This document shows positions 1 through 64,000 of a stretch of 64,000 nucleotides of DNA, in pieces. Source of the stretch: Neptunomonas sp. (GTDB lineage: Bacteria; Pseudomonadota; Gammaproteobacteria; Pseudomonadales; Balneatricaceae); NCBI RefSeq assembly GCF_016744175.1, contig NZ_JADGEV010000004.1, positions 1 through 64,000 on the forward strand, given 5' to 3'. How positions within the stretch are numbered: the stretch's first letter is position 1; each line of letters opens with the position of its first letter. The translations under genes were made by a program, and so were the position numbers. Below the pieces are notes generated by a model. The model ran no database searches, was not told the DNA's origin, and saw nothing but the letters and a program-made list of their open reading frames with translations.

Positions 1-1
1 A

Positions 2-76
2 TGGTGGGATCGTGGAGATGGCCAAACTGAAAGTCACAGCTTGTCATTGTCTTCTGCTGAAATGGAACTAGTGTAA
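2..76 (+). CDS. 3' end of an upstream cassette gene (partial)
   Basis: The frame ending in TAA at 74-76 gives a protein-like tail (ends SSAEMELV) and stops 15 bases before the first attC, as expected for a cassette gene entering from the left. A second frame, 3-71, ends in LLLKWN and cannot be excluded. No function can be assigned from 24 residues. Confidence 0.35.
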   Translation, partial: WWDRGDGQTESHSLSLSSAEMELV

Positions 77-91
77 GATGTCAGTTCCAGA

Positions 92-195
92 AGTTAACAA
101 GTCAAAGCACTCGGATTTGGTAAAGCTGTCACTTTTTTTGCAAAAAGCGCAAAAAAACCGCCAACTTTCCCAATCCGGTGTTTGAAGCGTTAAGT
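92..195 (+). other. integron attC recombination site 1
   Basis: The left core is AGTTAAC (92-98) and the right core GTTAAGT (189-195). Between them the arms form an imperfect palindrome: the left arm tcaaagcactcggattt pairs in register with the complement of aatccggtgtttga on the right. This is the R''-L''...L'-R' layout of attC. It marks the end of the previous cassette and shows that the GTG proposed at 178 by the ORF track lies inside a recombination site, not at a gene start. Confidence 0.8.
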
Positions 196-201
196 GAAAC
201 C

Positions 202-498
202 ATGAATCTCAAGGATCAGAGTTTAATCACTAATTTAAGAGCTGCATCTAAGCTTCTTGTAGATGGTCAGTTTGACTGTGTGTTTTCTACGTTCTCTAGC
301 GTTGAGCAGTTCGCGTCCGAGCTAGATTCTTTGTCCAAATCGATTGAGAATGGTACTCAAAACCCTATTGCGTGGATTAAACTATTTGCTGCACGTAAAC
401 GGGCAAAGTTATGGTTTGTACCAACAGGTGACTGGGATGACATTGCAGAGGGCGAAGAAGCTATAAAACTTGGTGGTTTAATCTATGAAAACCTCTAG
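202..498 (+). CDS. cassette 1 hypothetical protein (98 aa)
   Basis: Small soluble protein, no family recognised. I place the start at the ATG at 202 (MNLKDQS) rather than the GTG at 178, because 178 lies within the right arm of attC 1 and the cassette begins at TTAAGT (190-195). The stop is 5 bases before the next attC, the usual spacing for a cassette gene. The sequence is mixed charged/hydrophobic with no signal peptide or membrane segment, and two Trp-containing stretches near the C-terminus (AWIKLF, GDWDD). Function unknown. Confidence 0.7.
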   Translation: MNLKDQSLITNLRAASKLLVDGQFDCVFSTFSSVEQFASELDSLSKSIENGTQNPIAWIKLFAARKRAKLWFVPTGDWDDIAEGEEAIKLGGLIYENL

Positions 499-503
499 AA
501 ATC

Positions 504-594
504 ACTTAACAAAAGCAAGAAGCCGGAGCGGTTTTAAGCTGCTTTCACTTCGTTCAAACAACTTAAAACACGCCCGCTGTTACTGGCGTTAAGT
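504..594 (+). other. integron attC recombination site 2
   Basis: R'' ACTTAAC (504-510) and R' GTTAAGT (588-594) are perfect complements. Inside is an 8-bp perfect inverted repeat gttttaag/cttaaaac, and the flanking arms gcaagaagccggagcg and its partner also pair imperfectly, giving a folded bottom strand with extrahelical bases. The R'' box is the complement of the core that opens this same cassette (189-195), as expected if the cassette circularises. Confidence 0.88.
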
Positions 595-610
595 TTCAAT
601 AAGGAATATT

Positions 611-880
611 GTGAAGCCTCGAAAGCAATCGGTAATCGCAGCACTTGGTATTGCTTTAGTTATAGCTTTATTTTCAAGCTGGGTACTTATTGAAATAGTG
701 CTTTTCTTTGTAGTAATTCAGTTTGCTCGAAGAGGTGTAATTTGGCCAAAGCTAGATTTACCTGAAAATACAGTTTGGTTTGGTTTATTCTGGGGCTTAT
801 TAGTTGGTATTTTGGGTTATCCGCTTTGGTTTCAAAGTGGTTTTAGTAATTTAATTCCAAAATTATTTGGGTTGGTATAG
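611..880 (+). CDS. cassette 2 small membrane protein (89 aa)
   Basis: GTG start with an aaggaa ribosome binding site 5 bases upstream, 17 bases after the cassette boundary. The protein has three likely transmembrane segments: about residues 9-27, 28-41 and 56-75 (FGLFWGLLVGILGYPLWF). The N-terminus is basic (MKPRKQ), so a cytoplasmic N-terminus is likely. No family recognised; small membrane proteins are common cassette cargo. Ends 20 bases before the next attC. Confidence 0.7.
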   Translation: MKPRKQSVIAALGIALVIALFSSWVLIEIVLFFVVIQFARRGVIWPKLDLPENTVWFGLFWGLLVGILGYPLWFQSGFSNLIPKLFGLV

Positions 881-899
881 GTGTTCCAATGCGACAGAA

Positions 900-995
900 A
901 CTTAACCAGTACATCAATGCTTGCCCACAAAAGAGCCGGTGGGCTGGACTTTCACTACTGCGTAGTTCGGCCCATTATGTCTATAAGTGTTGAGC
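900..995 (+). other. integron attC recombination site 3
   Basis: R'' ACTTAAC (900-906) complements the core opening the same cassette (GTTAAGT, 588-594). R' is GTTGAGC (989-995), which fits GTTRRRY. An internal imperfect palindrome gggctggac/gttcggccc folds the site. The next gene starts one base after the boundary. Confidence 0.8.
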
Positions 996-996
996 A

Positions 997-1413
997 ATGA
1001 TAGAAATTGAATTTGAAGAACCCAAACATGAGAAGTGTGAATGTTGCGGAAACACTACTACTCAATTAACTCGGTTTGTGTACCAAGATGGTGATGCGTT
1101 CGCTGTATATTATATTTTGTTTACCGAAGGGCATGAGGATAAAGTCGCTTACTCATTAATCGGCTTGGGTGAGTGGGGTGAAGGTGGTGAGCCCGAAATG
1201 CGTACAGCCTTTGCCGTCAATATTTGGGACAACGATGACAACTGGGCAGTAACAGTTACCGATAAAGAAGAATCGCCTTGGAGTCATGTAGAGTTCCTCG
1301 GCAAAATTGTTAACCGCGAAGAGGCGCTTCTGCATCATTGGATCAAAGATGTTTATCATATCACTGACCATATAGTTGCTGAAGATAAGTTGGTAATAGA
1401 GTTCTTCGCATGA
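997..1413 (+). CDS. cassette 3 hypothetical protein (138 aa) with N-terminal Cys cluster
   Basis: Starts at ATG 997, directly behind the cassette boundary and without a visible ribosome binding site, so translation may depend on upstream sequence. The protein is acidic, with a Cys-rich stretch KCECCGN at residues 13-19 that could bind a metal, followed by a Trp-rich alpha/beta region (YSLIGLGEWGEGG, IWDNDDNW). No signal peptide or membrane segment. I know of no function. Its attC is missing: a group II intron begins about 12 bases after the stop codon. Confidence 0.75.
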   Translation: MIEIEFEEPKHEKCECCGNTTTQLTRFVYQDGDAFAVYYILFTEGHEDKVAYSLIGLGEWGEGGEPEMRTAFAVNIWDNDDNWAVTVTDKEESPWSHVEFLGKIVNREEALLHHWIKDVYHITDHIVAEDKLVIEFFA

Positions 1414-1424
1414 GCCTTGTTTGT

Positions 1425-2200
1425 AATCAGGTAGCCGAGGGTCTCTAACCCTCAGCCCCCACAACACCCTGTACCCCCTTCGGGTATGCAAGCACACATC
1501 CGCACAGGGCGTTTCCTGAAAATATTTAAAGTAAGCTGGCCGATTAGCTCCGACTAACTCCAATGCTGGTTTCTGCTTTTGCGCCAATGTTTCTCAACCC
1601 GATCGGGCATGAAACAGTTGAGCTGCGCAGGCTCCTCATTGATTTTCAGGTTCGGGCCTTCACCCTATCTCACCCATTACGGTGAGCGTTTGGCTACTAT
1701 GCCGTCTGCTGACTTCTGCTTAATCACTCAGCGGGTTGCCCCACAAAACGCTATCGGTTTTCATCGCGTTTGCTCAAGCAGGGTGATGAGGCCTGCTTGC
1801 AGAGCCTGTTGAAACCAGTGGCTGAGAACTGGTAATTTACCGATCGCTTGTTAAGTAGATCTCCCCAGATAAGAGCATGAACTGTCCCTGCACCCCAAGA
1901 GTACTTTGTCACTTCGCTCGGGCTCGCAACCGCATCATTTACGGAGGCCGTTAGATCACATGGCTTCGTCGTCTTGTGCCAACTCGCCTCCAGCCTACGC
2001 CTCATATGATGTTTTTGTTCATCAGCTCGCAGTTTCCCTTCGAAGGGCCTATTCTTGGTGCGTCCGGCTTCCTCCGGACCAAACCTCACGGTTAAGCCCT
2101 TGCCATTCGCTAGTAGTTAACATCTAATGGCGATATAAATCGCTATGGATGGTGACCTTCCTGCAGAGGGCTTTCACCTCATTAGTTCATGCCCATGCTG
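1425..2200 (-). mobile_element. reduced group II intron without reverse transcriptase
   Basis: Read on the minus strand, the 5' part has features I recognise from bacterial group II introns: ccagcatgggc, then gaggtgaaagccctctgcagg, then the conserved block gcagaagtcagcagacggcat just before the usual RT start. The 3' part (minus strand, about 1520 down to 1425) has gaaacgccctgtgcgg followed by gggggctgagggttagagaccctcggctacc, resembling domains V and VI. The RT reading frame that should sit between them is missing and only about 90 bases join the two parts. The 5' GUGCG end is not intact and domain V looks lengthened, so it is probably not self-sufficient. The ORFs the track lists here are spurious. 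Confidence 0.7.
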
Positions 2201-2212
2201 GCGGCGTTATAA
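2201..2212 (+). other. right core of a disrupted attC (cassette 3/4 boundary)
   Basis: GCGGCGTTATAA carries an R'-type core GTTATAA (2206-2212) 27 bases before the next gene. It is the exact complement of TTATAAC at 3078-3084, the R'' box at the end of the following cassette. The left half of this attC has been lost or replaced by the intron. Confidence 0.6.
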
Positions 2213-2238
2213 TTCACACAAACTTAAAGGAGTAAGTT

Positions 2239-2730
2239 TTGAATAAACTACCAAAATGGAATATTCTAAAATCACATTATCCAGCACAACCAGCCCCTAC
2301 GGTGTTTAAACAAATAGGAGGTAAAGTTGAACTGAATTTTGATATGGGTATTTTTGGAAATGCATGTGCAACAAGAGTCTCAAAAGCATTAAATGGCTCT
2401 GGCGGATTGCACTTAATCCCTTTCTACAAAGCGATTGGCCCTAACGGAAAATTTGAGGGACAGGTTTCTTCGGGTAAAAACAAGAGATGGTATATTTTTA
2501 GGGTAAAAATATTGACTAAGTACCTTACAGAAAAATACGGTAAGCCTGACAGTTATTCCCCTTCTGAACACATATCAAAGTTAAAAAACCGTAAAGGTAT
2601 AATTGTCTATGAAGTTAATGGCTGGTCTGATGCAACAGGTCACGCTGATTTATGGGATGGTAATAAATGTGTATTTAAAGGTTATGGTAGTATTTCACAT
2701 AAAGTACATTTTTGGGAAACACCGCAATGA
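2239..2730 (+). CDS. tae4: T6SS amidase effector, Tae4-like
   Basis: Predicted peptidoglycan amidase of the Tae4 family (NlpC/P60-like fold), delivered by type VI secretion to cleave the peptide stem in a neighbour's periplasm. At 163 aa the length matches the family. The nucleophile region is FGNACATRVSKAL (Cys43), followed by a Gly-rich segment, with the catalytic His in GHADLWDG (His135) and a further Cys144, as in Tae4 proteins. There is no signal peptide, as expected for a T6SS effector. TTG start at 2239, with aaaggag 6 bases upstream. The next gene overlaps by ATGA and looks like the matching immunity gene. Both lie in one integron cassette. No T6SS structural genes are in the window. 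Confidence 0.85.
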   Translation: MNKLPKWNILKSHYPAQPAPTVFKQIGGKVELNFDMGIFGNACATRVSKALNGSGGLHLIPFYKAIGPNGKFEGQVSSGKNKRWYIFRVKILTKYLTEKYGKPDSYSPSEHISKLKNRKGIIVYEVNGWSDATGHADLWDGNKCVFKGYGSISHKVHFWETPQ

Positions 2731-3083
2731 GACACCTTCAATTATTAGTTTTAGTGATTGGTGTATTTACTCTTTCATCTTGTAGTACAACCAAACCCTT
2801 ACAGGAAAACAAAGATCTTTTAGAGTTCGCTAAAGCTAATTGCTTTTTTTGGTACTTCAAGTCCCAAGACATTAATACCAATGACATTAAAAAGATCACA
2901 TCCGGGATTGTCGAAATGAGCACATATTCTGCAGATAAATTTCAACAAGTTGCTTTTTTAGTTAAGAGTTACTCCCCCGAAGTTTCTAGTAAAAATTATA
3001 TTAATAATGAGTTGCATAAATGTTTTACCTTAGACTCTGACAAAGAGTTTATTAGTAAACTACATGGGATAAGTGAATTATAA
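2727..3083 (+). CDS. tai4: T6SS amidase immunity lipoprotein, Tai4-like
   Basis: Probable periplasmic immunity protein that blocks the adjacent amidase. Start chosen at ATG 2727, which overlaps the effector stop as ATGA; the TTG at 2712 in the ORF track would place extra residues before the signal peptide. The 118-aa product has a lipoprotein signal (LLVLVIGVFTLSSC, Cys at residue 19) and a helical mature domain with two Cys that may pair. Family assignment relies on size, secretion signal and position after tae4, with resemblance to Tai4 only at the level of general layout. The stop codon overlaps the R'' core of the cassette's attC. Confidence 0.75.
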   Translation: MRHLQLLVLVIGVFTLSSCSTTKPLQENKDLLEFAKANCFFWYFKSQDINTNDIKKITSGIVEMSTYSADKFQQVAFLVKSYSPEVSSKNYINNELHKCFTLDSDKEFISKLHGISEL

Positions 3084-3128
3084 CAAGAAACTATGGCTTC
3101 AATAGCTAACTTAGGCTTTTGGCGCATC
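3078..3128 (+). other. truncated attC of the tae4/tai4 cassette
   Basis: TTATAACAAG (3078-3087) is an attC left end overlapping the tai4 stop codon and complements the core that opens this cassette at 2206-2212. No GTTRRRY partner with a pairing arm follows before the transposase remnant begins, so the right half has been lost. Confidence 0.5.
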
Positions 3129-3251
3129 TCACATGACACCGTCTCTGAGCATCGAATTTAAGGTTACAACCATCTTTCTGATACAGGCAATAATGTCAGC
3201 TTCGGATCGAAAGATGCCATGCTCTACCGTTTGCTTTAGGAATTTAGATAG
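3129..3251 (-). pseudogene. C-terminal remnant of an IS transposase (IS110-like)
   Basis: The minus-strand frame ending at 3129 encodes about 40 residues ending ADIIACIRKMVVTLNSMLRDGVM then stop. This resembles the tail of IS110-family transposases, where a Cys/Arg/Lys motif precedes a helix such as LLxILNxM. Nothing upstream of about 3251 continues the frame. It abuts the TnsA fragment and probably marks the deletion junction that removed the rest of both elements. Confidence 0.4.
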
Positions 3252-3358
3252 CTAGGCAAGGGGTCTTGGGAGTCAACGGTCATAACGCTATCCATTTTAA
3301 GACTGGCAAACTTAAAAAGGTTTTTTACGCGAGAATGTTTAAGATTACGTCGATACAT
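3236..3358 (-). pseudogene. tnsA: truncated TnsA-like N-terminus (Tn7-like transposon)
   Basis: From ATG 3358 on the minus strand the frame reads MYRRNLKHSRVKNLFKF, then SLKMDSVMTVDS. This matches the opening of TnsA endonucleases of Tn7-like elements as I know them, including the ActSLE-type position where an ExxD motif would follow. After about 29 residues the similarity stops and a TAA follows at 3236. The catalytic domain is therefore absent. It reads away from the transposon end at 3471, the same position and direction tnsA has in Tn7. Confidence 0.6.
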
Positions 3359-3399
3359 AGCACTGCCACCATCTTCGTAGTATTACTACAAAAAATAAT

Positions 3400-3471
3400 G
3401 CTTATGCAGTTTTTTTGTGCAAATTATGCAAACTTATACGGATTTCATGCCGACTTATACTGGAAATGACA
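3400..3471. mobile_element. Tn7-like transposon terminus with TnsB-site-like repeats
   Basis: The minus strand from 3471 begins TGTCATTTCCAGTATAAG, a TGT terminus like those of the Tn7/Tn5053 group. Two direct repeats containing ACTTATAC lie at 3432-3439 and 3453-3460, exactly 21 bp apart, with a weaker third copy (GCTTATGCAG) near 3400. Such helically phased repeats are typical of TnsB binding sites at transposon ends. It would be the right end of an element extending leftward over the cassette array. Confidence 0.5.
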
Positions 3472-3533
3472 CTTTTAGTGTTAATGGATAACACAAGGAA
3501 GGGGCACTCAGCGGTTGCTTTCTTTAATTATTT

Positions 3534-3998
3534 CTAACGGTATTCTTTACTTCGAAAGTACTTATGCTTTTTTTCATAGTTGGAATACTTCCTCGCTCTA
3601 ATAGGTCTGTGTGCATCATTCCTATGGTACTGCCAATATTGCTGCTTATATCCTTTCTTGTTGTGTTCTCTGTTATTGCGTGTTTGATATTTCACTCTGG
3701 GTGAATAAGGATAGTGTTTATAGGATCGTTTAAGTGGTCTCTTCGTAACGAGATAAGTGCTTGAGTAGTTTTGATGAGAATAGTGATGCTGCTGATATCT
3801 AGATGAGCGGCGTATTTCTCGATCGCTATGTAGGTAAATGGGCGTTCCCAGCGAAATAGATATGGCTCCATGTGAGAAGAAAAAATTCAGTGCGCCGTTG
3901 GTTACAATATCAACCTCGGCCCTTGCAGGCACAACCATCAACAGTGAAATAAATAAAGTAATGCTTAAGCGATAAGGTAAATTGTATATGCTACGCAT
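3534..3998 (-). CDS. secreted, highly basic Tyr/Arg/His-rich protein (154 aa)
   Basis: A clear Sec signal peptide (LSITLFISLLMVVPARA, cleavage near residue 27) is followed by a short neutral region and then about 100 residues dominated by Arg, Lys, Tyr, His, Ser and Asn (for example KHYPYSPRVKYQTRNNRE). The tail is probably disordered and could bind nucleic acid, polysaccharide or cell wall. Family not recognised. It has a very strong ribosome binding site (aaggaggtaacc) and a 10-bp stem-loop just upstream. It is the first chromosomal gene outside the Tn7-like terminus. Confidence 0.65.
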   Translation of the reverse strand: MRSIYNLPYRLSITLFISLLMVVPARAEVDIVTNGALNFFFSHGAISISLGTPIYLHSDREIRRSSRYQQHHYSHQNYSSTYLVTKRPLKRSYKHYPYSPRVKYQTRNNREHNKKGYKQQYWQYHRNDAHRPIRARKYSNYEKKHKYFRSKEYR

Positions 3999-4017
3999 AA
4001 TGGTTACCTCCTTACTA

Positions 4018-4043
4018 ATAGCACCTAGGTATTTAGGTGCTAT
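4018..4043 (-). promoter_or_regulatory. 5'-UTR hairpin before the basic secreted protein
   Basis: A perfect 10-bp inverted repeat, atagcaccta/taggtgctat, with a 6-base loop ends about 20 bases upstream of the minus-strand start at 3998 and just before its ribosome binding site. It could be an operator or a translational control stem. Confidence 0.4.
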
Positions 4044-4271
4044 TCTCAGAATATCCCTTAATAGTTACTACTGTCAGTTATAGTATTGCTAAGAAATGTA
4101 AAGTTTTGTTAAGAGGATATTCCCTATTCATTGAGACGCTTCAAGACGAAATCTGTCTTGTTATTCGTTAATCTCATAAAAAACATAATCTTAATCGCTT
4201 AACGGAACTAAAAAACGTTCATGTAATCACATCATCCAAAGGGGGTAATTTAGCCCCAATAAGGAGATTTT

Positions 4272-5654
4272 ATGGAGCAATCGCTCGCCATTGCTGTTGG
4301 TTTTGTTGCTGTACTCTCTCTACTGCTATCGCCAAAAGCGAAAAGTGACGGGGCATTTTTTAAAGGGTTATCTCCAACAGGCGAACAACCCGGGCTATTG
4401 CTCCTTATCTTTTCACAAGTGACAACATGGATTTTTGCACGCTCCTTACTTAATGCTGCAATCCTAGGTTTCTATTATGGGGTTTGGGGCACATTAGCCT
4501 ATGCCGCATACTATTTATCATTTCTTACCGGCGCTAAAATTATTGACTCGGTACGTTTTCAACACGGCTTCAGTAGCATTCAGGCGTTTCTAGATGATCG
4601 TTTTGGCGCTTGGGGTGCCCGCTGCTATAACTTTGTTGTTGGAATCCGGCTAGTCAGTGAAATTTTTGCTAACATTCTGGTTATAGGCATTTTATTTGGT
4701 GTTGCTGGCAGCAGTTCGTACATGTTTGCCGTTATTGCCTTTGCCGTTGTTACGCTTGTTTATTCAATGTTGGGAGGCTTGCATGCCTCTTTGCGTACAG
4801 ATCTCATGCAGATGATACTGTTTCTTATTGTATTGGTTGCACTCACCATCTTAGTTATCGGCAGTGGTAACGCCACGTTAGACAACTTACTGTTTAAGCC
4901 TTTTGAAATCTCTGATCCTGGCCCTATTTTATTGCTGGTCGCTTTGCTGCAAGTATGGAGTTACCCAATGCATGACCCTGTCATGATGGATCGCGGCTTT
5001 TTGGCTGATCGAGACACCACACGAAAAAGCTTTTTGCATGCAGCATGGATCAGCGTCATATGTATTACTCTTTTCGGATCTTTCGGCGTAATAGCCGGTG
5101 CTCAAGCAGAATCTGGAGAAGCTATGAATACTGTTTTACTGCGTATTCTGGGTGAGGCTCCCATGTTGCTATTCAATGTAATGCTAGTGATTTCAGCTAT
5201 GTCTACATTAGATAGTACGCTATCGAGTTCATCAAAATTGGTCGCTGTTGATATGAAATGGGTCACACCTAATGTGAAAAATGGTCGGATGACGATGGCT
5301 ACCTTTATGCTGGTTGGGTTGCTATGTGTTTTCTTAGGCAATAAAGATCTGTTTAGTGCCGTTGCTGTGAGCGGTACAGCTTCTATGTATCTTGCACCGG
5401 TTATTTTCTTCTCTTTATGGGGCGGAAAAACTGATATTCCAGTATGGAGTTATCTGGCCACATTCATGCTCGCATTAACGGGAGCAACGCTCTATTTTGT
5501 TGAGTCAGCAGGGCATACACAGCTACTTGGTGAATATCATAAGTACACTAAATTATTGTTTATTTCGGCTTCAATCTTAATAGCTGGTTGCTTGTTCTTC
5601 TGGCTAGGTTCATTAAGTAATTCACAAAAACAACGTGTAGAAGTAGCAGTATAA
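4272..5654 (+). CDS. sodium:solute symporter (SSS family)
   Basis: Inner-membrane sodium-coupled transporter of 460 aa with about 13 hydrophobic segments. The loop RSLLNAAILGFYYGVWGTLAYAAYYLSF and the segment SAMSTLDSTLSSSSKL in the middle are typical of SSS proteins, the latter containing Ser/Thr residues of the sodium site. The ATG is preceded by aaggag 6 bases upstream. The next gene overlaps by one base (TAATG), so the two are co-transcribed and probably handle the same substrate, perhaps a phosphorylated one. The substrate cannot be read from sequence. Confidence 0.85.
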   Translation: MEQSLAIAVGFVAVLSLLLSPKAKSDGAFFKGLSPTGEQPGLLLLIFSQVTTWIFARSLLNAAILGFYYGVWGTLAYAAYYLSFLTGAKIIDSVRFQHGFSSIQAFLDDRFGAWGARCYNFVVGIRLVSEIFANILVIGILFGVAGSSSYMFAVIAFAVVTLVYSMLGGLHASLRTDLMQMILFLIVLVALTILVIGSGNATLDNLLFKPFEISDPGPILLLVALLQVWSYPMHDPVMMDRGFLADRDTTRKSFLHAAWISVICITLFGSFGVIAGAQAESGEAMNTVLLRILGEAPMLLFNVMLVISAMSTLDSTLSSSSKLVAVDMKWVTPNVKNGRMTMATFMLVGLLCVFLGNKDLFSAVAVSGTASMYLAPVIFFSLWGGKTDIPVWSYLATFMLALTGATLYFVESAGHTQLLGEYHKYTKLLFISASILIAGCLFFWLGSLSNSQKQRVEVAV

Positions 5655-6493
5655 TGACAATATTTACCCCAACATCAACACACCCTCTTCTTGTTTTTGG
5701 AGGGGCTTATAGTAATGTTCAAGCCACTAAAGCATTAATTGATGAAGCTCAGCGGTTAAGCATTCCGCCAAGTAATATTCTGTGCACAGGAGACCTTGTT
5801 GCTTATTGCGCCTCACCTCAAGAAACAATAGATTTAATTAAAAACTGGAAAATTGCTGTGGTTATGGGGAACTGCGAAGAGTCATTCGGCAATGATGCAG
5901 ACGATTGTGGCTGTGGCTTTGAGGAGGGGACTGCTTGTGATTTACTCTCAGAAGGCTGGTTTAACTTTTCCAAGCCCCGAATTAGCGTAGCGAATAAACA
6001 GTGGATGAAAGCGCTGCCTCGTTCTATTGAGTTTAATTTTTCAGGGTTTCGTTGCGAGGCAATACACGGTGGAGTTGATCAGATTAATCAGTTCATCTAC
6101 ACCTCTGATGATAAGGAAATCGTTCAGCAATTAGATAAAGCGGGTGTTGATATCGTCTTTGGTGGTCATTGCGGAATCCCATTTGGTAAGCGCTCGCAAA
6201 ACAAAACGTGGCTAAATGCCGGAGTTATTGGGATGCCCGCTAACGATGCTACTCAAGACGGCTGGTTTATGCTGGTGACATCTGCACAAGATGGCTTGAA
6301 CGTTGAGTGGCGCCGCTTGCCATATGACGCACAGTCAACCGCCGATACTATGCAAAGAGAAGGCTTAAATACTGGCTATAAAGATGCTTTGCTGACAGGT
6401 ATTTGGCCAAGCATGGATGTGTTACCAGATAAAGAGCGAGCTGCTTCCGGGCAACGATTGAGTGTAGAAAGTCTTTATTTGTATCGTAAATAG
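5654..6493 (+). CDS. calcineurin-like metallophosphoesterase family protein
   Basis: 279-aa protein of the YfcE/Ap4A-hydrolase-like superfamily. Motif II CTGDLVAYCASP and the later GGHCGIPFG and ALPRSIEF regions are clear. Motif I, normally DxHGN, reads GGAYSN, and GNHD reads GNCEES; a Cys-rich insert DDCGCGFEEGTACD follows. To my knowledge these changes are shared by a conserved subfamily rather than being decay. Metal binding must therefore differ from the classic dinuclear site. Translationally coupled to the SSS transporter. Confidence 0.75.
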   Translation: MTIFTPTSTHPLLVFGGAYSNVQATKALIDEAQRLSIPPSNILCTGDLVAYCASPQETIDLIKNWKIAVVMGNCEESFGNDADDCGCGFEEGTACDLLSEGWFNFSKPRISVANKQWMKALPRSIEFNFSGFRCEAIHGGVDQINQFIYTSDDKEIVQQLDKAGVDIVFGGHCGIPFGKRSQNKTWLNAGVIGMPANDATQDGWFMLVTSAQDGLNVEWRRLPYDAQSTADTMQREGLNTGYKDALLTGIWPSMDVLPDKERAASGQRLSVESLYLYRK

Positions 6494-6559
6494 ATAAATA
6501 GGGCATGCCTAGTCAAGCACCCCAGAAAAAGCACATACCTTTCAGGGTGTTTAATTTTT

Positions 6560-7627
6560 TTAACGTGGCATAAAGACTGATAAATCTTCTATTTTGCCGC
6601 TTAGCTCACTTTTATAGCCTGCAAGGTTCTGCACTTTATTATTGAATAGATCACTTTTTATGATCTCTATGAATTGGCTCACAGCGGCCTTTTGAAGGCT
6701 TTTTTGGTGACAAACAAACACATAATCTTCGCTACATATAGGAATAAATCCTAGCCCAAATTGATGCGCTGCTTGCTCAACACCAAAGCCCACATCAGCC
6801 ATACCTGCAGCAATATACGCAGCCACCGCTGAATGAGTGAACTCGCGATTGTTATAACCTTGGATATTTTCGGCAGAAATGCCCTCATTAGTAATAAGTT
6901 GATCCAATAATGCACGTGTGCCTGAGTCTTCTTGACGATTAATAAACCTTATATCTTTGTGTTTTAAATCGTGTATTGAGTGGATGTTTAAGGGATTGTC
7001 TTTTTTGATCATTAACCCTTGCTGGCGTGATATAAAACGAATGATTTTGTGAGAGCGGGGCTTTAAAAGTTGCTGATAGCGTTCAATAAGAGAGGGGATA
7101 ACAACACCGGCAGGCATATGAAATCCTGCAATATCGCAAGCATCACGGTTGAGTGCAGTCAGCGCCTCTAAGGGGCTGCTGTATTGCAGGTCAAGCTGTA
7201 AACCGGCACAAACATCAGGCAAAAGGGCTACGGCATAACCGTGGCTTGCTTGGATACGCAGCAGGGGAGTGAGATTAACGAGTACTTTTTGTATTTCTAC
7301 ATTGAGTTCTGATGCCAGGTTAGCCATTTGTGGCTGAAAACGAGCCATCACGCGCTGCTCGGCCCACAGCAGTTTTTCTCCTAAGGGAGTCAGTGTTGCT
7401 CCTCTGCCTTTTTCGAGTTTAACCAAGGGAGCCCCAAAAAAGTCAGCCCATTTATTGAGCATATTCCAAGCATGACGGTAAGAAATACATGCAGACTCAG
7501 CAGCGGCTGTCAGTTTTTTGTGTAAGTGAATGGCTGCCAATAAACGAAATAGTTGTGGATCTAATGTATTTCCAGCCTCATCACGGAATGCCCAAGTAGG
7601 GTCTATATGTATTCTTTTACCGGTCAT
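6560..7627 (-). CDS. ModE-type HTH regulator with periplasmic-binding-protein-like domain
   Basis: 355 aa. Residues about 20-110 form a LysR/ModE-type winged helix (LTAAAESACISYRHAWNMLNKW, then a wing ending LTPLGEKLL). Residues about 130-340 resemble a type 2 periplasmic binding domain as found in molybdate/tungstate-responsive regulators (INRQEDSGTRALLDQLI, IAAGMADVGFGVEQAA). It is divergent from the formate dehydrogenase operon across a 311-bp intergenic region, so it most likely regulates that operon, sensing formate, molybdate or both. The same arrangement is known for FdsR-like regulators. Confidence 0.8.
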   Translation of the reverse strand: MTGKRIHIDPTWAFRDEAGNTLDPQLFRLLAAIHLHKKLTAAAESACISYRHAWNMLNKWADFFGAPLVKLEKGRGATLTPLGEKLLWAEQRVMARFQPQMANLASELNVEIQKVLVNLTPLLRIQASHGYAVALLPDVCAGLQLDLQYSSPLEALTALNRDACDIAGFHMPAGVVIPSLIERYQQLLKPRSHKIIRFISRQQGLMIKKDNPLNIHSIHDLKHKDIRFINRQEDSGTRALLDQLITNEGISAENIQGYNNREFTHSAVAAYIAAGMADVGFGVEQAAHQFGLGFIPICSEDYVFVCHQKSLQKAAVSQFIEIIKSDLFNNKVQNLAGYKSELSGKIEDLSVFMPR

Positions 7628-7688
7628 TTACATATCTCATTCTTACAAGATTTATTAAATAATAAGTGGTTTTAAATAGGTAATTAAA

Positions 7689-7761
7689 TGCATATATGAT
7701 GATAATTTATCGATTTATCAGCGTTTAATTAGTGTATTTTCACATAAAATCATAATATGCA
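7689..7761. promoter_or_regulatory. candidate operator pair in the fds regulatory region
   Basis: The 311-bp gap between the regulator and fdsG is AT-rich. It contains TGCATATATGAT (7689-7700) and, about 50 bp on, ATCATAATATGCA (7749-7761), which is its near-perfect inverse. This would suit a regulator binding as a dimer of dimers. No sigma-54 or clear -10/-35 could be fixed with confidence. Confidence 0.3.
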
Positions 7762-7938
7762 CAAAAATTCATATTTTTTGTATCTCTTGGGAATGGTAAT
7801 TTATCAGGTAGATAGTATGACCGGTGGTTTTATAGGGATTTAGTTATGAAATATTCTCCCCACAAGAAAGCCTGTCTGTAATAAAGCTATTGACCTAATA
7901 ACAAGATTTTTGACAGAAACTGAGCAGGTACCAAACGT

Positions 7939-8430
7939 ATGAGTGACAAGGCCAAATGGGATCCCCAGGCAGTACAGGGCATCATTGCATCGCTGCAACA
8001 CAAACCCGGTGCTTTATTGCCCATTTTGCATGGCATACAGAATGCTTTGGGTTATATCCCACCGGATTCAGTGCCAATGATTGCTGATGCTCTACAGCAG
8101 ACTCGTGCTGAAATACATGGCGTTATTACTTTTTATCATCATTTTCGTTTAACACCTCCTGGGCGCATCAAGCTAGAAGTTTGTCGTGCAGAAGCCTGTC
8201 AGGCGCGAGGGTCTCGTAATCTTGAGTCTCATGTTAAAGAGAAATTAGGTATCGACTATCACCATACAACCTTGGATAGAGAGTTTAGTTTGGAGCCAGT
8301 TTACTGTTTAGGAAACTGTGCTTGTGGTCCAACGATCCGTGTTGATGACGATATAATAGGCCGTATCACACCTGAAAAGTTTGATCTCCTTGTTGATGAG
8401 CTAACAACCACTGCGTTGGAGATAAGATAA
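7939..8430 (+). CDS. fdsG: NAD-dependent formate dehydrogenase, gamma subunit
   Basis: NuoE-like [2Fe-2S] subunit of the soluble molybdenum formate dehydrogenase, passing electrons from formate towards NAD via FdsB. 163 aa. The thioredoxin-like domain carries the four cluster cysteines as EVCRAEACQ and, 36 residues later, YCLGNCACGP. The N-terminal helical region HKPGALLPILHGIQNALGYIP is standard for the family. First gene of fdsGBA-fdhD-fdsD; its stop overlaps the fdsB start by one base. Confidence 0.95.
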   Translation: MSDKAKWDPQAVQGIIASLQHKPGALLPILHGIQNALGYIPPDSVPMIADALQQTRAEIHGVITFYHHFRLTPPGRIKLEVCRAEACQARGSRNLESHVKEKLGIDYHHTTLDREFSLEPVYCLGNCACGPTIRVDDDIIGRITPEKFDLLVDELTTTALEIR

Positions 8431-10001
8431 TGAGCCATAAAATTTTTATCCCACGTGATACAACTACGCTAGCGCTAGGCGGTGAGAGAGTCGTCAAAGC
8501 CATTCTAAAAGAAGCTCAGGAACGCAAATTAGATATAGAGATTGTTCGTAACGGTTCACGCGGCATGTTCTGGCTTGAGCCTCTTGTAGAGGTAGAAACA
8601 GCTCATGGACGTGTTGCCTTCGGCCCTGTAGAAGCGCGTGATGTTACCGCTTTGTTCGATGCGGAGTTTTTCAAGGGTAGTACTAGCCATCCTTTAGCAC
8701 TGGGAGATCCTGAAGAAATTCCCTATCTAAAAAAACAGCAGCGTTTAACGTTTGCCCGTGCGGGTATTACCGATCCGGTTTCTATTGAAGATTACAAAGC
8801 ACACGATGGCTTCAAAGGTTTAGAGCAGAGCCTAACACTACCCGGTCAAGCTATTGTTGATGAAGTCAAAGCATCGGGGTTGCGTGGTCGTGGTGGTGCC
8901 GCATTCCCAACAGGTATTAAGTGGCAAACTGTACACAACTGCAGCGCTGACCAGAAATATATTGTCTGTAATGCAGACGAGGGAGACTCAGGAACATTTG
9001 CCGATCGCCTTGTTATGGAAGCTGATCCGCTTATGCTAGTGGAAGGGATGATCATTTCAGGCTTGGCGGTTGGTGCAACGCAGGGGTATATCTACTTACG
9101 TTCTGAATACCCTGTCGCTCATCAAGTGATGAATGAAGCCATTGCAAATGCTTACGCCTCAGGTTATCTAGGTGATGATATTCAAGGAAGCGGCAAAGTA
9201 TTCGATTTAGAAGTGCGCTTAGGCGCGGCTGCTTATATTTGTGGTGAAGAGACCTCTTTGCTTGAAAGCCTTGAAGGTAAGCGTGGTTTAGTGCGCTTTA
9301 AACCACCACTGCCTGCAATAGAAGGGTTGTTTGGTAAACCAACGGTCGTTAATAACGTACTGTCGTTGGCGGCTGTACCTTTTATTATGGATAAGGGTAG
9401 TCAAGCTTATGCTGATTGCGGCATGGGGCGCTCTCGCGGAACGTTACCCTTCCAGCTAGCTGGAAACCTTAAACAAGGTGGACTAGTTGAGTTAGCGTTT
9501 GGTCCAACACTACGAGAGCTCATTGATGATTTTGGTGGAGAAACCGAATCTGGGCTGCCAATGCGAGCAATTCAAGTCGGTGGTCCATTAGGCGCTTACC
9601 TACCAGAGAGTCAATGGGATACGCCGCTAGATTATGAGGCCTTTTCGGCTATTGGTGCAGTGCTTGGACATGGTGGCATTGTAGTGTTTGATGAATCAGT
9701 TGATATGACTGAGCAAGCACGTTTCTCTATGGAGTTTTGTGTTGCAGAATCATGCGGTAAATGTACACCTTGTCGAATAGGCTCGACGCGCGGTGTTGAA
9801 GTGATTGATAAAATAAGATCAGGCAATAATGTAGAAGCCAATTTGGCACTATTGGATGACTTATGTGAAACCATGATTGATGGATCTTTATGTGCCATGG
9901 GCAGCATGACGCCGATCCCTGTTAAAAGTGCATTTCAATACTTTTCAGAAGATATAGCACTCGCCAATGCATCTTCTTCAGCTCAGGCGGAGGCTAAATA
10001 A
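8430..10001 (+). CDS. fdsB: NAD-dependent formate dehydrogenase, beta subunit
   Basis: 523-aa NuoF-like subunit carrying FMN, the NAD(H) site and one [4Fe-4S] cluster. The N-terminal about 100 residues are NuoE-like/thioredoxin-like. The nucleotide-binding signature GLRGRGGAAFPTGIKW and the FMN loop NADEGDSGTFADR follow. Cluster cysteines are seen in ESCGKCTPCR, with the fourth in SLCAMG. It begins in TAATG overlap with fdsG and ends one base before the chosen fdsA start, indicating strong translational coupling. Confidence 0.95.
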   Translation: MSHKIFIPRDTTTLALGGERVVKAILKEAQERKLDIEIVRNGSRGMFWLEPLVEVETAHGRVAFGPVEARDVTALFDAEFFKGSTSHPLALGDPEEIPYLKKQQRLTFARAGITDPVSIEDYKAHDGFKGLEQSLTLPGQAIVDEVKASGLRGRGGAAFPTGIKWQTVHNCSADQKYIVCNADEGDSGTFADRLVMEADPLMLVEGMIISGLAVGATQGYIYLRSEYPVAHQVMNEAIANAYASGYLGDDIQGSGKVFDLEVRLGAAAYICGEETSLLESLEGKRGLVRFKPPLPAIEGLFGKPTVVNNVLSLAAVPFIMDKGSQAYADCGMGRSRGTLPFQLAGNLKQGGLVELAFGPTLRELIDDFGGETESGLPMRAIQVGGPLGAYLPESQWDTPLDYEAFSAIGAVLGHGGIVVFDESVDMTEQARFSMEFCVAESCGKCTPCRIGSTRGVEVIDKIRSGNNVEANLALLDDLCETMIDGSLCAMGSMTPIPVKSAFQYFSEDIALANASSSAQAEAK

Positions 10002-10002
10002 C

Positions 10003-12873
10003 ATGTTGCAACATTTTGATCCTAATAAAGATTACGGTACACCCGCACGCGTTTCTGAAAATCTAGTTACGCTTGATATTGATGGTGTTACTGTCACAGT
10101 GCCTGAAGGCACTTCTGTGTTGCGTGCCGCAGCATTGGTTGATATCAACATTCCTAAATTATGTGCCAGTGATAACTTAGATGCTTTTGGGTCATGCCGA
10201 CTTTGTGCGGTACAGATTGAAGGCCGTCGAGGCTATCCTGCTTCTTGTACTACGCCGGTTGATGCCGGAATGAAAGTAGTCACACAAAACGAAAAAATTG
10301 CAAAGCTGCGCCGTAATATCATGGAACTGTATATTTCAGACCATCCATTGGACTGTCTAACCTGTCCTTCAAATGGTGACTGCGAACTACAGGATATGGC
10401 CGGCGCCGTTGGCTTAAGAGAAGTCCGTTATGGCTTTGATGGCCATAACCATCTAGACGCAGAAAAAGATCTATCCAATCCTTATTTTAGTTTTGACCCT
10501 AGCAAATGTATTGTCTGTTCGCGCTGCGTTCGTGCCTGTGAAGAGGTCCAAGGGACATTTGCGTTAACGGTCGATGGCCGCGGTTTTGACTCTAAAATTG
10601 CAGCAGGACAGGACGACTCATTTCTTAATTCTGATTGCGTCTCGTGTGGAGCTTGCGTACAAGCATGCCCAACCTCAACTTTGATGGAAAACAATGTCAT
10701 AGAGATGGGACAGCCCGAACATAGCGTTGTGACAACCTGTGCATACTGTGGTGTTGGCTGTTCTTTTAAAGCCGATATGAAGGGTGACCAAGTTATCCGC
10801 ATGGTGCCATACAAAGGTGGGGAAGCTAACCAAGGGCACTCGTGTGTTAAAGGCCGTTTTGCTTTTGGTTATGCAACACATAAAGATCGCATTAAAACCC
10901 CCATGATTCGCGATAGCATCAACGAAGCATGGCGTGAAGTCAGCTGGGAAGAAGCGATTGGCTTTGCTGCAAAACGCTTAAAAGAAGTTCAAGCGACCTA
11001 TGGTCGTGAGAGCATTGGTGGCATCACTTCTTCACGTTGTACTAACGAAGAAACCTATTTAGTACAAAAGCTGATCCGAGCTGGGTTTGGTAACAATAAT
11101 ACAGATACCTGTGCGCGTGTTTGCCATAGTCCTACGGGTTACGGTCTTAAGACTACACTGGGTGAATCTGCGGGGACGCAAACCTTCGATTCGATTAAAT
11201 ATACCGATACGATGTTAGTTATCGGCGCAAACCCAACCGATGCGCATCCAGTTTTCGGCTCAATGATGCGTCGTCGTTTGCGCGAAGGTGCGAAGTTAAT
11301 TGTTGCTGATCCACGCAAAATTGATCTACTAAAAACGCCTCATCTCAAAGATGCGATACATCTGCCGTTGCGCCCAGGTACAAATGTCGCTTTAGTGAAC
11401 TCACTTGCACATACCATTATGAGCGAAGGCCTTGAAGATAAAGCGTTTATAGACTCACGCTGTGACGATAAAGCATTTATCAAATGGCAGGCATTCATTA
11501 CAGAAGAGCGTAACTCGCCAGAAGCCATGCAAAGCATTACGGGTGTTGATGCGGAGGATGTTCGAAAAGCAGCTCGCGTGTATGCCAATGCAGGTAATGG
11601 TGCGATTTTTTATGGATTAGGTGTAACTGAGCATAGCCAAGGGTCAACCATGGTTATGGGGATCGCAAATTTAGCATTAGCAACTGGCAACATTGGCCGT
11701 GAAGGTGTAGGCGTTAACCCACTGCGTGGCCAAAATAACGTACAGGGCTCTTGTGATATGGGATCTTTCCCTCATGAGTTGCCAGGCTATCAGCATGTTG
11801 CTGATGATGAAGCACGCGGCCGGTTTGAAGCGGCATGGGGTGTTAAGTTAGATGATGAACCCGGTTTGCGTATACCTAATATGTTTGATGCCGCATTGGC
11901 TGGAAGCTTTAAAGCGTTATATGTACAAGGTGAAGACATTGCACAGTCAGACCCAAATACACAACATGTAGAAGCTGCACTCAAAGCGCTGGACTGTGTG
12001 ATAGTGCAGGATATATTCCTTAATGAAACTGCAAAATTTGCCCATGTTTTATTGCCGGGATCTACATTCCTTGAGAAAAACGGCACCTTTACCAATGCCG
12101 AGCGTCGCATTAATCGTGTTCGCAAGGTTATGCCTGCTTTAGCAGGGAAAGAAGACTGGGAAGTAACAGTAGCACTGTCTAACGCGTTAGGTTATGAAAT
12201 GAATTATAGTCATCCATCTGAAATCATGGATGAAATTGCGAGCCTCACACCGAGCTTTACTGGCGTAAATTATGAGCGTTTAGAAGAGCTCGGAAGTATT
12301 CAATGGCCGTGTAATGATCAGCACCCTGATGGGATGCCGATCATGCATGTAGAAGACTTTCCTATTGGTAAAGGTAACTTGGCCATTACGGAATATGTCG
12401 CAACCGATGAGCGCGCGACGCGACGCTTCCCGTTGTTGTTGACGACGGGCCGTATTCTTTCGCAATATAATGTTGGCGCACAAACACGTCGTACAGAAAA
12501 TCAGACGTGGCACAACGAAGACGTCTTGGAGCTTCATCCACATGACGCAGAAGAGCGTGGCGTTAATGAAGGTGATTGGTTAGGTATTAGCAGTCGTGCA
12601 GGGCAAACAGTATTACGCGCAGTTATTAGTGAGCGTATGCAGCCCGGCGTTGTATATACAACCTTCCATCACCCTGGCAGTGGCGCTAACGTCATTACGA
12701 CAGATAGTTCGGACTGGGCGACTAACTGCCCTGAATATAAGGTCACGGCAGTACAGGTTGAGAAAGTAACGCAACCGTCTGAATGGCAAAAGAACTTTGA
12801 AGACTTTAATACTAAGCAACAAGATTACCTTAAAAAGGGGCGTCGCAGCCGTACTGAAGAGGTCAGCCCGTAA
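10003..12873 (+). CDS. fdsA: NAD-dependent formate dehydrogenase, catalytic alpha subunit
   Basis: 956-aa molybdenum (bis-MGD) subunit oxidising formate to CO2. In order: [2Fe-2S] ferredoxin domain (LCASDNLDAFGSCRLC), His-Cys3 cluster (DHPLDCLTCPSNGDC), two [4Fe-4S] clusters (CIVCSRCVRAC, CVSCGACVQAC), then the Mo domain opening with TTCAYCGVGCSF. The active-site ligand is cysteine, Cys374 in CARVCHSPT, not selenocysteine. I start at ATG 10003 (MLQHFDPN), one base after the fdsB stop; the ATG at 9967 lies inside fdsB. The family is oxygen-tolerant and cytoplasmic. Confidence 0.95.
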   Translation: MLQHFDPNKDYGTPARVSENLVTLDIDGVTVTVPEGTSVLRAAALVDINIPKLCASDNLDAFGSCRLCAVQIEGRRGYPASCTTPVDAGMKVVTQNEKIAKLRRNIMELYISDHPLDCLTCPSNGDCELQDMAGAVGLREVRYGFDGHNHLDAEKDLSNPYFSFDPSKCIVCSRCVRACEEVQGTFALTVDGRGFDSKIAAGQDDSFLNSDCVSCGACVQACPTSTLMENNVIEMGQPEHSVVTTCAYCGVGCSFKADMKGDQVIRMVPYKGGEANQGHSCVKGRFAFGYATHKDRIKTPMIRDSINEAWREVSWEEAIGFAAKRLKEVQATYGRESIGGITSSRCTNEETYLVQKLIRAGFGNNNTDTCARVCHSPTGYGLKTTLGESAGTQTFDSIKYTDTMLVIGANPTDAHPVFGSMMRRRLREGAKLIVADPRKIDLLKTPHLKDAIHLPLRPGTNVALVNSLAHTIMSEGLEDKAFIDSRCDDKAFIKWQAFITEERNSPEAMQSITGVDAEDVRKAARVYANAGNGAIFYGLGVTEHSQGSTMVMGIANLALATGNIGREGVGVNPLRGQNNVQGSCDMGSFPHELPGYQHVADDEARGRFEAAWGVKLDDEPGLRIPNMFDAALAGSFKALYVQGEDIAQSDPNTQHVEAALKALDCVIVQDIFLNETAKFAHVLLPGSTFLEKNGTFTNAERRINRVRKVMPALAGKEDWEVTVALSNALGYEMNYSHPSEIMDEIASLTPSFTGVNYERLEELGSIQWPCNDQHPDGMPIMHVEDFPIGKGNLAITEYVATDERATRRFPLLLTTGRILSQYNVGAQTRRTENQTWHNEDVLELHPHDAEERGVNEGDWLGISSRAGQTVLRAVISERMQPGVVYTTFHHPGSGANVITTDSSDWATNCPEYKVTAVQVEKVTQPSEWQKNFEDFNTKQQDYLKKGRRSRTEEVSP

Positions 12874-13754
12874 TGGCTGCATGCCCGCAAATGGTCGTTT
12901 ATAAGGGCAGTGAGCCTAGCGCAGAATCAAAACCGGAAATTAGTCTGCAAGCCAGTATTTCTGTTAGCCGCTGGGAGCGGGGAGTTCAAAGTCTTGCTCA
13001 CGACAATGTCGCTGAAGAAGTGGCGGTTGCTTTGGTCTATAACGGCATTTCACATGTCGTTATGATGACCAGCCCAAATGATTTAAAGGATTTTGCGTTA
13101 GGCTTCAGTATTACAGAAGGTATTTTGACAAGTGCTGATGAGCTATATGACATTGAGCTACAACAACACGATACGGGTGTTGAGGTGCAGATGGACATTG
13201 CTTCTGGGCGTATGATGCAGCTGAAACAGCAGCGACGAAACCTAACAGGCCGTACAGGGTGCGGCTTGTGCGGTGCTGAATCTCTAGAGCAGGCGGTACG
13301 ACCTATTAAGGTGCTGAAAAGCCCAAGTAAAGTCACTGATGAAGCCATTCAAAACGCAGTGCTCAAATTAGATGAGAACCAACCACAGCAAGCGCTTACC
13401 GGTGCTTGCCATGGTGCAGCTTGGTGCAACAAACAGGGCGATATATTAATGGTTCGTGAGGATGTGGGTCGCCACAATGCGCTGGATAAGCTTATTGGTG
13501 CATTAGTGCGTGAGGGCATCGATATGAAGCAAGGGTTTGTGCTGATATCAAGCCGTGCCAGCTACGAAATGGTACAGAAAATAACCGCCGTAGGTATTAA
13601 CACGCTTGTAGCCGTTTCTGCGCCGACGGGGCTTGCCCTGCGTTTGGCCAGAGAAGCCGGTTTGCAGCTCATTGGCTTTGCCCGCCCGCAACGGCATGTG
13701 GGTTACAGTCCTGAGCCAATGAATAGCCCTGAGCCAGTAGAATCAAATGATTAA
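12873..13754 (+). CDS. fdhD: sulfurtransferase FdhD, activates formate dehydrogenase
   Basis: 293 aa. FdhD (FdsC in this operon type) passes sulfur from a cysteine desulfurase to the Mo-bisMGD cofactor of FdsA. The sulfur-carrying CxxC is CGLC at Cys130 and Cys133, within GRTGCGLCGAES, and a conserved DVGRHNALDKLIG stretch follows. The start overlaps the fdsA stop by one base (TAATG), and the 3' end overlaps the following frame. The first about 25 residues are poorly conserved, so a start slightly downstream is possible. Confidence 0.93.
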   Translation: MAACPQMVVYKGSEPSAESKPEISLQASISVSRWERGVQSLAHDNVAEEVAVALVYNGISHVVMMTSPNDLKDFALGFSITEGILTSADELYDIELQQHDTGVEVQMDIASGRMMQLKQQRRNLTGRTGCGLCGAESLEQAVRPIKVLKSPSKVTDEAIQNAVLKLDENQPQQALTGACHGAAWCNKQGDILMVREDVGRHNALDKLIGALVREGIDMKQGFVLISSRASYEMVQKITAVGINTLVAVSAPTGLALRLAREAGLQLIGFARPQRHVGYSPEPMNSPEPVESND

Positions 13755-13812
13755 TGGCCCAGCAAAATTTCTCTATTTATTATTTAAGATTGGCAGTTGG
13801 AGCAAACAGAAT

Positions 13813-14052
13813 ATGAGTCACTCGCAGTTAGATCAGCTAATTATCATGGCAAACCAAATTGCTGATAATAACCACCTAGATACAGATGCTGAGTCCATTG
13901 AGTTTATCGCAACGCATATAAAAAAATTCTGGGCTCGTTCCATGAAAGAAGAGCTTATAGCATATGCTCAAGAAGGAGGCGATAAACTAAATGTATTGGC
14001 AACACAGGCAATAATGGTATTGTCTGAGCAATACACCTCACGTAGCACCTAA
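13813..14052 (+). CDS. fdsD: formate dehydrogenase delta subunit
   Basis: Small accessory subunit, 79 aa from ATG 13813 (MSHSQLDQLIIMANQIADN), a typical FdsD start; the sequence includes HIKKFWARSMKEEL. FdsD binds FdsA and is needed for cofactor insertion or stability in related enzymes. The ORF track starts at 13747, inside fdhD, adding 22 atypical residues; I prefer 13813, which has ggag about 12 bases upstream. Last gene of the fds operon proper. Confidence 0.88.
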   Translation: MSHSQLDQLIIMANQIADNNHLDTDAESIEFIATHIKKFWARSMKEELIAYAQEGGDKLNVLATQAIMVLSEQYTSRST

Positions 14053-14071
14053 TGCATTAGTCGGAGTTAAT

Positions 14072-14467
14072 ATGCCAAGACGTATGACTGAAACGAAAGA
14101 AGGCACTCATCAAACGATGATAAATATGTCGTTTGAAAGTCGAGTAGTTAGTTGGTTGATGCAAGACGGTTGGCAGGTTTTCTCCCCCGTATTAGATAAT
14201 GGTCATCAGACTGATATTCTTATTTCAGATGGCCCTAATTATCACCGCATTCAAATTAAGACTGTTGAAGCTTCAGGTGATGATCATGTTATGCATAATA
14301 AATGGAATGGCAGCAACGTCGATGTTGTTGTTATTTTTGCGCGTAACTCAAATTGGGGTTATGTGGCTCCGGCGTTTGAAGAGGATACTCGTCCTCTTAA
14401 CCACCCTGAACACCAAAAGTTTATGCAATCTAAAAATGAATTCTTGAAAGCCTTTCATAAGCTGTAG
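14072..14467 (+). CDS. PD-(D/E)XK-like nuclease family protein (131 aa)
   Basis: Small protein with a nuclease-like core: Glu near residue 22 (SFESRVVSWLMQDGWQVFSP), then QTDILISDG and RIQIKT, giving the spaced E...D...QxK pattern of PD-(D/E)XK and Holliday-junction-resolvase-like folds. The rest (VDVVVIFARNSNWGYVAP) fits the family's central strands. It starts 19 bases after fdsD and may be co-transcribed, but I see no functional link with formate metabolism. DNA binding or cleavage is inferred from fold only. Confidence 0.55.
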   Translation: MPRRMTETKEGTHQTMINMSFESRVVSWLMQDGWQVFSPVLDNGHQTDILISDGPNYHRIQIKTVEASGDDHVMHNKWNGSNVDVVVIFARNSNWGYVAPAFEEDTRPLNHPEHQKFMQSKNEFLKAFHKL

Positions 14468-14534
14468 TTATAAGGTGCTTTAAACAGTTTCAAAAGAGAT
14501 AGGCAACTAAGCGCTAGCCTTTGCCTACCTCTTA

Positions 14535-14564
14535 ATTAATGCGCGCTCAAGAGCGCGCATTAAT
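14535..14564. terminator. 30-bp perfect palindrome between convergent genes
   Basis: attaatgcgcgctc/gagcgcgcattaat forms a 14-bp perfect stem with a 2-base loop, between the nuclease gene and convergent metH. There is no T-run on either side, so it may act as a bidirectional terminator or as a protein binding site. Confidence 0.45.
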
Positions 14565-14569
14565 CAATA

Positions 14570-17500
14570 CTAGCCCTCCTCAGGCTCGTACCCTAAGTTT
14601 GGTGACAACCAACGTTCAGCATGTGCCATCTCCATACCCGTACGCTTAGCGTAGCTTTCAACCTGATCTTCACCAATTTTTGCTACCCCAAAATACTGTG
14701 AGTCGGGATGGCTAAAGTACCAACCACTCACCGCTGCTGTTGGTAGCATTGCATAAGACTCAGTGATGGTAATTCCCGTACGGGCCTCTACATCCAGCAA
14801 TTCCCACAATAAGCCTTTTTCTGTGTGATCCGGGCAGGCAGGGTAGCCAGGTGCTGGGCGAATACCTTGGTACTTTTCTTTTATCAGTGATTCATTATCG
14901 AGGTTTTCATTCGCACTGTAGCCCCATGTCTCTTTACGCACCAGTGCGTGAAGATACTCAGCAAAAGCTTCAGCTAAACGGTCTGCTAATGCTTTCACCA
15001 TAATGCTGTTGTAATCATCATGATCCGCTTCGTACACCGCAGCCAGTTCATCAACACCAAATCCAGTAGTGACTGCAAACGCACCAAAGTAATCAGCTTT
15101 TCCGCTCTCTTTAGGTGCGATAAAATCAGTTAGGCACATGTGAGGTTTGCCGGCAATTTTCTCTGTCTGCTGGCGTAAATGATGCAGAGTCATTAACACT
15201 TCTGAACGTGTTTCATCGGTATAGAGCTCGATATCATCGTCGCCAATGCTATTGGCCGGGAACAACCCATAAACTGCACGCGCATGCAGCTTATTGTTGT
15301 TGATCAGATCATCAAGCATCAGTTGAGCGTCGGCAAATAGCTTTGTGGCTTCTTTGCCAATTATCTCATCGTTTAAAATACGCGGGTAGCGACCGGCTAG
15401 TTCCCATGAATGGAAGAAGGGGCTCCAGTCGATATAGTCACGTAAAATATTTAGGTCGAGATTTTCTAGAACGTGTACACCTAATTGCTGAGGGATTGGA
15501 GGCGTATAATTTTCCCAAGCAATCTTTAGTTTATTAGCGCGAGCCGCTTCTAAACCGATCCGGCGTTTCTCATTTTGACGAGCGGCATGGCGTTCACGTA
15601 CTGCTTGATAATCTTCCTTTATCTCATTGATATAGCTTTGTTTTCTTTCTTTTGAGAGCAATGCAGAAGCCACGCCAACAGCGCGTGATGCATTGGTGAC
15701 ATGTACTACTTGGTCACGTTTATAAGCTGGCTCAATTTTAACCGAGGTATGTGCTTTTGATGTAGTAGCGCCGCCAATCATCAAGGGGATACTAAAGCCT
15801 TGTCGCTCCATCTCTTTGGCAACATGCACCATCTCATCGAGAGAGGGTGTGATCAAACCTGAAAGACCAATTAAGTCTGCATTGGATTCGCGTGCAGTAG
15901 TAAGAATCTTTTCTGCAGATACCATAACGCCGAGATCAATTATCTCAAAGTTATTACACTGAAGAACAACCCCAACAATATTTTTACCGATGTCATGCAC
16001 ATCGCCTTTAACGGTTGCCATGACTACTTTACCGGCAGAGCTCGATTCGTTGTCGGCTTTACTGGCTTCGATAAATGGCATTAGGTACGCCACTGCTTTT
16101 TTCATTACGCGAGCAGACTTAACGACCTGAGGCAGAAACATTTTCCCTGATCCAAATAGGTCGCCGACAATGCCCATACCATCCATTAGTGGGCCTTCGA
16201 TCACTTGAATTGGGCGCTCATAATTCTGGCGACATTCTTCAACATCGTCATCGATAAAGTCGGTGATTCCTTTGACCAGTGCATGCGATAAACGTTTATT
16301 TACTTCCCAAGAGCGCCACTCTTGAGTTTCAGGTGCTTTTTCTTCCGAACCATCACCGCGGTATTTATCAGCAACTGCCAGCAGACGCTCAGTCGAGTCT
16401 TCACGACGATTCTGAATAACGTCCTCTACTAACTCTTTGAGCTCTTCTGGTAGGTCATCATAAATTGCAAGCTGACCTGCGTTAACAATACCCATATCCA
16501 TTCCTTGTTGAATGGCATGGTAAAGAAACACACAGTGAATGGCTTCGCGTACTGGGTTGTTACCGCGAAACGAAAAAGAAACGTTAGATACACCACCCGA
16601 TATTTTTGCGTAAGGTAGGTTCTCTTTGATCCAACCAGTGGCTTCAATAAAATCAAGGGCGTAGTTGTTGTGTTCTTCTATACCGGTAGCGACCGCAAAA
16701 ATATTAGGATCAAAGATGATATCTTCAGGTGGAAAACCGACTTCATCGACTAATATGCGATAAGACTCCGCACAGATTTCGATTTTCCGCTCGCGAGTAT
16801 CTGCCTGTCCCACTTCATCGAACGCCATAACGATAACGGCAGCACCGTAGCGTCGTACTAGCTTAGCTTGGTGCTTAAACTTCTCGACACCTTCTTTCAT
16901 CGAGATAGAGTTTACAATCCCTTTGCCTTGAATACATTTAAGGCCTGTTTCGATTACTTCCCATTTGGAAGAATCAATCATGATAGGAACACGAGAAATA
17001 TCAGGCTCAGAGGCAATTAGTTTTAAGAAACGTTCCATCGCCGCTTCTGAATCAAGCATGCCTTCGTCCATGTTGATATCGATGATTTGAGCACCGTTTT
17101 CAACTTGTTGACGTGCAACAGCTAGCGCCGTTTCATAATCGCCTTCTTTAATGAGGCGTTTGAAGACGGCTGACCCGGTAACGTTAGTTCGCTCCCCAAC
17201 GTTAACAAACAAGGTATCAGCGCCCACATGCATAGGCTCTAAACCCGCTAAACGCATTTCGACCGGCAAGTCGGGAATTTGGCGAGGAGGGTGCTTCTCT
17301 ATAGAGTCACGAATCACACGAATATGTTCTGGTGTAGTACCACAGCAACCACCCACAATATTCACAAAACCTGAACTAGCCCACTCACCAATCTCATCGG
17401 CCATCTCCTCTGGAGATTCATCATACTCGCCAAAAGCATTCGGTAAACCGGCGTTGGGGTGAACAGATACATGACATTGTGCGATACGGGAAAGCTCTTC

Positions 17501-18277
17501 AATATACTGGCGTAGTTCTTTAGGTCCAAGAGCACAGTTAAGGCCGATCGCAATCGGATTAGCATGACTAACCGAATTCCAGAAGGCTTCTGTCGTTTGG
17601 CCAGATAAGGTACGCCCTGATGCGTCTGTAATGGTTCCTGAGATCATTACAGGCAAGCGTATATTATGATCATCAAAGTACTGTTCAACGGCATAGATAG
17701 CGGCTTTAGCGTTAAGCGTATCAAATACTGTTTCGATCAAGATGATGTCTGAGCCACCTTCGATCAAGCCATCAATAGATTCAGTGTAGGCTTCAACAAG
17801 CTCATCAAAAGATACATTACGATACCCAGGGTCGTTTACATCCGGTGATATGGAGCATGTGCGGTTTGTAGGGCCTAGCACACCAGCAACATAGCGAGGC
17901 CGGTCTGGTGTTTCTCGTTCAATCTCATCACATGCTGCGCGAGCAAGTCTTGCAGCTTCTACGTTAATCTCACGGCTGAGAGATTCCATGTTGTAATCAG
18001 CCATGGCAATCTGTGTTGCGTTAAAGGTATTGGTTTCAACAATGTCTGCACCGGCATCAAGGTAATCACGATGAATGTCTTTAATGATCTTTGGTTGAGT
18101 TAATACCAATAAGTCATTGTTGCCTTTAACATCGGAGGCCCAGTCTGCAAAGCGTTCACCACGATAGTCAGCTTCTTCCAGTTGGTAGCCCTGGATCATC
18201 GTACCCATACCTCCATCAAGAATCATGATGCGTTGTTTGAGTGCTGCTTCGAGTTGTTGTGTGATCGTCTGAGCCAT
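14570..18277 (-). CDS. metH: cobalamin-dependent methionine synthase
   Basis: Transfers a methyl group from 5-methyl-THF to homocysteine through B12. 1235 aa from ATG 18277 ([25 protein letters not shown]); the longer ORF-track start adds a hydrophobic, atypical 24 residues. Modules in order: homocysteine/zinc domain ([11 protein letters not shown]), pterin domain ([16 protein letters not shown]), B12 cap, B12 domain with the axial His in DVHDIGKNI, and the reactivation domain ending with [12 protein letters not shown]. Complete length. No cobalamin or SAH riboswitch is apparent upstream. Confidence 0.97.
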
Positions 18278-18480
18278 CGAATCTAATCCAATACCAATAA
18301 TAAAAGTGCATATGATAAAGCAAATTACGATTAGATTTACTGAGTTCAATTCAATTTAACGTGAATCACACTCATATGGGCATAATTGATAGCTAAAGAT
18401 TAAGTTAGAAGGAAGTCGTATGGGGAAATTCGAGGCTAAATTGCTTTAACCTCATAAGAGACAGAGCAAGTAAATATTGT

Positions 18481-18942
18481 TTATTGCGTATTTAGAGTTA
18501 GCCAAGCATGATCAGCTTCTTTTTTATAAGCTTGCCAATCACCACTTAACCACCGTTGCCGACCTCTTTCAGCGTAAAAAAGATGTAGGTTCTCGCCAAA
18601 GAACTCCCATACAGTGCCGTCGGTAGAGATTAATCCTTCACCTAAGCTCAAAGCATTAGAACAGAAACCGTTATAGAGAGGGCGGTAACGTTCAGGGTCA
18701 GCTGCAAATTTATCTGCTGACGCTTGAGAGGCAAATAGCCACTCAGCATTATTCCACTTAACTACAAAGCGTTTTTTACCAATGACTTCTTTATGTTGGG
18801 TGCGTACGTCATCAGAATGGTATTCAACAGTATCGTGCCCGCCAATCGCTTTGGATCCCCAGTAACTTTTACTAACGGGCTCTGCAGCAATACTCCCAAA
18901 ACTAGCAAACATTAATGCTAGAGCCATTAAATATTTTATCAT
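18481..18942 (-). CDS. exported YHS-domain protein (153 aa)
   Basis: Signal peptide MIKYLMALALMFASFGSIAA, then a YHS-like domain: GGHDTVEYHSDD, WLFASQASADKFAADPERYRPLYNGFCSNAL. YHS domains are short metal-associated modules; this one keeps a single Cys in NGFCSNAL. It is a paralogue of the protein at 25561-26025, and both carry the pattern xxAVxGxDTVxY...PExYxPxYxGxC. Likely periplasmic. Function unknown; possibly metal handling near the P460 gene. Confidence 0.8.
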   Translation of the reverse strand: MIKYLMALALMFASFGSIAAEPVSKSYWGSKAIGGHDTVEYHSDDVRTQHKEVIGKKRFVVKWNNAEWLFASQASADKFAADPERYRPLYNGFCSNALSLGEGLISTDGTVWEFFGENLHLFYAERGRQRWLSGDWQAYKKEADHAWLTLNTQ

Positions 18943-19072
18943 CCTGTTTATCCTTAATTGGTTCTTTGACTCAAGCGCATAGTATGTAACGTGAGTGGCT
19001 TTTTGGCCCTTATTTCACTTTAAAGCCAGTTAAGACATTGGCCTATTAGCGAAATAAGGTAATGTGTCACTC

Positions 19073-19594
19073 TTAATAATGTTTTCTAAGGAAGTCTTCG
19101 TTAGTGAAGACAAAATCATTTTGTGTGGCTATAGAGTGGCAGCCGCTACAAAAAGCATTCGTTTCTTCTAATTTTCCATTATAACCTGCAACCCAGCCCC
19201 AGTTTTTAGCATCAGGCGTCGCGCCATCTTGTAGTTTAACCATAATTGTTAAATCTGTCGGTTTTTGTGCTTTAAAGGCGGCAAGGTTATCAAATTGCTC
19301 TTTTACAATAACGGTACCTGCTGGGTAGTTATAAGGTGCGCTACCTAGAATAACGGCTTTACCAATATCATTAACATAGACATCTCGGTAGCCATCTCGC
19401 CCCTTATGGACGCCGCTGACAAAACCAGTAGGGTCTCCGGTTCCGGTTCTGTTTTCTGTAATTTTTGTCCAGTTTTTGAAATTTGCCCACCGACTGTCGG
19501 TGTTACCTGAATAATCTGGTGCGGAAGCGCAAGCAACAATTAAGGTGCTGATGGATAGAACTAACCCTGCTTTGAGGTAGGTACTGGGTTTCAT
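19073..19594 (-). CDS. cytochrome P460 family lipoprotein
   Basis: 173 aa from ATG 19594, which is preceded by aggggaat; the ORF-track start adds 21 residues before the signal. Lipoprotein signal with Cys in LIVACASAP. The C-terminal heme-binding motif is FCSGCH, with the family's conserved WGWVAGYNGKLEETNAFCSGCH block. Cytochrome P460 proteins oxidise hydroxylamine, with NO or N2O as product, through a cross-linked c-type heme. A Lys in TIVVKE or MVKL could serve the crosslink. Exact activity unproven. Confidence 0.85.
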   Translation of the reverse strand: MKPSTYLKAGLVLSISTLIVACASAPDYSGNTDSRWANFKNWTKITENRTGTGDPTGFVSGVHKGRDGYRDVYVNDIGKAVILGSAPYNYPAGTVIVKEQFDNLAAFKAQKPTDLTIMVKLQDGATPDAKNWGWVAGYNGKLEETNAFCSGCHSIATQNDFVFTNEDFLRKHY

Positions 19595-19823
19595 ATTATT
19601 ATTCCCCTGTTGTTTTGTCTGTCTAAATCCGTGCTCTGTATAAGTATAGAGCCTCAAAAATAATTATTAAGGTGAATATTAATACTCTTTTATGAAATGA
19701 AACTGAAAACCAGTGAAAAACAGGTTTGGCTTTCGGGTGAATTAGTAGGGTTTGCGAGGTTTTATATTTTTTTTATGCTTGTATAATCGCAGCTCAATTT
19801 ATGGACGAAATATAAGGAAGTAT

Positions 19824-20567
19824 ATGAAAAAGGGGTTAATGTCACTCGCAGCAATCGTTGTATTGAGTGGGTCTGTTACAGGGTGTATCAATGGAAATCT
19901 AAACACGGCATCTCTTGGCGCAGGAATGGATGCTTTTAAAGCGGTTACTCTCTCTGAAAGTGATGCGAAAGCACTTGCAGCTCGGGCGACTCAGCAAATG
20001 GACCAAACTAATAAAGTGTTGTCCGCTTCTAGTAAGCACAGTAAACGACTTACACGTTTAGTTAAGAAATTCCGTAATGAAGATGGTCTAGCACTTAATT
20101 TTAAAGTGTACGGAAGTAATGAAATGAATGCGTTTGCCATGGCTAACGGAACAGTACGAGTTTATCAGGGGTTAATGAATAAGCTGACTGATGATGAGCT
20201 GCGTTTTGTTATTGGTCATGAAATTGGCCATGTTAAATTAGGACATTCGCTTAAAGCAATGCGCACAGCATATGCAACTTCTGCATTGCGTAAAGGCGCT
20301 GCAAGTCAGGGCGGAGACGTAGCAAGACTTTCGGGTTCTCAGCTTGGAGCACTAGGTGAAAAGCTAGTCAATGCTCAGTTTTCACAATCGCAAGAAACTG
20401 ATTCAGATACTTACGCGGTTAAGTTTATGAAAAAGTATGGATTTAATCCGCGCGCAGGTTTGAGTGTAATGGAAAAATTCCAGAAGATGGATGGTGGGAA
20501 AAGCAGCATGCTCTCTAGCCACCCGGCATCTGGTGCACGTGAAAAACATATTGCGCGTCTTTTGTAA
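19824..20567 (+). CDS. M48 family metallopeptidase lipoprotein (LoiP/YggG-like)
   Basis: 247 aa from ATG 19824, preceded by aaggaag. Lipoprotein signal ends at LSGSVTGC. The zinc motif HEIGH occurs in VIGHEIGHVKLGHS and a downstream Glu lies in ETDSDTYAVKFM. Tail SSHPASGAREKHIARL is typical of periplasmic M48 peptidases such as LoiP, BepA relatives that act in outer-membrane quality control. Monocistronic, divergent from the P460 gene. Confidence 0.9.
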   Translation: MKKGLMSLAAIVVLSGSVTGCINGNLNTASLGAGMDAFKAVTLSESDAKALAARATQQMDQTNKVLSASSKHSKRLTRLVKKFRNEDGLALNFKVYGSNEMNAFAMANGTVRVYQGLMNKLTDDELRFVIGHEIGHVKLGHSLKAMRTAYATSALRKGAASQGGDVARLSGSQLGALGEKLVNAQFSQSQETDSDTYAVKFMKKYGFNPRAGLSVMEKFQKMDGGKSSMLSSHPASGAREKHIARLL

Positions 20568-20580
20568 TTCATCATACTTA

Positions 20581-20609
20581 ATATGACTCAAAGCGACTTT
20601 GAGTCATAT
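20581..20609. terminator. strong hairpin after the M48 peptidase gene
   Basis: atatgactcaaag/ctttgagtcatat is a perfect 13-bp stem with a 3-base loop, 14 bases after the peptidase stop and between convergent genes. T-rich sequence is weak, so it may be processed or act both ways. Confidence 0.55.
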
Positions 20610-20627
20610 CTTCGCTAAACAAAATTT

Positions 20628-20660
20628 AATAAGCCCTATGATAAATTTAGGGCTTATTTT
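20628..20660. terminator. bidirectional intrinsic terminator
   Basis: aataagcccta/tagggcttatt with a T-tract on the right and A/T-rich sequence on the left; it ends the seven-gene minus-strand operon and backs up the previous hairpin. Confidence 0.7.
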
Positions 20661-20678
20661 CTGACTGAACATGACTCT

Positions 20679-21416
20679 CTAGTGAGTACTTCTTAACGCT
20701 ACTTTTATGTTATGCGCATTTTCCTGTTCTGTGTGCGACATTAACAGGCAGGGGGAGCCGTTTTGATAATCAAAACTTGCGTATTCGTTGGTCACTAAAA
20801 TGTGACTGAAGCTAACCGTTTTTGCATCACGCCGGTGCATGCAAACTGATTGATGCCCTTTTGTGGGGTGATGTCCTTGGTGGTATTCAATGTGTTGTTG
20901 TGCAGTATTCATTGAAGTTGATGATGTGTACCTATTAATACGTGTAGCTGAAACTTTCTCAAACTCAACAGAAGAGGAGGTTAGCGGGCTACTAACGTTT
21001 AACGTTAAAAGTTTTTTACCGTCCCATTGATAGCGTTTAATGTCGGCCCCATCAAATGACCGTTCAAAAGCAAGAATTGTAAAGGGGGCGTAGCAATTAA
21101 GATTGAGACATTCTATTTCTGTAGTGAATGCACTAATGGTATTTAAGTAGGAGAGTGATTTCAATAGATGCCCACGACTGCTCAAAGGCCCTCTTGGTAT
21201 ATCACCTTGGTAAAAGTTTAATAAACAAAGGCTAAAACCCCACTCATTTACGGAAATCCAGCTACCGTCCCCATCGGGGTCTAGCGGCATTAGCGCGGTA
21301 ACATTGTTTGTCTCATAATGACTTGGAGGGAGTGCCTTGCTACGGCTTCGTTGTTCATCACGGTTAAAAAAAAGATGATAACCATTCTGATTGATTAGCC
21401 AGCTAACGGTGCACAC
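20679..21416 (-). CDS. NRDE (TANGO2-like) family protein
   Basis: 245 aa. Begins MCTVSWL with Cys2, followed by LFFNRDEQRSRSKALPP, the NRDE signature of the family, and GGSWIS-like DGDGSWISVNEWGFSLCLLN. The family has an Ntn-hydrolase-like appearance with Cys2 as possible nucleophile after Met removal; human TANGO2 is linked to heme or lipid handling, but bacterial roles are unknown. GTG start overlaps the upstream DinB-like stop (TAGTG). Last gene of the ATP-grasp operon. Confidence 0.85.
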   Translation of the reverse strand: MCTVSWLINQNGYHLFFNRDEQRSRSKALPPSHYETNNVTALMPLDPDGDGSWISVNEWGFSLCLLNFYQGDIPRGPLSSRGHLLKSLSYLNTISAFTTEIECLNLNCYAPFTILAFERSFDGADIKRYQWDGKKLLTLNVSSPLTSSSVEFEKVSATRINRYTSSTSMNTAQQHIEYHQGHHPTKGHQSVCMHRRDAKTVSFSHILVTNEYASFDYQNGSPCLLMSHTEQENAHNIKVALRSTH

Positions 21417-21934
21417 TAAGACTGGGCCTGCTCACGGTTGTAGGTTGCCGTAGCGGGTGCAACACCATAATGGTTACCTATGCTGTACCCCTGTACTTTT
21501 GCAATCGTCACCATTAAAGCTAAATGATGAATAGTATGGTTGGATGCAAAAAATAGTTCTCTTCCAAATGAGGTTTCTAGTAACGAACTGTGTTGTTCAG
21601 AGATAGCTATTTCTGTCTTAATTTTAACATGTCGGTTTATTGTTTCGGGGCTTAAGGCAACAAGCCATGCTCTTATATCATTCAGTGTACATAAGGCACT
21701 ATGTCGATTTGTTTCTACCAAGCTACCTCGTAGACGGATGTCATAATCTACAACATCATCTTCCATGTTTCTGATAAGCGCATGATAAATATCTAGGATG
21801 TGTCTAAGATGCTGACCAATACTACTTTCAAATAAATTCGATGAGTTATCTTGATAAACGCTATCATTAATACTCTCAATAAAGTCATTAAGCTGATCAA
21901 ATATTTCTATACTGCTATCAATTACTTTCTGCAT
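21416..21934 (-). CDS. DinB-like four-helix protein
   Basis: 172 aa, helical throughout, with His residues spaced as in the DinB/YfiT superfamily: SIGQHLRHILDIYHAL near residue 40 and ASNHTIHHLALMVTIA near residue 130, a likely three-His metal site. DinB-fold proteins include thiol-dependent transferases and hydrolases. It overlaps the NRDE gene by one base and lies 42 bases after the MFS gene. Enzyme role in the operon is open. Confidence 0.75.
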   Translation of the reverse strand: MQKVIDSSIEIFDQLNDFIESINDSVYQDNSSNLFESSIGQHLRHILDIYHALIRNMEDDVVDYDIRLRGSLVETNRHSALCTLNDIRAWLVALSPETINRHVKIKTEIAISEQHSSLLETSFGRELFFASNHTIHHLALMVTIAKVQGYSIGNHYGVAPATATYNREQAQS

Positions 21935-21976
21935 GAAATTCTACCGTTAAACGAGTCTTTATAAATTAAGAGGGCG

Positions 21977-23242
21977 TTAAGTTTTGGATGTTCTTAATGA
22001 TGCATTAGCTACAGCACTGGTGCTAATGCTGGACTCCTTAGGGGCTGTATAAACCATATAGATCAATGCGATAGGGGTTAAAACTAAATACAAGGTTGCT
22101 AATGAGGACTGAATGTCTGAGAAGTAAGAAGCAAGCAGTGCTGCAACCGAATAAAATATAACAATGCCTGTTTGAGATAGGTAGCTCTTCGCTAGCAAGT
22201 AGTTTAAAGGGCGTTGCTCTCTTGCATGGTCAAAAAAACGTTTGTTAAAGCTTAACCGGAAGAATGTCGTTAAAAATGCGATTAATAAGATGGCAGGGTA
22301 GATCATGTGATTTGGTAATGACGGGTCTAATAAGCTGCGCAGCCACCAAGATAAAGCATAAAAAATAACGGCAAATGTATACACTTTGTTACGGTCAAGG
22401 CTATCAATTTTGTTTTTTAATACATAGAAAATAACGGACAACAAAACGGTAAGTGTAACAATAATAACGCCTAATTCTTTAACGTTTTCCTGAGAAATCA
22501 AAAATAGAGAGACTACCCAAAAATAACTTTCAAGGAAAAGAAATACGCCGTCAAGGTAAAACACAACGGAGGAGTTGTGAGAGTCCTTGAAGCGAAAGAG
22601 GGATGTTTTTTTTGATTCTGTCGTGCCTATTTTTACAGGCAGAACTTGGCTAATGGTAAAGAAAGTGCTCATTCGGCTTGGCTGAAAAAACCAGATAAGG
22701 CCTGCTAACGATATAATAGAACTGACTAGCCATAACGAATGCTTTAGATTGTCTTCTAGCATAAAGGCGCCGACTAAAATCCCTAGTTTCAAGACAACAA
22801 CCACTAAAATTTGGAAGTTACCAAATTGCTTTCCTGTATCGTTTGTGGGTGAGGTCTGGTTGTTACGTTTGTTTGAATCCGATGTCATGGTACTGAACAG
22901 CATTCTTTGTGTTGTCCAGTAGAAGCAGTTATATACACCATTAAATAATGCAGCAATGGCCCACGAAATAGGCGAGTCACTAAAGAGTAAAACGCCTACA
23001 AGAAAGACTTCGCTAATAAAAGATAAAGCAACAATCCAGCGCCACTGAGACTGATTAAATAGAGCTTCCCATATTTTCAGTGAAACAATAAACCCGAATC
23101 CGGTGAGAGCAATAAACAACGCAATTCCTTCAATTGATACACCTTGCTTCAGTAGCAGCACGGGAATAAAGAAGGGCAGTAATCCAATCAGAAATGAGTG
23201 GACGCCTGCAAACTGAAAAAAGCTCGAAGATACGGTTTTCAT
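21977..23242 (-). CDS. MFS transporter
   Basis: 421 aa with about 11-12 hydrophobic helices and an extended central loop (SDSNKRNNQTSPTNDTGKQ between halves). No substrate motif recognised. Start overlaps the stop of the upstream ATP-grasp gene by one base (TAATG). Placed directly behind two ATP-grasp ligases, it is a natural exporter for their product, which is an inference. Confidence 0.8.
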   Translation of the reverse strand: MKTVSSSFFQFAGVHSFLIGLLPFFIPVLLLKQGVSIEGIALFIALTGFGFIVSLKIWEALFNQSQWRWIVALSFISEVFLVGVLLFSDSPISWAIAALFNGVYNCFYWTTQRMLFSTMTSDSNKRNNQTSPTNDTGKQFGNFQILVVVVLKLGILVGAFMLEDNLKHSLWLVSSIISLAGLIWFFQPSRMSTFFTISQVLPVKIGTTESKKTSLFRFKDSHNSSVVFYLDGVFLFLESYFWVVSLFLISQENVKELGVIIVTLTVLLSVIFYVLKNKIDSLDRNKVYTFAVIFYALSWWLRSLLDPSLPNHMIYPAILLIAFLTTFFRLSFNKRFFDHAREQRPLNYLLAKSYLSQTGIVIFYSVAALLASYFSDIQSSLATLYLVLTPIALIYMVYTAPKESSISTSAVANASLRTSKT

Positions 23243-24150
23243 TAGAAAATATCTGCGTTGCTGATTTCTATTTGATCGAGCTTACTAAAGTATGGGCTTA
23301 AATCTTCTTTTTTACCGTAGCGTGGATAATCATGCATTTTCAAATAAGGACGTGAGTTTACTTCTAAAAAAATACATTTTTGATCTTGATAAGAATGATT
23401 GATCCCTTTTTCGAAAATAACATCGATGCCCAGTATGTTGGCATCGAACATATTTAATACATCTAAAAAAAGCTGTTTGTTGTCTTCTGGAATAGTCTCT
23501 TTATCAATAGTTCGGACGGTGCCGCCTGGCGCTAATGATATTCGGTAAAAAAGGACAACATCTTTGCCTTCTTCTGGAATGCTTTCTAGCGTGTATTTAC
23601 TTTTCTTTATATAGTTAATGGTTTGCTCATTCTTTTCAATGGGATAGATGCAAGGGTGCAGCTCCATTGCTTTTCGAATAGCATTTTCTTCATCAATAAG
23701 TTCGCTAACTGTGTGTATGCCGTCACCAGTAATTGTTGGCGGGTAACGCTCAATTACTGACATGAGTTCCCCTTTAATGGCTACTACACGGTAGTTATGC
23801 CCCTTTAAGTACTGCTCCACTACCGTTGTAGGCCACCAAATTTTTGCTAGAAAAATAGCCTTCCATAGTTCTTTGAAATTGTTGATAGGAAAGTAGCTGC
23901 CGCGAGAATAACCACTAACATTGGGCTTGATGACTAAAGGAAAGCCATGTTCTTTGGCAAAACGATGTGCTGCCATTGGGTTTAAGAATATTTGTCCTTT
24001 GGCATGAGGAACATTACCTTGACTAAACACAGCACGAGCTTGTTCTTTAGAGCGGCAGCTTTTTCTTACTTCTAAATTGTTATAGCTGCTGCAGCCGTTC
24101 ATATAGCGCTGACTTATCCAGCTATAAATTATCTTTTTTATATTTTGCAT
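23242..24150 (-). CDS. ATP-grasp ligase 1 (cyanophycin synthetase/GshF-like)
   Basis: 302 aa. Clear ATP-grasp core: FPLVIKPNVSGYSRGSYF (ATP-binding Lys), TTVVEQYLKGHNYRVVAIKGELMSVIERYPPTITGDGIHTV, typical of cyanophycin synthetase and GshAB ATP-grasp domains, and the metal-binding end NILGIDVIF...IFLEVNSRPYLKMHDYP. Such enzymes make amide bonds through acyl-phosphates. It lacks the other domains of CphA or GshF, so it is a stand-alone ligase. The substrate is unknown. Confidence 0.85.
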   Translation of the reverse strand: MQNIKKIIYSWISQRYMNGCSSYNNLEVRKSCRSKEQARAVFSQGNVPHAKGQIFLNPMAAHRFAKEHGFPLVIKPNVSGYSRGSYFPINNFKELWKAIFLAKIWWPTTVVEQYLKGHNYRVVAIKGELMSVIERYPPTITGDGIHTVSELIDEENAIRKAMELHPCIYPIEKNEQTINYIKKSKYTLESIPEEGKDVVLFYRISLAPGGTVRTIDKETIPEDNKQLFLDVLNMFDANILGIDVIFEKGINHSYQDQKCIFLEVNSRPYLKMHDYPRYGKKEDLSPYFSKLDQIEISNADIF

Positions 24151-24173
24151 TTGGTGTGCTCGTCTTAATCAAT

Positions 24174-24986
24174 TCACTTGGTGCGTTGTATGAAACCTAA
24201 TTTTTTAAAGAATAAAAAAGGCTCATTTTGTTCTGCCGGTATAGTTCTTGTTACTTTTGCCAGCAACCAAGTACATTGAGTAGCTAGGCTTAGTTTCTTC
24301 TTTAGCGATGTGTTTTTAGTAAGCAACACAAGTGGCATAGGAACAAACAGGTTTATTTCGATAACTTTAAAATCACCTTCAATCAGTTTTGTCAGCGAAT
24401 CAGCTCGAACGCCAAAGCGTGAAATTCTAAAGTCACCAATTGTTCTCAGGTTCTCCCAGAGAGCATTGCTACTTTCTTTGCTAAGGAGCTTGGTTACATC
24501 TTGATACTCAGTTTGCTTATTATAAATGCCGTTTATTGGGAAGTTATCACTGCTGTGGTTTATTACCTGTGTAACTGACAGCATTGCATAACGGTCAGAT
24601 GCTATATCTGAGGGTATAATGAAAACCTCAAATTCAATTTTTCCTTTAGCGGCTTCCTGAATGAGATAATGAGACTGCCCCGTTGCTCTTTGGCAACGAA
24701 TATCATCTAGTTCGTTACGGTTATCTGCTCTTAGAATTCCCTTAGAGTTTTGCCCCCATTCAGGTTTAACAAATACGGGGTAGGATTCTGGCTGTTTATC
24801 GCCAGAATCCAGCCATTGGTCTAAGCGCCATTCTATGGGTATCAGATCATTAATATCCTGCTTGGAATATATGCCTTTGCCTTTATTAAAATAACTAGCG
24901 TTTAACTGGAAGTAATGCCAGGGCATTACTCTCAAACGAAGGCACGAGACTATATAAGAAGTCACCAATAGAATTCTAATCATCAT
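24174..24986 (-). CDS. ATP-grasp ligase 2
   Basis: 270 aa with divergent ATP-grasp core: YPVFVKPEWGQNSKGI, YLIQEAAKGKIEFEVFII, and FRISRFGVRADSL...GDFKVIEINLFVPMPLVLL with the E-x-N metal motif. Shorter and less canonical than its neighbour. The N-terminal about 20 residues are hydrophobic (IRILLVTSYIVSCLRL) and may anchor it to the membrane, or the start may be at M21. Gap to ligase 1 is 23 bases. Two different ligases imply at least two bond-forming steps. Confidence 0.75.
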   Translation of the reverse strand: MMIRILLVTSYIVSCLRLRVMPWHYFQLNASYFNKGKGIYSKQDINDLIPIEWRLDQWLDSGDKQPESYPVFVKPEWGQNSKGILRADNRNELDDIRCQRATGQSHYLIQEAAKGKIEFEVFIIPSDIASDRYAMLSVTQVINHSSDNFPINGIYNKQTEYQDVTKLLSKESSNALWENLRTIGDFRISRFGVRADSLTKLIEGDFKVIEINLFVPMPLVLLTKNTSLKKKLSLATQCTWLLAKVTRTIPAEQNEPFLFFKKLGFIQRTK

Positions 24987-24999
24987 AATTATCTAAGAC

Positions 25000-25521
25000 T
25001 TACAGAGTGATGTTGCGGTTAGTATTGCTAGTACGCCAATGCGCAAAGTTTACAACGGCCATGGCCAATCCTAAAATAAGGATAGAAACAGCAGCATAGA
25101 ACAGTGATCCATGGTCACTAACGCCATTATGCAACACTTCTATCCCCAGTGGTGTTGCTAAGTGAAAAAAAGCTGCTCCGCTCATAATCCCAGCGGCAAG
25201 CACTCCTCCTATACTGTGAATCAATGCTCTTTCTGGCGCTTTGCCTATGGCGTTTAACTTTTTGAGGATAAAGAACACAATAGGAAGTAATAAAAAAATT
25301 GAAACTATTAGTTCAGCACTACCAACAGCATAAGCGCCGTATTCTGCAAACCAAAGTCCTAATCCATTTGATAGGGTATTACTCATCCACGCACCGATAG
25401 TTGAAAATATGTGCTGAGTGTCTGGATGGCCGGAAAACTTATATGGCAAAGAGCTCAAAAATACTTTGCATGTCCAAGCAACAACTACCCAGCTAAAAAT
25501 TGTAATAATTCGAGATTTCAT
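25000..25521 (-). CDS. DoxX-like membrane protein
   Basis: 173 aa with four predicted transmembrane helices. The first extracytoplasmic loop KVFLSSLPYKFSGHPDTQHIFSTIGAWM resembles DoxX/quinone-reducing membrane proteins. Such proteins often pair with oxidoreductases or metal/thiol proteins. Located 39 bases after the YHS gene and 13 before ligase 2, in the same operon. Confidence 0.7.
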   Translation of the reverse strand: MKSRIITIFSWVVVAWTCKVFLSSLPYKFSGHPDTQHIFSTIGAWMSNTLSNGLGLWFAEYGAYAVGSAELIVSIFLLLPIVFFILKKLNAIGKAPERALIHSIGGVLAAGIMSGAAFFHLATPLGIEVLHNGVSDHGSLFYAAVSILILGLAMAVVNFAHWRTSNTNRNITL

Positions 25522-25560
25522 ACCGTATCCTTAATGTTATTATTGGCTGTATTAATGAAG

Positions 25561-26025
25561 TTACTTAATGACTTTTGGCCAGTTTTTGTCAGCAGAACTA
25601 ATAAAGCCTTCTTTGTCTTTTACCCATTTTGACTGTACTTCGGCATCGTAATTAAGATATAGCTTGCCTTTATGAACAGTCCACTGCAGCGGATCACCCT
25701 TTGCAGTATCGTTATTGGCTACAGCCCATGCGCAGTAACCACCATACTGAGGCGCATACTTTTCAGGGTTACCTTTGAATGCCGCTAGATTATCGGCATT
25801 TTTAAAACGCCATTGAGCGCCTTTGTATTCTGTTGTGAAACGCTTGCTACCCTCGACTGCTTTATTTTCAGTGAAGTAAGCAACGGTGTCATAACCTGCA
25901 ACAGCAAGGTCGCTGAAGTAAGACGTGTAGATAGGGGACTTTGCACTTGCATGTAAAGACATAACCATCAACATTGCTGCGATAATTGAACCCCATGCTT
26001 TTTTATATGAAAGTAGGTTGGTCAT
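25561..26025 (-). CDS. exported YHS-domain protein, first gene of the ATP-grasp operon
   Basis: 154 aa. Signal peptide ends in MSLHASA. Mature domain: AVAGYDTVAYFTENKAVEGSKRF, WRFKNADNLAAFKGNPEKYAPQYGGYCAWAV. This is the YHS-family pattern, often found with metal-dependent or DoxX proteins. Paralogue of 18481-18942. Leads the seven-gene minus-strand operon; the promoter should be in 26026-26100. Confidence 0.85.
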   Translation of the reverse strand: MTNLLSYKKAWGSIIAAMLMVMSLHASAKSPIYTSYFSDLAVAGYDTVAYFTENKAVEGSKRFTTEYKGAQWRFKNADNLAAFKGNPEKYAPQYGGYCAWAVANNDTAKGDPLQWTVHKGKLYLNYDAEVQSKWVKDKEGFISSADKNWPKVIK

Positions 26026-26357
26026 TTGTGTGCCCTCGAAGTCTATAAGCTTGTCATGTAAGTTTTCTTTACAACCAATCGCCTATCTTGGCTGTAAAAA
26101 GTAAGCCAACTATATATTTTGAATCTGAAATCAACCTGAAAAAAATAGCTATTTTAATCCATTTGGTAAGCTTAGGCCTATGAATAGTTTGTTGTTTTAG
26201 TGAATAACAATACTCATATTATAGGTGTTGTTGGTTGCGTCAAAGGAAGCCGCTAAAAGAAGAGGGGAGTTGATGGTTTGTTGTTTGTGATGGCCAAAAC
26301 TCTATATATGCTATTTTGTAGACCTTTAAACGATAAAAAAAGACATTATATGGAGGT

Positions 26358-26369
26358 ATTGTCGACAAT
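26358..26369. promoter_or_regulatory. palindromic operator candidate 1 of prpE
   Basis: ATTGTCGACAAT is a perfect 12-bp palindrome of the kind bound by GntR-family (FCD) regulators. 214 bp before the prpE start. Confidence 0.5.
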
Positions 26370-26495
26370 CCTGTTTTTTGTTGATTATCAAACCCCATGA
26401 AAAAGTAGATTTTTTACGTAAAATAGCCATATTCGCCTTATGTCGTAGTTAAATCCGTGTTTTTTTTAGTTAAAGTAGATGGATCTTGTAGGCCG

Positions 26496-26507
26496 ACTGT
26501 CAACAAT
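26496..26507. promoter_or_regulatory. operator candidate 2 of prpE
   Basis: ACTGTCAACAAT matches the first site at 10 of 12 positions and lies 65 bp before the prpE start. Confidence 0.4.
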
Positions 26508-26571
26508 AACTATAACGGCTCACATTGACGTAGTCCTGAAAATTAACTTATAAGCACAAAGGGCCCGCGCT

Positions 26572-28464
26572 ATGTCCTACCAAGCAGAATATGATAAATC
26601 GATAGAAACTCCAGAACAGTTTTGGGGAGAAAAAGCAGAAGGGATTGAGTGGTATAAAAAGCCTCAGCAGATCCTGAGTAAAGACGACAACGGTATTGAT
26701 CGCTGGTTTGCTGATGGAGAGATGAACACCGCATACCTTGCGCTGGACTATCATGTAGATAATGGACGTGGTGATCAAAATGCCATGTTCTTTGATTCAC
26801 CTGTTACTAATACTAAAACTCGGTATACCTATAAAGAGTTGCGAGATGAAGTGGCAAAATTTGCCGGTATTTTAAAAGCACAGGGTGTAGAAAAAGGCGA
26901 CCGTGTTGTCATTTATATGCCAATGATCCCAGAAGCAGTTATTGCTATGCTGGGTGTTGCTCGCCTAGGTGCCGTTCATTCTGTTGTGTTTGGTGGTTTT
27001 GCTCCTCATGAACTGGCTGTGCGTATCGACGATGCCGAGCCTAAAGTGGTTGTTACTGCATCGTGCGGAATCGAAATATCAAAAGTGTTGCCTTATAAGC
27101 CAATGCTTGATGAAGCAATTGTTAAATCCGCGCATAAGCCGAGTAGCTGTATTGTGTTTCAGCGCCCTCAAGTAAAGGCTGAAATGATTGAAGGCCGTGA
27201 CATTGATTGGGCGACGGCTATGGCCTCTGCTAAGCCCGCAGACTGCGTACCTGTTAAAGGTACTGATCCTCTCTATATACTTTATACATCAGGAACAACG
27301 GGTAAGCCTAAAGGTGTCGTACGTGATAATGGTGGCCACGCGGTTGCACTGAAATACAGTATGAAGGCTATTTACAACATGGAAGCGGGTGACGTTTTCT
27401 GGGCCGCTTCAGATGTTGGTTGGGTCGTTGGGCATTCATATATTGTATATGCACCGTTATTGGCTGGATGCACTACTGTTGTCTATGAAGGTAAACCAAT
27501 TAAAACACCTGATGCAGGTGCATTCTGGCGCGTATGTGAAGAGTACAAGGTTAAAGCTCTGTTTGCAGCACCAACAGCTTTTCGTGCTATCCGAAAAGAA
27601 GATCCAGACTCTGAACTGCTTAAGCCTTACGACCTTACTCACTTAAAAACCATTTTCATGGCAGGAGAGCGTCTAGATCCGCCAACGTATGTATGGACAA
27701 CAGAAACAATTGGTAAACCGGTTATTGATCACTGGTGGCAAACCGAGACGGGTTGGGCTATCTGTGGAAACTTAACGGGCATTGAGATGAAAGAGCCTAA
27801 ACCAGGTTCGTCTACGCTTCCGATGCCAGGCTTCAATGTGCAGGTTGTAGACTCTGAAGGCAATGAGTTACCGGCAGGGGTTCAGGGTAACATCGCTATG
27901 AAGTTGCCTTTGCCGCCAAGCTGTTTGCCAACGGTATGGGGTGATCATGAGCGCTTCCGCACAGGTTATTTAACTGAGTTCCCAGGCTATTACTCAACAG
28001 GTGATGGCGGTTATAAAGACGAAGAGGGCTATGTATTCATCATGGGTCGTACCGATGATGTAATAAACGTAGCAGGGCACCGTTTATCAACAGGTGAGAT
28101 GGAAGAGATCGTTGCAAGTCACCCAGCCGTTGCTGAGTGTTGTGTAATCGGTGTTAATGATCCGCTTAAAGGCCAGCAACCCATTGGTATGGTGCTGATC
28201 AAGAACGGTATCGAGGTTGACGAGAAAGAAATTGAAGCAGAGCTGGTAGCGATGGTTCGTAAAGAGATCGGTGCTGTTGCTTGTTTCAGAAAAGCAATGG
28301 TCGTTCAGCGTCTTCCTAAAACTCGCTCTGGAAAAATTCTGCGTAAGTTGTTGCGTCAGATTGCCGATGGTTCTGAGTATTCAGTGCCTTCTACAATCGA
28401 TGATCCAGCTAGCTTACCGGAAATCGAGGAAATTATGGATCGTCACGGCCTCGTGACGAGCTAA
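26572..28464 (+). CDS. prpE: propionyl-CoA synthetase
   Basis: 630-aa acyl-CoA synthetase making propionyl-CoA (or acetyl-CoA) from the acid, ATP and CoA via an adenylate. AMP-binding P-loop YILYTSGTTGKPKGVVRD, the PrpE-type loop WAASDVGWVVGHSYIVYAPL, the adenylate motif WWQTETGW, and the C-terminal lysine loop PKTRSGKILRKLLR. The sequence follows PrpE more than Acs in GHAVALKYSMKAIY. Monocistronic with an intrinsic terminator. Two operator-like sites upstream suggest propionate-linked control. Confidence 0.9.
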   Translation: MSYQAEYDKSIETPEQFWGEKAEGIEWYKKPQQILSKDDNGIDRWFADGEMNTAYLALDYHVDNGRGDQNAMFFDSPVTNTKTRYTYKELRDEVAKFAGILKAQGVEKGDRVVIYMPMIPEAVIAMLGVARLGAVHSVVFGGFAPHELAVRIDDAEPKVVVTASCGIEISKVLPYKPMLDEAIVKSAHKPSSCIVFQRPQVKAEMIEGRDIDWATAMASAKPADCVPVKGTDPLYILYTSGTTGKPKGVVRDNGGHAVALKYSMKAIYNMEAGDVFWAASDVGWVVGHSYIVYAPLLAGCTTVVYEGKPIKTPDAGAFWRVCEEYKVKALFAAPTAFRAIRKEDPDSELLKPYDLTHLKTIFMAGERLDPPTYVWTTETIGKPVIDHWWQTETGWAICGNLTGIEMKEPKPGSSTLPMPGFNVQVVDSEGNELPAGVQGNIAMKLPLPPSCLPTVWGDHERFRTGYLTEFPGYYSTGDGGYKDEEGYVFIMGRTDDVINVAGHRLSTGEMEEIVASHPAVAECCVIGVNDPLKGQQPIGMVLIKNGIEVDEKEIEAELVAMVRKEIGAVACFRKAMVVQRLPKTRSGKILRKLLRQIADGSEYSVPSTIDDPASLPEIEEIMDRHGLVTS

Positions 28465-28497
28465 TAATACCTCACCTAAGACCCTTAGTAGTTTTTT

Positions 28498-28522
28498 AGG
28501 CAGCCTTTTGGCTGCCTTTTTT
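28498..28522 (+). terminator. intrinsic terminator of prpE
   Basis: aggcagcc-tttt-ggctgcct followed by a T-run, 34 bases after the stop. Confidence 0.9.
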
Positions 28523-28631
28523 GTGTCTTTTCTGTCCCTATTGGTTTTTATTTTTTTGGCTCTGTGTCTTATTAAATAATTGCCCTAGTCTTTATATTTT
28601 CTGATGGCTTTAGAGACGAGGGTATTAGTAA

Positions 28632-29489
28632 ATGAGGATCGTTAAGGTTTCGCAACTACTGGACGACAGAGAGCGTAATTATCTTCTCTATAACGGTGAT
28701 GTGATTATATTTGAAAAAATACCCGCCATACTGGAACTAAACGGCTATCTAGACAGGCTTGTCCAAGATGTCTTTGGAGGGTTGTCTAAATGCTCTATGT
28801 TAAATGAATGTAGCAGTAAGCAAGACAGTTCTGTCTTTGGGGTCAACATAGAGCGGTTACAAAATAGATTCCGTAAGGAACCAGCGTTTGCAGATTTGTT
28901 TAGATCAGCACTTAAGCAGACAGGTATGGATATTGAGCGTAACTATGCGGACGTACTATTTTTGCGATGTGTGGCCCCCTTGCTAAAAAAAAATATCCAC
29001 CGGGGTAGAATTGCCCATCACAGGGATACGTGGGGGAGTAACATCCAGCAGCAAGTTAATTGGTGGAGTTCTCTTTATCCTACCTCTGATGAGAATACAC
29101 TTGTGTTTTATCCGGAGTATTGGGATACACCTGTTGAGAACAGTACGAGCGAATGGTCGTACAGTGATTTCTGTAAAGCTCGATCCTTGGCAAAGCAAAA
29201 GGGCTTATCGCATATAAACTACCCTTATGCGCCTGAAGTCACACAGAGTGTTTTGTCTAATAAGTCTTTGAGTATCGTAACTTCTCCAGGTGATCTTGTG
29301 TGCTTCTCAAGTGCTCATTTACATGGCAGTACTGAGGCACCTCGTGGGAGTTGCAGATTTAGTATTGAGCTTCGTACTTTTGCAGAGCGTAGTACTGACT
29401 TAAATATACCGCCTAAAAATATTGATAATGCTAACGGAGAGCCTAGGTATGACTGGTTTAAGCGTCTCAGTGATAAAAAGAAATACTAA
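28632..29489 (+). CDS. Fe(II)/2-oxoglutarate-dependent oxygenase-like protein
   Basis: 285 aa, phytanoyl-CoA-dioxygenase-like. Metal triad candidates: HRD in GRIAHHRDTWGSN (about residue 133) and His in FSSAHLHGSTEAP (about 235), with the 2OG-binding Arg in GSCRFSIELRTF. The Trp-rich VNWWSSLYPTSDENTLVFYPEYW stretch is usual in hydroxylases of amino acids or small acids. Neighbouring genes give no substrate. Start ATG 28632 has weak gagg upstream. Confidence 0.75.
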   Translation: MRIVKVSQLLDDRERNYLLYNGDVIIFEKIPAILELNGYLDRLVQDVFGGLSKCSMLNECSSKQDSSVFGVNIERLQNRFRKEPAFADLFRSALKQTGMDIERNYADVLFLRCVAPLLKKNIHRGRIAHHRDTWGSNIQQQVNWWSSLYPTSDENTLVFYPEYWDTPVENSTSEWSYSDFCKARSLAKQKGLSHINYPYAPEVTQSVLSNKSLSIVTSPGDLVCFSSAHLHGSTEAPRGSCRFSIELRTFAERSTDLNIPPKNIDNANGEPRYDWFKRLSDKKKY

Positions 29490-29503
29490 TCTAGGAAAAG
29501 CAA

Positions 29504-30199
29504 TTACAGCGTCGAGGACAGCTTGTTGACGCCTGTTATTGATCCATTCCATACCATTTCGTAATGCGTAGCTTGTTGTATCGATGTTACATGTGATGGC
29601 GTCATTAAGGCCCAGCATATGGCGCTTTGTCGCCTGACGGAGTGATACCTGATTCCCATGCTTTTGTTATGCTTGATTGCATGGCCTAAAACACGAGCTT
29701 CGCTGTAATCGGTTGGAGAATAGATGGGATTAGTAGATGAAAGAGTCAGTCCGTCTAGGATGTCTACTTCATCAAAATGGCAAATTAATCCACGAAAAAC
29801 AAAACGTTCATAGTTTAGCTCTGGAACTCTGCTCCAATAGGCATGCTGATGATGTTTAACCTCAGCGATGGCGGTTTCCATACTATCGGCTAAATACAGT
29901 ATTCCAAATGCTCCGTTACTAAAACGAGAGCCGTCCGGATTTACATGGGTAAACGGTGCTGTAGCGTATGAACACCCAGGAATGCCGAATGGGATTTCAG
30001 TGCGGGGGATTAACTGTAAGTCACCTACTTCATTCTTAAGACGTGGGTTAGTTAATGTTTGCAGTGCATAGAGGCTATTGAATTCATTAGCGTCGGCAAC
30101 ATCATCAAATAGACTAATAGGAGGAAACTTTGAGTTAATTAACCGGTAGCTTTTAATTTTTTTGCTGGGTAAAGCGGGCAGTTGTTCAATGTTTACCAT
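29504..30199 (-). CDS. RES-domain toxin
   Basis: 231 aa. RES-domain proteins of TA modules degrade or modify NAD and resemble ADP-ribosyltransferases. The three signature residues are visible: Arg in KSYRLINSK, Glu in METAIAEVKHHQ and Ser in VRRQSAICWAL. It overlaps the antitoxin gene by 7 bases and lies downstream, as is usual. Intact by length. Confidence 0.88.
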   Translation of the reverse strand: MVNIEQLPALPSKKIKSYRLINSKFPPISLFDDVADANEFNSLYALQTLTNPRLKNEVGDLQLIPRTEIPFGIPGCSYATAPFTHVNPDGSRFSNGAFGILYLADSMETAIAEVKHHQHAYWSRVPELNYERFVFRGLICHFDEVDILDGLTLSSTNPIYSPTDYSEARVLGHAIKHNKSMGIRYHSVRRQSAICWALMTPSHVTSIQQATHYEMVWNGSITGVNKLSSTL

Positions 30200-30594
30200 T
30201 GGCTTCCTCGCATGCTATCGATTCTACGAAATGTTTCATAAACCGCAACAAAGTCGCCATTACCCATCACTTGGAGCGGTGAGCGGCCTGCAAAAAAAGG
30301 GTTATGATTAATCATGCTCATAAAGCCGTACAGGTTATCAGGGTTATCAAATATCAGTCGTAATGCTGCATGAATGTTGAGAATAAAGCTAATGCGAGTA
30401 ATTTGGTCGCGGTCTAAATTTACTTCTTGCATTTGCGCTTTCTTTTTAGCGCGTGCATATGTGCTGTGGGAAACGCGCAAAATAGCTTCACCTTGCTCGC
30501 CGCTTGCCCCCCATTTTTCCATAATTGTAACCGCTGCTTTTAAGCCTGTTGCTGCCATCGCTTTATCTGGTGCAGATGATTGTAAATTAAGCAT
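30193..30594 (-). CDS. Xre/MbcA/ParS-type antitoxin of the RES module
   Basis: 133 aa. N-terminal HTH (GASGEQGEAILRVSHSTYARAKKKA) and C-terminal toxin-binding domain (ARISFILNIHAALRLIF...NPFFAGRSPLQVMGNGD) of the DUF2384 type. It should neutralise the RES toxin and repress the pair. First gene of a two-gene operon. Confidence 0.88.
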   Translation of the reverse strand: MLNLQSSAPDKAMAATGLKAAVTIMEKWGASGEQGEAILRVSHSTYARAKKKAQMQEVNLDRDQITRISFILNIHAALRLIFDNPDNLYGFMSMINHNPFFAGRSPLQVMGNGDFVAVYETFRRIDSMRGSQW

Positions 30595-30711
30595 AGTAAC
30601 TCCTCTGTATCTGGTGATACTTTATCATTAAATTTGTCTCTTTGGATATAGTAAGGGTGCTTTTAGTAAATCGAGTGTTCAGTGGCCATCGTGTTTATTT
30701 TGTCGTGATAG

Positions 30712-30971
30712 ATATTTCTTTTATCCAGCGAATTTTACTTTCGCATGTCCCACTGAACTGAACTAGGTGATCTTGCTGATTACTACGAACAGATGTGGGA
30801 TATAGGCGTTGAAGTATATTCAGCTTCAACGGATACCCACTTTATAGGGCTAGCAGAACGTGGGAGGCTTGTTATGCTACACATTCAGGAGAAGTGTTCC
30901 CTGCAACATGGAAAGAAGGAGAAGCAACGTTAGCATTTTCGCTTGATTTGGTCGAAAAATATAAGAAATAG
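30712..30971 (+). pseudogene. ahpC: ahpC remnant (alkyl hydroperoxide reductase subunit C)
   Basis: Not in the ORF track. Reading across frames gives FFYPANFTFACPTEL, then after a 5-base duplication (actga actga) ELGDLADYYEQMWDIGVEVYSASTDTHF, then a gap of about 100 codons, then YATHSGEVFPATWKEGEATLAFSLDLVEKY and TAG at 30969. These are the peroxidatic-Cys region and the resolving-Cys tail of AhpC. The start is absent and the resolving Cys reads Phe (VFPATW in place of VCPA). A dead gene beside the RES/Xre module. Confidence 0.82.
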
Positions 30972-31115
30972 ATTCGACTAATCAGTTGCTTACATTGATT
31001 TCTTCATGTGAAATAGATGTAGGTTTTTGCGTTTTTTTGCTATATAAAAGTATTTAAAACGGTCATCAATGTGCTCATTGATGGCCGTTTCTATTTTAAG
31101 AATATCTTATTGACG

Positions 31116-31595
31116 TTAAGCGGAACAGCCTTGCTCGGGCATAGCAATAGAATTACCCGCCCCTTTAGGCCAGTCCATAATGGAGTGGCTTAATTGCAAT
31201 GCTTCTATGGCTTTACGAATAGGCTCTGGCCATATTGCGCTGTGGCGGGTTTGCATATCTACGCCTACCAATAAGCATTCAACGGCAGCGAGTATTTCAG
31301 TGCTGTCTTCATTTCGTAACTCGTGCCAGATCCGTAAGCGCTTTTTGTCACTGGAGAGCAATTGGGAGTGCGCGACCACTTTTTGGCCTTGCTGCACTTC
31401 TTTTAAATAACGTAAATTGTTCTGCACTGTGAAAGCACTAAATTGATGGTGTGTCCGTCCTGCTTCATCCAGACCGGCGGCATCCAAAATTGTATCGGTT
31501 GCCAATGACAGCATGACGAGATAATAACCTTCGTTAAGGTGCCCGTTGTAATCGCAATAGCTTTCAGGAACGGGTGGATATTGGGTGGTTAACAT
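31116..31595 (-). CDS. hotdog-fold acyl-CoA thioesterase
   Basis: 159 aa. The 4HBT-type active site pattern is DYNGHLNEGYYLVMLSLATD near the N-terminus, with Asp/Asn preceding GH. The C-terminal half (RYLKEVQQGQKVVAHSQLLSSDKKRLRIWHEL) fits the hotdog fold. Resembles thioesterases of the carnitine/betainyl-CoA group. Divergent from the GST gene. Confidence 0.75.
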   Translation of the reverse strand: MLTTQYPPVPESYCDYNGHLNEGYYLVMLSLATDTILDAAGLDEAGRTHHQFSAFTVQNNLRYLKEVQQGQKVVAHSQLLSSDKKRLRIWHELRNEDSTEILAAVECLLVGVDMQTRHSAIWPEPIRKAIEALQLSHSIMDWPKGAGNSIAMPEQGCSA

Positions 31596-31730
31596 GACGG
31601 AATCCTTCTTCTTCGGCCGATATGATTCATCAAGACTAGAGAGTTAACGACTTGATAAAGACGCATATCAAGTTTTGGATGCGTATAATGCTACGAACAC
31701 GCGCCTGTTTCCAGTCCATGTTAGTAGAAG

Positions 31731-32396
31731 ATGAAAGAATCCGAGCTTATGCCAATATCACATGATGTAACTACTTTACCCATTTTATACTCTTTTCGGC
31801 GTTGTCCTTATGCAATGAGAGCTCGTTTAGCTATCACTAACAGTAAAATTAATGTGGAACTACGTGAAGTTATATTAAAAGACAAACCAGCGGCTCTCCT
31901 TGCGCTCTCCCCAAAAGGAACTGTTCCGGTTTTACAATTGGTTGAAGGACAAGTATTAGAGGAGAGCATTGATATTATGTATTGGGCTTTACAGCATCAT
32001 GATCCGGATCAGTGGTTGCCGCCATTACTCATAGAATCAATTAAGGCCCTCATTCAAGAGAATGATGACGAGTTTAAGTTTTGGTTAGACCGCTATAAAT
32101 ATGCAGATCGCCATCCCGAGCACTCTTCTGAATTTTATAGAACCCATTGTGAATGTTGGTTTGTTAAGTTGGAGAACCTTTTGGTGACTAATAAAGGTTT
32201 TTTACTGGCAGATCATTATACATTGGCTGACATGGCGCTGTTTCCGTTTGTTCGTCAATGTGCACATGTAGATCGGGAATGGTTCCTTCAAACTCCTTAC
32301 ATACATTTACAAGCCTGGCTAGATACACTTATTGGTTCCCCACTCTTTACTACCGTCATGCAAAAGCACCCTCAATGGAAGGAAATTCACGTATAA
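31731..32396 (+). CDS. glutathione S-transferase family protein
   Basis: 221 aa. Thioredoxin-like N-terminal domain with FRRCPYAMRARLAI, where the Cys is at the usual CPxx position of omega-like GSTs, then the cis-Pro loop PKGTVPVLQL and the helical C-terminal domain ADHYTLADMALFPFVRQ. An in-frame ATG at 31749 is an alternative start. Substrate unknown. Confidence 0.88.
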   Translation: MKESELMPISHDVTTLPILYSFRRCPYAMRARLAITNSKINVELREVILKDKPAALLALSPKGTVPVLQLVEGQVLEESIDIMYWALQHHDPDQWLPPLLIESIKALIQENDDEFKFWLDRYKYADRHPEHSSEFYRTHCECWFVKLENLLVTNKGFLLADHYTLADMALFPFVRQCAHVDREWFLQTPYIHLQAWLDTLIGSPLFTTVMQKHPQWKEIHV

Positions 32397-32473
32397 GCTT
32401 TACAAGCAATCTATGAATATCCCTGCTAGAGTTAATACATTGCTAGGACAGCAATGCTATACAGGGAAAAACT

Positions 32474-32689
32474 ATGGATTGTGAATCGTGTAAAAGTAGA
32501 CTTTTACAGCAGGGAGCCGCCGAGGCAGTTACAGTGATTGAGTTGTTAGGTGATCACTCAAACAACGCATGGTGCAAAGTATGCGAAGATATCGTCTGCA
32601 TGCCTTCTGATATTCCGACGGGTATCTATGCGGATTATGTTTTGTGTGATGAAGACGGACTATGTCTGTTGCAATTAATAGATGAATAA
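32474..32689 (+). CDS. small Cys-rich protein (71 aa)
   Basis: Seven cysteines: CESCKSRL at the N-terminus and CKVCEDIVC in the middle form two CxxC pairs that could bind one zinc; two more lie near the end. Acidic, no signal peptide. Family not recognised. Confidence 0.6.
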   Translation: MDCESCKSRLLQQGAAEAVTVIELLGDHSNNAWCKVCEDIVCMPSDIPTGIYADYVLCDEDGLCLLQLIDE

Positions 32690-32790
32690 GTTTATTAGGT
32701 TGCTGCAGCATACCTAATAATGCAGCTGTAAATGCTTTAAATCTAGCTACGTTTTCTATCATGAAACGAAGCTACACTTCTCTTATATGG

Positions 32791-33591
32791 CTATGGCCTG
32801 TGTTTAAGCATCTCTTTTAGTTCTTGTATTTGGTTTGATAAATCTTGGATCGTGGGCTCTCCATCGGCTATTGCTTGTTCTTTTATTTCTTGTGCGTGCT
32901 CCTCCTCCATCACATTCACAATAATACCAATGACCATGTTTAAAAAAGCAAAAGTGGTTAGAAATATAAAAGATAAATAGTAGAGCCAACTAAAAGAATA
33001 TACGACCATTGTTTCGTACATGACATCTGTCCAGTCTTCAAAGGTCATTACCCGAAATAGAGTGAGCATAGAAATTGAAATATCGCCCCACAATGTCGCA
33101 TTGATAGAAGCAAAAAAAGATGACCCAACAGCTGCGTAGATATAAAAAATTATAAACATCAGTAAGATAACGTAACCTAGCTGAGGTAACGCCTTTATTA
33201 GAGAGTTAAGCAACAGGCGCAGTTCCGGAATAACTGAAACCATACGTAAAACACGAAAGATACGTATTAAACGGCCAATAAGCGCTAGCTCGCTGTCTTC
33301 AACAGGCATAAGGCTAATAGTCACAATTAACGAGTCAAAGGTGTTCCAAGCATTTTTAAAGAAGTATTTTTTCTGTGGTTCGCCTATAAATCGAATAGAC
33401 AATTCAATTAAAAAAAACAGAGTGATGCCGATATCTAGCCACCCGATTACCAATAGAACATTCTCGGGAATGTCATAAGTTTTTGCACCGATGACAAGAG
33501 CAGAGAATAAAATGACAGCAACGACAAAAAATTCAAAAAAACGATTATGTCGCAGTTTGTAAAAATTGGACTGAAGGTTTTCTGTGTTCAT
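32791..33591 (-). CDS. bacterial voltage-gated cation channel (NaChBac type)
   Basis: 266 aa, one six-helix domain that would work as a tetramer. S4 voltage sensor RLIRIFRVLRMVSVIPELR has Arg every third residue. The selectivity filter is FRVMTFEDWTDVMYE; compared with the NavAb TLESWSM filter it has Asp at two positions where acidic residues made NavAb Ca-selective. A C-terminal coiled coil (IQDLSNQIQELKEMLK) ends the protein. Probably a Na or Ca channel; selectivity unproven. Confidence 0.88.
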   Translation of the reverse strand: MNTENLQSNFYKLRHNRFFEFFVVAVILFSALVIGAKTYDIPENVLLVIGWLDIGITLFFLIELSIRFIGEPQKKYFFKNAWNTFDSLIVTISLMPVEDSELALIGRLIRIFRVLRMVSVIPELRLLLNSLIKALPQLGYVILLMFIIFYIYAAVGSSFFASINATLWGDISISMLTLFRVMTFEDWTDVMYETMVVYSFSWLYYLSFIFLTTFAFLNMVIGIIVNVMEEEHAQEIKEQAIADGEPTIQDLSNQIQELKEMLKHRP

Positions 33592-33667
33592 GATTAAGAG
33601 ATTTAAAATAGTAATATGAGTAAAGGGGGGTACTGTAAAGTGAAAAAATCTATGCTACACATCCTAT

Positions 33668-33691
33668 AAACAGAGAGGGACCTCTCTGTTT
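33668..33691 (-). terminator. hairpin after the DUF4197 gene
   Basis: aaacagagagg/cctctctgttt, a perfect 11-bp stem with a 2-base loop, 14 bases past the minus-strand stop; short T-run only. Confidence 0.55.
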
Positions 33692-33704
33692 GTATCTTTG
33701 GAAA

Positions 33705-34466
33705 CTAGTGGTTCCACAGTTTTTTTAGTAGGTCTGTTGTGCGGGCAGCAGGGTTTTCGCGAATAAGTTTTTCTTCAGTCGCCAGTTTCAAAAATAATCC
33801 ATCTAATGCTGCATTGGTTACATGATTAGTTAAGTCACCATCAACCTTCTTTCCAATTAATGGTAACTCTGCCGCTTGAGTAGCTAGGTTGTTGTAGTAT
33901 TTAGTGGCGCCCACTTCACCTAAAGCACTGTCAATTTCGGGTTTAAATAAAGCAGCTATTTGAGGGCCCGCCTTTTGGCGAAAGTACTGAGTAGCCGCGT
34001 CATCAGAGCCTTCGTAAATCTTACGAGCGTCTTCAAAGCTCATATTACGAATGTTATCAACTAAAATAGCTGTTGCTTGAGGAGCGGCGCGCTCAGCAGC
34101 ACGGTTGATGGATTGCTCAAATTGATCTACTTGTTTGCTCATGCCGAACTTTCGTAATGGCCCTGCTAGCTGGTCTAGCCCAGCAGGCATAGGTACACGT
34201 ATTTGTGGATCATTAAGGAATCCACCATCAGCTGAAATAAGTTTAATAGCACGCTCACTACCTACGACTAACGCTTCTCTTAAGCCGTTAATCAGTGTGT
34301 CTGATGAAAGTGATGAGCCACTAACTGCTGAATTGCTTGTCGAGGGTTGCTTAATGAGTTCTGCACCAGATTTTTTGGCACTTTCAACTAAATCGTTCCA
34401 GCCCGCATAGCTGTTTGTAGCGATGGCAGCACTAAGCAATAGAGTGGTTATTGTTAATTTACGCAT
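33705..34466 (-). CDS. DUF4197 exported protein
   Basis: 253 aa from MRKLTITT (ATG 34466); the ORF-track start adds five residues. Sec signal peptide ends at ATNSYA. The mature part is helical with the DUF4197 features LINGLREALVVGSERAI, LNDPQIRVPMPAGLDQ and AALDGLFLKLATEEKLIRENPAARTTDLLKKLW. Probably periplasmic. Function unknown; widely conserved in Gammaproteobacteria. Confidence 0.88.
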   Translation of the reverse strand: MRKLTITTLLLSAAIATNSYAGWNDLVESAKKSGAELIKQPSTSNSAVSGSSLSSDTLINGLREALVVGSERAIKLISADGGFLNDPQIRVPMPAGLDQLAGPLRKFGMSKQVDQFEQSINRAAERAAPQATAILVDNIRNMSFEDARKIYEGSDDAATQYFRQKAGPQIAALFKPEIDSALGEVGATKYYNNLATQAAELPLIGKKVDGDLTNHVTNAALDGLFLKLATEEKLIRENPAARTTDLLKKLWNH

Positions 34467-34686
34467 GATGAAAGCCTCCATCCTTGTCTAAAGATAGCGC
34501 TAGTGTAACGGATTATTAGGATGCAGTTGTCACATATTTATAAGAAACTTGTTTGACGGGAGGGTATATAAATCTAAAGTTTAAACTGAATGAAAATAGT
34601 TAGAAATGTCATTGAGCGGCTATGTGTACTACTTAAGTTATCTATCTGATACACTCTTCGATCGAAAATTTTTCGCGTTTTTGAGA

Positions 34687-35688
34687 ATGAAAATGATGCA
34701 TCAGCTGCAGTATTTTGGGTGTTGTCTGTTACTGGGTTTTACCTTGGCTATTTCACCTGTATACGCTGAAAATCAAGTTATCACCCTAGGAACAGGTGGA
34801 GTAACAGGCCTATATTATCCTACCGGTGGCGCTCTTTGTCGGTTAATCAATCAAACTCGTCAAGAGCATGGTATCCGCTGTGCGGTGCGTAGTACGTTAG
34901 GCTCTGTTACTAATCTGGACCAGGTTGCTAATTACGAACTCGATATGGGCATTGCAGAAGCAGGTCAGCTCTATAGTTTTGTGAATAAAGCAGAACAAAA
35001 AACAGCAAAAAGCCGTGATAGAAAATCTTTGGTACCTTTGCGCATACTGACTAGTTTATATCCTGAGTACATATCGATTCTGGTAAGGTCTGATGCAGGA
35101 ATTCAGCACTTTGGAGACCTGAAGAATAAAAGAATAAATATTGGAAAACTGGGAACCAGTCAGCGTTATACTATCGAACTGCTAATGAAAGCTCATGGTT
35201 TACGCGTTAGTGATTTTAAAGAGGTGACTGAGTTAGAGCCTTCCGAGCAGGCTACTGCGCTTTGTGATAATCGCATTGATGCAACACTCTATGTGGTAGG
35301 TCATCCAAGTGGAACAATAAAAGAAGCGTTAAGAGATTGTCGTAGCCAACTCATCGGATTGTCAAAGCAAGATAGAAACACACTGATTCATCATAACCCT
35401 CACTACCGGGAGATGAGCGTTGCAGGTGATGTGTATTCTCAAGATGCCCCTGCGGTATTAACCGTTGGTGTAAATGCTACCTTGTTTAGCCGGGCGGACT
35501 TACCTGATGATGTAGCCTATGCGGTAGTCAAATCACTGTTTGAGCAATTTGATAGCTTTAAAAAGCTCCATCCTGCATTTCGTTTTCTTAACCCCGAACA
35601 GATGATGGGCTCATCTCATTTGCCGTTGCCATTGCATCCGGGTGCGGCTAAATATTTTCAGGAAGTTCTGCAACGGGAGCCTAAGTAA
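34687..35688 (+). CDS. TAXI-family TRAP-type solute-binding protein
   Basis: 334 aa from MKMMHQLQYF; the ORF-track start precedes the signal peptide by 27 residues. Signal cleavage after SPVYA. TAXI features: LGTGGVTGLYYPTGGALCRLINQ, then KRINIGKLGTSQRYTIELLM and RIDATLYVVGHPSG. Such proteins bind glutamate or related acids. No DctQM membrane genes are nearby; instead it is convergent, with an 8-bp overlap, to a histidine kinase, so the protein may work as a sensor. Confidence 0.88.
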   Translation: MKMMHQLQYFGCCLLLGFTLAISPVYAENQVITLGTGGVTGLYYPTGGALCRLINQTRQEHGIRCAVRSTLGSVTNLDQVANYELDMGIAEAGQLYSFVNKAEQKTAKSRDRKSLVPLRILTSLYPEYISILVRSDAGIQHFGDLKNKRINIGKLGTSQRYTIELLMKAHGLRVSDFKEVTELEPSEQATALCDNRIDATLYVVGHPSGTIKEALRDCRSQLIGLSKQDRNTLIHHNPHYREMSVAGDVYSQDAPAVLTVGVNATLFSRADLPDDVAYAVVKSLFEQFDSFKKLHPAFRFLNPEQMMGSSHLPLPLHPGAAKYFQEVLQREPK

Positions 35689-37276
35689 TAACAGAGGTTT
35701 TTTGTTCAAGTACTATCGGAAGCTCCAAACGAAAATGTGCCCCATGGGTGTTAGCTAAACAGTAAATATGACCTTGTAGTAACTGACTTACTATATTAAA
35801 TGCGATATGCATGCCTAAGCCACTACAGCCTTCATTTCGTTTTGTAGTCATGAAAGGCTCAAAAACTTTATGTTTCCAGTCTTGCGGTATACCAATACCA
35901 TTATCACAATAATCAATTATGATGCGGTCAGCTTCTTGGCTAACATCAATAGTGATAATCCCTCCGAGACTATCTTCAAACCCATGAATTAAAGAGTTAA
36001 GAATCATGTTGGTAAACACCTGATAATAACAACCCGGATAGCTATCAATCATGAGATGTTTAGGGCCAGTAATAATAATTTCGGGCTTACACTGTTTAAG
36101 GCGTGGGTTGAGTGATAATAGAATTTCATCAAGGTACTGGATCAAATCAAAGTGACGACATTGTTCACTTGATTGATCTACAGACACTAGCTTAAATGCA
36201 TTGATTAACTGAGCCGCGCGTTCTAAGTTTTGGCAAATTAAACGGCTGCTTTCGACTGCTGTATTGGCTAATGGGTCATTTGGCGTATGTTGTTGGTATA
36301 GATTAGCTTGGTCGGCCAGAAATGATGCCGCAGTAAATCCAATGCCGATCGGTGTGTTTATTTCATGTGCAACCCCAGCAACTAAACCGCCCAATGCTGC
36401 CAGCTTTTCAGATTCAACCAATTGTTGCTGAGTGGAGCGTAAAGTGGCCAATGTGTCGTGTAGTTCTTGGTTACGTTCTTCCAGTTCTTTGGTACGGTCA
36501 ATGACGCGTTGCTCAAGCTCTGTATTAAGTTTTGCCAGAGAGCGCTCTGCATCTTCACGCTTGCTCATATCATGTAGCATAGATCGGCGCATAGTGTTCA
36601 TCGCATCAACCACCTGACTTAGTTCATCATCTTGATGCTTGCTGTTTCGTTTCAGTTCAAGCGGCGTATCCAAATGATCTAATTTAAGACGGCGTGCATA
36701 AGCTGCCATACTGCCTAAGTGTTGAGTAATAAGCCGGTGAAAGAGAGTCAGTATAAAAATGGAGACCAGAAAAGTCTTAATGCCCTGAGAGGCAAGTATA
36801 ACCAGCACTTTATCAGCTAAGCGTTGATAAACCTCATCTAAACTTAGAATCAACGTAAGTTCACCAACCGAGATAGTGCCTCTGCCTGAATCATGATGCT
36901 CTAGAGCATAGTGGCGTTCGACAATAGCACCAGATGTCGGCTTATTACCTGCAACATAAAAATCATTAAAGGATGAATTGATCTCCAAATATCGGACATC
37001 AGGTAATTGCAACAAACCATCAAGTTGTACTTGGATTTGTGCTGGGCTAATTTCCCATAAGCTATTCGCAAGACTGTTTCGAGAACTGACTTCAATCTGC
37101 AATAAGCGCTCATCAATAGCCGATAGCTCATAACGATAATCAAGCCACAGTTGTGTGCCAGTAGCGATTAGCGTGATGATCGAGCTGTAAAGCAAAATAG
37201 CCGTAAGTAAGCGTATTCCTAGCGGTTTCTGATGGCGAAGTTGGCGCAAGCGTTGCAGCAGTCGCATAGTACTCAA
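35681..37276 (-). CDS. membrane sensor histidine kinase
   Basis: 531 aa. TM1 about residues 20-42, a periplasmic domain of about 120 residues, TM2 near 165-185, HAMP-like region, coiled coil ending ELEERNQELHDTLATLRSTQQQLVESEKLAALGGL, phosphoacceptor in VAGVAHEINTPIG, and ATPase boxes (NMILNSLIHGFED, DYCDNGIGIP, GLGMHIAFNIVSQLL). No receiver domain and no response regulator next to it. May sense the neighbouring TAXI protein. Confidence 0.9.
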   Translation of the reverse strand: MSTMRLLQRLRQLRHQKPLGIRLLTAILLYSSIITLIATGTQLWLDYRYELSAIDERLLQIEVSSRNSLANSLWEISPAQIQVQLDGLLQLPDVRYLEINSSFNDFYVAGNKPTSGAIVERHYALEHHDSGRGTISVGELTLILSLDEVYQRLADKVLVILASQGIKTFLVSIFILTLFHRLITQHLGSMAAYARRLKLDHLDTPLELKRNSKHQDDELSQVVDAMNTMRRSMLHDMSKREDAERSLAKLNTELEQRVIDRTKELEERNQELHDTLATLRSTQQQLVESEKLAALGGLVAGVAHEINTPIGIGFTAASFLADQANLYQQHTPNDPLANTAVESSRLICQNLERAAQLINAFKLVSVDQSSEQCRHFDLIQYLDEILLSLNPRLKQCKPEIIITGPKHLMIDSYPGCYYQVFTNMILNSLIHGFEDSLGGIITIDVSQEADRIIIDYCDNGIGIPQDWKHKVFEPFMTTKRNEGCSGLGMHIAFNIVSQLLQGHIYCLANTHGAHFRLELPIVLEQKTSVIT

Positions 37277-37467
37277 TCTTTAAAGACGAATGATCTGCTT
37301 ATCATAACCGCACAAGCGCAAGACGAAACCCCTTCATTGAATTTGTGTTAGTAAAACATGAGAGAGATGTATTCAATGACGAATAACAACATGAGTTGGA
37401 TAGGTCTGATTTTGTTTGATAATAGATTGCATAGCTAGTGTAATTATCGCTTCTTGATACAAATCAA

Positions 37468-37514
37468 ATACTACATGTAGTGTTTTTAATAGGATTAAGG
37501 TCAATATGTAGTTA
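37468..37514 (+). promoter_or_regulatory. tandem NrdR boxes upstream of nrdJa
   Basis: ATACTACATGTAGTGT (37468-37483) and GGTCAATATGTAGTTA (37499-37514) both fit the NrdR consensus acaCwAtATaTwGtgt, the first better. Their starts are 31 bp apart, three helical turns, as in known NrdR-controlled promoters. They lie 55-100 bp before nrdJa, so repression by dATP/ATP-sensing NrdR is likely. Confidence 0.75.
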
Positions 37515-37568
37515 TTTGTGCGCACCTGTTGTCTATTAAAGGTGTCTTTTATATCAGAGGAACAATGC

Positions 37569-39719
37569 ATGGCCGTCACGTTAGAGAGCTCAGAACCTTC
37601 AGCAGTAGATATTGCCCTACAAGATACCTCCCTTGACATCTGGGATACAAAATATTGCTTGAAGTCGAAACAGGGAGTTATGCTTGATAACACCATTGAT
37701 GATTCATTTATCCGTGTTGCTAAAGCTTTGGCAGCCGTAGAGAGTGATGAGAAAAATCAATCATATTGGTATAAGCAATTTCTATGGGCATTACGCCATG
37801 GTGCTGTTCCTGCAGGGCGTGTGATTTCCAATGCCGGCGCACAACAACACAAGCCTGCTACTTCTACAATTAACTGCACGGTTTCTGGCACTATCTACGA
37901 TTCAATGGATGATATTTTAGGGAAGAACCATGAAGCAGGACTTACGCTAAAAGCAGGTTGCGGGATAGGGTATGAATTTTCTACATTAAGGCCTAAAGAC
38001 GCGTTCGTGTCTGGTGCGGGGGCTTATACCTCTGGGCCGTTATCTTTTATGGATATCTTTGATCGCATGTGTTTTACCGTATCCTCAGCGGGTGGCCGTC
38101 GTGGAGCACAGATGGCAACGTTTGATGTGGGTCATCCGGATGTACTCGAGTTTATAAAAGCTAAACGTGAAGATGCGCGTTTAAGACAGTTTAATCTTTC
38201 ACTACTTATTACTGATCAGTTTATGAATGCTGTCAATGAGGATAATGATTGGCCACTGGCATTTCCAATGACAGAAAAAGAGCAGCAAAGAGACTGCATC
38301 AACCTTAATGATTCTCAGCAAGTACTGTGGCGTGAATGGCCGGTTCAACAAGGCTATATTACTAATAACGAAGGACTGGTTGCTTGTAAAATTAGTAAAA
38401 GAGTGCGAGCTACTCATTTATGGAACGCCATTATGAGTTCCACGTACGACTTTGCTGAGCCCGGTTTTATCTTGATCGATAAAGTAAATGAGCAGAACAA
38501 TAATTGGTTCTGTGAAAATATCCGCGCAACGAACCCATGTGGTGAACAGCCACTACCGCCATATGGCAGTTGTTTGCTAGGTTCTATTAATCTTACAAAA
38601 TTCGTAATAGATCCGTTTACCAGCCAAGCTCGATTTGATTGGGAAAATTTCACACACACCGTGACTATATTTACTCGTATGTTGGATAACGTTGTAGAAA
38701 TTAACGGTTTACCGTTAGAGGAACAGCGTCATGAAATTAATCATAAGCGCCGTCATGGTATGGGTTACCTTGGACTGGGTTCTACTATCACTATGCTTAA
38801 AATGCAGTATGGGGATGCCGCATCAGTCTCCTTTACTGAACAAGTAACTAAAGAGTTAGCCATTACAGGTTGGCGTGCAGGGGTTGAATTAGCGAAAGAG
38901 AAGGGTCCCGCGCCTATCATGGATGAGCAATTTGCAGTAACGGGCGAAATGTTACGCAAACGTCCTGAGATGCTTGATGACGGGTATAAAGTAGGGGATA
39001 GCGTTGCTGGTAAAGTGCTTCATGCCCGTTACAGCCGTTATATGCAAAAGATAGCGAGAAGTGAACCAGAGCTTGTGAAGCAACTAGCAGAGCATGGTTG
39101 CCGGTTTACGCACCATAGTTCGATTGCCCCGACAGGAACCATTGCTTTATCAATCGGTAACAACGCGAGTAATGGCATTGAGCCGAGTTTTGCACATCAC
39201 TACTCACGTAATATCATTCGCCAAGGGAAAAAAACTAAAGAGAAGGTCGATGTGTTCTCTTATGAGCTTTTAGCTTATCGCCATTTGGTTAATTCAGAAG
39301 CAATGCCTTACAGTGAGAATAAAGACAAGCAGCTCCCAGACTACTTCATCTGTGCTGATGATATTCACCCAAAACAACATGTCGATATACAAGCCGCAGC
39401 CCAAAAATGGATTGATTCCTCCATATCAAAAACAGCCAATGTACCCACTGAATATCCTTACGAAGAATTTAAGGATATATACCTTTATGCGTATGAGCAG
39501 GGGCTAAAGGGTTGCACTACCTTTCGTTTCAACCCTGAAGCCTTCCAAGGTGTCTTGGTGAAAGAGCAAGACCTTGAGAAAACCTTATATCAGTTTACGT
39601 TGGAAGATGGCAGCACCGTTGAGCTGAAAGGTAATGAAGAGGTCGAGTATGACGGTGAACTTCACACAGCAGCCAATCTTTTTGATGCGCTGAAAGAAGG
39701 TTACTACGGTAAGTTTTAA
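37569..39719 (+). CDS. nrdJa: adenosylcobalamin-dependent ribonucleotide reductase, main subunit
   Basis: 716 aa from ATG 37569, with agagga 8 bases upstream; the ORF-track start at 37518 overlaps the NrdR region. Class II RNR makes dNTPs with B12 and without oxygen. Catalytic features: NCTVSG (redox Cys), NPCGEQPLPPYGSCLLGSINL (thiyl Cys and Glu), and IAPTGTIALSIGN. It ends without the C-terminal Cys-rich arm, which is supplied by the next gene, as in Pseudomonas. Confidence 0.95.
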   Translation: MAVTLESSEPSAVDIALQDTSLDIWDTKYCLKSKQGVMLDNTIDDSFIRVAKALAAVESDEKNQSYWYKQFLWALRHGAVPAGRVISNAGAQQHKPATSTINCTVSGTIYDSMDDILGKNHEAGLTLKAGCGIGYEFSTLRPKDAFVSGAGAYTSGPLSFMDIFDRMCFTVSSAGGRRGAQMATFDVGHPDVLEFIKAKREDARLRQFNLSLLITDQFMNAVNEDNDWPLAFPMTEKEQQRDCINLNDSQQVLWREWPVQQGYITNNEGLVACKISKRVRATHLWNAIMSSTYDFAEPGFILIDKVNEQNNNWFCENIRATNPCGEQPLPPYGSCLLGSINLTKFVIDPFTSQARFDWENFTHTVTIFTRMLDNVVEINGLPLEEQRHEINHKRRHGMGYLGLGSTITMLKMQYGDAASVSFTEQVTKELAITGWRAGVELAKEKGPAPIMDEQFAVTGEMLRKRPEMLDDGYKVGDSVAGKVLHARYSRYMQKIARSEPELVKQLAEHGCRFTHHSSIAPTGTIALSIGNNASNGIEPSFAHHYSRNIIRQGKKTKEKVDVFSYELLAYRHLVNSEAMPYSENKDKQLPDYFICADDIHPKQHVDIQAAAQKWIDSSISKTANVPTEYPYEEFKDIYLYAYEQGLKGCTTFRFNPEAFQGVLVKEQDLEKTLYQFTLEDGSTVELKGNEEVEYDGELHTAANLFDALKEGYYGKF

Positions 39720-39850
39720 ATGTTTTAACTAGATAAAACAATAGTTTGATGGGTTTTGTTAGCTTGCTAGATTAATGCTAAAAGCCCATTTGTAAACATG
39801 AGTTGCTTGCATAAAAAATCTCTACTAGCAAGCTACTAAGAGGATGTGAA

Positions 39851-40618
39851 ATGTCATCAACAGAACAGAATAAAACCATCAAGATTGATCAAGCGATCAT
39901 TGGCTATAAAGTAATTACTGCACAAGATGCCGCCGCAATTGAGGCTCAGAGCACTATCAAAGTAGCAGGGCCAATGATAGAGCAGCAACCTGAACCCAGC
40001 CTAGAAACGGTGCATGAAAATCTAAGCCGTCCGGATTTTCTTATGGGTTCAACCTATAAAATTAAAACGCCTATGTCTGAGCATGCACTGTATATCACCA
40101 TCAACGATATACTTCTTAATCAAGACACACCGCATGAGCAGCGTCATCCATATGAGATATTCATTAACTCTAAAAATATGGATCATTTTATGTGGGTCGT
40201 TGCATTAACGCGTGTCATTTCTGCTGTTTTTCGCAAAGGCGGTGATGTCACTTTTATGGTGGAAGAGTTAAAAGCGGTGTTCGACCCTAAAGGAGGTTAC
40301 TTCAAGAAAGGAGGGAAGTTTATGCCTTCATTAGTAGCAGAGATCGGCGAATCAATTGAAAACCACCTAAAAATGATCGGATTAATAAAAGATCCAACAA
40401 TCGACTCGCATCAGCAAAAAATTCTAGATGAAAAACGTGCAGAGTTTGATCGAAGAAATGCCACACAAAAAGAATTAGTAAGTAGCAGTGCAGTAAATGA
40501 TGATAATGGCGGTTTTCCTGCTAACGCTCAGCTGTGTAATAAATGCCATACAAAGGCCGCTATATTAATGGACGGCTGCTATACCTGTTTGAGTTGTGGA
40601 GATAGTAAGTGCTCATAG
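39851..40618 (+). CDS. nrdJb: class II ribonucleotide reductase, small C-terminal subunit
   Basis: 255 aa, the second half of a split NrdJ. Middle region HPYEIFINSKNMDHFMWVVALTRVISAVFRKGGD is typical of the TSCPD-type B12 RNR C-terminus. The end CNKCHTKAAILMDGCYTCLSCGDSKCS is a zinc/redox arm that would rereduce the active-site cysteines. Located 131 bases after nrdJa with aagagg before the ATG; probably one transcript. Confidence 0.92.
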   Translation: MSSTEQNKTIKIDQAIIGYKVITAQDAAAIEAQSTIKVAGPMIEQQPEPSLETVHENLSRPDFLMGSTYKIKTPMSEHALYITINDILLNQDTPHEQRHPYEIFINSKNMDHFMWVVALTRVISAVFRKGGDVTFMVEELKAVFDPKGGYFKKGGKFMPSLVAEIGESIENHLKMIGLIKDPTIDSHQQKILDEKRAEFDRRNATQKELVSSSAVNDDNGGFPANAQLCNKCHTKAAILMDGCYTCLSCGDSKCS

Positions 40619-40728
40619 TTTGCGATATTCAAATTTCTTCTTAGCTATTCAGTAGCGTTGCGTTCTGCTGGTGGATATTATGCACTAGCAGACGTTAACT
40701 CATAAATTGAACAGGCCGCGGTATATAA

Positions 40729-41148
40729 ATGAATACAAAAAGTTGCGAATATGGAGTAGATGATAATTCATACAAGATGGCAGGGGAGTTAACAGGCATA
40801 ACACAACTGGTTGATGACTTTTACGATAATATGAGTGAATTCCCAGAATCTAAAAGGATTCGGGATATGCACCCTAGTGACTTAGGTGAGTCGCGAACAA
40901 AGCTGGCTTATTTTTTGTCAGGTTGGCTTGGCGGCCCAAGGTTATACTCGCAACATTTTGGCGGAATGAGTATTCCTGCATCGCACCAGCATTTACTTGT
41001 AGGGGAGGCTGAGAGTGAAGCATGGCTATATTGCATGCAAAAAGCTATTGATGTGCAGCCGTATGAGGAAGCCTTTAAAGTCTATTTAATCACACAGCTA
41101 CGTGTACCAGCAGAACGAATCAGATCGGTATGCGCAAGAAATTTTTGA
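40729..41148 (+). CDS. group II truncated hemoglobin
   Basis: 139 aa. Group II features: distal region GWLGGPRLYSQHFGG, proximal His in SHQHLLVGEAESEAWLYCM with the conserved Trp of trHbO types. Roles of such globins include oxygen binding and NO or peroxide removal. Short monocistronic gene next to the nrdJ operon. Confidence 0.9.
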   Translation: MNTKSCEYGVDDNSYKMAGELTGITQLVDDFYDNMSEFPESKRIRDMHPSDLGESRTKLAYFLSGWLGGPRLYSQHFGGMSIPASHQHLLVGEAESEAWLYCMQKAIDVQPYEEAFKVYLITQLRVPAERIRSVCARNF

Positions 41149-41189
41149 ACTAATAAAGTAGGGACGTGCTGAGTCATGTAGAAAACAAG

Positions 41190-42071
41190 CTACCTCTCAC
41201 TTTTTGATAACAGTAACAACTGATATAACTTCTTAGCAGCGGGTCCCGTTTTTGCACCTTTAGGTAAAGTAAGATGCAATGGAACTTGATAAGAACTTGA
41301 GTGCTCCACATTTAGGGTACGCATATCGGAGTTGCTGCGACCTTCAATAAAGTGCGTTGGAAAACGGCAGTAACCTAGTCCTTGTTTTGTTGCTTGCCAA
41401 GCATGATCGAAGTTATCTACTGTTATGCGTTGGTTCGATTTTAACCATCCTACATCCCTGTTACCTGAGTTTCCTAAATCTCGAATCACAACTTGTTTAT
41501 TCATAGCTAGGTCAGCTAAGCAAGGTTCTGGCTTACTGGCTAATGGATGAGTATTAACTACCACTGGTAGCAAACTAGCAATGCCAAATGCTTCACAGGG
41601 GTAGTTAGTAATAGGGAGGGTAATAATCGAAATGTCAGCGATTTCGTCTGTGACCATTTGAGTTGTTTTTGATAGAGATGTTTCTACAATTTGAATAGAT
41701 GTCGTGTTGTTATGTTCAAGGAATTTTGCCAGAGGTCCATATAACCACTTTCGGTCACACAAGTGATCAATAGCAATAAGGATCTCAGACTCAAAACCCT
41801 GTGATAGTTGAGTACTGATTTCTTCCAGCACTTTTGCCTGCTCAAGCATCGATTGAGCTCTTCGTAATAAAGATTTTCCGTCATCAGTCAGTACGGCTCT
41901 ACGCCCTTCTACTTTTACAAGGGATATATCAAGCTGGTCCTCTAGTTTTTTTATGGCATAAATCAAGGTGGTATGGCTTTTATTCATTTGCATTGCCGCC
42001 GCTTGAATGCTCCCAGCTTTATCTATTTCAAATAAAGTTAACCATTGCTCTAATGTTGTTTTAAGTCTCAT
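41190..42071 (-). CDS. LysR-type regulator (divergent from ydhR-like gene)
   Basis: 293 aa from ATG 42071 (MRLKTTLEQW), which fits LysR starts better than 42122. N-terminal HTH AGSIQAAAMQMNKSHTTLIYAIKKLE, then a periplasmic-binding-like effector domain. Close in sequence to the LysR at 55507: both have the pattern TLEQW, a Lys-Ser-rich recognition helix, GRRAVLT and a SGxRDxGWL motif. Probably controls the divergent monooxygenase gene. Confidence 0.88.
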   Translation of the reverse strand: MRLKTTLEQWLTLFEIDKAGSIQAAAMQMNKSHTTLIYAIKKLEDQLDISLVKVEGRRAVLTDDGKSLLRRAQSMLEQAKVLEEISTQLSQGFESEILIAIDHLCDRKWLYGPLAKFLEHNNTTSIQIVETSLSKTTQMVTDEIADISIITLPITNYPCEAFGIASLLPVVVNTHPLASKPEPCLADLAMNKQVVIRDLGNSGNRDVGWLKSNQRITVDNFDHAWQATKQGLGYCRFPTHFIEGRSNSDMRTLNVEHSSSYQVPLHLTLPKGAKTGPAAKKLYQLLLLSKSER

Positions 42072-42212
42072 ATGTCTAATTAACTCACAGTAATGCGCAA
42101 TTTTATGAACTTTAATGTTCAATTTATCTGGATATTATAGAGCATAACCCCACGGACAAAGCATGTGATACACATCTGGAGGCTTGGGGTAATTAAATAA
42201 TGGGAGAAAAAA

Positions 42213-42518
42213 ATGAATGTATTATTACAAGTAGATTTTGATTACGCAGGCCCGTTTGGTGAGACAATGGCGGGTATGCTAGATGGCTTGGCAGAGTCTA
42301 TTAACCAAGAGCCGGGCATCATTTGGAAAATTTGGACTGAAAGCGAGCAGGGCCAGTTAGGTGGCGGTATTTATCTTTTTGAAGACAATACTTCTGCCAG
42401 CTCTTATTTAGCAATGCATACCGCACGCTTAAAAGAGATGGGTGTTAGAGATATAAGAGGGCAAATTTTTGATGTGAACTCCACTTTATCAAAAATCAAT
42501 AAAGGCCCTATCAGCTAA
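42213..42518 (+). CDS. YdhR-like monooxygenase family protein
   Basis: 101 aa, dimeric alpha/beta-barrel (ABM) protein. It has the YdhR pattern: LLQVDFDYAGPFG, PGIIWKIWTESEQGQLGGGIYLFEDNTSASSYLAMHTARL. Function in the family is uncertain, possibly aromatic or quinone chemistry. Divergent from a LysR gene 141 bases away. Confidence 0.88.
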   Translation: MNVLLQVDFDYAGPFGETMAGMLDGLAESINQEPGIIWKIWTESEQGQLGGGIYLFEDNTSASSYLAMHTARLKEMGVRDIRGQIFDVNSTLSKINKGPIS

Positions 42519-42898
42519 GCCCAAAAGCATAGTAGTCGAAGGGGGCCATACAGATAGAAGGCCCCAGTCTTTATTGCTAGCGATATTAGCTTCTGGTATT
42601 TGGTTTGTTAAGTTGAATTTGATTTAAAAGTAAATTACTACCTGAGCTCACCTGCACGAAATACGACCCATCCGTGTATTTTGATACTGACACGTAATAC
42701 GTCAAGCATCTATCTCTAGATCCTCTTAACAATGTTGACATCAAAAAACTACGGAGCCCTTCAGCTTAAAGGAAAAACACTGCTAAGCTTTATATAGCGT
42801 TTAGTTGTAGAGGTTTATAAGTGTTGTTACCCATAGATGTAGGAGTCGAAATCGGTATATTTTGATTCTTAAAATAGTATGTTGAGTCGGAGTTAAAA
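42519..42898. other. gene-free stretch
   Basis: 380 bp. Contains a weak hairpin ggggcc...ggcccc (about 42542-42565) that could end the ydhR-like transcript; otherwise I see no gene, repeat or motif. The dctP-like gene should be promoted from its right part. Confidence 0.5.
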
Positions 42899-43957
42899 AT
42901 GCTAATTAAATCATCGATATTATTTACATTGTTTGCGTTGGTTAACTTAACCGCCTGTACTCAAGATGACAAACCTCAAGCTATTGCTTGGGAACTACAA
43001 TCTCAGGCGACTGAAAATAGTATTGATTACAAAGAACTAAAAATATTTACCGACAACATAAAAATGATGAGCGGTGGACGCTTGGTGATTACTCCTCACC
43101 CCGCTGGCATACTGGCAAGTGGGCCTGATATTTATAATGCAGTAAAAGAAGGCAGAGTTGAAATGGGCAACGGTTGGCCTAACTGGTGGTCGGCTGTAAA
43201 CCCAGCATGGGCATTAATGAATGCAGGCCCTTTTGATTTTATGAATTTAGATAGCTCTATGATGTTCTTCCTTGCCGGAGAGGGAACAGCGTTAGCCAAT
43301 GAGCTCTCACTGCCTGATGGTATTCTTTGGCGGCCTGCGTGGTGGCCGGGTATGGAGTTCGGTTTACTATCTAAAACAGAGATCAAAGGTTTAAAAGACC
43401 TTAAATCCAAAAAAGTTAGAATTGGACCAGGGCTGCCAAGCGAAGTTTTGGCCGCTGCTGCCGGTGCATATACGCTCCCAACAGTGCCGGAAGAAATTCG
43501 TCCAGCATTAGAGAAAGGCGATTTAGATGCTGTGGAATGGACGACTGCTGGAGGTGCGTGGAACTTAGGACTTAATGATATTAGTAGGCATGCAATTGTG
43601 CCTGCTGTTTGGCAGCCATCCGTACTGGCCGATTTTTTAATCAATAAACAAGCTTATGATGCACTTCCTTCGGATCTTCGGGCTATTCTTGAAACCGCAA
43701 TAAAATCTTATACATTAACAACTACGATGAAGGCTAAGGTAGAAGATTTTGAGGCACTAAATCTGTTCATCGAAAATGGCGTTAAGATTAACACATGGAG
43801 CCAAGAGGACTTAGAGCGTTGGAGAGTCGTTTCAAAAAGTGTGTTAGATGAATATGGGTCACGAGACCTTTTAAGTAAAAGAATTATAGATAGTAAGAGG
43901 GCATTTAAGAAAGAATATAGAGAGTATTATCAATGGTTTGGCCCTTATGATAATTGA
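42899..43957 (+). CDS. TRAP transporter substrate-binding lipoprotein, DctP type
   Basis: 352 aa. Lipoprotein signal ALVNLTAC. DctP features: NIKMMSGGRLVITPHPAG, RVEMGNGWPNWWSAVNP, and KSKKVRIGPGLPSEVL with the substrate-Arg region, followed by DLDAVEWTTAGGAWNLGL. Such lipoproteins bind acids such as pyruvate or lactate. No DctQM permease genes follow; the next gene encodes a GGDEF/EAL receptor 43 bases downstream. Confidence 0.9.
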   Translation: MLIKSSILFTLFALVNLTACTQDDKPQAIAWELQSQATENSIDYKELKIFTDNIKMMSGGRLVITPHPAGILASGPDIYNAVKEGRVEMGNGWPNWWSAVNPAWALMNAGPFDFMNLDSSMMFFLAGEGTALANELSLPDGILWRPAWWPGMEFGLLSKTEIKGLKDLKSKKVRIGPGLPSEVLAAAAGAYTLPTVPEEIRPALEKGDLDAVEWTTAGGAWNLGLNDISRHAIVPAVWQPSVLADFLINKQAYDALPSDLRAILETAIKSYTLTTTMKAKVEDFEALNLFIENGVKINTWSQEDLERWRVVSKSVLDEYGSRDLLSKRIIDSKRAFKKEYREYYQWFGPYDN

Positions 43958-44000
43958 GAAATTGTCTGTTTGCGTTAAAGTAGAAAAACGGTAACGGGTA

Positions 44001-46271
44001 ATGATTAGCCGATTGACGGTTCGTTTATTACTGATTCTAAGCGTTATTACTATCTTAGTAATGACAGCTTTCGTTATGGTGCGGTTTGATGCTGCATCTA
44101 GCTTAATGCAAAGCAACTTGGAAGAACGGAGTCATGCGGTAGCTGAACGCGTCGCAAATTCAGTGCGGCCAACGATTTGGAATATCTATAAGAAAGCTTA
44201 TGATCGCTCTTACACCGTAGAATTAGCCTCAGCTATTTTAGATTCAGAGATGTCTTCATCATTTGTGGAAGGAATCAAAGTCTTTGGGAACTTTGGCCAT
44301 CTGTATATGGGACGAATTAAAATCAATGACAAGATTGTTAGCTTTGATAAAGTGTTGCATTCTCGTATTTGGATAGACAGCCCTAACCGCCTTAAATTAC
44401 CGATAAAAGCGGGTGAGGTTAGTATCGGTAATGTAGAAATCAGTTTTAGCGATAAGGTATTTACCGATAATTTGTACCGTAACTTGATCGTTGAGATTAC
44501 TCAGGTTGCTATTGTTAGTTTAATGTTTGTAGGTTCCCTGTATCTTTTACTGCGTTTTGCCTTGGTAACCCCAATGCAATCGTTACAGGTAGCTGAACAA
44601 GCACTCGATGCCATTAATGAAGCTGTTTTTGTGGTTGATAAATATGGCCGAGTCCTCGATGTTAACCCTGCTTACAGTAAAATCACCTATTATTCTGAAA
44701 ATGAACTCATCGGTTCAACTCCTGCAATTCACTCAAGCAATGATACGTCTATCGATTTTACGATGCTGATATCCAATAGCTTTATAAGTAAAGGGAATTG
44801 GTCTGGAGAGGTTATTGGGCAGAAAAAGGATGGGACTGAGTTTCCTGGTTGGCTAAGCTTAAACCGTGTTGATAGGAAAAGTAAGACGATTAAGTATGTT
44901 GGTGTGTTAACTGATATTGCTGAGAAAAAAGCAGCAGAAGACAAGCTGCACACACTTGCCTATTTTGATTCATTAACCGATGTGCCTAACCGACATGCTT
45001 TTCTTGTGCGTTTTGATCAGCAACTTGAGTTAGCTAGGCGTGATAAACATAGAGTAGGTTTACTGTACCTAGATCTTGATAATTTTAAATGGGCTAACGA
45101 TCAGTATGGGCATGCAGTAGGGGATCAACTTTTAATAAGTGTGGCAGGCCAGTTTAAGGAACGACTGCGTGAGTCTGATATGCTTTACCGTATTGGTGGC
45201 GATGAATTTACAGTAGTTATTTCTGATTATAAAAATGAGGATCAGCTTGTACGTTTAGCAATGGATTTAATTAAACAAGCAAGCAAAGAGTATTTGATTG
45301 AAGGAAAGTCCATTAATTTAGGTGCAAGTGTTGGTATCTCGACTTTTCCTAAAGATTCAGATAATGCTAAAGATCTCATTATTCAGGCGGATACTGCTAT
45401 GTATCAGGCAAAAGAGGCGGGGCGTGGTCAAGTTCATTTTTTTTCATCTGAACTGGATATGCAACGTCAGGAACAGCAAAGCATCGAACAGCAACTTAAG
45501 GTCGCCATTGCTGAGAATCGTCTGCAACTTTATTACCAGCCAAAAGTAATCTGTAGTCAAAGTAAGATGACATGTAATAGTGCGGAAGCATTAGTGAGAT
45601 GGATTGAAAATGATAGGGTGTTATTTGCTCCCGATCAGTTTATCGCTATTGCAGAACAAACTAACTTAATTTGCGAGCTCGGTTATTGGGTGATTCACAC
45701 TGCCTGTGAGCAGTTATCTACTTGGGATAAATCAGGGTTTGATAATCTAAAAATTGCAATTAATTTATCCCCTCGGCAGTTACGAGATGAGAAATTATAT
45801 GATTACCTATTAGAGCAAATGACACTGTTTGATATTGGTCCTGAGATGCTAGAGCTGGAAATTACAGAGCATGCAGTGATAGAAAATATAGAAGAATCAC
45901 TTCAAACGCTCGAAAAGTTAAAAACATTGGGAGTGTCTATCGCAATGGATGACTTTGGTACTGGTTACTCATCGTTAAGCTATTTAAAACAACTTCCTAT
46001 CGATGTTCTGAAAATTGACCGCTCATTTATTCAAACGATACCCAGTCATCAAGGTGATATAGCGATTGTTACGGCTATATTCTCTATTGCGAAGGCATTG
46101 AATTTAGCCGTTGTGGCTGAAGGGGTTGAAAATCTGCAACAGTTGGATTTTCTTACTTTACATAACTGCGATATGGTTCAAGGCTATTATTTTGCATCGG
46201 CATTAAGCAATGAAGACTTCATAGATTGGTTAGAAAATAACTGCACTGATAGATGCACTATTTCAACTTGA
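44001..46271 (+). CDS. membrane sensor with PAS, GGDEF and EAL domains
   Basis: 756 aa. TM1 about residues 8-26, a periplasmic part of about 135 residues, TM2 near 160-182, PAS about 195-310 (VFVVDKYGRVLDVNPAYSKIT), GGDEF about 320-480 with RIGGDEF, and EAL from 500 with EALVRW and DDFGTGYSSL. Both catalytic motifs look intact, so it could make and degrade c-di-GMP. Paired with the DctP-type binding protein, it likely reads ligand-loaded binding protein in the periplasm. Confidence 0.93.
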   Translation: MISRLTVRLLLILSVITILVMTAFVMVRFDAASSLMQSNLEERSHAVAERVANSVRPTIWNIYKKAYDRSYTVELASAILDSEMSSSFVEGIKVFGNFGHLYMGRIKINDKIVSFDKVLHSRIWIDSPNRLKLPIKAGEVSIGNVEISFSDKVFTDNLYRNLIVEITQVAIVSLMFVGSLYLLLRFALVTPMQSLQVAEQALDAINEAVFVVDKYGRVLDVNPAYSKITYYSENELIGSTPAIHSSNDTSIDFTMLISNSFISKGNWSGEVIGQKKDGTEFPGWLSLNRVDRKSKTIKYVGVLTDIAEKKAAEDKLHTLAYFDSLTDVPNRHAFLVRFDQQLELARRDKHRVGLLYLDLDNFKWANDQYGHAVGDQLLISVAGQFKERLRESDMLYRIGGDEFTVVISDYKNEDQLVRLAMDLIKQASKEYLIEGKSINLGASVGISTFPKDSDNAKDLIIQADTAMYQAKEAGRGQVHFFSSELDMQRQEQQSIEQQLKVAIAENRLQLYYQPKVICSQSKMTCNSAEALVRWIENDRVLFAPDQFIAIAEQTNLICELGYWVIHTACEQLSTWDKSGFDNLKIAINLSPRQLRDEKLYDYLLEQMTLFDIGPEMLELEITEHAVIENIEESLQTLEKLKTLGVSIAMDDFGTGYSSLSYLKQLPIDVLKIDRSFIQTIPSHQGDIAIVTAIFSIAKALNLAVVAEGVENLQQLDFLTLHNCDMVQGYYFASALSNEDFIDWLENNCTDRCTIST

Positions 46272-46491
46272 AGTATCAGAAAATAGATGGCTTTTACGAT
46301 AATGCTTTAAATGTTCTGTAATCGTATGGGATTGAAATAGGCCATGCTTTTTGTCTAATGCACCGTACTTTTCCTAACAAATATTACAGTGAGAAGCCCC
46401 TTTTATCATTATTTCCCTTTCCAGTGGTTGGAATTCTAAACTGGAAGAATTAGCCTAAAGTCCATTGCGCGAAATGAAAGGATTAATATAG

Positions 46492-47367
46492 ATGATATTT
46501 GGACAAGGGTTTACTAAAAGGCGTGTGAAAACTTCCTCAGCTGAGATTAATCTAGTTGAAGGAGGGAGCGGCGCTCCTTTGCTTCTTTTACATGGCTACC
46601 CACAAACCCATGTAATTTGGCGAGATATTGCTAAGAACCTCATGAATGATTTCCATGTTATCTGTCCTGATTTGCGCGGTTATGGCGATAGCTCAAAACC
46701 GCCAAGCGCAGATGATCACTTGCCTTATTCAAAGCGTGTGATGGCTCAGGATATGGTTGAAGTAATGGACTCTTTGGGATATCAGGAGTTTTTTGTGGCA
46801 GGTCATGACCGGGGGGCGAGAGTGGTTCACCGACTTGCACTTGATCATCCTAAGAAAGTAAAAAAGGCATGCGTAATGGACATCGCACCGACTCATCATA
46901 TGTTTAAAAATACTGATCAAGCCTTTGCAACGGGGTATTATCACTGGTTTTTTCTGATTCAGCCTAACGGACTTCCTGAACATATGATTGGTGCTGATCC
47001 CGCTTACTACCTAACTGAAAAAATGAAACGCTGGAGTGCCCCAGGAGCCGTATTTAACGATCAGGCAATGGGTGAATACATTCGCTGTTTTAGTTCACCC
47101 GAATCGATTCATGCCAGTTGTGAAGATTATCGTGCTGCCGCGAGTATTGACCTACAACATGACGAAAATGATTGTGATATCAAGCTTATGTGTCCGCTTC
47201 TTGTTTTATGGGGCACTCAAGGGTTTGTACACCATCATTATGATGTGCTGAATGTATGGCGTGCTAAGGCTCAGCACGTTGAAGGAAAGGGAATAGATTG
47301 CGGTCACTTTTTGCCAGAGGAAGCGCCGGTTGTCGTTTGTGATGAAATGCTTAGGTTCTTTGTTTAG
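46492..47367 (+). CDS. alpha/beta hydrolase, haloacetate dehalogenase family
   Basis: 291 aa. Nucleophile Asp in AGHDRGARVVHRLALDHP, oxyanion strand LLHGYPQTHVIW, DLRGYGDSSKP, halide-site His-Trp in GYYHWFFLIQPNGLPE, and catalytic His in CGHFLPEEAP. These match fluoroacetate dehalogenases such as RPA1163 in order and spacing. Fluoroacetate activity is possible but not assured. Confidence 0.82.
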   Translation: MIFGQGFTKRRVKTSSAEINLVEGGSGAPLLLLHGYPQTHVIWRDIAKNLMNDFHVICPDLRGYGDSSKPPSADDHLPYSKRVMAQDMVEVMDSLGYQEFFVAGHDRGARVVHRLALDHPKKVKKACVMDIAPTHHMFKNTDQAFATGYYHWFFLIQPNGLPEHMIGADPAYYLTEKMKRWSAPGAVFNDQAMGEYIRCFSSPESIHASCEDYRAAASIDLQHDENDCDIKLMCPLLVLWGTQGFVHHHYDVLNVWRAKAQHVEGKGIDCGHFLPEEAPVVVCDEMLRFFV

Positions 47368-47490
47368 CATCAATGAGAAAGGAACTGAACTGCTGACCAT
47401 TCACCCACACAAGGATGAGTGGTATTGTGGCGGGTACATGGCGCTGGATACCAGCGTTACTTTAATAAAGCAGTAAATAATAAGGTTTAG

Positions 47491-47784
47491 ATGATGGAAA
47501 TTGCCATAGATATCCAAAAAAAACTTGAGCTTGATTTTGGCTCAGAATTGTCTTTCGCTAAAGATGAAATTGAAGCGCTGTATGCTGCTACAAACTGGCA
47601 AATTAGCGACAAAATGATTCGTTCAATTATCTATTTGGCCAAGGGTGATTTCACATTATTGAAAAGCACTATAGAGCTTGCGAGAAAAGATTATAAAGAC
47701 GTGCTGTGGCAAGCGGAATACAACCGTGGGGATGATCAGCTAAGGGACTTTAATAAAACTTTTGAAGAGCTTGGTTTTGTATAA
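47491..47784 (+). CDS. hypothetical protein (97 aa)
   Basis: Helical acidic protein with no family recognised (ELDFGSELSFAKDEIEALYAATNWQ). Start ATG ATG at 47491/47494. It precedes the RDD gene by only 3 bases, so the two are probably translationally coupled. Confidence 0.65.
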   Translation: MMEIAIDIQKKLELDFGSELSFAKDEIEALYAATNWQISDKMIRSIIYLAKGDFTLLKSTIELARKDYKDVLWQAEYNRGDDQLRDFNKTFEELGFV

Positions 47785-47787
47785 GTA

Positions 47788-48231
47788 ATGAAATCATTGA
47801 ATAATAATTACGCGGGCTTTTGGATACGGTTTGGTGCATCGATTATTGATATGGTTATTATGGTGCTCGTGATATATGTACCGTTGAGCCTTATTTATGG
47901 TGACCAATATGGAAACGAAGATCAGCTGATTCATGGTGTTTGGGATGTTCTGTTGGGGTACGTAGTTCCCATTTTTGCAACCATTTGGTTTTGGCTTAAA
48001 TATATGGCGACACCAGGAAAAATAGTGACGAAATTAAAAGTTGTTGATGCGGTTAGTGGACAAAAAATGAGCACGACCCAAGCAACTATTCGCTACTTTG
48101 CTTATATACCAGCGGCAATTCCTTTAGGGTTAGGGTTTATTTGGGTTGGTATTGATAAAAAGAAACAGGGTTGGCACGACAAACTAGCTGGCACTGTGGT
48201 TGTTCGAAACAGAGAAAATGAATTAAGTTAA
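47788..48231 (+). CDS. RDD family membrane protein
   Basis: 147 aa, three transmembrane helices. RDD signature GFWIRFGASIIDMVIMVLV near the N-terminus and ATPGKIVTKLKVVDAVSG plus KKKQGWHDKLAGTVVVR at the end. Transport role proposed for the family; substrate unknown. Confidence 0.88.
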   Translation: MKSLNNNYAGFWIRFGASIIDMVIMVLVIYVPLSLIYGDQYGNEDQLIHGVWDVLLGYVVPIFATIWFWLKYMATPGKIVTKLKVVDAVSGQKMSTTQATIRYFAYIPAAIPLGLGFIWVGIDKKKQGWHDKLAGTVVVRNRENELS

Positions 48232-48579
48232 ATAGTAAAGAGATCTAACATGCCATGTAAGCAGAGTGTTGTAAGTTCAGCCTCTTCTTGAGATCTATTT
48301 TCTAAAGAATCGTATTGCCTATTCTCGATAGGGTTACATTTTTAAACGTCTACGACCTATGAGTGATTACTACTTTGATCTTGATTGTTGCGGTATGAAA
48401 GACAATGACTATGGTTGTTTGATTCATAAAAAAAATTGCGTTAAATCAGTGTTTTTTTCTCTTGAAAAGTACATTATCCTCTGCATTCATTACAAAGATG
48501 TAACCGGGAAGCCACAAGCCTCCTGATTATTAACGAAGGCAAGCTTATCCTGCTTGCCTCATGCTTTAAGGAAACACCC
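48232..48579. other. gene-free leader region of the LivK-like gene
   Basis: 348 bp without a gene. A stem-loop ggcaagc/gcttgcc (48538-48558) sits 20 bases before the start codon at 48580 and may control translation or be an attenuator. Nothing else seen. Confidence 0.5.
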
Positions 48580-49689
48580 ATGAAGCTTGCTAAAAATATT
48601 TGTACAACTTTACTCTGCACCGTAATTAGTGTTTCGGCCCAGGCCACAGAAATGCTCGAAATTGGTATTGCTGGCCCATTTTCGGGCCCTGTTTCTCAGT
48701 ATGGTCAGATGCAGCTGCAAGGCGCTTACGCAGCAATAGAAATGATTAATGATACTGGTGGTGTTAATGGTCAGCTGATTAAAGCCGTTGAATACGATGA
48801 TGCTTGTGAGCCTAAACAGGCCGTTTCCGTTGCGAACAGAATTGTTCAAGATGGTGTTAAATATGTTGTAGGGCATTTATGTTCAAGTTCAACGCAACCA
48901 GCAACTGATGTTTATCAAGATGAAGATATCATAGTAATAACCGGCTCTACTAACCCAGGTATTACACGACGTGGTTATCAAAATATATTCCGGACTATAG
49001 GACTTGATTCAGAGCAAGGTAAAACTGCAGCTGATTACATTTCAGAAACATTAGCACCTAAACGCGTAGCCATTATTCATGATAAACAACAATACGGGAA
49101 AGGCGTAGCTCTTATTGTACGCGATCATTTACTAGCTAATGGCGTTAATGTAGTGAGTGTAGATGGCATAAATCATAGTGAGAAAGATTTTTCTGCTCTT
49201 GTTGGTAAATTGAAGCGTCAGGGGGTTGATCTGGTCTATTATGGCGGGTATCACCCTGAATTGGCACTCATTATGCGCCAAGGGAATGAGGTTGGCTTTA
49301 AACCCACTTACATGGGGCCCGAAGGGCTTGGTAATAAGGATATCGCCTATCTAGCAGGCGAGGCTGTAGAAGGTTTATTAGTGACCTTACCAGCGCGCTA
49401 TGATTTGATGAAAAAGAATCAACCTGTAGTTCAACACCTAAAAGAAAAAGGAATTGATCCTAAAGGTCCGTTTATTTGGACGAGTTATGCAGCGGTGCAA
49501 GCCTTAGTCAATGCCATGACACGCGCAGGAGAGCAAGATACTAAAAAGGTTGCGCAAGCGCTTCATTCTCATACAATCGATACGGTTATAGGGCCTATAA
49601 GTTGGGATGAGAAAGGGGACTTGAATGGATTTGAGTTTGGTGTTTACGAATGGCATGCTGATGGAACAGGTACACGCGTTCAAAAGTAA
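48580..49689 (+). CDS. branched-chain amino acid-type ABC binding protein
   Basis: 369 aa, LivJ/LivK type. Signal peptide ends SVSAQA. Type 1 periplasmic fold: IGIAGPFSGPVSQYGQMQLQGAYAAIEMIN, DDACEPKQAVSVANRIVQ, VVGHLCSSSTQPATD, and a C-terminal GEFxFG-like FGVYEWHADGTG. No livHMGF genes follow, so it is either used by a remote permease or by a sensor. Confidence 0.9.
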   Translation: MKLAKNICTTLLCTVISVSAQATEMLEIGIAGPFSGPVSQYGQMQLQGAYAAIEMINDTGGVNGQLIKAVEYDDACEPKQAVSVANRIVQDGVKYVVGHLCSSSTQPATDVYQDEDIIVITGSTNPGITRRGYQNIFRTIGLDSEQGKTAADYISETLAPKRVAIIHDKQQYGKGVALIVRDHLLANGVNVVSVDGINHSEKDFSALVGKLKRQGVDLVYYGGYHPELALIMRQGNEVGFKPTYMGPEGLGNKDIAYLAGEAVEGLLVTLPARYDLMKKNQPVVQHLKEKGIDPKGPFIWTSYAAVQALVNAMTRAGEQDTKKVAQALHSHTIDTVIGPISWDEKGDLNGFEFGVYEWHADGTGTRVQK

Positions 49690-49727
49690 GTTGATAATCT
49701 AAACACAGATACAATTTAGTAACAGTG

Positions 49728-49760
49728 AGCGCCATAAGGATTTTACTTATGGCGCTTTTT
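49728..49760 (+). terminator. intrinsic terminator of the LivK-like gene
   Basis: agcgccataag/cttatggcgct stem followed by TTTTT. Confidence 0.9.
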
Positions 49761-49887
49761 ATTGTCTCGTTTTTAATATAGTAATGGATTTTAATAGCAG
49801 TTTTTGTATATTATTTTAGTAGCTATTAACTTCCTACGAATTTATTAAATCACATGACATTGTAGCAGGTATGCTCGGAGATTTTTT

Positions 49888-51024
49888 ATGGATGAATATA
49901 AGAGTATTGGTGGATATGTATCTACTAACAGACATAGATTTGAAAACTATCCCTTCCAATTTCTTTGGGTTTTCTTATCCGGAAAAGAAATTATAAATCG
50001 TAAGCGTTTTTTTAAGCCCAGCAGTATTACACACTTGTGGACAGCTTTTATTTATTTGGCAGTGGGCGCTATAGGTGTTGCAGTGTTTTTAGAATCAAAA
50101 AATATTGTATATTTACTATTATCTCAACTATTTATTGTTGGTGGTTCTCGGTACATGATCACTACAAATATGCATATGATGTCTCATGGTGTCTTTTTCA
50201 ATAAAAAAAAAATAGACTTTATTTTTTGTGAAGTACTCACGACCGTTTTTTTTGTACAAAGTTGTCAAAATTATCGAGCAGATCATCTCAACCACCATGG
50301 GAAAAGTTTTGGTTCTACCGAGGATGGTGATGCTCAACAAGTGGTTGATCTAGGGTTTGTCTCCGGGAAAAGCAAAGCTCAACTTTGGCTCCATCTTCTG
50401 GTCTTGTGTGTAAGCCCATTGTTCCATTTTCAATCCCTCAAGAGTCGCTTTATTGATAACTTTTGGCTTTGTAGTAACACTCGAAAAGTAATGAGTGTCT
50501 CGTGGCTTCTGATACTAGGAATAGGTGCTGACTATATTGGTTTTGAGTGGTTATTTTGGGCCTACCTATTCCCCGTGCTTTTCTTATGCCAAATTGCGAC
50601 TTTACTCCAATTAATATGTGAACATATTTGGATCTCAACGACACTTACGCCCAAGCAATGTCATGTTCAATTAACGAACGGCCGATATTGCGGCACTGAA
50701 TTCCCTTCTACTAAATCATGGACCCCGTTGTTCTTATTTGATTGTTGTATATGGTTACTGCGTAATATATTAATTGAGTTGCCTATCAGAATAGCCGTGT
50801 TTCAGGGTACTGTGCCGTCTCATGATTGGCATCATCAGTTTTGTGGAAGCAGGAAATGGCCCGACAGTGCCATGCTCCGAGAAGAGCATATTCAAAAGCA
50901 GTTAGCTGAAAAAGGGGTGTCAACATATACGGAAATATGGGGAACGATTGAGATTATTGATAATGTCTTTACGCATATCAGCCAGTCCATTGCATACCCT
51001 GAAAAACCTTGCGGTATCAATTAA
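49888..51024 (+). CDS. membrane fatty acid desaturase/hydroxylase-like protein
   Basis: 378 aa, several hydrophobic helices. Histidine boxes for a di-iron site: HMMSH (about residue 92), HLNHHG (about 133) and HDWHHQF (about 313). These match membrane desaturases and hydroxylases. Target lipid or alcohol unknown. The gene is more AT-rich than its neighbours and stands alone. Confidence 0.8.
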   Translation: MDEYKSIGGYVSTNRHRFENYPFQFLWVFLSGKEIINRKRFFKPSSITHLWTAFIYLAVGAIGVAVFLESKNIVYLLLSQLFIVGGSRYMITTNMHMMSHGVFFNKKKIDFIFCEVLTTVFFVQSCQNYRADHLNHHGKSFGSTEDGDAQQVVDLGFVSGKSKAQLWLHLLVLCVSPLFHFQSLKSRFIDNFWLCSNTRKVMSVSWLLILGIGADYIGFEWLFWAYLFPVLFLCQIATLLQLICEHIWISTTLTPKQCHVQLTNGRYCGTEFPSTKSWTPLFLFDCCIWLLRNILIELPIRIAVFQGTVPSHDWHHQFCGSRKWPDSAMLREEHIQKQLAEKGVSTYTEIWGTIEIIDNVFTHISQSIAYPEKPCGIN

Positions 51025-51138
51025 TGGCGATTTTGTTTTATTCTAAGTAAGGCTCGGATTATTTAATCAGGTTAACTGTTTTACCTTGTCGATAATGTAT
51101 ATATGAGTATTCTCATTAAGAATAAAAATGGAGACTTC

Positions 51139-51663
51139 ATGAAAGTATTAGCATTTGCAGCCAGCAGCAGTACAACATCAATCAACAAACGATTAGTCAC
51201 GTATGCGACTACCTTGATGGCATCTGCAGAGATAGAAATCTTGGATCTGAACGACTATGAGCTTCCATTGTTTAGTGAAGATAAAGAGAAAGTGTTGGGA
51301 AAGCCTAAATTAGCCCAAGATTTTTTAGATAGCATAGCTGCTAGTGATGCGCTTATTGTATCTTTTGCTGAACATAACGGATCATATAGCGCTGCCTATA
51401 AAAATTTATTTGATTGGTGCTCTAGAATCAATCCAAAAGTATTTCAAAATAAACCTATGGTGCTTTTATCGACCTCACCTGGTGCGCGTGGTGGGGCCGG
51501 TGTTTTAGCGTTGGCTGAGAACTCTGCACCTTTTTTTTCCGGTGATGTGAAAGCCAGTTATTCATTACCTAGCTTTTATGAAAATTTTGATCTTGAGGGC
51601 TCATGCGTGAATAACGAAGATATAAAAGTACTGATGCAATCTGCTATAGATAAGCTTAAATAA
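51139..51663 (+). CDS. NADPH-dependent FMN reductase
   Basis: 174 aa from ATG 51139 (MKVLAFAASSSTTSINKRL), preceded by ggag; the ORF-track start at 51103 is 12 residues earlier and atypical. Flavodoxin-like fold with FAEHNGSYSAAYKNLFDWCSR and STSPGARGG. Quinone or flavin reduction likely. Confidence 0.88.
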   Translation: MKVLAFAASSSTTSINKRLVTYATTLMASAEIEILDLNDYELPLFSEDKEKVLGKPKLAQDFLDSIAASDALIVSFAEHNGSYSAAYKNLFDWCSRINPKVFQNKPMVLLSTSPGARGGAGVLALAENSAPFFSGDVKASYSLPSFYENFDLEGSCVNNEDIKVLMQSAIDKLK

Positions 51664-51853
51664 CAGCCAAATAAGATTGACATAAAATTCACATGGAAAT
51701 CATTCGTTCAGTATTTATGCTGTTGCATAATCAGTGAAAGGGAAGGTTTTGTAACAACATTTGTAACATCGTAAGCAAACTGTTGTCCGAGTCTTTATAT
51801 TGATATCGCTGTAATGGCGGTATCTCACCGGAAACTTTGAAGAGAGATGTTAC

Positions 51854-52447
51854 ATGAAGAACAATCTTATGTTACTTGCTGTTGTGACGGGTTTACTTTC
51901 ATATGGGGCACATGTAAATGCAGATAAAACTGTACTAGCAGGTGGTTGTTTTTGGTGTATGGAATCAGATTTTGAGAAGCTAGAAGGTGTGACCGATGTT
52001 GTTTCTGGCTTCACTGGTGGGACGCTAAAATACCCAACGTATAATGGTAATCATAAAGGACATTATGAAGCTGTTGAAATCACTTACGATCCTAAAAAGG
52101 TTAGCTATAAAGAGTTATTGGCACATTATTGGGTAAATATTGATCCATTCGACTCACGAGGGCAGTTTTGCGATAAAGGGTTTAGTTATTTGAGCGCTAT
52201 ATTTGTGGCAGATGGTAAAGAACGAGCATTGGCTGAGGCATCAAGAGAAGAAGTCGTTGCACAATTTCCCAATCAAAAAGTAGTAACCCCCATTCTTGCG
52301 GCATCCACCTTTTACCCAATTCAAGGGAGAGAGAGCTATCACCAAGATTACTACAAAAACAATCCGCTACGATATAAAGCGTATCGTTGGAATTGCGGCC
52401 GTGATCAGCGTTTAAAGACAATTTGGGGTGATAAAGCAACGCATTAA
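51854..52447 (+). CDS. msrA: exported peptide methionine sulfoxide reductase
   Basis: 197 aa with a Sec signal peptide (LLSYGAHVNA) so it acts in the periplasm, unlike the usual cytoplasmic MsrA. Catalytic Cys in GGCFWCMESDF, and the conserved VDPFDSRGQFCDKG and YHQDYYKNNP. A further Cys in RWNCGRDQ may resolve. Followed 15 bases later by the GFA gene. Confidence 0.93.
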   Translation: MKNNLMLLAVVTGLLSYGAHVNADKTVLAGGCFWCMESDFEKLEGVTDVVSGFTGGTLKYPTYNGNHKGHYEAVEITYDPKKVSYKELLAHYWVNIDPFDSRGQFCDKGFSYLSAIFVADGKERALAEASREEVVAQFPNQKVVTPILAASTFYPIQGRESYHQDYYKNNPLRYKAYRWNCGRDQRLKTIWGDKATH

Positions 52448-52462
52448 GAAGGAGCAAAGCTT

Positions 52463-52861
52463 GTGACAATGAAAGGAAGCTGTTTGTGCAAGGCGGTAGT
52501 TTACGAAGTTGATTCGCTGGATATGCCGATAAGCCATTGTCATTGTTCTACGTGTCAAAAAGCGCATGCTGCCGCGTTTGTAGCCACAGCCGGTGTAATG
52601 AGGGAGCATTTTAGATGGAGTAAAGGAGAAGAGGTTAGAGCCTTTTTTGAGTCATCTAAAGGGAAATACCGGCATTTCTGTTCTCAGTGTGGCTCACATC
52701 TTATGGCTGAACGCGAAGGTGCACCTCATGTGATTCTTCGTGTGGCAACATTAGATAATGATCCTGGCGTAAAACCGCAGTCCCATATTTGGCAATCGCA
52801 TGATAAATCATGGCTGGAATATAAAGATGTTCCAGCCTATGAAGAATGGCAAACGGATTAG
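52463..52861 (+). CDS. GFA (Gfa-like zinc) family protein
   Basis: 132 aa. Zinc-binding Cys pattern of the glutathione-dependent formaldehyde-activating family: SCLCKAV, HCHCSTCQKAHAAAF and FCSQCGSHL. True Gfa activity is uncertain for stand-alone members. GTG start with aaggagc 8 bases upstream; ATG at 52469 is possible. Confidence 0.85.
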   Translation: MTMKGSCLCKAVVYEVDSLDMPISHCHCSTCQKAHAAAFVATAGVMREHFRWSKGEEVRAFFESSKGKYRHFCSQCGSHLMAEREGAPHVILRVATLDNDPGVKPQSHIWQSHDKSWLEYKDVPAYEEWQTD

Positions 52862-52890
52862 ATGAGTGCTTGCTACCGTTGAGTTTATCG

Positions 52891-53751
52891 TTAATCCGTT
52901 AGTGTATTGTTTTGATAATCTTCAATCGCTTGATCCACTTCTTTCATGGTGTTCATCACGAATGGACCATACTGCGCGATAGGTTCGCCTATCGCTTTAC
53001 CCGCTATTAACAGCAATCGTGCCTCAACTTCTGGTGCGTGAATAGTCACGCTGTCTCCTGACCCTAAAACGGCTGCGTTGTTATGACTGAGCGCTTGTTT
53101 GTTGATTTCTGCTTGTCCTTCAAACAGATAAATGAAGGCACTTAAGCTGCTGCTAACAGGTAGGCTAAGGTGCTCACCTTTTGGTATTTGAATATCAAGG
53201 TAGATAGCTTGTGTGCTGCCTGCAGCAATAGGCCCGGTAGCAAGCTTATCTTCTAACTGATATTCACCCGCAATGACTTTAATGGTGCAACCATTACCAA
53301 GTGTTATGACCGGGACTTCTTCGGGTTCTATATTCTGATAAGCGGCCGGCTTCATTTTTTCGCTAGCCGGTAAGTTAATCCATAATTGAAAGCCACGCAT
53401 TAAGCCTTCTGTCATCTGAGGGCGCTCCTCGTGAATAACGCCTCGTCCAGCTGTCATCCATTGCACACCACCTGCACGTAAGTCTCCTTCATTGCCCATA
53501 TGGTCTCTATGGATCATGTGTCCATCTAGCATATAGGTGACGGTTTCAAAGCCTCGGTGGGGGTGAGGAGGGAAACCTGCAATGTAGTCATCAGGGTTAG
53601 TTGAAGAAAAAGCATCAAGCATCAAAAAAGGATCAATACGCGATGCTGAGTTTTTACCTACACTACGCTTAAGTTTTACACCTGCACCATCTTGGCTATC
53701 TACGGCCGCAACGATACGAGTAATCGTTCTTTGTTGTGTTGAGGTGCTCAT
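52891..53751 (-). CDS. pirin family protein
   Basis: 286 aa bicupin. HPHRGFETVTYMLDG and HEERPQ give the Fe-binding His/Glu set; RADPFLM-like SRIDPFLMLDAF opens the family core. Some pirins have quercetinase activity. It overlaps the upstream yqjG-like gene by 4 bases, last gene of the azoR operon. Confidence 0.92.
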   Translation of the reverse strand: MSTSTQQRTITRIVAAVDSQDGAGVKLKRSVGKNSASRIDPFLMLDAFSSTNPDDYIAGFPPHPHRGFETVTYMLDGHMIHRDHMGNEGDLRAGGVQWMTAGRGVIHEERPQMTEGLMRGFQLWINLPASEKMKPAAYQNIEPEEVPVITLGNGCTIKVIAGEYQLEDKLATGPIAAGSTQAIYLDIQIPKGEHLSLPVSSSLSAFIYLFEGQAEINKQALSHNNAAVLGSGDSVTIHAPEVEARLLLIAGKAIGEPIAQYGPFVMNTMKEVDQAIEDYQNNTLTD

Positions 53752-54740
53752 AGAGTATCCCTCCCATGGGGTGCGTTTAGGTCAAATTCTGGTCCAACAG
53801 GAATGATGCCTGTCGGATTAATCATTTTGTGGCTGGTGAAGTAGTGCTGTTTGATATGGTCAAAGTTGACGGTTTCTGCAATGCCATTTATTTGATAAAT
53901 ATCTCTTACGTATCCAGAGAGTGCTGGGTAGTCGGCAATGCGCTTACGGTCGCATTTAAAATGGCTGACATAGACAGGATCAAATCGTATGAGCGTTGTA
54001 AATAAACGTATGTCTGCTTCTGTTAGCTGGTTGCCTAATAAATATCGTTGTGTGCTAAGACGCTCCTCTAAATCATCAAGAGCCGCAAATAACAGGGTTA
54101 CTGCTTTATCGTATGCGTGTTGGCTTGTGGCAAATCCGGCCCGATAAACGCCGTTGTTAACGGTGTCATATATCCAGCTGTTTAGCTGATCAATTTCAGG
54201 GCGAAGGGCTGAAGGGTAATAGTCTGTCTGTGTTGCGCCCAAGTCATTAAAAGCACTGTTGAACATACGTATTATTTCTGATGACTCATTATTAACGATA
54301 CGCTGCTGTTGCTTATCCCAGAGAACAGGGACCGTTACTCGGCCGCTATAATTAGGTTGCTCATGGGTATAAAGCTGATAAAGATAATCAGATGAGAGTT
54401 GTGAGTCTCCTATTGTTGTCGATGTGTCATTAGAAAAGGTCCAGCCGTTGTGTTGCATTAACGGATGAACAATGTCGACGCTAATGATATTTTCTAATCC
54501 TTTTAATGCACGCATAATTAATGTGCGGTGTGCCCAAGGACATGCCAAAGAAACATACAAATGATAACGTCCTGCTTCTGCTATAAAAGGAGCGTCCGCA
54601 TTTGCATTATCTGTATTTGTTCCCTGGTTTTGCTTGGTAATCCAATCTCGGAACTGCGACTCATGGCGAATAAACTCACCATCATTCGTTTTAGTGTCAT
54701 ACCATTGATCGTGCCATTCACCATTAATTAACAGTCCCAT
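53748..54740 (-). CDS. yqjG: glutathionyl-hydroquinone reductase (Xi-class GST)
   Basis: 330 aa. Active site Cys in SLACPWAHRTLIMRALKGL and Xi-class landmarks GRVTVPVLWDKQQQRIVNNESSEI and RLTEADIRLFTTLIRFDPVYVSHFKC. Reduces glutathionyl-hydroquinones with GSH. Overlaps pirin by 4 bases, 40 bases after azoR. Confidence 0.93.
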   Translation of the reverse strand: MGLLINGEWHDQWYDTKTNDGEFIRHESQFRDWITKQNQGTNTDNANADAPFIAEAGRYHLYVSLACPWAHRTLIMRALKGLENIISVDIVHPLMQHNGWTFSNDTSTTIGDSQLSSDYLYQLYTHEQPNYSGRVTVPVLWDKQQQRIVNNESSEIIRMFNSAFNDLGATQTDYYPSALRPEIDQLNSWIYDTVNNGVYRAGFATSQHAYDKAVTLLFAALDDLEERLSTQRYLLGNQLTEADIRLFTTLIRFDPVYVSHFKCDRKRIADYPALSGYVRDIYQINGIAETVNFDHIKQHYFTSHKMINPTGIIPVGPEFDLNAPHGRDTL

Positions 54741-54780
54741 CAGATTACTCCCGGCTACTTCTTGTTAAGTTTTACGCTGT

Positions 54781-55380
54781 TTAATTAACAGCGGCAGTAA
54801 TTTGAGTTTTAGCGGCTGCTAAGGATGTCTCAGCAACGGAGCCCATATTAAGGCCTTCTGCATAGATGGTATCGATACTGCTGAGGCCGATAAAATTAAG
54901 AAATTGCGTCATAAACGGGACCTGAAAATCTATCCCCGAATCACGATACATGCCACCACGCGTTGCAAACAGATAAACAGGTTTATCTTCCAATAAGCCA
55001 ACTGGGCCAGTATCAGTGTATTTAAACGTGATCCCAGCGCGTGCAATGTGATCCAGATAAGCTTTCATCTGCGATGGAATGCCGAAATTGTACATAGGCA
55101 CACCGATGACGATTAAGTCGGCTTCACAGATTTCATTTATCAAAGCATCAGAATGATCGGTTATGACTTGTTGCGCTGTAGTTCTCTCCGCTTCAGGTGT
55201 CATGAAAGCCGTTAGGATAGAGGCATCAAGATGAGAAGTGCTATTGCTAATGACATCACGCACAACCACTTGGCCATCGGTCTGTTTGTTCTGCCATTGT
55301 TCGATAAACTCAGTTGCTAGCAGGTTAGATTTTCCATCGTCACCAAAAAGGCTGCTCTTGATATGTAGTAGTGTTGTCAT
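54781..55380 (-). CDS. azoR: FMN-dependent NADH-azoreductase
   Basis: 199 aa flavodoxin-like quinone/azo reductase. FMN loop VPMYNFGIPSQMKAYLDHIARAGITFKYT and ATRGGMYRDSG, typical of AzoR. First gene of azoR-yqjG-pirin, divergent from a LysR gene with a 117-bp promoter region. The set fits detoxification of quinones. Confidence 0.93.
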   Translation of the reverse strand: MTTLLHIKSSLFGDDGKSNLLATEFIEQWQNKQTDGQVVVRDVISNSTSHLDASILTAFMTPEAERTTAQQVITDHSDALINEICEADLIVIGVPMYNFGIPSQMKAYLDHIARAGITFKYTDTGPVGLLEDKPVYLFATRGGMYRDSGIDFQVPFMTQFLNFIGLSSIDTIYAEGLNMGSVAETSLAAAKTQITAAVN

Positions 55381-55506
55381 CTGGGTGTTCCTATTTATTG
55401 ATATCTGAAAAATGTTTTGTTTGATGGGATTGATTTTATATTCATTAAAAAGATTATAAACGGGTATAATTAGTGCATTATTATCTGAAAATTAGATGTG
55501 AATAGA

Positions 55507-56418
55507 ATGAATACACTCGTTACCTTAGAGCAGTGGCAAGCGTTAGTGGCCGTCGTAGATAGTGGTGGTTATGCGTCGGCAGCGGAGTCCATGGATAAAA
55601 GCCAGTCATCAATCAGTTACGCTATTCAGAAGCTTGAAACTAGTTTGAGCATTCAAGCATTTAAGATAGAAGGGCGTAAAGCGGTATTAACGCCCGCCGG
55701 AAGAACGTTATATAGGCGTGCCAAAGTGCTGCTAGAAGAAGCACAGCAAATGGAGTCTATGGCTCAGCAGTTTTCATCGGGCATAGAGGCTGAAATAAAA
55801 ATAGTAGTTGATACCTTATTTCCTGAGTGGGTTTTGCTGGACGCAATACAAGACTTCGTGAGTGATCATCCGATGACAAGGATTGAGCTAAAAGAAACGG
55901 TCTTAAGCGGGGCTGACGAGGCTTTAATTAATAAAGAAGCGGATATTGTTATTTGTGGCTATGTGCCTCCAGGCTTTTTAGGAGACCCGCTAATGCAAGT
56001 GACCTTTCGTGCAGTTGCAGCTCCCAACCATCCTTTACATCAGTTAAACCGCACTTTAGATTATCAGGATTTGCGCTTGCATAGGCAGCTAGTTGTAAAG
56101 GATTCAGGTAGTCGTGGAACCGATTCTGGTTGGTTGGGGGCGCAACAACGCTTGACGCTCAGCCATATAGGTACTTCTATACGCAGTGCTGTGATGGGGT
56201 TGGGTTATGCTTGGTTTCCTGCTTTAAAAATCAAAAGTGAGTTAGATAGTGGGCAATTAAAGGCATTGCCTTTAGCTTCAGGTTCAGAGCGCTTGATTGA
56301 ACTCTACCTTATATATCGTGAAGGTAGTTATGCTGGGCCTGCTACTATGCAACTGGGTAGTTTGATTAATAAAAAAGTAAAAAAAGCATATGCATCTCCA
56401 AACTCGTCTATACATTAA
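55507..56418 (+). CDS. LysR-type regulator of the azoR operon
   Basis: 303 aa from ATG 55507 (MNTLVTLEQWQALVAVVD); the GTG at 55498 is possible. HTH ASAAESMDKSQSSISYAIQKLE followed by effector domain with KDSGSRGTDSGWLG. Related to the LysR at 41190. Likely senses quinones or other electrophiles. Confidence 0.88.
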   Translation: MNTLVTLEQWQALVAVVDSGGYASAAESMDKSQSSISYAIQKLETSLSIQAFKIEGRKAVLTPAGRTLYRRAKVLLEEAQQMESMAQQFSSGIEAEIKIVVDTLFPEWVLLDAIQDFVSDHPMTRIELKETVLSGADEALINKEADIVICGYVPPGFLGDPLMQVTFRAVAAPNHPLHQLNRTLDYQDLRLHRQLVVKDSGSRGTDSGWLGAQQRLTLSHIGTSIRSAVMGLGYAWFPALKIKSELDSGQLKALPLASGSERLIELYLIYREGSYAGPATMQLGSLINKKVKKAYASPNSSIH

Positions 56419-56426
56419 GGTTTGAT

Positions 56427-56990
56427 ATGTCGTCAGTACGTGAAAAATGGAATCGTCGTTATGCTGAAAAAACCGGAGCACTAGCATCTGTACCTGCAGC
56501 AATAACACAAGGGTGGCAGCAGCTAAAACCTGGTTCAGTATTGGATTTGGCGTCAGGTGATGGAGGTTCTTCTTTATTTCTGGCGCGGCAGGGCTTTGCA
56601 GTTACCGCTGTAGATATCGCTGAGGAGGGACTAAAACGGTTAGCACTTAGTGCGAAAGAGCATCAGTTATCGATTCGCACGTTGCAATGTGATCTGGATG
56701 ATGTGCGGGCATTAAAACAAATAGGCCGGTATGATAACATCGTAATTAACCGTTTTAGACCGTCCGCGATGTTGTTTTCTTGCTTGCCTGACTTACTTAC
56801 CCTTCAAGGTAAGTTAATGCTCAATAGTTTTAATATGCAACAGCATCAAGAAAAAGGTTTTTCAGAGCGATTTTGTTTAGTACCAGGTGAATATCTTGAA
56901 GTGACATCCAATTTTCGTGTTGAATATTACCGTTCACTAGAGCGCGGTGGTGATTTTATGGATGAGTATTTATTCATACGTGTGGATTAG
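56427..56990 (+). CDS. class I SAM-dependent methyltransferase
   Basis: 187 aa. Motif I VLDLASGDGGSSLFLARQG, motif II region VTAVDIAEEGLKRL and CDLDDV. The later NRFRPSAMLFSCLPDLL fits small-molecule methyltransferases (tellurite-resistance TehB-like). Begins 8 bases after the LysR stop, so co-transcribed. Confidence 0.85.
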   Translation: MSSVREKWNRRYAEKTGALASVPAAITQGWQQLKPGSVLDLASGDGGSSLFLARQGFAVTAVDIAEEGLKRLALSAKEHQLSIRTLQCDLDDVRALKQIGRYDNIVINRFRPSAMLFSCLPDLLTLQGKLMLNSFNMQQHQEKGFSERFCLVPGEYLEVTSNFRVEYYRSLERGGDFMDEYLFIRVD

Positions 56991-57138
56991 TGCCCTAGGT
57001 GTGCTTCTTGTATCAAATAAGTGAAATTACTTGTCGCAAAGCAGTACTTATAAATCAGCGTAAAATCCTTAAATCTGCTATTATGTGCGCCATTTTGGTC
57101 ATCTTTACTTTGAAACAGACCACGCACAGGACAACACA

Positions 57139-58521
57139 TTGAGCTCTTTAGATTTTTCGACCCTAAAATTAAAACCTGCACTACTTCAAAACTTGGATTC
57201 CATTGGTTATACATCAATGACACCCATACAAGAGCAAAGCTTGCCGCATATTTTGGTAGGCAAGGATGTTATTGCTCAGGGGAAAACAGGTTCAGGTAAA
57301 ACCGCTGCTTTTGTTTTAGGGATGCTAGAAAAGCTAAATGTGAAGCGCTTTAGAATTCAGGCGTTGGTGCTTTGCCCTACACGTGAGTTAGCTGATCAAG
57401 TGGCTAAAGAAGTGCGCACACTGGCGCGTACTATCCATAATATCAAAGTGCTCACACTGTGTGGTGGTACTCCTTTAGGCCCGCAGATCGGTTCGCTAGA
57501 GCATGGCGCACATATTATTGTGGGCACACCCGGGCGTATTGAAGACCATATCAATCGTAAAACACTTAATCTTGAGCATGTCGAAACACTGGTACTGGAT
57601 GAAGCTGACCGCATGCTTGATATGGGATTTCAAGATGCGCTGGATGCTGTTATTGATCAGATTCCTTTGGATCGCCAGACTTTATTGTTTAGTGCAACAT
57701 TCCCGAAAAAAATTGAATCGATTGCCAAGCGTATTATGACAGAACCTGAAATGGTTCAAGTAACATCTACTCATGATGACTCAAGTATTCAGCAGCATCT
57801 TTTTAAGGTAAAAGACGATGCTGAGCGTATGGTTGCTTTGCGGTTGCTCTTGTTGAAAAACCGTCCTGAATCGACTGTAGTATTTTGTAATACGCGTATT
57901 GAGACACAGGAAGTTGCAAATGAGCTCTGTAATTACGGGTTCAGCGCTGTTGCGCTTCATGGTGATTTAGAGCAGCGAGATCGTGACCAAACACTCGTTC
58001 GATTTTCCAACAAAAGTGTTTCGATATTGGTTGCCACAGATGTTGCATCACGAGGCTTGGATATTGAAGCACTTGATGCTGTTATTAATTACCAAATCGC
58101 GCGTGATATAGAGGTCTATGTCCACAGGATCGGCCGTACTGGCCGTGCTGGCCGTAAGGGCTTAGCCTGTACGTTATTTAGTGATAACGAAACCCACAGG
58201 GTTGCGCGTTTAGAAGATTACATAGGTCAGCGCATTACAGTTGAGTCTTTACCTGCAGATAGTGCATTGGATAAACCTGTCTTTAAACCAGAAATGTCGA
58301 CCATACAGATTGATGGTGGTAAAAAGCAAAAAATTAGAGCGGGCGATATTCTTGGTGCGCTTACCGGTGAAAATGGTATTGATGGCAAGCAAGTTGGTAA
58401 AATCCAGATTATGGATAATAAATCTTATGTTGCGGTGAAGCAGGATATTGCTAAAGCGGCACTGAAAAAGATCAGTGAAGGAAAAATGAAGGGTCGCTCA
58501 TACCGCGCTAGACGCCTCTAA
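57139..58521 (+). CDS. dbpA: ATP-dependent RNA helicase DbpA
   Basis: 460 aa from TTG 57139 (MSSLDFSTLKLKPALLQNL), with agga 7 bases upstream; the ORF-track start at 57085 gives an atypical extension. Q motif, AQGKTGSGKTAAF, PTRELADQV, DEADRMLDMGF, SATF, and C-terminal HGDLEQRDRDQTLVRF and HRIGRTGRAG. The C-terminal RNA-binding domain (QIDGGKKQKIRAGDILGALTGENGI) is DbpA-specific and targets 23S rRNA during 50S assembly. Confidence 0.95.
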   Translation: MSSLDFSTLKLKPALLQNLDSIGYTSMTPIQEQSLPHILVGKDVIAQGKTGSGKTAAFVLGMLEKLNVKRFRIQALVLCPTRELADQVAKEVRTLARTIHNIKVLTLCGGTPLGPQIGSLEHGAHIIVGTPGRIEDHINRKTLNLEHVETLVLDEADRMLDMGFQDALDAVIDQIPLDRQTLLFSATFPKKIESIAKRIMTEPEMVQVTSTHDDSSIQQHLFKVKDDAERMVALRLLLLKNRPESTVVFCNTRIETQEVANELCNYGFSAVALHGDLEQRDRDQTLVRFSNKSVSILVATDVASRGLDIEALDAVINYQIARDIEVYVHRIGRTGRAGRKGLACTLFSDNETHRVARLEDYIGQRITVESLPADSALDKPVFKPEMSTIQIDGGKKQKIRAGDILGALTGENGIDGKQVGKIQIMDNKSYVAVKQDIAKAALKKISEGKMKGRSYRARRL

Positions 58522-58719
58522 GTGCAGTGAGCCTGCAGCCTAACTGCAGAAAGCTAATGAACTAAAGTTAATTTTCTTTATCTAATGCGAACAGCAAATT
58601 GAGAGTAGTCGAGCATAATTACCCTTAATCTGCAGTACATATCTAACAGATAATTCTGATAGCTTTGCTAAAAAGTTGTTAATGTTAGCGATGTTGAATG
58701 TTTGTAAATAAAGGAAATT

Positions 58720-59925
58720 ATGCCGAATTATCCAGATTTATCGACGCATGGTTCATCTTTATCTAGTTTTTTTAAATTAGAATCAGCAGGTGGCATCACC
58801 TTGATGCTAGCTGCTGTATTCGCCATGATATTAGCTAACAGCCCCTACCAAAACTATTACGATCTTTTAAAATCGACCCCTGTTGAAGTTCGAGTCGGCA
58901 CTTTGCATATAGCAAAACCATTACTCTTATGGATTAATGATGGCCTAATGGCCATTTTCTTTTTTCTGGTTGGGCTAGAGCTCAAGCGCGAGTTGATTGA
59001 GGGCGAACTAGCAGATAAGCGCAATATCATATTGCCAGGCATTGGTGCGATTGGAGGGATGGCCGCTCCTGCCCTTATTTATACTTTTTTTAATCTTGGC
59101 GATACAACTGCTATGAAAGGCTGGGCTATTCCCGCAGCAACAGATATCGCGTTTGCACTCGGTATTTTAATGTTACTGGGTTCTCGGGTACCGATTAGCA
59201 TTAAAATGTTCCTTACGTCATTAGCAATTTTTGATGATATGGGGGCCATTCTAATCATTGCTGTTTTTTATACTGAAAATATTTCAGTCACAGCGCTATT
59301 GATCGTCGCTGCGTGTTTGCCGTTATTAGTTGTTTTTAACAAGAAGGGTGTTGAATCCAAAACTGCTTATATCTTGATTGGTATCATTATGTGGGTAGCC
59401 ATGCTGAAATCAGGAATTCACGCGACGCTAGCTGGCGTTATTGTTGCAATGTTTGTTCCTATGAAATCCCGCCCTGATAGTGACTATTCACCCTTAAAAA
59501 GTATGGAGCATGATTTACACTTTGCCGTCGCTTTTTTTATCTTACCTATCTTTGCATTTGCTAATGCAGGTATCAGTTTTACTGCTATCGGTTTGGCGCA
59601 AGTATTACACTCTGTTTCGCTTGGGATAGCGTTGGGTTTATTTCTCGGCAAACAGGTGGGTGTATTCGGGCTTTGTTGGTTAGCTATCCGGCTTAACTGG
59701 ACACGTTTACCCAATGGTATGTCGTGGGGTGGTTTGTATGGAACCGCCGCTCTTTGTGGTGTCGGTTTTACAATGAGCCTGTTTATCGGTTCACTCGCAT
59801 TTGATGAAACAATAATGAATCAGTTGTTTGATCAACGTATAGGCACCCTTCTCGGATCTATTGTTTCGGGTATTCTTGGTTTTACAGTTCTTCACCACTA
59901 TCTGCCAGTAAAGAATAACGCATAA
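58720..59925 (+). CDS. nhaA: Na+/H+ antiporter NhaA
   Basis: 401 aa, about 12 TM segments. Signature FFLVGLELKRELIEGEL, PAATDIAFALGILMLLGSRVP and the paired Asp in LAIFDDMGAILIIAVFY. Full length. Its role is sodium export in exchange for protons at alkaline pH, as suits a marine cell. Confidence 0.95.
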   Translation: MPNYPDLSTHGSSLSSFFKLESAGGITLMLAAVFAMILANSPYQNYYDLLKSTPVEVRVGTLHIAKPLLLWINDGLMAIFFFLVGLELKRELIEGELADKRNIILPGIGAIGGMAAPALIYTFFNLGDTTAMKGWAIPAATDIAFALGILMLLGSRVPISIKMFLTSLAIFDDMGAILIIAVFYTENISVTALLIVAACLPLLVVFNKKGVESKTAYILIGIIMWVAMLKSGIHATLAGVIVAMFVPMKSRPDSDYSPLKSMEHDLHFAVAFFILPIFAFANAGISFTAIGLAQVLHSVSLGIALGLFLGKQVGVFGLCWLAIRLNWTRLPNGMSWGGLYGTAALCGVGFTMSLFIGSLAFDETIMNQLFDQRIGTLLGSIVSGILGFTVLHHYLPVKNNA

Positions 59926-60083
59926 TTTTAATAAATTTTATGTAGATTTACATGAGACTCATATCGATAGAGTGGGCATGTTTACGTTTACAGTAATAAA
60001 AATTCATCATTTGCATCCAAAAGCATCCTTTCTTTCGTTTCTATATTAAAGACATACATTTTTATAAACGAAGGAGCTAAAAA

Positions 60084-60512
60084 ATGAATAAACAAAAAGT
60101 TGCTGGCGCGATAGTTATATCAATGAGCTTGTTGAATGTAGGATGTGTTAACGCTTATCAAAGTAGTTACGAAAACGAAGGATACTCTTCTTCTAAAGTA
60201 GGTGTTGTTACACAGCAAACAGTTGCTGGCAGTATACTGGCAAATACAAAAGGAATGACTTTGTATACCTTTGATAAAGATGTTCAGGGTATTTCAAAAT
60301 GCTACGGACCGTGTGAGCAAAAATGGCCACCTTTGCAAAGTAAGACTGAGGTTAATGAAATGGGTTTCTCAACGGTATTGCGCAAGGACGGGTCATTACA
60401 CGTACGTTATAAAAACCAGCCTCTTTATCTTTGGGTTGGCGATAAGAAACCAGGAGATACTACCGGCGATGGTATAAAAGGTGTTTGGCATATTGTGCCT
60501 GCAGTACAGTAG
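60084..60512 (+). CDS. lipoprotein with secreted-repeat (PF03640-like) domain
   Basis: 142 aa, lipobox SLLNVGC. The repeat pattern MTLYTFDKDVQGISKCYGPCEQKWPPL and LHVRYKNQPLYLWVGDKKPGDTTGDGIKGVWH is the COG4315-type domain. Two Cys (KCYGPC) are likely paired. The sigma factor gene begins 55 bases later, so this is the first gene of a lipoprotein-sigma-anti-sigma operon. Confidence 0.9.
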   Translation: MNKQKVAGAIVISMSLLNVGCVNAYQSSYENEGYSSSKVGVVTQQTVAGSILANTKGMTLYTFDKDVQGISKCYGPCEQKWPPLQSKTEVNEMGFSTVLRKDGSLHVRYKNQPLYLWVGDKKPGDTTGDGIKGVWHIVPAVQ

Positions 60513-60566
60513 TTTTAAAGGCGAGTGAGATTCATCATTCGCCATTTCTAATGAAAAGGGAACAAT

Positions 60567-61097
60567 GTGAGCTGGAATCACGAAGTAGATATTCTGATGG
60601 CTCAGGTGAAACTAAAACACTCACCCGCTTTTAAAAAGTTGTATGAGCAGACTAGCGGTAAGCTGTATGGGTTACTCATTAAAATGTTGGGTGATAAAGA
60701 GTTAGCGGCTGATGTGCTCCAAGATGCCTATGCTAAAATTTGGCAGAATGCAGCTCAGCATGATTCATCTATGGGGGAGGCGTGGCCTTGGTTATGCCAA
60801 GTAACAAGAAATACCGCGCTAGATAAGCTTAGGCAAGTGAAGCGCTATCCGCTCAGTCTTGAAGATGTCGAGTGGGTAGAAGAAATTCATGAGAGTAACC
60901 ATCTTTGGCAAGATAGTTATGATATGCGCCGTTGTTTAGGGAAGCTGAAACGAGAACCTCGCCAAGCGATTATATTCTCTTATCTTTATGGATTAACACA
61001 TAAAGAGTTATCAGAACAACTGAAACAGCCGTTAGGAACATTAAAATCATGGATTAGGCGCGGTATGAAGGAGCTTGAAGCATGTCTGGGTGCATGA
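60567..61097 (+). CDS. ECF-type RNA polymerase sigma factor
   Basis: 176 aa. Sigma2 region DKELAADVLQDAYAKIWQNAAQ and sigma4 HTH RQAIIFSYLYGLTHKELSEQLKQPLGTLKSWIRRGMKEL, as in the SigK/RskA-linked ECF group. GTG start at 60567. Its stop overlaps the anti-sigma start (ATGA). Confidence 0.92.
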   Translation: MSWNHEVDILMAQVKLKHSPAFKKLYEQTSGKLYGLLIKMLGDKELAADVLQDAYAKIWQNAAQHDSSMGEAWPWLCQVTRNTALDKLRQVKRYPLSLEDVEWVEEIHESNHLWQDSYDMRRCLGKLKREPRQAIIFSYLYGLTHKELSEQLKQPLGTLKSWIRRGMKELEACLGA

Positions 61098-61813
61098 GAT
61101 ATAAGTGTAAAAATATTCAAACTCATCTTGCTCAGCAGTATGCATTGGGGCATTTATCTCATCGTGTTAAAACACGAGTAGAGATGTTAATTAAGCATGA
61201 TAAAGAGTTTGAAAAAGTCATGTATGAATGGCAAAAACATCTATCTGCGTTAATGCAGTCTGTGACTGATGAAAAACCACCAGAACATGTTTGGAAGGCG
61301 TTAGAGAGACAAATAGGGCAGGTTACTGCACCTTCACATTGGTTTGCAATAATATGGCGTACTGTCGGAGCAGTATCTTTTGTCATGCTCTGTGCTGTTA
61401 GTTTACTGCTATGGCAGCAGTTGCAAATGCCTCAAGTATCACATCAGAGCTCGCCGAGCTATTTAGCTGTTATGAGTGCGCCTGAGCAGCCTAAAGTGAT
61501 AGTCTTTGTATTATCGGCTTATCAGGGCAAAAAGGCAGGTCAGTCTGTTTTGAAGCTACAGTGGGAGAAGGCAAACCCTGTGCAGGATCAAACCACGTTT
61601 AACCAAGATGAGCTAACGCTGTGGGCTATTGAGCGAGATACAGGAAAGAGGGTTGAAGTAGGGCGTTTATCATCACTAACGTCAGATAATGCATTAACAA
61701 AAGATGCATGGTTGAAAATAAAAAATAGTGCAGAGTTAGAAGTTAGCTTAGGCAAAAAAATTGTATATCGAGGGCCATGTTTGCAATTGTCTGAGTGGGG
61801 AAAAGCTAGTTAA
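61094..61813 (+). CDS. anti-sigma factor (RskA-like)
   Basis: 239 aa from ATG 61094 (ATGA overlap); ATG 61082 is an alternative. N-terminal cytoplasmic helices (HLAQQYALGHLSHRVKTRVEML), TM near residues 82-105 (WRTVGAVSFVMLCAVSLLLW), C-terminal periplasmic domain. Binds the upstream ECF factor. The periplasmic lipoprotein is a natural client or target. Confidence 0.88.
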   Translation: MRYKCKNIQTHLAQQYALGHLSHRVKTRVEMLIKHDKEFEKVMYEWQKHLSALMQSVTDEKPPEHVWKALERQIGQVTAPSHWFAIIWRTVGAVSFVMLCAVSLLLWQQLQMPQVSHQSSPSYLAVMSAPEQPKVIVFVLSAYQGKKAGQSVLKLQWEKANPVQDQTTFNQDELTLWAIERDTGKRVEVGRLSSLTSDNALTKDAWLKIKNSAELEVSLGKKIVYRGPCLQLSEWGKAS

Positions 61814-61855
61814 TACAACAGCTAAAGCAAGTTAGTTAATAAAAAATATAATCAA

Positions 61856-61900
61856 AAAAGGGAATGAACCATTGCTCATTCCCTTTCTCAGTTTTTTTAC
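61856..61900. terminator. bidirectional intrinsic terminator
   Basis: aaagggaatga/tcattcccttt with T-tracts on the right (gttttttt) and A-rich sequence on the left, between convergent genes. Confidence 0.85.
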
Positions 61901-63537
61901 GCTACTTCATCAACAGCACGTTGGCGGAGTAAGAATCGCTGTAATTTTCCACTGGGTGTTTTTGGAAGATCTTCTATAAATTCAATCTCTCGTGGGAAGG
62001 AATGAGTCGATAAACGCTTACGAACAAACTGTTGTAACTCTTCGATTAGAGCAGGGCCTGCTTCATATTCAGACCGGATCACAACATAAGCTTTTACAAT
62101 GCTGCCTCTTTTTTCGTCGGGCTTACCAACAACCGCACTTTCAGTAACAGCAGGGTGTTCTAGTAGCGTACTCTCCACGTCGGCAGGTCCTATTCGATAT
62201 CCTGCAGATGCGATAATATCGTCATCACGACCGGTGTAGGAATGAGACCCATCACCATTACTGATAACGATATCCCCAGTTAGATAGTATTTTCCTTTGA
62301 AGGGATTCTTTTCTTCCCACGTATATCCTTGAAAGAAAAACTGTGGCGATTGTTCAACATCTATCGCAAGTTCACCGGTTTGCCCTGCAGCTACTTCATT
62401 TAGGTCAGAATCTAAAGCAACTAAGCGATATCCTGGTAGAGGGTAGCCCATGCATGCAGTACGATACTCATGTGTAACTGCATGAAAATTTGCAGCAACC
62501 ATTCCCGTTTCAGTTTGGCCATATTGGTCACATACAGGGCAATTGAATATCTCATCCATCCAAGAAACCACTTCAGGGTTTAAAGGCTCTCCGGCACTGC
62601 TAGCCGCTCTAAGATTGATATCGTATTCAGCACGCAATTCTGTGTTTGCCATTAATAAGCGATAGGCTGTTGGGGCGGCTGCTAAGTTTGTGATTTTATA
62701 ATTTTGTAAAAACTCAAACGTATTCTCAGCAGTGAATCCTTGCTCATTAAAGTGAGTTGTACATCCAAGTAATAGTGGCCCTACAACTGCGTAATACAGT
62801 CCATAAGCCCAACCTGGATCAGCAACATTCCAATATCTGTCTTCAGGAAGTACTTCAATAGCGTAGCTCATGTAGTTCCAAAAAGAGATCAGTGCTTTAG
62901 CGGGCACGGTAACACCTTTAGATTTACCGGTTGTTCCTGAGGTAAACATCTGAAGGAATGGTTCTTCTTTGGTAATTAGAACCGGTTCAAAGCTACCTGA
63001 TTGCGCTTCTTGTGCGTCGCTAAATAATGCGTCAGCATCTGAAGCATATTGGCTGCCAGCCTCTGCTACTATTAGTGTTTTAGGAAGAATACTAACGTCC
63101 GTTAATTTCGGCCATTGGTCAGTATTGGTCACTATCAGTTTAGTGTCAGCTTTAGTCAAACGGTATTCAATAGCGCCAGAACCAAATGCGGTAAATAATG
63201 GTTGGTAAACACCGCCGGCTCTTAATGTACCTAGTACCGTGATCAGTAGTTCTGGTGTGCGTGGTAACAAGCAAGCGACACGGTCACCTTTACCGATGCC
63301 TTGAGACTGAAGGTAGTTAGCAAACTGTGCAGATCGAAGTTTTAACTCTTTGAAACTAAGCTCTCCACGTGATCCGTCTGCTCGCTCATAACGTAACGCT
63401 ATTTTATCGGTGTCAGCATAACGGTCACAAATCTCAACACAAACGTTAATACCCGTCTCTAAACTTCCAGAAAATTGATCATCAATCTTGGCGGCAGAAA
63501 ATTGTGAGATCAATTCGTCATAATTAATTTTTTGCAT
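61897..63537 (-). CDS. AMP-dependent acyl-CoA synthetase
   Basis: 546 aa. P-loop LQMFTSGTTGKSKGVTVP, WNVADPGWAYGLYYAVVGPLLLG, YGQTETGM and the C-terminal lysine loop PKTPSGKLQRFLLRQ. It resembles AcsM-like medium-chain and short-chain synthetases; chain length not deducible. Downstream of an SDR gene by 91 bases, probably one operon for acid catabolism. Confidence 0.9.
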   Translation of the reverse strand: MQKINYDELISQFSAAKIDDQFSGSLETGINVCVEICDRYADTDKIALRYERADGSRGELSFKELKLRSAQFANYLQSQGIGKGDRVACLLPRTPELLITVLGTLRAGGVYQPLFTAFGSGAIEYRLTKADTKLIVTNTDQWPKLTDVSILPKTLIVAEAGSQYASDADALFSDAQEAQSGSFEPVLITKEEPFLQMFTSGTTGKSKGVTVPAKALISFWNYMSYAIEVLPEDRYWNVADPGWAYGLYYAVVGPLLLGCTTHFNEQGFTAENTFEFLQNYKITNLAAAPTAYRLLMANTELRAEYDINLRAASSAGEPLNPEVVSWMDEIFNCPVCDQYGQTETGMVAANFHAVTHEYRTACMGYPLPGYRLVALDSDLNEVAAGQTGELAIDVEQSPQFFFQGYTWEEKNPFKGKYYLTGDIVISNGDGSHSYTGRDDDIIASAGYRIGPADVESTLLEHPAVTESAVVGKPDEKRGSIVKAYVVIRSEYEAGPALIEELQQFVRKRLSTHSFPREIEFIEDLPKTPSGKLQRFLLRQRAVDEVA

Positions 63538-63628
63538 TACTACACCTCGTCTCAGTAATTATATTTTTATATTCATGCGTATTTGAACGCAGACCTTTCC
63601 TGGCCTAGAGGTACTTAATTGTGCTTAG

Positions 63629-64000
63629 TTATTTAGGTTCCATTCGAATTGAGCCGTCTAAGCGTATGACTTCACCATTTAAATATCCGTTATTAATGAT
63701 ATGAATAGCTAAAGACGCGTACTCGTCGGGTTCGCCAAAACGTTTTGGGCTCTGCACCATTTTAATGAGTGGCTCGCGTACTTCGTCTGTCATGGCTTTC
63801 ATCATTGGTGTATCAAAAATGCCGGGGGCAATGGTCATTACACGGATACCTAGTGGGGCTAGGTCTCTTGCTAGAGGCAATGTCATACCAACAACGCCTG
63901 CTTTACTTGCGCTATATGCAGATTGGCCAACTTGCCCATCAAAAGCAGCCACGGACGCTGTATTGATGATTACTCCGCGCTCTCCATCGGCATTTGGTTC
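63629..64000 (-). CDS. short-chain dehydrogenase, 3-hydroxyacyl-CoA dehydrogenase-like (partial, 5' end outside window)
   Basis: C-terminal 123 aa only. The frame is open to the right edge ([20 protein letters not shown] before the ORF-track Met), with catalytic Ser in [21 protein letters not shown] (Tyr and Lys) and [15 protein letters not shown]. Matches the HSD17B10-like 3-hydroxyacyl-CoA dehydrogenases. Co-directional with the acyl-CoA synthetase. Confidence 0.9.

Follow-up and report, generated by a model that had tools for sequence, protein, structure and literature searches.

In bacilysin-type clusters the gene for an ATP-grasp dipeptide ligase, BacD, is accompanied by that of an MFS exporter, BacE, and an ATP-grasp part is also present in the synthetase of NAGGN, an osmolyte-type amide. 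The gene run described here shares with the bacilysin clusters an ATP-grasp ligase gene alongside a gene for an MFS-like putative exporter, a likeness of gene types, but no anticapsin-type genes were seen in it, and it encodes two ligases (henceforth referred to as ATPg1 and ATPg2) and carries other accessories. The ATP-grasp part of NAGGN synthetase is a second-tier match to ATPg1 (TIGR03103, 4.9e-21), but the unit contains neither the GNAT fusion nor the asparagine-synthetase-like gene of the NAGGN clusters. A logical parallel to the clusters of a divergent branch of relatives is found in animals, where a GADL1-like decarboxylase or cysteine sulfinate decarboxylase (CSAD) feeds the ATP-grasp ligase carnosine synthase (PMC7367687); in the bacterial clusters, however, a cysteine dioxygenase (CDO) precedes the decarboxylase, and two small ligases are encoded together with a transporter.

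The window analysed is a stretch of 64,000 nucleotides from Neptunomonas sp. It contains seven open reading frames on the minus strand that form a single run from 26025 to 20679 with intergenic gaps of 42 bases or less, as the initial annotation had described. The 5' to 3' order is YHS, 4-TM protein, ATPg2, ATPg1, MFS, DinB and NRDE, with successive gaps of 39, 13, 23, -1, 42 and -1 bases (Table 1). An inverted repeat located between NRDE and a convergent M48 peptidase gene likely marks the 3' end of the operon; it was not listed by a consensus terminator scan because its loop of 9 bases exceeds the limit of that scan. The family assignments were checked against Pfam and NCBIfam.

Table 1. Features of the gene run in the Neptunomonas sp. 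window, in the order of transcription
Feature	Position	Strand	Basis
YHS-domain protein, 154 aa	25561..26025	-	NF041384 and PF04945 matches
4-TM membrane protein ('DoxX-like' gene), 173 aa	25000..25521	-	37-member alignment, model
ATPg2, minimal Ddl-type-fold ATP-grasp ligase (predicted), 270 aa	24174..24986	-	model, Foldseek, invariant residues
ATPg1, stand-alone CphA/GshF-type ATP-grasp ligase, 302 aa	23242..24150	-	TIGR02068, PDB CphA 7wac, invariant residues
MFS-like transporter, 421 aa	21977..23242	-	weak PF07690 match, below cut-off
DinB-superfamily protein, 172 aa, accessory	21416..21934	-	PF05163, PF12867
TANGO2/NRDE protein, 245 aa, GTG start, accessory	20679..21416	-	PF05742, alignment
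11-bp perfect inverted repeat, 9-base loop, 3' of NRDE	20628..20658	-	read from sequence

ATPg1 belongs to the ATP-grasp superfamily by profile and by invariant residues (K75, D243, E263, N265 and R267 in nine orthologues). It matches the cyanophycin synthetase profile TIGR02068 (1.2e-46) and the CphA structure 7wac (9e-32), and the alignment covers the ATP-grasp domain of both CphA (model positions 211-462 of 862) and GshF (488-744 of 756), with the catalytic residues conserved. In contrast to CphA, ATPg1 has neither the N-terminal CphA domain nor the Mur-ligase-like domain, and it lacks the GshA part of GshF; its identity to either enzyme is about 30% at most. An assignment as cyanophycin synthetase was rejected on its length and its score (159 bits, the family threshold being 850), and one as GshF on its confined match and a score of 100 bits against 425. 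Sequence matches of ATPg2 are weak, and its model (pLDDT 90.5) has an ATP-grasp fold of the Ddl type (Foldseek against Ddl, E 4.9e-8, probability 1.00). The predicted fold, together with the invariant residues K74, E118, E120, R190, E210 and N212, places ATPg2 in the ATP-grasp superfamily, with one putative metal-ligand position (196, where a metal ligand of Ddl is expected) occupied by D in 52 members and by N in 21. ATPg2 differs from Ddl in lacking the N-terminal Ddl domain, the profile match beginning within the protein at model position 141, and in its low identity (14-19%) and TM-score (about 0.5); it was rejected as a Ddl at 20.1 bits against 245.65 for TIGR01205 and 20.7-22.1 against 24 for PF07478. 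It begins with a hydrophobic helix. An apparent ATPg2-ATPg1 fusion of 528 aa at locus L095 was discarded, as its N-terminal part is unlike ATPg2 and seems to be a wrong-frame reading.

The MFS protein matches PF07690 weakly (18.5 bits against a cut-off of 33.4) over most of its length, and its start overlaps the ATPg1 stop by one base, an overlap that is kept in many loci. The YHS protein (NF041384, 163.6 bits against 70; PF04945, 30.6 against 30.3) carries a hydrophobic stretch resembling a signal sequence at its N-terminus and a single conserved cysteine, C98, which 97% or more of the family share. The next gene had been labelled 'DoxX-like', a label that did not hold: a DoxX profile match at E<=0.01 (Pfam) was found in none of 37 members and no PDB relative was found at E<=0.001, and we rejected a DoxX identity. 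It encodes a four-helix membrane protein of an unnamed family (model pLDDT 91.8) with the motifs SLPYKF..HPDT and FFHL.TPLG invariant in the 37-member alignment. The analysis gave no direct support to the redox or metal role that the initial annotation had suggested for the YHS and 'DoxX' proteins. The DinB protein is a member of the DinB superfamily (PF05163, 32.0 bits against 23; PF12867, 26.0 against 24.8), and the NRDE protein belongs to the TANGO2/NRDE family (PF05742, 28.7 bits against 22.6), with Cys2 of an N-terminal MCT and the NRDE motif invariant in an alignment of 12 members.

We found 80 public loci, carried by Neptunomonas, Amphritea, Colwellia, Psychromonas, Moritella, Endozoicomonas, Granulosicoccus, SAR324 and a Gracilibacterium. 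ATPg2, ATPg1 and MFS are retained together in 56-57 of the 59 well-flanked loci, the flanks being unrelated, and YHS and 4-TM genes are often present as well, in genera that differ in what flanks the cluster. The core thus withstood the refuting condition set by the initial annotation, a lack of joint conservation in other genomes. DinB is present in 29 and NRDE in 17 of these 59 loci, and the full set of seven genes in 16. DinB and NRDE are thus lineage-specific, optional accessories, and the 'seven-gene operon' of the initial annotation, when its joint conservation was surveyed, proved to fit one branch only, its ligase-transporter core being near-universal. Within genera and orders alike, the cluster occurs patchily. 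Individual lineages have extra genes of their own: Granulosicoccus carries retropepsin and AMP-nucleosidase-like genes, and genes for a metallophosphatase, a VTT-flavoprotein, pyruvate dehydrogenase and LPS assembly were also seen. We took most of these to be lineage neighbours. A search for plasmid carriage gave only CphA-type matches, with identities no higher than 30%.

In four SAR324 genomes and the gammaproteobacterium G590, whose operon has no MFS gene, CSAD-like and Arg-type CDO genes lie in the operon directly upstream of ATPg2, and genome G510 has CSAD without CDO in its operon; all six operon-linked CSAD cases fall within one clade of the tree, the most divergent. CSAD and ATPg1 occur in the same four of 52 SAR324 genomes (nominal chance 3.7e-6, treating genomes as independent), and among 369 gammaproteobacteria ATPg1 is present in four of the five genomes with CSAD (nominal chance 2.1e-6, under the same treatment). 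Two of the latter four, G456 and G524, which belong to families of the larger clade, encode the CSAD-CDO pair unlinked to the cluster. The CSAD-like decarboxylases of the relatives match PF00282, and the best PDB relatives of that at locus L104 are GADL1 and CSAD; for the decarboxylase of L158 GAD1 scores first, leaving its substrate uncertain. CDO_I (PF05995) is above cut-off in L097 and below it in L104. By their cupin HxH, triad and arginine the relatives' CDOs are Arg-type cysteine dioxygenases: all seven cluster-associated copies have HGH and an Arg at the Arg/Gln position of these enzymes (PMC8050391), and the Ser-His-Tyr triad is intact in the five copies that are operon-linked or come from SAR324; the two unlinked copies have T-H-Y and T-H-F in its place. 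This cysteine-to-hypotaurine link had not been foreseen by the initial annotation. N. japonica and Amphritea also have CSAD-like proteins, but their genes lie apart from the cluster, next to a HisD-like gene, and the proteins are 36-37% identical to SAR324 CSAD; for these reasons they were not counted as support.

Linkage and co-occurrence of the CDO and CSAD genes in the divergent relatives suggest the identity of one building block. We consider the unit to be a small-amide biosynthesis-and-export operon in which hypotaurine or taurine is most likely one of the building blocks, a reading based on sequence to which we give a probability of about one half. Its general part had already been proposed from two ligases without fused domains beside an exporter; this remains the best generic reading. 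ATPg1 and ATPg2 would activate a carboxylate as an acyl phosphate and couple it to an amine, the product then being carried across the membrane by the MFS protein. In the most divergent branch, CDO and CSAD, whether encoded within the operon or at another genomic site, would convert cysteine to hypotaurine, the precursor of taurine; hypotaurine would serve as the ligated amine because it has no carboxylate. DinB and NRDE may modify or hydrolyse the product. We infer the ligase substrates, the product and its export, and any role of the YHS, 4-TM, DinB and NRDE proteins. More tentatively, the clusters may represent a previously unknown bacterial pathway from cysteine via hypotaurine to an exported, peptide-like (hypo)taurine amide made by two minimal ATP-grasp ligases in marine gammaproteobacteria, SAR324 and a Gracilibacterium.

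We considered whether the same ligases and exporter produce a small peptide or amide for which the window's clade uses a substrate other than (hypo)taurine, CSAD and CDO marking the divergent branch only. No PF00282 decarboxylase was found in the window's Neptunomonas sp. genome (98% complete), its sole CDO_I protein is Gln-type, and most carriers in this clade lack a CSAD gene close to the cluster; the confinement of CSAD-linked clusters to one divergent clade and the variation of accessory genes between clades point the same way. However, ATPg1 is 49-60% identical between clades that share the core gene order, which suggests conserved chemistry, and the unlinked CSAD-CDO pairs of G456 and G524 lie within families of the larger clade; we regard this explanation as unlikely, if still worth keeping in view. 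Under the (hypo)taurine reading, lineages that lack CSAD and CDO, including the window's genome, would have to obtain (hypo)taurine from their marine environment or from hosts, or else ligate a different amine.

The remaining alternatives concern the chemistry itself. It is improbable that the substrate of the ligases is a cell-envelope component, such as a peptidoglycan peptide or an amino lipid, with the membrane proteins as its carriers: the Ddl-type ATPg2 with its initial hydrophobic helix and the neighbouring genes for membrane or exported proteins would suit such a role, but no recurrent Mur, lipid or polysaccharide gene was found beside the cluster, and its patchy distribution also argues against it. 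By analogy with animals, the decarboxylase could instead convert aspartate to beta-alanine for beta-alanyl peptides, since GADL1, its best solved relative, may accept aspartate besides cysteine sulfinate (PMC7367687) and carnosine synthase is likewise an ATP-grasp enzyme (cited therein). This we hold to be very improbable, as an Arg-type CDO, superfluous for aspartate decarboxylation, accompanies the decarboxylase in seven of eight complete cases. Graspetide clusters can also include two ATP-grasp ligases plus a transporter, the ligases crosslinking a ribosomal precursor peptide before its export. Yet a small-ORF survey in and around the cluster at 79 loci found no precursor-peptide gene conserved beyond close relatives, and ATPg1 and ATPg2 are of the CphA/GshF and Ddl types by sequence and fold; we therefore disfavour a graspetide system as barely credible here.

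Literature searches returned no description of an ATP-grasp, DoxX and YHS gene set and, in full text, no ATP-grasp ligases acting on taurine or hypotaurine; this conserved marine-bacterial set of two small ligases and an exporter is thus undescribed in the literature found. Marine animals contain taurine and hypotaurine as abundant organic sulfur osmolytes, and to our knowledge hardly any bacterial enzymes are known that incorporate them into amides. The ligase families occur in bacteria of the deep sea and of whale worms, corals and sponges, among them type strains in culture such as Neptunomonas japonica, and their gene context provides a testable substrate for two uncharacterised families of ligases.

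All seven minus-strand open reading frames (ORFs) of the initial annotation were found where it had placed them, and the gaps between them, in cluster order, are 39, 13, 23, -1, 42 and -1 bases; the one-base overlap of the stand-alone ligase gene ATPg1 with the MFS gene recurs in many loci. The YHS protein scored over the NF041384 and PF04945 cut-offs, as did the DinB and TANGO2/NRDE proteins over their Pfam cut-offs, and the transporter matched MFS_1 weakly. Judged by sequence, ATPg1 is a CphA/GshF-type ATP-grasp domain on its own. ATPg2, the second ligase, gave weak sequence matches, and its predicted model (pLDDT 90.5) is that of a Ddl-type ATP-grasp fold lacking the N-terminal domain. The four-helix (4-TM) protein gave a confident predicted model of a helical membrane protein; the earlier label ‘DoxX-like’ was dropped, since neither a DoxX nor a PDB relative was found, and the protein is therefore handled as an unnamed family.

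Features in and around the cluster and in related loci
Feature	Position	Context
Inverted repeat, 11 bp	window, 20658-20628	3' of the seven-ORF run, before convergent M48-peptidase gene
Gap upstream of cluster	window, 26026-26571	then divergent acetyl-CoA-synthetase-like gene
Second YHS-domain and cytochrome P460-like genes	window, 18481-19657	same strand, between M48 peptidase gene and metH; directly after the cluster in N. japonica (L026)
231-aa RES-domain toxin-like protein, adjoining 133-aa gene	window, 29504-30199	by eye only; possible RES/Xre toxin-antitoxin pair
4-TM, ATPg2, ATPg1, MFS genes	L105:8130-12073	Gracilibacteria bin
Pyridine nucleotide-disulphide oxidoreductase	L079:6493-8655; L137:2412-3887	within cluster; L079 protein fused to VTT (DedA-type) membrane domain
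N. japonica/Amphritea decarboxylase loci	L138:3180-4586 and 5895-7202; L139:2776-4170 and 5694-7016	apart from cluster
FMN-binding glutamate synthase family-like proteins	L105:12092-13753; L156:11230-12780	downstream of cluster

The cluster is a real, conserved and undescribed two-ligase unit of marine bacteria. In whole genomes ATPg1 identity drops steeply from orthologues (≥49%) to CphA/GshF domains (~30% or less). Its distribution is patchy: 9/195 genomes of the window's order (at ≥55% identity), 11/369 of its class and 2/399 of a phylum-wide draw, both from that class. Among 59 well-flanked loci of the 80 public loci fetched, the proposed joint conservation of the seven genes held for the core (ATPg2 in 57, MFS in 56) but not for the full set (16); 4-TM was present in 47, YHS in 45, DinB in 29 and NRDE in 17. 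Because the flanking genes vary from genus to genus, the cluster is a unit rather than an inherited neighbourhood. The DinB-NRDE pair adjoins it on the opposite strand in Moritella and one Psychromonas, and thus behaves as a separate module. Two Colwellia loci (L034, L038) have the MFS gene broken into two ORFs, through either frameshift, sequencing error or decay.

The Gracilibacteria genes are open only under code 25 (TGA = glycine). The first three contain 15 TGA codons, five at positions where Gly is present throughout the remaining members or in all except one, which argues that the cluster comes from a code-25 organism and not from a contaminant; since several of these codons fall on invariant glycines, the genes have probably been transferred between marine bacteria and a candidate-phylum organism.

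Four SAR324 genomes carry the operon decarboxylase-cupin-ATPg2-ATPg1-MFS (L097, L104, L159, and L137 with L083, one operon divided between two contigs); YHS or a flavoprotein is encoded 5' of the decarboxylase. The order is 4-TM-decarboxylase-cupin-ATPg2-ATPg1, then a VTT-like protein, in genome G590, and decarboxylase-ATPg2-ATPg1-MFS in G510. The decarboxylase belongs to the group II PLP enzymes (nearest relatives GADL1, CSAD and GAD), and the cupin, a homologue of cysteine dioxygenase, has an Arg that aligns with Gln63 of 3-mercaptopropionate dioxygenase (Arg/Gln distinction between the dioxygenase types, PMC8050391); jointly they would convert cysteine to hypotaurine. The tabulated oxidoreductase occurs in Nitrincolaceae/Osedax-symbiont loci and one SAR324 genome. 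The CSAD-like decarboxylase gene of N. japonica and Amphritea has a LysR gene in its vicinity, together with one for a HisD-like dehydrogenase that may be sulfopropanediol dehydrogenase HpsN. The glutamate synthase-like neighbours of two divergent carriers could point to glutamate as the other building block, or their presence could be fortuitous.

Among 52 SAR324 genomes the decarboxylase (E≤1e-60) was found in exactly the four with ATPg1, and among 369 gammaproteobacterial genomes (E≤1e-90) in five, four of them with ATPg1; G456 and G524 have a decarboxylase-dioxygenase pair on a different contig from the cluster. The fifth, G605 (71% complete), is of the same genus as G510, and its decarboxylase lies at a contig end with flanking genes as in G510. 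Hypergeometric values, which ignore relatedness and are a rough guide, were 3.7e-6 (SAR324) and 2.1e-6 (gammaproteobacteria), the latter becoming 0.0016 when operon-linked genomes were left out. In the divergent branch the taurine reading is firm as an association only, and for the window we infer it, because the window's own genome, which is 98% complete, lacks a PF00282 decarboxylase, its one CDO_I protein is Gln-type, and the ATPg1 tree (midpoint root only) places the six operon-linked cases within a single divergent clade. Overall, the unit is most likely a system of ligases plus an exporter that handles a small amide, for which hypotaurine or taurine is the candidate building block with the best support.
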